Virus record (IMG/VR): IMGVR_UViG_3300017757_000188
Span: 1-21,849 of that record
Length of the DNA stretch: 21,849 bases
Direction: 5' to 3' (one strand)
Origin: a virus
A program made the translations under genes and the position numbers. Positions 1 through 21,849 of this stretch are shown here, piece after piece (position 1 is the stretch's first letter; each line of letters begins with the position of its first letter). The notes under the pieces are model-generated. The model did not search any database, had not been told where the DNA came from, and saw only the letters and a program-made list of their open reading frames with translations.

Positions 1-1
1 A

Positions 2-79
2 CAAATGCATTGGAGTTTGGACGAATTAAAAGATGGGACTGCATGGAAACATCTTAGACAATGGGCGGATAAAAGATGA
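2..79 (+). CDS. C-terminal end of an unidentified protein (5' truncated by window edge)
   Basis: An open frame enters from the left edge and runs 25 codons to a TGA at 77-79. The tail is rich in tryptophan and charged residues and ends ...LRQWADKR. The stop overlaps the next gene's ATG in an ATGA arrangement, the same coupling used through most of this window, which supports a real gene end. Too little is present to identify the product. Confidence 0.55.
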   Translation, partial: QMHWSLDELKDGTAWKHLRQWADKR

Positions 80-924
80 AAAATATAACAGCACTAACAA
101 CATTTCATAAAGAAGGACTTGAAGTTTATGGACAGAGATTCTTAGATAGTTTTGCAAAAAATATAGATAAGCGTATTAAACTGTTAGTATATGCAGAAGG
201 TTGTACTCCAGTTAATCCAGACCCAGATCAAATTACTATATTAGATGCTACTGAAGCATTACCTAAACTCGTAGCATTTAAAGAGCGTTGGAAAGATGTA
301 CCAAAAGCAAATGGTATACCGCCAGATGATATTAAAGCACGTAGACCTCGTGACTGGCATAAAGAATTTAAATGGGACGCTGTACGCTTTGCTAATAAAA
401 CATACGCAGTGTATGACGCTGTAACACGCTCTAAGGACTGGTGTGTGTGGATGGATGCAGATACGTTTGTACACAGTCCTTGGTCTTACAATGACTTTGT
501 AAACTTGCTGCCAGAAAACGCATGGATAACTTATGTAGGTCGAGGTAAAGGATCACAAACATGGCCAGAGTGTGGATTTTACGGTCTTAACTTGAACCAT
601 CCTGTATGTCATGAATTTATTAAAGAGTTTGAAAGAGTATACGAAGATGCCGATAACGGTATATTTAAATTGGAAGAATGGCACGACAGCTATGTGTTTG
701 GACACATACTTAATAATTTAAAAGCAGACTTTCCTACTGCACACGATTATAGTGAAAACATTTACAACAATCCTGCTAAGACAGGAGGCGGCGGACATCC
801 TCTAATTAACAGTGAATTAGGTAAATGGTTAGATCACTTAAAAGGTGCAAGAAAGAAAGAAGGACGTAGCAGAAACAAAGACCTCATGGAACGAAGGCAG
901 GAAGCATATTGGAATGAAGTTTAG
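76..924 (+). CDS. Glycosyltransferase-like protein (GT-A/GT8-like, DxD motif)
   Basis: 282 aa. The N-terminus (TALTTFHKEGLEVYGQRF) resembles the opening strand and helix of nucleotide-sugar-binding GT-A folds. Residues about 124-131 read VWMDADTFVH, a hydrophobic strand ending in DAD, as expected for the metal and nucleotide-sugar DxD site. Further on, the PECGFYGLNL segment and a W-H-D-S stretch fit the acceptor half of GT8-like enzymes. There is no signal peptide or membrane segment, so it is probably cytoplasmic. It overlaps the preceding stop by ATGA and the next gene by 11 bases. Similar proteins occur in marine T4-like phages, where they are thought to modify surface glycans or virion proteins. 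The donor sugar cannot be read from sequence. Confidence is good for the fold and low for the exact reaction. Confidence 0.7.
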   Translation: MKNITALTTFHKEGLEVYGQRFLDSFAKNIDKRIKLLVYAEGCTPVNPDPDQITILDATEALPKLVAFKERWKDVPKANGIPPDDIKARRPRDWHKEFKWDAVRFANKTYAVYDAVTRSKDWCVWMDADTFVHSPWSYNDFVNLLPENAWITYVGRGKGSQTWPECGFYGLNLNHPVCHEFIKEFERVYEDADNGIFKLEEWHDSYVFGHILNNLKADFPTAHDYSENIYNNPAKTGGGGHPLINSELGKWLDHLKGARKKEGRSRNKDLMERRQEAYWNEV

Positions 925-1762
925 TTTATGGAGAGATTATGGCGCACTCAATAGCCGACCAGTTTTTGATGCCTTTGCTAACAGTCTTATGGATGCTGGC
1001 TATGATGTTAGCAATAATGATAGGAGCAGTGATGTTGATGTTATTTGGAGTGTTCTTTGGCATGGCCGAATGGCTGCAAATAAACGTATATGGCAAGATA
1101 ATCAACACAATAAAAAACCAACCATAGTACTTGAAGTAGGCGGTATAAAAAGAGGCACTACATGGAAAGTAGGATTGAATGGTATTAATCGCGACGCCTA
1201 CTTCGGACCAACAGGTAATGACTACACAAGAGCTAATAAGCTAGGACTACATCTTAAAGATTGGCGAACTGAGGGCGATTATATTCTTATATGCGGACAA
1301 CACGAAAAAAGTCAGCAATGGGAACTAATGCCTAATATGACTGCATGGTTAGGCAATACTATTAACACAATTCGTGAACATACTGATATGCCCATATACT
1401 GGCGGCCCCATCCAAGATATCCTGTACAGTATGTTGAGAATGATTTTAAAAATGTTATACGGCAAACCCCTACTAAAATAGAAAGTACATACGACGACTA
1501 CGACTTTGATGTTAGAGCAGCATGGGCAACAGTTTGTTGGAGCAGTAACCCAGGTCCACACAGTATTATTGCAGGTAAGCCTGCATTCGTAGGACCAAGT
1601 AGTTTAGCATATGATGTAGGTAATCTTAATTTAAACGATATAATGAATCCAAAAATGCCAGATAGGCAACAATGGCTCAATGACTATGCACATACTGAAT
1701 ATACATTAGATGAAATATCTGCAGGAATACCATTAAAGAACTTGACATCTAAGCTTTCTTAA
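914..1762 (+). CDS. Glycosyltransferase-like protein with capsule/Kdo-transferase-like HPR motif
   Basis: 282 aa from the ATG at 914. An in-frame ATG at 845 lies deep in the previous gene, whereas 914 has an AGGAAG about a dozen bases upstream. Residues 161-168 read IYWRPHPR, and about 207-226 read TVCWSSNPGPHSIIAGKPAF. The pair 'RPHPR' followed by 'SS..G.HSIIAGKPA' is the arrangement seen in GT-B-like capsule polysaccharide and Kdo transferases, where it binds the nucleotide sugar. This fits the kdsA and kdsB genes further along, but the link is inference. No membrane segment is visible. The stop codon at 1760-1762 lies inside the spacer of the downstream promoter, so transcription units abut without a gap. 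It could instead be a GT-B-like protein with a different donor. Confidence 0.55.
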   Translation: MKFSLWRDYGALNSRPVFDAFANSLMDAGYDVSNNDRSSDVDVIWSVLWHGRMAANKRIWQDNQHNKKPTIVLEVGGIKRGTTWKVGLNGINRDAYFGPTGNDYTRANKLGLHLKDWRTEGDYILICGQHEKSQQWELMPNMTAWLGNTINTIREHTDMPIYWRPHPRYPVQYVENDFKNVIRQTPTKIESTYDDYDFDVRAAWATVCWSSNPGPHSIIAGKPAFVGPSSLAYDVGNLNLNDIMNPKMPDRQQWLNDYAHTEYTLDEISAGIPLKNLTSKLS

Positions 1763-1770
1763 GCTATAAT
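1742..1770 (+). promoter_or_regulatory. Perfect sigma70-type promoter directly before an ATG
   Basis: TTGACA at 1742-1747 and TATAAT at 1765-1770 are separated by exactly 17 bases. Both hexamers match consensus 6/6. The -10 box ends 5 bases (atagt) before the ATG at 1776, so the predicted start of transcription is at or beside the A of the ATG. No ribosome-binding site can fit in between. The spacer contains the inverted repeat AGCTT-tctt-AAGCT (1752-1765), a possible operator or chance. Confidence 0.85.
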
Positions 1771-1775
1771 ATAGT

Positions 1776-2942
1776 ATGCTTGAGAATACTATAGAAGACT
1801 GCCTTGAACTACTTGCTGGATTTAGAAAAGAATCTGACAATTTTTCTCTAATGAAAGAAGACTATACTATTATGCATAGTATAGCCAGGCAAGTATTTAA
1901 AGGAACTGCACTTACAGATAGACAGTTTGCATTAATGCAAACAAAACTTCTTGCATATAAAGATCAGTTTGACAACGCCGATATTCCCTTAGAAATTAAT
2001 AAGCTAAGGCATCCTTTGCGAGAGATTAACAGAGAAAAATACATTACATTAAAAAATGATAAAATTAAAGTTAGGTTTCCTTTTAAGAAATCCGACATAA
2101 TGCTAATTAATGAAATATCTCATAAAGCTAAAGGATACAATCATAAAAAAGGATCACATGAACATTTCTTTGATTATACAGAAATAAATGTTTTAAATAT
2201 CCTTAATAGATTTGCTGGTAAAAGTTTTAAAATTGATACTGAATTAGTTGAGGTATATCATGAAATGAAACATATGGAAGCACAAAAAGAAAAATATGTT
2301 CCTGGTATTTTTGATATGCAAATACGTAATGTTAATCAATCAGCAAAAGAATTAATGGAATCAGACATAGGAAAATTAAATGATGACACATTTTTAAAAT
2401 ATGCTGATAGAAAATTCAAATACGGTTTGGCACATATAGATGTACTAGACCCAAAAAATATTACAGAGTCTATTGCATTTAGAAATACTGTTGTATACGA
2501 AAGCAAACCTAGTATAGAAACTTTAGATCAACTGCTAGGAAGTTTATGGCAACTTGATAGATTTCCTATGCTGGTTATTCTTAGTAAAGATAAAGCTGAA
2601 TTACAATTACATTCTATGCTTACGTACTATAGAGATATACTAAATTCAGATCAACAAAGTGTATTATTTAGATTAGATGATAAAAATGCAGGATTTAATC
2701 ATTTAGTCAAGGATAGAAAAGTTAATAATTGGGTTGACAAATCAACAAAAATAGTGTATATTAGTAAAGATAAACTACCCAAACTTCTTGTAAACTGTGA
2801 ATGTAAACCAACAGTAGCATTATGTTTTGATAGTATGCTTGATAAAACATTAGATACCTTTGTTACAGATACATGTGATTTAGTTATTTTTAGAGAAGAG
2901 TATCTAAGTCCATTTAGGAGACATAGTAGTATATATGGCTAG
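1776..2942 (+). CDS. Conserved-type phage protein of unknown function, upstream of uvsW
   Basis: 388 aa; I do not recognise a named family. The first 70 residues are acidic and helical. A central part carries basic clusters and a KVRFPF-type strand (about residues 94-99), followed by an H-K-K-G-S-H-E-H stretch near 126-133. The C-terminal third alternates hydrophobic strands with charged loops (LDRFPMLVILSKDKAE; KIVYISKDKLPKLLVN) in a way that suggests a Rossmann or RecA-like domain, but no Walker A motif is present. It is the first gene after a perfect promoter and its end overlaps uvsW by 8 bases, so it is co-transcribed with a recombination helicase. A role in recombination or replication is inference from that position only. 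Confidence 0.8.
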   Translation: MLENTIEDCLELLAGFRKESDNFSLMKEDYTIMHSIARQVFKGTALTDRQFALMQTKLLAYKDQFDNADIPLEINKLRHPLREINREKYITLKNDKIKVRFPFKKSDIMLINEISHKAKGYNHKKGSHEHFFDYTEINVLNILNRFAGKSFKIDTELVEVYHEMKHMEAQKEKYVPGIFDMQIRNVNQSAKELMESDIGKLNDDTFLKYADRKFKYGLAHIDVLDPKNITESIAFRNTVVYESKPSIETLDQLLGSLWQLDRFPMLVILSKDKAELQLHSMLTYYRDILNSDQQSVLFRLDDKNAGFNHLVKDRKVNNWVDKSTKIVYISKDKLPKLLVNCECKPTVALCFDSMLDKTLDTFVTDTCDLVIFREEYLSPFRRHSSIYG

Positions 2943-4398
2943 TTGTAGATTAATTATACAAGACGAGGTTAACATTAAACTTGAAGGCCTTGAGGTCGAT
3001 GTTCGTAGAAAGATTGCGAATGCACTCAAGTTTGAAGTTCCTTACGCTCGCTATATGCCACAATATAAGTTAGGAAGATGGGATGGCAAAGTTAATTTTT
3101 TCGGTATTGGTGGTACTGGATATGTTAATCATCTTGATACTATCGTGGGAGTTTTACAACGAAATAATGTTGAGATTGTTGATATACAAGACGACAGGCA
3201 TCCTATTACCTTAGACTTTAAGCCAGTAACAGAACGCTATTGGGCTGACAAAGGTGTTGTATGGCCAAAAGGTCATCCAGCAGAAGGTGAAGAAGTTATA
3301 CTAAGAGATTACCAAGTAGAAGCAATTAATAATTTTATTGCTAATCCACAAAGCTTGCAACAGATTGCTACTGGCGCAGGTAAAACAATTACAACAGCAA
3401 CACTATCACATATAGCTGAGCCTTACGGTCGTAGTATAGTTATTGTGCCTAACAAATCATTAGTAGCACAAACAGAAGAAGACTATATCAACTGTGGGCT
3501 CGACGTAGGGGTGTACTTCGGAGACAGGAAACAATTAGGTAAGACTCACACTATTTGCACTTGGCAAAGTTTGAATATACTTGACAAGAAGCACAAGGAC
3601 GGCACAGCAGTACTAGGGCTAGCTGAATTCCTAGAAGGTGTAAGCACTATTATTGTTGACGAAGTACACCAAGCGAAAGCAGAAGTTCTAAAAAACTTGT
3701 TGACTCGCAACCTACGTAACGCTCCAATACGTTGGGGATTAACTGGTACAGTACCTAAAGAGAAGTTTGAGTTTGAAAGTATTCATGCTTCATTAGGTCC
3801 AGTTATAGGAGAAATTAGTGCGAAGGAACTACAAGACAAAGGCGTACTAGCTCAATGCCATGTTAATGTGGTACAACTGATTGATACTGTTGCACATAGC
3901 AACTATCAAGAAGAATTAAAATATCTTGTTACGAATAAAGACAGGATAGACTATATAGGCAAAATGTTAAACTCAATATCACAATCAGGCAATACACTAA
4001 TACTAGTAGATAGAATTAGTGCAGGTGAAATGTTGCAGGAACTTATTCCTGATTCAACATTTGTTAAAGGCGATGTAAAATTAAAAGATAGGAAAGACAC
4101 GTACGACGAAATTAAAGAAGGTACAAACAAGGTAATTATTGCTACATATGGTGTTGCAGCTGTTGGTATTAATATACCAAGGATATTTAATCTTGTATTA
4201 ATTGAACCAGGCAAAAGTTTTGTAAGAGTAATCCAATCAATAGGCAGAGGCGTTAGAAAGGCTAAAGATAAAGACTTCGTTCAAATATGGGATCTAACTT
4301 CTACGTGCAAGTTTGCGAAGCGACATTTGACGCAACGTAAGAAGTTCTATAAGGAGGCACAATACCCCTTCACCATAGAAAAGGTAGATTGGAATTAA
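2935..4398 (+). CDS. uvsW: UvsW-type superfamily 2 DNA/RNA helicase
   Basis: 487 aa, close to T4 UvsW (about 500). T4 UvsW unwinds branched DNA and R-loops, promotes branch migration, and shuts down origin-dependent initiation so that replication becomes recombination-driven. Seen here: an N-terminal domain with YKLGRWDGKVNFF (44-56) typical of UvsW; the Q-motif region LRDYQ (123-127); Walker A ATGAGKT (145-151); DEVH box (242-245); motif III LTGT (269-272); motif V region GVAAVGINIP (406-415); and motif VI QSIGRGVRK (434-442) with the arginine finger. All core helicase motifs are intact. The start overlaps the preceding gene by 8 bases. The next gene follows after 3 bases. Confidence 0.95.
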   Translation: MASCRLIIQDEVNIKLEGLEVDVRRKIANALKFEVPYARYMPQYKLGRWDGKVNFFGIGGTGYVNHLDTIVGVLQRNNVEIVDIQDDRHPITLDFKPVTERYWADKGVVWPKGHPAEGEEVILRDYQVEAINNFIANPQSLQQIATGAGKTITTATLSHIAEPYGRSIVIVPNKSLVAQTEEDYINCGLDVGVYFGDRKQLGKTHTICTWQSLNILDKKHKDGTAVLGLAEFLEGVSTIIVDEVHQAKAEVLKNLLTRNLRNAPIRWGLTGTVPKEKFEFESIHASLGPVIGEISAKELQDKGVLAQCHVNVVQLIDTVAHSNYQEELKYLVTNKDRIDYIGKMLNSISQSGNTLILVDRISAGEMLQELIPDSTFVKGDVKLKDRKDTYDEIKEGTNKVIIATYGVAAVGINIPRIFNLVLIEPGKSFVRVIQSIGRGVRKAKDKDFVQIWDLTSTCKFAKRHLTQRKKFYKEAQYPFTIEKVDWN

Positions 4399-4401
4399 TA
4401 T

Positions 4402-4908
4402 ATGAGAATACTAACATTAGAAAATAAGTGCTTTAGCTTAGAAGATTTACCCGAACAAATAGACGATGATGTTCGATTTAGCGTACTTGATAATTCTGAC
4501 CCTGCAAATCCTGATTTCTTTTTTGTTCCTCTTATTTTCTTAGAATCATTTAGTGCTCCTGCTATGGTTTTAAATATAGGCGGGCAAGAAATCACTATGC
4601 CAGTTGATTGGAGTTTGGCTGTAGGGTGCAGCGAAAGTGGTATGGATTTAGAAATTCTACCATTAACAAGTATTAATGACAGAGGATTTGAAGCGTTTAT
4701 GTTTAATCCATTATCAAGTTACAAAATGGACTTTGCTCCTATAAATATTGTAAACTTCTATACTGATGTAAAATGGTACTTTCCCAAAATGAAAAACGGA
4801 CAGTTACTTACTATACCGATTGACACTACTGACAAACCTCGATGTGCATTTTTTGTTAAAGACATAAGTAGGCAATGCGAAGTAATAGAATATTCAAAGT
4901 TAATCTAG
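4402..4908 (+). CDS. Hypothetical phage protein after uvsW
   Basis: 168 aa; not recognised. It is acidic and mostly beta-strand in character, with repeated short hydrophobic strands (FFFVPLIFLESF, MVLNIGGQEITM, IVNFYTDVKWYFP). There are no signal peptide, membrane helix or cysteine clusters. It begins 3 bases after the uvsW stop, with only a weak GGA upstream, and is followed 11 bases later by the first oxygenase gene, so it is part of the same operon. Compact all-beta folding is plausible, but no function can be assigned. Confidence 0.75.
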   Translation: MRILTLENKCFSLEDLPEQIDDDVRFSVLDNSDPANPDFFFVPLIFLESFSAPAMVLNIGGQEITMPVDWSLAVGCSESGMDLEILPLTSINDRGFEAFMFNPLSSYKMDFAPINIVNFYTDVKWYFPKMKNGQLLTIPIDTTDKPRCAFFVKDISRQCEVIEYSKLI

Positions 4909-4919
4909 AAAGGAATAAC

Positions 4920-5561
4920 ATGGAATGGTCGACGACAGAAAAAAAATTAGACAGTGAAAATATCTATCACAGATATTTAAACCTTCCTTTTGATATTACA
5001 AAACACCCTGTATGTGATACACAACCTGAGGGCATGTATCATCAAGAGCTTAATCCGTGGATTTGTAAAAATTTAAATAATTTTCTAGGCAAACTAGGGC
5101 TTTTTATAAATGATGTGGTTGCTTATTATACTCCTCCAAATGGATTTTTGCCTATACATGTTGACGGTAAAAAAATAGATAATCGTTCAAAAATTAATAT
5201 CACATGGGGTCCCGTCGGAGGCACTACAAGATGGTGGTCTCATAATGAATCAAAAAAGATGGCAAATGTAGGAGAAATCTTTAAAGGTAAAAAAGAAATA
5301 CTTGATAATATAAAAAATAAACACTTTTGGTTCCCTGCAAAAGAAGACTGCGAATTAGTACACGAAGCATCTACTAATAAAGTTAGTTTAGTTAATGTAG
5401 GTCAATTTCATTCAACATATAATCCGCATCCAACAGAGGGCCGATGGACACTATGCTTTGTACCAATAAGTCATAAATTAAAATATGATCTAGGGCGTAG
5501 TCATCTTACATTTAAAGAATCACTAGAAGCATTTGGCCCGTATATAAAGGAAAGTAGATGA
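4920..5561 (+). CDS. 2-oxoglutarate/Fe(II)-dependent oxygenase-like protein, copy 1
   Basis: 213 aa from the ATG at 4920, chosen over an in-frame ATG at 4875 because AAAGGA sits 6 bases upstream and the earlier start would lie inside the previous gene. The fold resembles the aspartyl/asparaginyl beta-hydroxylase class. Residues 77-82 FLPIHVD give the H80-x-D82 iron ligands, then KINITWGP, GTTRWW, a distal H164 (GQFHSTYNP) and R175 (GRWTLCF), 11 residues later, to hold 2-oxoglutarate. The family hydroxylates proteins or small molecules using Fe(II), O2 and 2-oxoglutarate; the substrate here is unknown. The next gene is a diverged duplicate that begins in ATGA overlap with its stop. Confidence 0.7.
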   Translation: MEWSTTEKKLDSENIYHRYLNLPFDITKHPVCDTQPEGMYHQELNPWICKNLNNFLGKLGLFINDVVAYYTPPNGFLPIHVDGKKIDNRSKINITWGPVGGTTRWWSHNESKKMANVGEIFKGKKEILDNIKNKHFWFPAKEDCELVHEASTNKVSLVNVGQFHSTYNPHPTEGRWTLCFVPISHKLKYDLGRSHLTFKESLEAFGPYIKESR

Positions 5562-6172
5562 GAGATAATATCTATCATAGATATTTAAAACTTCCATTTG
5601 ATATAACAAAGCCAGAAGTTTTAAATACAACTCCGGAAAAATGGAGACATGAAGACATTAACCCCTGGAAGTGTAATAATGTAGAAACATGGTTGAATTC
5701 ATTAGGATTATATACTTGCCATACTGAAGTGTTTTATACTCCTCCCAATCACGGGGAGATACCAATTCATTGTGATGATGTAACTATTGATGATCGTGCT
5801 AAAATAAACATTACATATGGTCCTGATACAGGAACTATAAGATGGTGGGAATCTAGCAAAGCACAACAAATTGTAGGAACAGATGCTGCACAAGAAATGT
5901 TAGGTAGTGAAGCTGTATCAGATGATTTTTCAGAAAGGACGCACCATAATTTAGTTGCATTAAAAGAAGATTGTGAATTAGTACACGAAGCGAATACTAA
6001 TAAAGTAAGTTTAGTTAATGTAGGACGACTACATTCAACTTATAATCCAGATTCAACACAAGGAAGATGGACACTGTGTTTTGTGCCAGCTAGTTTAAAA
6101 TTAGAAGGCAGAAGATACTTAACGTTTGAAGAAGCAGTAGAAGCATTTGAAGACTATATAGAAGGAGATTAA
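5558..6172 (+). CDS. 2-oxoglutarate/Fe(II)-dependent oxygenase-like protein, copy 2
   Basis: 204 aa. It is clearly paralogous to the preceding gene. Shared blocks include IYHRYL, LPFDITK, YTPPN, IPIH.D, KINIT.GP..GT.RWW, EDCELVHEA.TNKVSLVNVG and HSTYNP...GRWTLCFVP. Iron ligands H71-x-D73 and distal H159, and 2-oxoglutarate-binding R170, are retained, so both copies look catalytically competent. The two differ most between the RWW and EDCELVHEA blocks (about 100-135), where substrate contacts would be expected, suggesting different targets. It starts in ATGA overlap with copy 1 and is followed 1 base later by a cupin. The substrate is unknown. Confidence 0.7.
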   Translation: MRDNIYHRYLKLPFDITKPEVLNTTPEKWRHEDINPWKCNNVETWLNSLGLYTCHTEVFYTPPNHGEIPIHCDDVTIDDRAKINITYGPDTGTIRWWESSKAQQIVGTDAAQEMLGSEAVSDDFSERTHHNLVALKEDCELVHEANTNKVSLVNVGRLHSTYNPDSTQGRWTLCFVPASLKLEGRRYLTFEEAVEAFEDYIEGD

Positions 6173-6173
6173 A

Positions 6174-6533
6174 ATGGGAATCAAAGCTGGTAAAATTTGG
6201 GGTAACACAGAGTTAGTCCATGCAAATGGTGTATTAGAATTTCACCGTATTGAATATAAAGCAGGATACAAATGTTCAGAGCATGAACATCAATTTAAAT
6301 GGAATGGCTTCTTTGTTGAGTCAGGCGAAATGCTAATTCGTGTTTGGCAAGATGGCGCACAAGAAGGTTTAGTCGATGAAACTATTTTAAAAGCAGGTGA
6401 CTTTACACAAGTTAAACCTGGCAAGATACATCAGTTTGAAGGACTAAAAGATGGTGTAGCATTTGAGCTATATTGGGCAGAGTTCAATCACGATGACATT
6501 GTAAGACGCACTATTGGTACACCGGTAAAATAA
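6174..6533 (+). CDS. Single-domain cupin protein
   Basis: 119 aa, the usual size of a one-domain cupin. Motif 1 is SEHEHQFKWNGFFVESGE, with metal ligands H37, H39 and probably a nearby E. Motif 2 is AGDFTQVKPGKIHQFEG, with H86. The beta-barrel fold binds a metal and usually a small sugar or acid substrate. Relatives include mannose-6-phosphate isomerase C-domains, sugar epimerases and small dioxygenases. Lying between oxygenases and Kdo-synthesis genes, a role in sugar chemistry is possible but is inference. Its stop shares one base with the next ATG (TAATG). Confidence 0.75.
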   Translation: MGIKAGKIWGNTELVHANGVLEFHRIEYKAGYKCSEHEHQFKWNGFFVESGEMLIRVWQDGAQEGLVDETILKAGDFTQVKPGKIHQFEGLKDGVAFELYWAEFNHDDIVRRTIGTPVK

Positions 6534-6808
6534 TGAGTGATCTAAAAACTGGCGAAGCACTTATATACGAAAGAGTTGATAACGTTGTGTATGCACGTTA
6601 CAGAGATGAACCTTATAAAGACATTCCGAGATGGATTATAGGCGGAGATGCAGATGGCATCAATCGTGCTAAAGCAAAGGAACAAGGAGACTTGTTTACA
6701 TATAAAGACTGGCAAGAAATAACAGAGCTGGCTAGAACAAACAAGACATTAAAAAAATGTCTTTCAAAAGTTTTAGATATCTATTTACTATCAAAGGAGA
6801 ACAAATGA
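6533..6808 (+). CDS. Small hypothetical protein
   Basis: 91 aa, not recognised. The N-terminal half is strand-rich with many aromatic and charged residues (EALIYERVDNVVYARYRDEPY). The second half is helical and basic (ARTNKTLKKCLSKVLDIYLL). It has no membrane helix. It is coupled on both sides: TAATG with the cupin and ATGA with the phosphoribosyltransferase. Position alone does not reveal function. Confidence 0.7.
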   Translation: MSDLKTGEALIYERVDNVVYARYRDEPYKDIPRWIIGGDADGINRAKAKEQGDLFTYKDWQEITELARTNKTLKKCLSKVLDIYLLSKENK

Positions 6809-7257
6809 CAGAACTATTTCAACTTGGTAACTTTACCAGCCACGCAGGATTATCACTTCAATGGAAACTAGAATGTGATGCTATTACAGATGAAGAATGG
6901 AAGTGTCTAGCAAAGATGATTATGGATTATCAAGATCGTCCATTCAGTGAAGCAGTTGGTATACCTCGTGGAGGACTAAAACTAGCCGAAGCGTTAAACG
7001 AATATGCATCTGGTAACTCCGACGACTTTCCTTTAATATGTGATGATGTGTTTACTACAGGCACAAGTATGTTAGATTTCATAGACGAAACGTATCCTAC
7101 TTTTACACAAGGAATGGGACATAGATGGGTAGTATTTGCACGTAAGCCAAGTAATGTTTATCCATACTTTACACGAGCATTATTTACAATGCCACCAAAG
7201 CCTTATGTACAGAAAGAATCTTGGGACGACGAAACTTTAATAATGAGAAATGAATAA
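6805..7257 (+). CDS. Phosphoribosyltransferase-domain protein (PRTase type I)
   Basis: 150 aa from the ATG at 6805, which has AGGAG upstream and forms ATGA with the previous stop; an in-frame ATG at 6757 is inside that gene. GIPRGG (52-57) matches the pyrophosphate loop, and LICDDVFTTGTS (77-88) is the PRPP-binding signature with two adjacent aspartates followed by TTGT. The family transfers ribose-5-phosphate from PRPP to bases such as orotate, adenine or hypoxanthine. It is shorter than full-length orotate PRTase (about 210), and the hood region that selects the base is reduced, so the acceptor is unknown. It may serve nucleotide salvage, perhaps supplying CTP for CMP-Kdo, but that is inference. 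Confidence 0.8.
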   Translation: MTELFQLGNFTSHAGLSLQWKLECDAITDEEWKCLAKMIMDYQDRPFSEAVGIPRGGLKLAEALNEYASGNSDDFPLICDDVFTTGTSMLDFIDETYPTFTQGMGHRWVVFARKPSNVYPYFTRALFTMPPKPYVQKESWDDETLIMRNE

Positions 7258-8039
7258 TGATTAGAATAATTGCAGGACCTTGCCAACACGAAAGCTTAGA
7301 ACATAGCTTAGAGATTGCACAACATTGTGCAGATGTATGTCGTAAGTATGGTGCAGAATATTATTTTAAAGCTAGTTTTGATAAAGCTAATAGAAGTAGC
7401 ATGAAAGGCAAGCGTGGAGTAGGCTTTAATACAACACTACATGACTTTCAAGAGATACGTGGTGTAGTGGGCTCTAAGACGCTCACAGACGTTCATACAG
7501 TAGAACAAATTAAAGACATAGTAAACTACTACAATGATGCTGTAGACGTGCTACAGATACCTGCATTCTTATGTAGACAAACTGATTTACTACAAGCGGC
7601 TTGTGCTACAGATAAAATTGTAAACATTAAGAAAGGCCAGTTCCTTGCACCTTGGGACATGGACGGTATACTATCAAAGACAGAAGGTGCTAAAGATGTT
7701 TGGATAACAGAGAGAGGAACAAGTTTTGGATACAATACTCTTGTTGTTGACTTTACTGGTTTGGACTATATGCTTCATAATTATAGCACCCCTGTGGTAC
7801 TTGATGCCACGCACGGAGTACAGAAACCAGGCGGTCTTGGAGGCAGTAGCGGCGGTAATCGCGATTACGTTCCTGGCTTATGCCGTGCAGGTAGTGCTTT
7901 GGGGATTAGGAATTTCTTTATAGAAGTACACCCTGACCCAGATAATGCACCAAGTGACGGTCCTAATATGCTAAAGCTAGAGGACTTTGATCGAGTAGTA
8001 GGAGAGATACATGAATACAGCTATACTAATACCGGCTAG
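7257..8039 (+). CDS. kdsA: 3-deoxy-8-phosphooctulonate (Kdo-8-P) synthase
   Basis: 260 aa, close to the bacterial enzymes (about 260-285). It condenses arabinose-5-phosphate and phosphoenolpyruvate into Kdo-8-phosphate for LPS or capsule. The AGPC segment at residues 6-9 places Cys9 where metal-dependent KdsA enzymes carry a metal ligand; the metal-independent E. coli type has Asn there. The other three ligands of that class are also seen: H186 (ATHGVQKPG), E223 (FFIEVHPDP) and D234 (APSDGPN). FKASFDKANRSS (37-48) and CRQTDLL (106-112) are hallmark substrate-binding segments. The start forms TAATGA with the preceding stop, and the end overlaps kdsB by 29 bases, so translation is coupled. An active metal-dependent enzyme is expected. 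Confidence 0.93.
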   Translation: MIRIIAGPCQHESLEHSLEIAQHCADVCRKYGAEYYFKASFDKANRSSMKGKRGVGFNTTLHDFQEIRGVVGSKTLTDVHTVEQIKDIVNYYNDAVDVLQIPAFLCRQTDLLQAACATDKIVNIKKGQFLAPWDMDGILSKTEGAKDVWITERGTSFGYNTLVVDFTGLDYMLHNYSTPVVLDATHGVQKPGGLGGSSGGNRDYVPGLCRAGSALGIRNFFIEVHPDPDNAPSDGPNMLKLEDFDRVVGEIHEYSYTNTG

Positions 8040-8691
8040 GTTAGCATCAACACGCTTCCCTGAAAAGCCGTTGAAGTTACTTAACGGAGTACCGATGATA
8101 CGTAGAGTATACGATCGTTGCTTAGAGACGGGCTTAGACACCTTTGTGCTTACAGATAGTAAGCGTATAGCTAGTTTATTTCCTAAAGGAAATATAGTTG
8201 TACATGACGATCCTTACGAAAACGGTACTGAAAGATGTGCAGGTGTATTGAGAGATAGTAGGTTCGACCAATACAAACAGTTTATAAATGTACAAGGTGA
8301 TATGCCAGATGTAACTGTTGATATTATTGAAAAATGTATTTGGCATTTAAAAAATTATTCAGTTACTTCGGTGTATACACAAATGCCTGAAGAAAAACAA
8401 AATGATCCAAGTTCAGTAAAAATGGTACGTGCTGGTGATCAAGCACTGTGGTTTGGCAGAGGCTTAACTGGTTATGGCGACTGGCATCTGGGAGTATATG
8501 GATACAAACGTAATCCATTAGAACTGTATAGTAAACTAGAAGTAACCCAGGAAGAAGAAGTAGAAAAATTAGAACAACTCCGATGGTTAAAAAACGGTTG
8601 GCAAGTAGGAGTTTTGAGTGTACAATATAATGGTATGGAGATTAATACTCCGGAGGACTTAGAAGAATGGCACAGCAAAAACTCCCAGTAA
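8011..8691 (+). CDS. kdsB: 3-deoxy-manno-octulosonate cytidylyltransferase (CMP-Kdo synthetase)
   Basis: 226 aa, a little shorter than typical KdsB (about 240-255). It transfers CMP from CTP to Kdo, giving CMP-Kdo, the donor for Kdo transferases. Seen: the N-terminal nucleotide loop IPARLASTRFPEKPL (7-21); ENGTERCA (70-77) in place of the usual SGTDR; FINVQGDMPD (91-100) with metal-binding D97; VYGYKR (162-167); KLEQLRWLKNGW (186-197); and a C-terminal INTPEDLE (211-218). In ordinary KdsB the last motif is DTPEDLE, whose Asp helps hold the catalytic Mg; here it is Asn212. The QGDEP motif is also altered (QGDMP). The fold is clear; activity or metal use may differ. It overlaps kdsA by 29 bases and the next gene by 25. 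Confidence 0.88.
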   Translation: MNTAILIPARLASTRFPEKPLKLLNGVPMIRRVYDRCLETGLDTFVLTDSKRIASLFPKGNIVVHDDPYENGTERCAGVLRDSRFDQYKQFINVQGDMPDVTVDIIEKCIWHLKNYSVTSVYTQMPEEKQNDPSSVKMVRAGDQALWFGRGLTGYGDWHLGVYGYKRNPLELYSKLEVTQEEEVEKLEQLRWLKNGWQVGVLSVQYNGMEINTPEDLEEWHSKNSQ

Positions 8692-9125
8692 AAGATATAC
8701 TTGCGGCAATTGACATGAATGCAAAGAGTGTGTGGGATGAGTTGTCTGACGAAGAACGCAAGCAAGTTAGTTTTTGGTTACTTAACAGATATGCTAGTAG
8801 CGTTGTAGGTAATCGAGATAAGCAAGAACTTGCTGTATTTAAAACAAATGAATACTATAACAAAAATTTTAATGTACTAGGTACAAGGCATCCTAAATTA
8901 CAATGGCAATTGCTTTGTGCAAGTTGTGCAACTGGTAAAATTGAATTTCACAAATGGATTGGATTTAAAAAGAAAACTAGTGATAATAGCAAAGGCGAAA
9001 AGTTATTACAAGACATTTACCCAAATATGAAAATAGACGAGGCGGAATTACTTGCTAGAATATCTACAAAAAAAGAACTCAAACAACTTGCTGAAGAACA
9101 TGGGATTGAAAATGTCAAACTCTGA
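8667..9125 (+). CDS. gp62: Probable clamp-loader small subunit (T4 gp62-like)
   Basis: 152 aa. In T4, gp62 joins four gp44 ATPase subunits to load the gp45 sliding clamp; it has no ATPase site. Seen here: a helical N-terminal part (QVSFWLLNRYASSV), a central segment LQWQLLCASC.....FHKWIGFKKK whose spacing matches the middle of marine T4-like gp62 proteins, and a C-terminal helix KKELKQLAEEHG resembling the end of T4 gp62 (KQLKKLALEW). There are no Walker motifs, as expected. Overall similarity by eye is weak, and the usual partners gp44 and gp45 are outside this window. It overlaps kdsB by 25 bases and the zinc-finger gene by 14. Alternative: an unrelated helical phage protein. Confidence 0.5.
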   Translation: MAQQKLPVKDILAAIDMNAKSVWDELSDEERKQVSFWLLNRYASSVVGNRDKQELAVFKTNEYYNKNFNVLGTRHPKLQWQLLCASCATGKIEFHKWIGFKKKTSDNSKGEKLLQDIYPNMKIDEAELLARISTKKELKQLAEEHGIENVKL

Positions 9126-9804
9126 AAAACCATATGTATGTGAATACTGCGGTTCAGGGTTTACTCGTGAAAAGACATTAGCTGTACATATGTGTCAACC
9201 TAAAAGACGATTTTTACAACGTAGTGAAAAACGTGTACAACTAGGACTAATAGCATTTAATAAATTTTATAAATTAAGTGCAGGTTCTAAGCGAGATAAA
9301 ACACATGACGAGTTTGATAAGAGTCCTTACTACAATGCGTTTGTAAAGTTTGGTAGCTTTGTAAGTAATGTAAAACCTTTGTATCCTGAGAAATATATTG
9401 ACCATGTAGTAACTAGTGGTGTTAAACTTGATCATTGGTGCAGAGAAGAAATGTATGAGCAGTATGCAATTAACTTAATTAAAAAAGAAGGTGTTGAAAC
9501 TGCACTAGAACGTAGTGTAATGACTATGATGGAATGGGCTGACGAACAAGAACAAGCACCATGGAATCATTATTTTAAATATGTAAGTTTGAACAGAGCA
9601 GTATGGCATATTCGAGATGGAAAGATTAGTCCTTGGCTCATATTAAATTGTGCTAGTGGCAAAGAAATGTTAAGCAAATTAAACGACGAACAATTAGAAA
9701 TTGTATATCCTATGATTAATCCCGAGCATTGGGCTGTACGATTTAAACGTCAAACAAGTGATGTCCAATTAGTTAAGGATGTTGCAAAGGAGAGTCAACT
9801 ATGA
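9112..9804 (+). CDS. Zinc-finger phage protein of unknown role
   Basis: 230 aa from the ATG at 9112; the in-frame ATG at 9052 is inside the previous gene. Residues 8-28 carry a CxxC...HxxC zinc finger (YVCEYCGSGF then TLAVHMC), followed at once by a basic KRR. The remaining 200 residues are helical and rich in aromatic residues, with no known catalytic motif. Proteins with this single N-terminal finger and long helical tail recur in marine T4-like phages near replication genes. Nucleic-acid or protein binding is plausible. It is coupled by ATGA to the deformylase gene. Confidence 0.75.
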   Translation: MSNSEKPYVCEYCGSGFTREKTLAVHMCQPKRRFLQRSEKRVQLGLIAFNKFYKLSAGSKRDKTHDEFDKSPYYNAFVKFGSFVSNVKPLYPEKYIDHVVTSGVKLDHWCREEMYEQYAINLIKKEGVETALERSVMTMMEWADEQEQAPWNHYFKYVSLNRAVWHIRDGKISPWLILNCASGKEMLSKLNDEQLEIVYPMINPEHWAVRFKRQTSDVQLVKDVAKESQL

Positions 9805-10316
9805 AACTAATTTATTATCCAGACGAATTTTTAGAACGTAAAGTACAACCTGTTGACTTAGAAAATCCTAGTTTTGATCCTAAAGAACTTCGTAAAGAAA
9901 TGGAAGAACTAATGTTATCCAGTAACGGTATTGGGCTTAGTGCAAACCAAGTCGGAGTAGATCAACAAGTATTTGTTATGGGAGATAAGCCAGACAATAC
10001 AAATATTTGTATCAATCCTACAGTATTAGAGTATACTGAAGAAACTGTACTAGACTTAGAAGGTTGTTTAAGTTTTCCACATATGTATGTAAAGATAAAC
10101 AGACCAAAAGAAATACTTGCAGAATTTTATGATGAAAATTTAGAAAAGCAAACTGTTAAAATTGATGGTTATAGTGCTAAATGTTACTTACACGAACTTG
10201 ACCACTTATTAGGTATTACGATGAAAGATCGTTGTAGTAAACTCAAATGGGATATGGCAAAGAAGAAATCAGCTAAGTACAAAAAATTATATGAGGAAAC
10301 TAATGCAAGATCTTGA
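9801..10316 (+). CDS. def: Peptide deformylase
   Basis: 171 aa, normal length. It removes the N-formyl group from new proteins. All three family motifs are present: GIGLSANQVG (43-52), EGCLSFP (87-93) with metal ligand Cys89, and HELDH (131-135), the HExxH site giving two His ligands and the catalytic Glu. Chromosomal enzymes usually have GLAA in motif 1; GLSA here fits phage and some bacterial variants. Marine phages carry deformylases that are thought to help processing of host photosystem or phage proteins during infection; which applies here is unknown. Its ATG overlaps the previous stop (ATGA), and its last 14 bases overlap the next gene. Confidence 0.93.
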   Translation: MKLIYYPDEFLERKVQPVDLENPSFDPKELRKEMEELMLSSNGIGLSANQVGVDQQVFVMGDKPDNTNICINPTVLEYTEETVLDLEGCLSFPHMYVKINRPKEILAEFYDENLEKQTVKIDGYSAKCYLHELDHLLGITMKDRCSKLKWDMAKKKSAKYKKLYEETNARS

Positions 10317-10560
10317 AAAGTTAATTAAAACATTACAACAAGGCGTAGCAACGATTACTTTTGAAAAAATTAACACAGGCGAAATACGTGTTATGCCATG
10401 TACATTAAAAAAAGATCTTATGGGAGTAAATTCATTTAGTCTTGAGAATATTAATCCAGAAAGTAAAAGTATAGTAGTATATGCATTGGATAAAAAAGCA
10501 ATAAGAGATGTAATGGTAGACACAATAACATCTTGGCATAAAGGATCAACAAATGCCTGA
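10303..10560 (+). CDS. WYL_2/SH3-like small beta-barrel protein
   Basis: 85 aa from the ATG at 10303, preceded by GAGGAA at a good distance; an ATG at 10291 lacks this. The pattern TITFEKINTGEIRVMPCTLKKDL, then VVYALDKKAIRDVMVDTI, matches a small SH3-like barrel common in T4-like phages, known as the WYL_2/DUF2693 family. Its exact function is unknown; nucleic-acid or regulatory binding has been proposed for the fold. It overlaps the deformylase gene by 14 bases and the DnaE-like gene by 8. Confidence 0.65.
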   Translation: MQDLEKLIKTLQQGVATITFEKINTGEIRVMPCTLKKDLMGVNSFSLENINPESKSIVVYALDKKAIRDVMVDTITSWHKGSTNA

Positions 10561-11116
10561 TATTGATATAGATTTTGCAGATAGAACAGTTATCTTAGAT
10601 CAACTTAAACATAGAGTTGCAAAATTAGATACAGGCAAAAAACATAATACTGGTATATATGCTAATGAAATACCACACAACCCTATTGACAACTTGTCAA
10701 CAATAGAACATAAGACAGCAGAAGAACGCGGTTATTTTAAACTAGACTTTCTCAATGTAAGCATTTACAAGGATGTAGAGAACGAACAACACTTAACACA
10801 ATTAATAGAAAGAGAACCCATATGGCAACTTTTGGAACACGACGACTTCAACGAAAAAGTATTTCATGTAAACGGACACGGAGAACTATTAAGGCAATTG
10901 AAACCTACCTCGGTAGAACAATTGGCAGCGACACTAGCAATAATACGTCCAGCGAAGAGACACTTAGCAACAGAACAATGGTCGCATATAATGGAACACG
11001 TTTGGACAAAGCCCACGGACGGTAGTTACTATTTTAAGAAAGCACATGCTGTAAGCTATGCTGTAGCCGTAGTAGTGCATATGAATTTGCTATGTGAACA
11101 GATGGTTAGTCTCTAG
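10553..11116 (+). CDS. Miniature DnaE-like (DNA polymerase III alpha) catalytic-core protein
   Basis: 187 aa. Segments match the C-family polymerase core in order, with large deletions between them. PDIDIDF (2-8) corresponds to PDFDVDF with the palm aspartates. KHNTGIYA (30-37) corresponds to KHAGGVVI. YFKLDFLNV (61-69) corresponds to VKFDFLGL, with Asp65 as the third catalytic acid. VFHVNGHGELLRQLKP (103-118) corresponds to VFQLESRGMKDLIKRLQP. LAIIRPAK (128-135) corresponds to ALFRPGP. FKKAHAVSYA (161-170) corresponds to FNKSHSAAYA. Full DnaE is about 1,100-1,200 aa, so PHP, most of the fingers, the clamp-binding part and the OB domain are absent. All three acids are kept, so activity or nucleotide binding is possible. 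It overlaps the preceding gene by 8 bases and ends tail-to-tail with a minus-strand gene, overlapping 11 bases. Confidence 0.7.
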   Translation: MPDIDIDFADRTVILDQLKHRVAKLDTGKKHNTGIYANEIPHNPIDNLSTIEHKTAEERGYFKLDFLNVSIYKDVENEQHLTQLIEREPIWQLLEHDDFNEKVFHVNGHGELLRQLKPTSVEQLAATLAIIRPAKRHLATEQWSHIMEHVWTKPTDGSYYFKKAHAVSYAVAVVVHMNLLCEQMVSL

Positions 11117-11480
11117 GTGGCTTGCGTACTAACTGTACACTCTTTCGCTTAATTCGTTTTACAGCTAAGTTATTCAAATTAACACACGGTCCAATACTAA
11201 CTTTCACATCTTTACTATTCATCGTCATTATACAATATTTAAATTTTATCATTTCTTGACTTAAAAATATATTGATTGGAATCATTCTATTTGATTCCCA
11301 CCACCATACTTCGCCAAGTTCTAAAAACTTTTCTTGTTCTTTTTTTGTATTTAAATCTGTATAAACGTACATGCTAGTGACACTGGCATCTTGATTGATA
11401 ACTATACCAATGTATTCTTTTCCACCATAGTTAACCACACTTAAAAATGGAAAATTATTTTGTATATCTTTAGTTAACAT
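11106..11480 (-). CDS. Hypothetical phage protein, lone minus-strand gene
   Basis: 124 aa from the ATG at 11480; a TTG at 11516 would extend it into the neighbour's start. An AGGAA lies 14 bases upstream, which is long. The layout is: an N-terminal beta segment (LSVVNYGGKEYIGIVI), a VWWWES motif after an acidic helix, and a strongly basic C-terminus (KRIKRKS). This resembles a conserved hypothetical family of marine T4-like phages, with LSVVEY- and VWW-type blocks and a basic tail. Function unknown. It is flanked head-to-head by the virion gene at 11511, leaving only 30 bases for both start regions. Confidence 0.65.
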   Translation of the reverse strand: MLTKDIQNNFPFLSVVNYGGKEYIGIVINQDASVTSMYVYTDLNTKKEQEKFLELGEVWWWESNRMIPINIFLSQEMIKFKYCIMTMNSKDVKVSIGPCVNLNNLAVKRIKRKSVQLVRKPPRD

Positions 11481-11498
11481 TAATTGATTATTATTTCC

Positions 11499-11506
11499 TA
11501 TAAATA
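11499..11506 (+). promoter_or_regulatory. T4-late-type promoter (TATAAATA) directly before an ATG
   Basis: TATAAATA, a perfect match to the T4 late promoter box read by the gp55 sigma factor, ends 4 bases (caat) before the ATG at 11511. In T4, transcription starts about 5-7 bases after this box, so the mRNA would begin at or next to the start codon. There is no Shine-Dalgarno sequence. The downstream product looks like a virion protein, which is the expected late class. Confidence 0.8.
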
Positions 11507-11510
11507 CAAT

Positions 11511-12299
11511 ATGCAATTGCTACCAAGATATTTAGTCGAACAAACAACCACACTTGTCGCAGATGTGGCAGGATTCATTACGGAGTATAGGCCAGTGTAT
11601 AATAGAGACATAGAAGTTTATAAAGGCATCGATAATGCTTTACAATTTAGATTATTAAATGCAGACCAAAAAGGAATAAATTTATCTGCAGGATACACAG
11701 TTAAGTTTTGTGCATATGACGAAACTGATAGACTGATAGTAGAAAAAGATGCAACTATTCAAGATGATGGTAGTACAATTTCAAGAGGTAAATTTAACGT
11801 TGATATTACAGAAAATGAATTAAAAAATTTACAACAACAATTCTTAAGTTATGTAGTTTATCTTGTTAAGCCTTCTGGTGATAAAGTATTAACATATTCT
11901 CAAAGTAATTTTAAAAATAACGGTACTATATTCATAAATTCAAAAACCTTTCCTGGACCGCTTAATACTACTTCGATAACATCATTAACAGAAACTGGTG
12001 CTAACACAAGTATATGGATGTCAGAAGCAGTAAGTGCAGAACCTGCTGTGAATGGTAATGAAGCATTACATACAGCTGCATTTTATACAAGTAACTTTAC
12101 AGGTGATATAGTAGTCCAAGCTACCCTAGATAATCAAGTAACAGATAGTAGTAACTGGGCAGACGTTACAACAGTAACATTTGAAGGTGGCACTGGCGCA
12201 CCAAAACCAGTAAATTTTAATGGTGTATTTTCGTATATTAGATTCAAAACTACATCGGATCCAGCAGATAAGATTACCAAAATCCTAGTCAGAAACTAG
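11511..12299 (+). CDS. Probable virion structural protein (tail/neck or fibre-associated)
   Basis: 262 aa from the ATG at 11511; the in-frame ATG at 11484 lies upstream of the late promoter box and inside the divergent gene's leader. The first ~135 residues form a beta-sandwich resembling phage baseplate-upper-protein N-domains: DIEVYKGIDNALQFRLLN, SAGYTVKFCAYDETDRLIVE, DDGSTISRGKFNVDIT, then LSYVVYLV. The second part (about 160-262) is another all-beta, Ser/Thr/Gly-rich domain. Such two-domain proteins recur among virion proteins of marine T4-like phages. Its late promoter agrees with a structural role. It could contact host sugars, but no binding site is identifiable. Confidence 0.65.
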   Translation: MQLLPRYLVEQTTTLVADVAGFITEYRPVYNRDIEVYKGIDNALQFRLLNADQKGINLSAGYTVKFCAYDETDRLIVEKDATIQDDGSTISRGKFNVDITENELKNLQQQFLSYVVYLVKPSGDKVLTYSQSNFKNNGTIFINSKTFPGPLNTTSITSLTETGANTSIWMSEAVSAEPAVNGNEALHTAAFYTSNFTGDIVVQATLDNQVTDSSNWADVTTVTFEGGTGAPKPVNFNGVFSYIRFKTTSDPADKITKILVRN

Positions 12300-12328
12300 T
12301 TGACAAATCTTTAGATCTACGCTATAAT
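12300..12328 (+). promoter_or_regulatory. Perfect sigma70-type promoter directly before the primase ATG
   Basis: TTGACA at 12300-12305 and TATAAT at 12323-12328 with a 17-base spacer; both boxes are exact consensus. It begins one base after the previous gene's stop codon. The -10 box ends 6 bases (agtact) before the ATG at 12335, so the A of the ATG falls at the usual +1. No ribosome-binding site fits. The spacer holds the palindrome TAGATCTA (12312-12319), a possible operator or chance. Confidence 0.87.
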
Positions 12329-12334
12329 AGTACT

Positions 12335-13315
12335 ATGAGTGTAGTCACTGAAACAGTTCTGACATATCTGCCGCCTAAGCGTAAAACCACGCCTAGCGGG
12401 TGGACTTCATTCAATGCGCCTTGTTGTCATCATAACGGCACTACTGTTGACACTAGGTCACGTGGAGGATTGATATCTAATCCCGATGGTGTTAGTTATC
12501 ATTGTTTCAATTGCGGTTATAAAGCAAGTTGGCAACAGGGGCGCAACCTTTCACACAAAATGCGTAAATTACTACAATGGTTAAATGCACCTGATGATGT
12601 AATCAACAAACTTGCACTAACGGTCATGCAGGAAAATGAAGGTATGCAAGTAACACAACAATTAGTTGAAGTTCCTGTATTTAATACTGTTCCATTGCCT
12701 GAAGATGCTATTAAAGTTAGTGATATTAAAGACTTTGATAAGCACAGTTTAGCAATACTTGAGTATATGGCATCACGTAATTTACAAGTAGATGACACAA
12801 CTTATTATTGGAGCCCTAGTTTAGGATATCGTGATAGACTTATTATTCCGTTTTACTATGAAAATCGTATTGTAGGCTGGACTGGTAGAAGTGTTAATCC
12901 TGATAAGAAACCAAAGTATCTAAGTGAACAGCAACCTGGATATGTATTCAATTTAGATGAACAACGTCCTCAAAAGGTGTTTACTATTGTATGCGAAGGT
13001 CCTATTGATGCACTATACATTGACGGTGTTGCACTACTAGGGAGCGAAGCCAAAGATCAGCAATCATTGCTCATTAATAGATTAAATAAAGATGTGATAC
13101 TTGTACCGGACAGAGACCAGGCAGGGTCTAAGTTAGTTGAACAAGCAATTGATTTAGGATGGGGTGTTTCTATGCCAAATTGGGAAAATGATATAACTGA
13201 TATTGGTGAAGCAGTACAGCGGTATGGGAGAATATTTACTTTGCATAGCATAGCAAGTTGTGCAGAAACTTCTCCACTTAAAATAAGACTAGGAGCAAAA
13301 AAATGGTTTACTTAA
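12335..13315 (+). CDS. gp61: DNA primase (T4 gp61-like, zinc finger plus TOPRIM)
   Basis: 326 aa, near T4 gp61 (342). It makes short RNA primers for lagging-strand synthesis together with the gp41 helicase. Seen: a zinc-binding domain with CCHH at 30-33 and CFNC at 57-60; a linker; RDRLIIPFYYENRIVGWTGR (166-185), typical of the primase core; and a TOPRIM domain with E221 (IVCEGPIDAL) and DRD at 259-261 (LVPDRDQAG), the acids that hold catalytic metals. All key residues are intact. A perfect promoter lies immediately upstream, and no Shine-Dalgarno is present, so translation is predicted to be leaderless. The last 13 bases overlap the next small gene. Confidence 0.93.
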   Translation: MSVVTETVLTYLPPKRKTTPSGWTSFNAPCCHHNGTTVDTRSRGGLISNPDGVSYHCFNCGYKASWQQGRNLSHKMRKLLQWLNAPDDVINKLALTVMQENEGMQVTQQLVEVPVFNTVPLPEDAIKVSDIKDFDKHSLAILEYMASRNLQVDDTTYYWSPSLGYRDRLIIPFYYENRIVGWTGRSVNPDKKPKYLSEQQPGYVFNLDEQRPQKVFTIVCEGPIDALYIDGVALLGSEAKDQQSLLINRLNKDVILVPDRDQAGSKLVEQAIDLGWGVSMPNWENDITDIGEAVQRYGRIFTLHSIASCAETSPLKIRLGAKKWFT

Positions 13316-13425
13316 AAAAGATATGGGAAGTTATTACTTGGCCATATAGAAAAATTAAAGAAGAAATTGCATATAGAAAGAAGCTTAAAAAACTTAAAGA
13401 ACAAGACCCATTCATTTACAAATAG
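13303..13425 (+). CDS. 40-aa basic helical phage protein
   Basis: 40 aa, starting inside the end of the primase gene. It opens MVYLKKIWEVITWPYRKIK, then a strongly basic helix (YRKKLKKLKEQ) and the ending DPFIYK. This sequence style, an amphipathic aromatic start, lysine-rich helix and a DPFIY tail, recurs as a small conserved protein in marine T4-like phages. Function unknown. Nine bases separate it from the next start, which carries GGAGAG. Confidence 0.6.
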   Translation: MVYLKKIWEVITWPYRKIKEEIAYRKKLKKLKEQDPFIYK

Positions 13426-13434
13426 GAGAGAATA

Positions 13435-13743
13435 ATGTTAGTTGAAGTACCATTTAAAAAAGGAGACACTATTAGTTTAAAACTAGCTAGTGGTGAAGAA
13501 ATTGTTGGCAGACTTGATAGCAGAGTAACAGGTGGCTACGAAGTAACTAAGCCAATGGTGTTGATTGCAAATCAAGAAGGATTAGGACTAGCACCATTTA
13601 TGTTTAGTGTAAGTCCAGATGCTAAGTTTACATTTAATGGAGATTCAGTAACGTGTGTAGGAAAGACTGAAGGCGAAATTGCCAAACAGTATGTTGCTAC
13701 TACGTCTGGTATTGTGCAACCTGATACGAGTTTGATAGTATAA
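13435..13743 (+). CDS. Sm-like/SH3-barrel small protein
   Basis: 102 aa with a clear Shine-Dalgarno (GGAGAG, 5 bases before the ATG). FKKGDTISLKLASGEEIVGRL (about 7-27) resembles the Sm1 strand pattern, and later strands (PMVLIAN, KFTFNG, SVTCVG) continue a small barrel. Sm-like folds often bind RNA, but the Sm2 motif is not convincing here, so this is a fold-level guess. It lies between primase and the PsiE-like gene in one operon. A single base separates its stop from the next ATG. Confidence 0.6.
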   Translation: MLVEVPFKKGDTISLKLASGEEIVGRLDSRVTGGYEVTKPMVLIANQEGLGLAPFMFSVSPDAKFTFNGDSVTCVGKTEGEIAKQYVATTSGIVQPDTSLIV

Positions 13744-13744
13744 T

Positions 13745-14164
13745 ATGTTTGCTAAGTTCGAAAAAATGTTTTCTAAAAATAACCTGCACTGGACTACAGT
13801 GATAACTGAAAAGTTTATGCTTGCAGTAATAGGTATACTAACGTTACTTGCAGCAACCGGTGAAGTATTTAACATGGTTGTTAGTCGCAATATTGAATTA
13901 GGTGATATATTTCTATTGTTTATATACACAGAAATTATTGGAATGATAGGAGCATTTTATGCTAGCACTAGAATACCAGTAACACTACCTATAATTATTG
14001 CTATTACAGCATTGTGTAGACTAATTGTACTACACAGCAAAGAAGCAGATCCAATGAACTTACTAGCAGAAGCTGGCGCAATATTAATACTTGCAGGTGC
14101 AGCATATGCTTTAAGTTTAAAGGATAAATTAAGTTTGGAAAAAGAAAAGATACGTAATGAATAA
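13745..14164 (+). CDS. psiE: PsiE-like membrane protein (phosphate-starvation-inducible family)
   Basis: 139 aa, matching the 136 aa of E. coli PsiE. Four membrane helices lie at about 23-38, 55-73, 80-97 and 107-124. The family-diagnostic middle region is present: FLLFIYTEIIGMIGAFYAS, then an I/V-rich helix ending ITALCRLIVLHSKEADPMNLL, which parallels the PsiE pattern YFEF...ITAIVRLIIVDHKSPLDVL in E. coli. It ends with a basic helix. PsiE is induced under phosphate starvation; its biochemical role is unknown. A phage copy could act on host phosphate stress, but no Pho box is visible here and the gene is internal to an operon. The next gene overlaps by 8 bases. Confidence 0.75.
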   Translation: MFAKFEKMFSKNNLHWTTVITEKFMLAVIGILTLLAATGEVFNMVVSRNIELGDIFLLFIYTEIIGMIGAFYASTRIPVTLPIIIAITALCRLIVLHSKEADPMNLLAEAGAILILAGAAYALSLKDKLSLEKEKIRNE

Positions 14165-14786
14165 TGATGAATATAGATCGAAACTATTAGAAATATCTAA
14201 AAGTCATGGCAAGAAAGTTCCAGGCGCAAAGTATATACACAAATGGGATATGTACATGCTTGAAAAACAATTTTGCGTTGACAATATGAATTTCGAAGGC
14301 ATTAACTCTGTGCTCGAAATAGGATGCGGTATGGGCATGCTTGCACACCTTATTAGAGAACAAAAGGGTATTACTGATATAGAACTAACAGATGTAGATG
14401 AATTTTTTGATCACACAGACAAAGGTGGATTATATAAAGACTGTTGTGATGTGCTAGGACTCAAACGATTTGTTATGTATGTTAACATGAATGAACCCAT
14501 GAAACTAGATAGACAGTATGATATGATTGTAGCTACACGTACTGTATTTGACAGAGAATGTTTAGAACCAGGCACAGTATTTAATTATGAATATTGGCTA
14601 GATGATTGTTTTAAATATTGCAAACGTGTATTTGTAAAAACAAATTTTGCCGGAGGTGGGAAAAGTTTTCCTGATTATTTGCGTCCTTACTTGTGGTGGC
14701 CTAAAGGACCTAACGGAGAATCGTTAGGTAAGCCTAGGAGAGGATGGTATATACGTGTAGACAAAGAACAATGGGAGAAGAGATGA
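14157..14786 (+). CDS. SAM-dependent methyltransferase (class I)
   Basis: 209 aa. Motif I, SVLEIGCGMGMLAHL (51-65), forms the SAM-binding glycine loop, followed by an acidic residue at the end of the next strand (IELTDVDEF) that would hold the ribose. YDMIVATRTVF (about 121-131) corresponds to motif IV. The C-terminal part (FNYEYWLDDCFKYCKRVFVKTNF) is a typical late strand-helix-strand. No target-recognition domain is visible, so a small molecule, sugar or protein target is likelier than DNA. It is ATGA-coupled to the carbamoyltransferase gene, which suggests a joint role in decorating a sugar or other small product. Confidence 0.8.
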   Translation: MNNDEYRSKLLEISKSHGKKVPGAKYIHKWDMYMLEKQFCVDNMNFEGINSVLEIGCGMGMLAHLIREQKGITDIELTDVDEFFDHTDKGGLYKDCCDVLGLKRFVMYVNMNEPMKLDRQYDMIVATRTVFDRECLEPGTVFNYEYWLDDCFKYCKRVFVKTNFAGGGKSFPDYLRPYLWWPKGPNGESLGKPRRGWYIRVDKEQWEKR

Positions 14787-15751
14787 TCACATGGGGAATG
14801 GTTGGTAACAGCCATGATGCAAGTTTAGCTGTTTTTAAAGATAACGAATTAAAGTCCGCAGTACTATCTAAAGACTACAGTAAGATTCTTAATGACCCTC
14901 ATCCTAATTGGAATATGATTAATACAGCTAAACAAGAGTTTGGCGAACCTGATCTTATACAGTGGTACGAACTACCTAAGCTAAAGACACTACGTCAATA
15001 TTATGCTGGGCAGGGTTGGCTATGGCAAGAGAATAATATCAAACAATATCTCAAACAATGGAACATCACTGCTCCAATAAAGTATACTAAGCATCATCTA
15101 AGTCATGCAGCATACGCATACTATACTCAGCCACATGACGACTGTGCGATTATTGTAATGGATAGCATAGGGGAATTTGAAACCCTAACTATGTGGCATG
15201 GTAAAAATAACAAACTTAAGAAGATACATAGTCAAGGATATCCACATAGTTTAGGATTATTCTATAGTGCTATGACACAACGTTGTGGGCTAGTTCCTAA
15301 TAGAGATGAATACATGGTAGCTTCTATGGGAGATGCTGGTACTCCTAAAAGACATTTTATGAAAATACTAAACGAACTAGTACACGTTGAAGGCATTGGA
15401 TGGAACCCTAAGATTAAGATGATGGAAAATTTGCATAGAGGTTGTAGATGGTGGAGACCCGAACTAACTAGCGAAGAGGATCTTAATGATATTGCGGCAG
15501 CTACGCAAAAAGTATTTGAGTATTGTGTTAACAATCTAAGTGCGTGGGCTAAAAAAACAACAGGGTCAAAATACGTAGCACTAGCAGGCGGCTCGGCCCT
15601 TAACAAAAGAGCAGTAGATAACATAAGAAATGATTGGGTTGATGTTCACGTTCCGCATAACCCAGGTGACCCTGGTAGTTGTGTAGGGGCATATCTAGCA
15701 GTAACTCAAACCAAAATAGAACTTGACAATCAGTGGTATAAGGCAGTATAA
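14783..15751 (+). CDS. Carbamoyltransferase N-terminal domain protein (NodU/CmcH/TobZ type)
   Basis: 322 aa from the ATG at 14783, in ATGA overlap with the methyltransferase stop; ATG at 14744 lies inside that gene. The family carbamoylates sugars or antibiotics using carbamoyl phosphate and ATP. Seen: GNSHDASLAVF near the N-terminus (family GxxHDAS); HHLSHAAYAYY (104-114), the metal-binding HxxxH site of the Kae1-like domain; VMDSIGEFET (125-134); HSLGLFYSAMT; EYMVASMGDAG; and a final ALAGGSALNKRAVDN plus HVPHNPGDPGSCVGAYLAV. The protein stops after the Kae1-like domain; the second domain, normally about 200 residues more, is missing. The acceptor is unknown. Its TAA stop lies within the -10 box of the helicase promoter. 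Confidence 0.82.
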   Translation: MITWGMVGNSHDASLAVFKDNELKSAVLSKDYSKILNDPHPNWNMINTAKQEFGEPDLIQWYELPKLKTLRQYYAGQGWLWQENNIKQYLKQWNITAPIKYTKHHLSHAAYAYYTQPHDDCAIIVMDSIGEFETLTMWHGKNNKLKKIHSQGYPHSLGLFYSAMTQRCGLVPNRDEYMVASMGDAGTPKRHFMKILNELVHVEGIGWNPKIKMMENLHRGCRWWRPELTSEEDLNDIAAATQKVFEYCVNNLSAWAKKTTGSKYVALAGGSALNKRAVDNIRNDWVDVHVPHNPGDPGSCVGAYLAVTQTKIELDNQWYKAV

Positions 15752-15752
15752 T
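15723..15752 (+). promoter_or_regulatory. Consensus sigma70-type promoter directly before the helicase ATG
   Basis: TTGACA at 15723-15728 and TATAAT at 15747-15752, both exact, with an 18-base spacer. The -10 box ends 5 bases (aaagt) before the ATG at 15758. The whole promoter lies inside the end of the carbamoyltransferase gene, and that gene's TAA stop (15749-15751) is part of the TATAAT. A leaderless helicase transcript is predicted. Confidence 0.85.
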
Positions 15753-15757
15753 AAAGT

Positions 15758-17182
15758 ATGGCAACAAGACAGAACACAGACTATGGGTATGATATACAAA
15801 AAGTATATCTAGAGATGATGCTAACAGATGCTGAAACATTTGTTAGATGTCAAGCCGTTTTCAATCCAGATATGTTTGATAGGCGTTTGCAAAAGAGTGC
15901 AGAGTTTTTAACAAACTATGTAACTGAGCATAATGCATTGCCTACGTTTGATATCATTAATGCAGCCGCACAAGGTGACTTGAAAGACCCTGGGCAAATG
16001 CAGGAGAATCATTATGATTGGTTACTAGCAGAGTTTGAAACATTTAGTAGACACAAAGCACTAGAAGCCGCAATACTCAAAGGTGCTGACTTACTTGAAA
16101 AGGGTGAGTATGGTCCAGTAGAAGATTTGGTCAAGCAGGCAGTACAGATAGGCTTACAAAAAGACTTGGGTACTGATTACTTTGCAGACCCTAGAAGTAG
16201 ATTGCTAGCAATCAAAGACAACAATGGACAAGTAAGCACAGGCTGGGAAGCAGTAGATAGAAAACTATTTGGTGGGTTCAACAGAGGTGAGCTTAATATA
16301 TTTGCAGGTGGCTCGGGTGCAGGTAAGAGTTTGTTCTTGGCTAACTTGGGTGTGAACTTTGCACAAAAGGGCATGAACGTATTATACTTGACCCTAGAGC
16401 TTAGTGAAGCATTGGTTAGTATGCGTGTAGACAGTATGGTCACAGAGATTAGCACACGTGATATATTCAAGCAGATAGATGACGTTGAAATGAAGGTAAA
16501 GATAATTGGCAAGAAGAGCGGAGCATTCCAAGTCAAATACATGCCCAGTGGTAAGACGCCTAATGATGTGCGTAGCTATATCAAAGAATATGAAATCAAA
16601 ACAGGCAAGAAGATTGATGTACTACTGATTGATTACTTAGACTTGCTGATGCCCAATGGTGCAAAAGTAAGTGCAGAGAATTTGTATATCAAAGATAAGT
16701 ATGTAAGTGAAGAGCTGAGAAACTTGGCTATGGAACTGAACACAGTATTTGTAACTGCAGCACAGTTAAACAGAGGTGCTGTAGAAGAAATTGAATTTGA
16801 TCATTCACACATCAGTGGTGGACTAAGTAAGATACAAACTGCTGATAATGTGTTTGGTATTTTTACAAGCAGAGCAATGCGTGAACGTGGACGCTATCAA
16901 ATACAGCTAATGAAAACAAGAAGCAGTAGTGGTGTTGGCTCAAAGATTGATCTAGGATTTAATGTTGACAGTTTGAGAATATATGATCTAGATGAAGATG
17001 AGCAGGATGAATACGCAACACCTTCAGCTAGTAATTCAATTGTCAACAGTTTAAAACGCACCAACACAGCAGATGATACACCAAGAGAAGATCCCAGTGA
17101 AGGCGCAAGCATAGGAAAAGTAAGAGCAGAAACAGACTCAACCAAGTTGAGAAACTTTATTAACAATCTCGGAGAAGAGTAA
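15758..17182 (+). CDS. gp41: Replicative DNA helicase (T4 gp41/DnaB-like)
   Basis: 474 aa, near T4 gp41 (475). This hexameric helicase opens the fork 5'-3' and recruits primase. Seen: a helical N-terminal domain (1-140); LFGGFNRGELNIFAGGSGAGKS (about 170-191), ending in the Walker A loop GSGAGKS; LTLELSE (211-217), a DnaB-family landmark; Walker B VLLIDYLDLLM (288-298); and motif with AAQLNRGA (334-341), plus FGIFTSRAMRERGRYQIQLMKTR carrying arginine-finger-type residues. The tail after residue 410 is acidic and likely disordered, as in T4 gp41. Promoted from a consensus promoter just upstream without a Shine-Dalgarno. Its stop shares bases with the next ATG (TAATG). Confidence 0.95.
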   Translation: MATRQNTDYGYDIQKVYLEMMLTDAETFVRCQAVFNPDMFDRRLQKSAEFLTNYVTEHNALPTFDIINAAAQGDLKDPGQMQENHYDWLLAEFETFSRHKALEAAILKGADLLEKGEYGPVEDLVKQAVQIGLQKDLGTDYFADPRSRLLAIKDNNGQVSTGWEAVDRKLFGGFNRGELNIFAGGSGAGKSLFLANLGVNFAQKGMNVLYLTLELSEALVSMRVDSMVTEISTRDIFKQIDDVEMKVKIIGKKSGAFQVKYMPSGKTPNDVRSYIKEYEIKTGKKIDVLLIDYLDLLMPNGAKVSAENLYIKDKYVSEELRNLAMELNTVFVTAAQLNRGAVEEIEFDHSHISGGLSKIQTADNVFGIFTSRAMRERGRYQIQLMKTRSSSGVGSKIDLGFNVDSLRIYDLDEDEQDEYATPSASNSIVNSLKRTNTADDTPREDPSEGASIGKVRAETDSTKLRNFINNLGEE

Positions 17183-17337
17183 TGGTTGGATGGACACTGT
17201 TTGGTATCGTAATTTTTTTAAACATTTGTATCTACGTAATGATACAACTGTACTTTGAGGGGCACGAAGCATTCACTGATGATCGCACAGTGTTTGATAA
17301 AGCAAAAATAAAATATACAGATGGGGATAACACATGA
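17182..17337 (+). CDS. 51-aa single-pass membrane protein
   Basis: 51 aa. Residues 3-24 form one hydrophobic helix (WTLFGIVIFLNICIYVMIQL), followed by a hydrophilic, mostly acidic/basic mixed tail (EGHEAFTDDRTVFDKAKIK). It is coupled to the helicase stop (TAATG) and to the next gene (ATGA), and it has a sensible TAA/ATG layout at both ends, which supports it being expressed. Unknown function. Confidence 0.6.
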   Translation: MVGWTLFGIVIFLNICIYVMIQLYFEGHEAFTDDRTVFDKAKIKYTDGDNT

Positions 17338-17558
17338 GCAAGGACAGCAACGTAGTAGAGTTTCCGCAAAAGTCGGAAGTAGACAAACAGTTTGAACGAC
17401 TTGAATCACAAGCTGATTTAATTGAGCAACAGCGTATCCAGATACAAGCTATGTTTGATGGCAAAGACTATCGAGCCCTACAGCAGGACTTGACTGAACT
17501 GAACGGTGACGGCAACCGAACACGTGGTCGCTACGGTGAAGACGAAAGCGACTGTTAA
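17334..17558 (+). CDS. 74-aa hydrophilic coiled-coil-like protein
   Basis: 74 aa with GGGGATAA upstream as a weak binding site. Residues about 14-46 form an amphipathic helix rich in Glu and Gln (VDKQFERLESQADLIEQQRI), suggesting a coiled coil, followed by a charged, probably disordered tail ending in ESDC. No known domain. Coupled to neighbours on both sides (ATGA and TAATG). Confidence 0.65.
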   Translation: MSKDSNVVEFPQKSEVDKQFERLESQADLIEQQRIQIQAMFDGKDYRALQQDLTELNGDGNRTRGRYGEDESDC

Positions 17559-17653
17559 TGGATTGGGGTTTACTTGGTATTGGATGTATAATGATGTTAC
17601 CTCTAGTTGCAGGTGGTATAACATTTATACTCAGTGTACGAGCTACTGAATGA
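17558..17653 (+). CDS. 31-aa membrane peptide
   Basis: 31 aa, almost all of it one hydrophobic helix (LLGIGCIMMLPLVAGGITFI) with a short charged end (SVRATE). It starts in the stop codon of the previous gene (TAATG) and ends in ATGA with the next. Tight coupling on both sides is the main evidence; length alone would not support it. Confidence 0.45.
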   Translation: MDWGLLGIGCIMMLPLVAGGITFILSVRATE

Positions 17654-17757
17654 GATTAGAAAATTTAGATACAACAGCAGTCGCATGGTGTGCATTTTGG
17701 ATCAGTGTAGCTGTTGTAGAAACTGTGCTACTGTTTGTCCTTTTCCCTATTAAATAA
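17650..17757 (+). CDS. 35-aa membrane peptide
   Basis: 35 aa. A polar start (MRLENLDTTAVAW) leads into a hydrophobic helix (CAFWISVAVVETVLLFVLF) and a short PIK tail. Coupled by ATGA to the preceding peptide. Its last 30 bases overlap the tail of the convergent minus-strand membrane gene. Function unknown. Confidence 0.45.
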   Translation: MRLENLDTTAVAWCAFWISVAVVETVLLFVLFPIK

Positions 17758-17889
17758 CTCAAACAGTGTACGCATCTTTTCTTCCAACACACCTATTCTT
17801 GAATACATCTGTGCCAACACAATCACCAGTGTTACAAAGCCAAGAAGTATGGGCCATAACTGCACCAGTAGGTTCATTGACTCTTCCAT
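17728..17889 (-). CDS. 53-aa single-pass membrane protein
   Basis: 53 aa. A strong Shine-Dalgarno (AGGAGG, 8 bases before the ATG) marks this as a real gene, in contrast to the leaderless genes here. Residues 6-28 form a membrane helix (NLLVQLWPILLGFVTLVIVL), then an amphipathic coiled-coil-like segment (SRIGVLEEKMRTLFELFNRE). This helix-then-short-coil plan is common among small T4-like phage membrane proteins. It ends tail-to-tail with the + strand peptide gene, overlapping 30 bases, and is the only minus gene in this part of the window. Confidence 0.65.
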   Translation of the reverse strand: MEESMNLLVQLWPILLGFVTLVIVLAQMYSRIGVLEEKMRTLFELFNREKDKQ

Positions 17890-17979
17890 TAGTTTTACCC
17901 TCCTTGAGAAAATCTTGCAAACTATTTACCATTTAGTCAGTTTTGAATCACACTCGTACACATGTGAGATAGATACAGT

Positions 17980-18720
17980 ATGAACAAACTATGGATATTT
18001 GCAGACAGTTTTGGCGCAGAACCTAATGCCGCCTACGATTTTCAAAACAGAGATGATTGGATATGGTGGAAGCAGGCTGCAGAACGTATGAATCTACATG
18101 CTATGCCCTGCTGTGATTGGGGCGTTAGTAACGAATGGCTCTACTACGCAATGAAAACAGAATACCAAAATATGGTTCCAGGTGACAAACTTGTGTTGAT
18201 TACTACTGACCCTAATCGTAGATGGTTCTTTAAAGACTATCAATCGCATGCTAATATATGGAATCGTGATATTGAAGAAGATCTAGGCAAGCCAAAAGCC
18301 CAAGCTATTAAACAATACCTTACTCATCTCACTGAAAATCCTATACTAAGCGAATGCTATCATGAAACCATAGTGGGCTGGGCCTATGCTGTGTTTAATT
18401 CAATAGACATAACTGTGTGTGCAATACCTGGATTTGCAAATACGCCTATGCACGTTGTAAATGAAAGTTGTTTGTCAAATGTAAGCAATGCAGAATTTAC
18501 ATCAAAAGAAATAATGGATTATCATTACGAAAGGACTGGTTACAAAGACAGTAGGGTTTGTCATTTCAGCAGAGATAATCACCAAGTGCTAGCAGATAAA
18601 ATAGTTACATTCTTTGAAGACCCTAGTCAAAATATAGATCTCTCAACAGGCTTTGTGCAAAACATATTCCGCACTAAACAGGATTGCGATGAGTTTGATT
18701 ATACAGCAACTTCAAAGTAA
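17980..18720 (+). CDS. SGNH/GDSL-hydrolase-like protein
   Basis: 246 aa. The N-terminus WIFADSFG (5-12) parallels the GDS block with nucleophile Ser10; Ala replaces the usual Gly. GVSN (48-51) fits block II, TTDPNRR (75-81) may stand for block III, and HFSRDNHQVLADKI (195-208) resembles block V, although the Asp is two rather than three residues before His201. Family members cleave esters, often acetyl groups on sugars. The substrate is unknown; deacetylation of a surface glycan would fit the sugar genes here. Nothing resembling a Shine-Dalgarno lies in the 12 bases before the ATG. The last 22 bases overlap the end of the convergent radical SAM gene. Confidence 0.62.
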   Translation: MNKLWIFADSFGAEPNAAYDFQNRDDWIWWKQAAERMNLHAMPCCDWGVSNEWLYYAMKTEYQNMVPGDKLVLITTDPNRRWFFKDYQSHANIWNRDIEEDLGKPKAQAIKQYLTHLTENPILSECYHETIVGWAYAVFNSIDITVCAIPGFANTPMHVVNESCLSNVSNAEFTSKEIMDYHYERTGYKDSRVCHFSRDNHQVLADKIVTFFEDPSQNIDLSTGFVQNIFRTKQDCDEFDYTATSK

Positions 18721-20339
18721 GTGTTTTTAATTTCACGTTTATTATATACTTCTTTAAAAAATAGTTCTCTACCTTGTTCAAGAAATGCAGGACCTACGTC
18801 AGTCTTAAGTAGTGTATCTAACTTTTGTATACTATTCATCTTGCTGTTTATGTAAGGTTTCATTATCGTTTCCCATTGTCCTTGAAATCCCCATATGTTT
18901 TTATGTCTAGGATCAGTATTGCTCATATCTAAAAGTCCTTGTATATTATTTTCAAACATAGGTACATAGTGTAGTATACTAAAACTGCCCAGTTTCTGAT
19001 GATTAAGTTCATGTATTTCTTCTTGCCAACGGGTACAAAATGCGGAAGCTTGTTCAATAGTAGCATGATCATGTTCCCATTTCAAATTACTAACGTGTAT
19101 GTTTTCAGTTTTGTGCTGTACTCCTGCGTGACTTGCTTTCATTCCATATTTTTCTTCATACGCTGCAAGACGTGCAGGATCTTCTATGCGCCTAAATCCA
19201 CTGGTAGCCCAGTTCTTTGTGAGATCGCTTGAAGTACTAGTGTCAGTGTTTAGGCTGATGTCCAACGGATACCATTGCCAGTTTTGGCCGTTCCAATTGT
19301 CTTTGAGCCACTGTTCTGACTCTTTCCAGTCATCAGGTGTTTCATATCGTAGTCCTGCGATCATACTCACTGTGCCTCTATATAAGCCTAGCTCACTCAT
19401 AAAATAATCACGCATGTCCAGTAGACCCTGTTTGATTCTATCGCCACTCATGCTTTTACCTATGGTTTTACCTGCATCTTGATTGAAGGTTTCAATACCA
19501 TAGTACTGTCCCCACACACGAGCTCTTGCTAGTTTAGCTATCTGTTGTGGTCTTGCAACAGTGAGATCCAGTCGCACAAAGCCCGAGAAGTTGACTTCAA
19601 ACGGCAGGCTTTGAACTACATCACCCATCATGTCTAGTTTTGATTCTCTGTCGTTGAGTGTTTCATCTGCTAGTAGATAGTTGGTTGTTCCCCAGCGTTC
19701 ATAGTTATCTATTAGCTCTGCACGTAGTTGCTCAAAGTTAGTGTGTGTTTCTTCACGCACACCTAGAAAAGGAAAGTTACAAAACTTGCATTTAAACTTG
19801 CAGCCTCTTGATACTTCTATGGTGAGCATTTCATGAGGTAGTAAAAAGTCATCATCTCTGTAGTTGATGCCGTAGGTTGGCAAGCTCATAGCTGGATAGT
19901 CTATAATACAATCTATGAGAACACCGTCCATGTGTATTCTGTGCTTGGGAGATTTGCCACCATCAAACATCCATGTGATAGTTTCTGGCAAGGCTAATTC
20001 CGAATAGCCATACATCATTACATCAAAGCCCACTGAATCTTGATAGTGTTGCTGTCCACCTGCTAGATACTTGCGACCAGGATAGCGTTTACGAAGTTTT
20101 GAAATTGCACCACGTGTCCACCAAGGTGTCATCCATGTGTATGAGAATGCAAACAGTAGAGTGTTGTCTCCAACTATAGCATCTAGATAGTGCAACAACT
20201 GATCTTCTGGCCAATCACATGCCCAGTCTACGACTGTTACACGCCATCCCATTGATTCCATTTGATTAGCAAATCTATAAGCACCACTTGTACGCCTCTT
20301 TACTTCTTGATTAGCGTTAAAAATTATACAGTGTTTCAT
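18699..20339 (-). CDS. Radical SAM enzyme with N-terminal B12-binding-like domain
   Basis: 546 aa from the ATG at 20339; an ATG two codons earlier (20345) lies within the last base of the late promoter box, so the inner one is preferred. Residues about 1-170 form a Rossmann-like domain as in B12-binding radical SAM proteins (AGGQQHYQDS; YGYSELALPETI). SRGCKFKCKFCNF carries CxxxCxxC (C180, C184, C187) for the 4Fe-4S cluster that cleaves SAM. GQYYGIETFNQDAGKTIGKS fits later barrel strands. The reaction is unknown; marine phages carry related proteins. No DxHxxG cobalamin motif is evident, so B12 binding is doubtful. Late timing is suggested by the promoter. Confidence 0.82.
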   Translation of the reverse strand: MKHCIIFNANQEVKRRTSGAYRFANQMESMGWRVTVVDWACDWPEDQLLHYLDAIVGDNTLLFAFSYTWMTPWWTRGAISKLRKRYPGRKYLAGGQQHYQDSVGFDVMMYGYSELALPETITWMFDGGKSPKHRIHMDGVLIDCIIDYPAMSLPTYGINYRDDDFLLPHEMLTIEVSRGCKFKCKFCNFPFLGVREETHTNFEQLRAELIDNYERWGTTNYLLADETLNDRESKLDMMGDVVQSLPFEVNFSGFVRLDLTVARPQQIAKLARARVWGQYYGIETFNQDAGKTIGKSMSGDRIKQGLLDMRDYFMSELGLYRGTVSMIAGLRYETPDDWKESEQWLKDNWNGQNWQWYPLDISLNTDTSTSSDLTKNWATSGFRRIEDPARLAAYEEKYGMKASHAGVQHKTENIHVSNLKWEHDHATIEQASAFCTRWQEEIHELNHQKLGSFSILHYVPMFENNIQGLLDMSNTDPRHKNIWGFQGQWETIMKPYINSKMNSIQKLDTLLKTDVGPAFLEQGRELFFKEVYNKREIKNTYFEVAV

Positions 20340-20344
20340 AGTCA

Positions 20345-20352
20345 TATTTATC
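20345..20352 (-). promoter_or_regulatory. T4-late-like promoter (GATAAATA) before the radical SAM gene
   Basis: GATAAATA on the minus strand, one mismatch from the T4 late box TATAAATA, ends 5 bases (tgact) before the ATG at 20339. This spacing matches the other two late-type promoters in the window, which have 4-base gaps. No Shine-Dalgarno is possible in so short a leader. Confidence 0.55.
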
Positions 20353-20367
20353 AGTGAGTTTGAAAGA

Positions 20368-20443
20368 GCGCGAAGCGCCTAGCGGTTACGCATAACCTGC
20401 CGCGAAGCGGTAAACGCTTTTTGCAAAAAATTTTAGCGTTTAC
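20368..20443. repeat. Cluster of four short hairpins in an intergenic spacer
   Basis: Four perfect or near-perfect inverted repeats follow one another: GCGC-gaa-GCGC (20368-20378); GGTTA-cgca-TAACC (20384-20397), extendable by two base pairs past a one-base bulge; CCGC-gaa-GCGG (20400-20410); and GTAAACGCT...AGCGTTTAC (20410-20443) with a 16-base loop. The first and third share the same gaa triloop plan. There is no T-run on either strand, so they are not ordinary terminators. They lie between two minus-strand genes. RNA structure, mRNA end protection or a protein-binding site are possibilities. Confidence 0.6.
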
Positions 20444-20457
20444 TAGTGCAAAATTTC

Positions 20458-20547
20458 CTAGACAGTACACACATACTGTTGACCACATATACATTCTAAA
20501 ACTGGACTACCATAGCGACAGACTACGTACATAGCGTTGCAATACAT
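20458..20547 (-). CDS. Possible 29-aa cysteine-rich peptide
   Basis: 29 codons on the minus strand, beginning MYCNAMYVVCRYGS and containing five cysteines including a CIC. No Shine-Dalgarno is present, and no catalytic motif can be identified. It lies in an otherwise gene-free spacer between two minus-strand genes, just before the hairpin cluster. Composition is unlike a random frame in this AT-rich DNA, but the evidence is thin. Confidence 0.3.
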   Translation of the reverse strand: MYCNAMYVVCRYGSPVLECICGQQYVCTV

Positions 20548-20577
20548 CGTAAAGTATGGTTAACTATTTAAAGAGTC

Positions 20578-20814
20578 TTATTCTACAAGCCTAGCTGTAT
20601 ACGCATCACTGTTCTGCAGTTTTAGAAGTGCTAGTGTTCTATCTCGATCTGACTCAAACTCAATAGTACAGTGATTGGGCTGTGTAGTGTGTATGTTGTG
20701 ATTTAACAGTAGTTTGGTACAAGCAGTTTGAGTAATCACATCTTCGTAACGATGATCTCTTATATAATCATTGATAAAGGTTCTTGGTGCATAGTCTAAT
20801 TGGATCTTGTACAT
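20578..20814 (-). CDS. Small hypothetical phage protein
   Basis: 78 aa from the ATG at 20814; a GTG at 20838 would add eight residues. The pattern is alpha/beta: IQLDYAPRTFINDYI, a helix, then TIEFESDRDRTLALLKL near the end. The last part looks like a small ferredoxin-like strand-helix unit. Function unknown. There is no Shine-Dalgarno, but a T4-late box lies about 100 bases upstream (20915-20922), giving a long leader unlike other genes here. A 231-base spacer separates it from the radical SAM gene. Confidence 0.55.
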   Translation of the reverse strand: MYKIQLDYAPRTFINDYIRDHRYEDVITQTACTKLLLNHNIHTTQPNHCTIEFESDRDRTLALLKLQNSDAYTARLVE

Positions 20815-20914
20815 AACAGTATATAGCAGTATACACACTAACTACTACTGTGAACAAGCAACATTGGATTGAAGAACGGTTGTACAACTGGTGTTACGTG
20901 TGTATACTAAAGTG

Positions 20915-20922
20915 TATTTATA
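20915..20922 (-). promoter_or_regulatory. T4-late-type promoter box (TATAAATA) with a ~95-base leader
   Basis: A perfect TATAAATA on the minus strand. Unlike the other late boxes in the window it has no ATG just after it; the first good gene start downstream is 20814. It therefore probably drives the 78-aa gene with a leader of about 95 bases. The stretch between (20839-20914) holds no gene I can support; it contains the palindrome GTTGTACAAC at 20879-20888. Confidence 0.5.
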
Positions 20923-20957
20923 GTCTATCACAGTGGTTAGCACAGCTAAGAGGTTCT

Positions 20958-20986
20958 GTACTGCACCAGTTACACCAGTGCAGTGC
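20958..20986. other. Hairpin at the end of the small minus-strand peptide gene
   Basis: CTGCAC (20961-20966) pairs with GTGCAG (20978-20983) and extends outward by three more pairs, one a wobble, giving about 9 base pairs with an 11-base loop. It sits immediately after the stop codon of the 23-aa frame on the minus strand. No T-run follows, so it is not a canonical terminator. Confidence 0.35.
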
Positions 20987-21057
20987 TACGCACACGTCTG
21001 AAGAGTAAAAAACAACACTATAACTAGTATGCCTAGATGAGTTCCTGTGATCTTCAT
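20986..21057 (-). CDS. Possible 23-aa membrane peptide
   Basis: A 23-codon frame beginning MKITGTHLG and then strongly hydrophobic (ILVIVLFFTL), ending in QTCA. Its ATG overlaps the stop of the upstream minus gene in the ATGA arrangement used across this genome. That coupling and the single hydrophobic helix support it; it is too short for any homology argument. Confidence 0.4.
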   Translation of the reverse strand: MKITGTHLGILVIVLFFTLQTCA

Positions 21058-21254
21058 TCTTTAGCACCATCTTTAGCAACATCATCAACTTTGGTAGTGT
21101 GTTGTGTGGGTCGGACTGCAGCGGCTATAAATGAAGTAGCAGCTAGCATAGGAATAGTGTATACCATTTGCTGTGTAGTGTAAGCAACAGCATAAGTGGG
21201 AATCAATACTATGAGTGCTTGTATACCTGCTAGTTTGAGATCGTGTGTAAGCAT
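21054..21254 (-). CDS. 66-aa membrane protein under a late-type promoter
   Basis: 66 aa from the ATG at 21254. Upstream in-frame codons reaching 21356 lie across and beyond the promoter box and are not counted. Two hydrophobic helices (about residues 9-24 and 31-46; LAGIQALIVLIPTYAVAY and YTIPMLAATSFIAAAV) are followed by a charged tail (TKVDDVAKDGAKE). A perfect late box ends 4 bases before the ATG, and no Shine-Dalgarno is present. Late expression of a small membrane protein could relate to lysis or envelope change, but nothing in sequence identifies it as a holin. Confidence 0.6.
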   Translation of the reverse strand: MLTHDLKLAGIQALIVLIPTYAVAYTTQQMVYTIPMLAATSFIAAAVRPTQHTTKVDDVAKDGAKE

Positions 21255-21258
21255 ACAG

Positions 21259-21266
21259 TATTTATA
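21259..21266 (-). promoter_or_regulatory. T4-late-type promoter (TATAAATA) directly before an ATG
   Basis: A perfect TATAAATA on the minus strand ends 4 bases (ctgt) before the ATG at 21254. This is the same spacing as the + strand late promoter at 11499-11506. Leaderless transcription of the membrane-protein gene is predicted. Confidence 0.78.
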
Positions 21267-21465
21267 GCCCGAAATGGGTATTTGCTTCAAAAAAATTGGT
21301 CGCGTAAAAAATTGTAGGGAAGTACTTACAGAATCTGGGTGGTGATTCTGCATCACCCAATTTTAAAAAGTGGTCATTAAGCATAAGCTGCAGTTTAGCT
21401 CAAAACTGTTTTATATACCCCGACCCCTCGAAAAAAATTTTTTTATTTTCTTAACCTCCCGCCAT
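21267..21465. other. Gene-free spacer with hairpins and an A/T tract
   Basis: No supported gene. It holds a hairpin GGTGAT-tctgc-ATCACC near 21341-21357; a second, CAGTTT-agctca-AAACTG (21391-21408), followed by TTTTATAT, which could be a weak + strand terminator although no + gene feeds it; and an A7/T7-type tract near 21431-21450. It separates the terminator of the right-hand gene from the late promoter of the membrane-protein gene. Confidence 0.5.
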
Positions 21466-21494
21466 AAAAAAAGGAGTACAATCTCTTGTACTCC
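21466..21494 (-). terminator. Rho-independent terminator of the right-hand minus-strand gene
   Basis: On the minus strand, GGAGTACAA pairs with TTGTACTCC (21473-21481 with 21486-21494), a perfect 9-bp stem with a 4-base loop, followed at once by seven T's (21466-21472 read as A's on +). It lies 27 bases after the stop codon of the truncated gene at 21522. A smaller GGGG-tgtg-CCCC hairpin (21498-21509) lies between. Confidence 0.85.
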
Positions 21495-21521
21495 CCCGGG
21501 GTGTGCCCCTTATGCTAACTA

Positions 21522-21848
21522 TTAATCTGCTCTTGAACCTGCGTAAGCTGTAAAGCCTGCAGCCTTAAACACATCTGCAGCTGCTCTAGCACCTGCTTCC
21601 TTAGTGCTCATGCACTGTGTTCCTAAGCCACTTGGGTTCCATATGCTGAACGCCCTAGTGTAGTCCTGCTCATAGCCTGCTGCTTTCATAGCACGACCTA
21701 GCTTGGTGTTGCCTTTAACACCGTAGATATTAGTCCAAGCAAAGCCACAGTAGCAATGCTCGCCATACTTATTAATATGCTCTACAGCTGCATTATGTGC
21801 AGCAGTCTTAGCTTCTACTAATAAGTCTTTTAGTTCTTGTATTGAATT
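21522..21848 (-). CDS. Conserved marine-phage protein (5' truncated by window edge)
   Basis: The C-terminal 108 residues of a gene that enters from the right edge. It carries CYCGFAWTNIYGVKGNTKLGR, then an IWNPSG segment, a TKEAGARAAADVFKAAGF helix and the ending AYAGSRAD. The combination CGFAW.NIYGVKGNTKLG and KEAGA.AAA..L.AAGFTAYAGSR is, as I recall it, a widespread conserved hypothetical in marine T4-like phages. Function unknown. It is rich in alanine and has a different codon style from its AT-rich neighbours (more GC). It is followed by a strong terminator, so it ends a transcription unit. Confidence 0.75.
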   Translation of the reverse strand, partial: NSIQELKDLLVEAKTAAHNAAVEHINKYGEHCYCGFAWTNIYGVKGNTKLGRAMKAAGYEQDYTRAFSIWNPSGLGTQCMSTKEAGARAAADVFKAAGFTAYAGSRAD

Positions 21849-21849
21849 C

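Follow-up and report, generated by a model that had tools for sequence, protein, structure and literature searches.

A tandem pair of Fe(II)/2-oxoglutarate-dependent oxygenases with a divergent insert, from a multi-copy family of marine phages

Genes for 2-oxoglutarate (2OG)-Fe(II) oxygenases are present in 14 of 16 cyanophages (PMC3037559), S-SCSM1 carries 24 of them (PMC9602691), and multi-gene expansions of these oxygenases are described in pelagiphages (PMC9599517). Such marine T4-like phages have many divergent 2OG genes per phage, of unstudied function and often accompanied by cell-wall or LPS genes. Marine phages are therefore on record as carriers of 2OG oxygenases in several copies; here we describe a family without a model in the profile libraries searched, two members of which lie side by side in a 21,849-nt stretch of viral DNA (IMG/VR record IMGVR_UViG_3300017757_000188, hereafter the window). 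Whereas the S-SCSM1 enzymes carry PF13640, PF13661, PF13759 and PF05721, the window family matches none of these, and unlike those expansions it forms overlapping tandem arrays of itself. A partial parallel is found in the unrelated cyanophage S-SCSM2R, where two annotated 2OG oxygenases, an amidinotransferase, KdsA, KdsB and a glycosyltransferase lie together (L154 4246-11505); neither of the two oxygenases is a member by the family profile. Four neighbouring hypothetical proteins of this phage look by eye like mutual paralogues. KdsA has also been recorded in a marine phage genome (PMC5332604). Our searches of an open-licence library listed no description of the family or of its tandem arrays.

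The oxygenase pair and its relation to known enzymes

As originally predicted, positions 4920-6172 of the window hold two adjacent paralogous open reading frames (ORFs), which are identical at 106 of 203 residues (52%, E 9e-75 by pairwise comparison).

4920..5561, + strand: oxygenase A (P0001, 213 aa), with H80 at 5157-5159, D82 at 5163-5165, H164 at 5409-5411 and R175 at 5442-5444
5238..5339, + strand: the insert that varies in oxygenase A (roughly residues 107-140), lying between core beta strands
5558..5561, + strand: ATGA start/stop overlap of oxygenases A and B, read from the sequence
5558..6172, + strand: oxygenase B (P0002, 204 aa), with H71 at 5768-5770, D73 at 5774-5776, H159 at 6032-6034 and R170 at 6065-6067
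5849..5959, + strand: the corresponding insert in oxygenase B (roughly residues 98-134), from the alignment and the AF2 model

The pattern of near-identical ends around a divergent middle, also part of the prediction, was borne out: amino-acid identity reaches 83% in the N-terminal block (18 codons) and 67-80% in the C-terminal block, against 21-26% in alignment windows 106-150, which span the insert; identical residues thus cluster in the N-terminal strand motif and in the iron/2OG core. Recent gene conversion as the source of the near-identical end blocks was rejected, as it left no synonymous-site signal (synonymous-codon agreement 26/38 for the end blocks versus 29/54, Fisher p 0.20, no significant rise). 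Since this codon-level signal is not significant, the likeness of the end blocks probably reflects selection. Each start is preceded by a Shine-Dalgarno-like AAGGA stretch, at 4910-4914 for A and at 5547-5551 for B; the latter, inside the end of the oxygenase A gene, may serve oxygenase B as its ribosome-binding site. The ATGA coupling had been read as implying equal co-expression; the overlap is indeed there, but an ATGA overlap alone does not demonstrate equal expression. A promoter and terminator scan of 2900-8800 was uninformative, with 28 promoter-like sites versus 21.7 (sd 4.3) in shuffles.

Neither protein has a credible family match in Pfam or PHROGs, and it is because of motif and predicted fold that we assign both to the Fe(II)/2OG-dependent oxygenase superfamily. 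This assignment, which agrees with the original one, is supported by a complete facial triad and 2OG-binding Arg, kept in both copies as H80/D82/H164/R175 in A and H71/D73/H159/R170 in B. Far from being substituted in most homologues, the H-x-D...H iron ligands are each present in 53/53 non-redundant family members, and the Arg that follows the distal His in 52/53, the exception being a Leu in one of the five L003 copies; ligands and Arg are likewise invariant or nearly so in 24 aligned members. AF2 models of the two proteins (pLDDT 90.2 for A and 91.0 for B) predict a double-stranded beta-helix (DSBH), in which the variable stretch lies between beta strands and is modelled less confidently (block-wise pLDDT of about 60-83). 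The top structural matches to both models are Fe/2OG oxygenases, including amino-acid hydroxylases and halogenases. For B, the best solved structure is 7v4f (Z 9.1, rmsd 3.0 over 121 residues), followed by BesD/HalA-type enzymes and proline 3-hydroxylase (Z 8.3), and for A the matches include 7v4m (Z 8.9), proline 3-hydroxylase (8.1) and AspH 5apa (8.0 over 138 residues). A Z of 8-9 between model and structure is modest, showing the fold and picking no substrate; a literature search on the 7v4f enzyme found no paper. The best BFVD matches, A0A6J5TBF2 and A0A6J5LJN6 from uncultured Caudovirales phages (TM 0.77/0.85 and 0.76/0.82, 21-22% identity), are uncharacterised and unannotated, and hence carry no functional information.

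By sequence, the nearest known kind appears to be the PF05118 type (Asp/Asn beta-hydroxylase), and the kinship of the family with Asp/Asn hydroxylases is marginal. The two have in common the DSBH fold, an aligned distal H...R segment and a weak profile similarity: hhalign of the family against three phage PF05118 proteins gave a probability of 15% (E 0.0018, N-terminal half misaligned), higher than for phage PF13640-like (0.3%) and TauD-like (2.2%) oxygenases, kinship with which we rejected. When run against 488 ORFs, the family profile matched two phage PF05118 proteins. The match on the L025 contig (E 5.5e-7) is confined to the distal H...R segment; in that on the L036 contig (2e-4), both the H-x-D and the H...R line up with those of the family. 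The family differs from PF05118 in its strict H-x-D triad, and PF05118 matches 0/24 members at E <= 0.1. Against Pfam as a whole the 24 members gave four single-member matches, all at chance level, with 0/24 for the AlkB and TET/JBP profiles, and against NCBIfam none matched at E <= 0.1. A sequence search of solved structures returned none for P0002 and nothing credible for the family profile.

Copy number and origin of the pair

Scans of viral contigs, which were not exhaustive and one of which took the best 80 of 88, placed the family on at least 96 distinct contigs. Genome contigs yielded just two relatives, L151 (PBPT01000082.1, 153 kb) and L152 (PBPT01000016.1, 335 kb), both from one Marinimicrobia MAG; over 10.6 kb each matches viral contig L018 at 99.9% identity, and they are probably (large-)phage contigs in that bin. 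Cultured phage records yielded no match for P0002 or an L003 copy, and one at chance level (E 5) for P0001. For copy number, members were called at a family-profile E <= 1e-6 within the stretch covered around each locus, which for most loci includes about 4-5 kb of flank, so that distant copies would be missed. On this count, at least two members are present on 9 of the 96 viral contigs as well as in the window, in six lineages. Two copies are found in the window species (window, L001 and L002), L020, L127 and L035 (with one gene between), four overlapping copies in L129/L134/L135 and five in L003.

L003:2432-5563: five overlapping tandem copies, one with Leu for the 2OG-binding Arg
L129:2177-4603: four overlapping tandem copies

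The pair itself sits in a slot with conserved neighbours on both sides, followed by genes for 3-deoxy-octulosonate (Kdo) synthesis.

4402..4908, + strand: phrog_11279 (unknown function), conserved upstream neighbour, with homologues mostly in jumbo phages
6174..6533, + strand: cupin, conserved downstream neighbour (Pfam Cupin_2, E 3.5e-7)
7257..8039, + strand: KdsA, 3-deoxy-8-phosphooctulonate synthase (NCBIfam, over curated cut-off)
8011..8691, + strand: KdsB-like CMP-Kdo synthetase (NCBIfam E 6e-50, below curated cut-off)

Retention of a single copy in close relatives had been named as evidence against the original prediction, and this is largely what we found. The slot (phrog_11279, oxygenase, cupin) holds one copy in 10/10 other lineages, and beyond the window the pair is kept only in L001 and L002, which differ from the window at 0 and 1 bases in 2140. 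Their near-identity argues that the pair is no assembly artefact of one sample, although all three records are of the same species.

A tree of 53 rows makes the L013 protein the sister of B (support 100/98) and puts A next (95/93), and the branch of A measures 0.74 versus 0.10 for B. Forcing A and B to be sisters was rejected (p-AU 0.014), as was forcing the L020 pair (AU p 0.0002), the AU test being imperfect with such long branches. We accordingly set aside a recent tandem duplication of the window pair and of the L020 pair; for A and B, rejection as closest sisters points either to an old duplication with loss or to capture of a second divergent copy. Copies 2 and 3 of L129 are sisters (100/98), suggesting that this array grew at least partly in place. 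It seems that both routes are taken, expansion in place and assembly from divergent copies (or old duplication followed by loss). The single L013 protein combines the N-terminal extension of A with the body of B. Such a protein would result from a deletion between tandem copies, and equally from loss in B of an ancestral extension, since L011 and L014 also have the extension.

Several comparisons indicate that the upstream copy, A, is evolving faster with its catalytic residues kept. Over 66 columns in which at least 8 of 9 others agree, A departs in 11 and B in 3, and with L011 as reference A has 37 unique changes versus 12 in B (p 5e-4). Tajima-type counts make A the faster copy with 6/9 references (p 2e-12 to 0.049) and not with the other three (p 0.07-0.49); these tests are interdependent, and L013 is no true outgroup. 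Within the slot clade (55 pairs), the median amino-acid identity of the oxygenase is 57%, against 88% for the product of 2935-4398, which we take to be a helicase from the order of annotated homologues in phage Phosso, 79% for phrog_11279, 89% for the cupin and 73% for KdsA; ORFs as divergent or more are 1776-2942 (45%) and 6533-6808 (56%). Fast divergence beside conserved neighbours is as expected of a gene tracking a changing target; relaxed constraint or gene replacement would look no different.

Of the duplication followed by specialisation first proposed, retention of both active sites is supported, and divergence is so in modified form, with A the faster copy; a simple, recent duplication is rejected by the AU test. 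A lineage-specific tandem duplication of recent date, with one copy under relaxed constraint and little functional meaning, strikes us as quite unlikely: the single copy in 10/10 syntenic relatives and the faster upstream copy would suit it, but both active sites are intact, dN/dS of the pair is about 0.34 (NG86, dS near saturation) and the AU test argues against a recent sister pair. An obligate heterodimer of A and B, for which the overlapping genes and the common ancestry of the two proteins might speak, is more improbable still, as the single-copy relatives must function alone or as homodimers.

Gene neighbourhoods and candidate substrates

Homologues of phrog_11279 occur in 59 phage records; among the 30 matches listed, 29 are in records of 284-490 kb and one in a record of 94 kb. 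Because the matches among those listed fall mostly in this size range, the window probably represents part of a jumbo-phage genome. The cupin is found in 11/42 representative loci, namely 10/11 slot loci and L014, and KdsA in 9/11 slot loci, the other two (L021 and L069) ending before the KdsA position. Among the family-bearing records tested, 3/16 have KdsA, several of the 13 without it being fragments, and on the L014 record (126 kb) the oxygenase and cupin persist without KdsA. Given these two observations, the link of the family to Kdo may be mere co-location. KdoO, the Kdo 3-hydroxylase, is a 2OG oxygenase acting on Kdo, and was an attractive candidate since KdsA and KdsB lie downstream of the pair. 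Its profile, PF11004, matches 0/24 members, and we rejected this identity; PF11004 has no match in the window, the control genomes being silent too, and KdoO is not among the 50 structural matches listed, which excludes nothing.

Elsewhere in the window, a PF02543 carbamoyltransferase lies at 14744-15751, 8.5 kb from the oxygenase pair, and this N-domain protein adjoins a methyltransferase-like gene. The short ORF at 10553-11116 (187 aa), which adjoins an ORF on the minus strand (11106-11516), hits a DNA polymerase PHROG at E 5e-60, possibly a sign of a split polymerase gene. A radical SAM protein encoded at 18699-20345 (−) has a homologue on the L036 contig (L053:77-1663).

Other lineages place the family in different company. 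In the L025-L037 lineage it is accompanied by a class III aminotransferase, SAM decarboxylase, tryptophan halogenase, further 2OG oxygenases and a number of radical SAM proteins, together with an arginine-type amidinotransferase that most resembles HsvA and StrB; L129 has the aminotransferase and amidinotransferase in common with it, and L003 has an amidinotransferase, SAM decarboxylase and ketoacyl synthase nearby. ThyX (11 loci), PhoH and a carbamoyltransferase (5 loci) lie near the family in the L080-L128 group, and TauD-type and PF05118 oxygenases surround the family gene in L036 and L149. PF02543 carbamoyltransferases are present in 10/20 family-bearing records, with five matches in the 119-kb record G022. 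We also observed a biosynthetic-looking phage cluster with halogenase, aminotransferase, amidinotransferase, SAM decarboxylase, radical SAM and 2OG genes in L025, L026, L029 and L033 (e.g. L025:1535-10263), and several adjoining 2OG oxygenases of different families at L036:4171-7919 and L149:2424-7759.

The explanation that we favour, to which we would give a little short of an even chance, is that A and B are two active Fe(II)/2OG oxygenases of one phage family that hydroxylate small polar or sugar substrates in a tailoring pathway. Translated from overlapping genes, the two enzymes would each consume O2 and 2OG in hydroxylating small polar molecules that are related yet distinct, most probably sugars, nucleotide-sugars or building blocks of that kind. 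The pathway in the window lineage would be that of the KdsA/KdsB and cupin gene cluster, and in other lineages that of the amidinotransferase/halogenase/aminotransferase clusters. The tandem would go back either to an old duplication of which relatives lost one copy, or to a divergent homologue captured next to the resident gene.

The neighbourhoods are mostly biosynthetic, and for this reason we prefer tailoring of a small molecule or glycan to hydroxylation of a protein. We also count in favour of our reading the slot synteny, the gene grouping of the unrelated S-SCSM2R and the arrays of four and five overlapping copies. A protein substrate had been proposed from likeness to the Asp/Asn hydroxylases, an argument weakened by the 0/24 matches to PF05118 and the profile-profile probability of 15%, and by the PF05118 fold class, which also includes free amino-acid hydroxylases. 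Hydroxylation of a protein, be it virion, ribosomal or host, is to our mind unlikely. The oxygenase A model does match AspH, as given above, as well as the ribosomal oxygenases MINA53 and ycfD (Z 7.6-7.8), and genuine PF05118 genes over cut-off occur in 5/14 family-bearing records, but AspH is without the acidic iron ligand that the strict H-x-D of the family supplies, and the neighbouring genes are metabolic, not structural. We rate slightly lower the modification of nucleic acid bases, for example to hydroxymethyl pyrimidines for a carbamoyltransferase. The PF02543 genes of the family-bearing records and of the window would fit, as would AlkB among the Foldseek matches, and a phage-type 5hmC carbamoyltransferase has been described (PMC8670742). 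Against this, neither TET/JBP nor AlkB profiles match in Pfam, AlkB structures match the models at Z 7.5-7.7, no better than other 2OG oxygenases, the carbamoyltransferase of the window is distant from the pair, and 4-5-copy arrays occur in records in which no carbamoyltransferase was found (G001 and G021). We keep base modification in view because of the ThyX/carbamoyltransferase context of the L080-L128 group, which with PhoH suits nucleotide chemistry at least as well as glycan or small-molecule tailoring.

Returning to the tailoring of small polar substrates, we suggest only tentatively that the family as a whole expands locally into arrays of one to five overlapping copies with diverging inserts and a fixed core, an evolving hydroxylase set within surface-glycan or small-molecule clusters of marine, probably often jumbo, phages, in which copies would be shuffled from lineage to lineage and not simply duplicated. 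Among the numerous marine-phage 2OG oxygenases of unstudied function, the family would offer a clean case, in which the chemistry is fixed, the insert variable and the copies number from one to five, and in which the contexts suggest concrete substrates: Kdo synthesis, amidinotransferase/halogenase clusters and ThyX/carbamoyltransferase.
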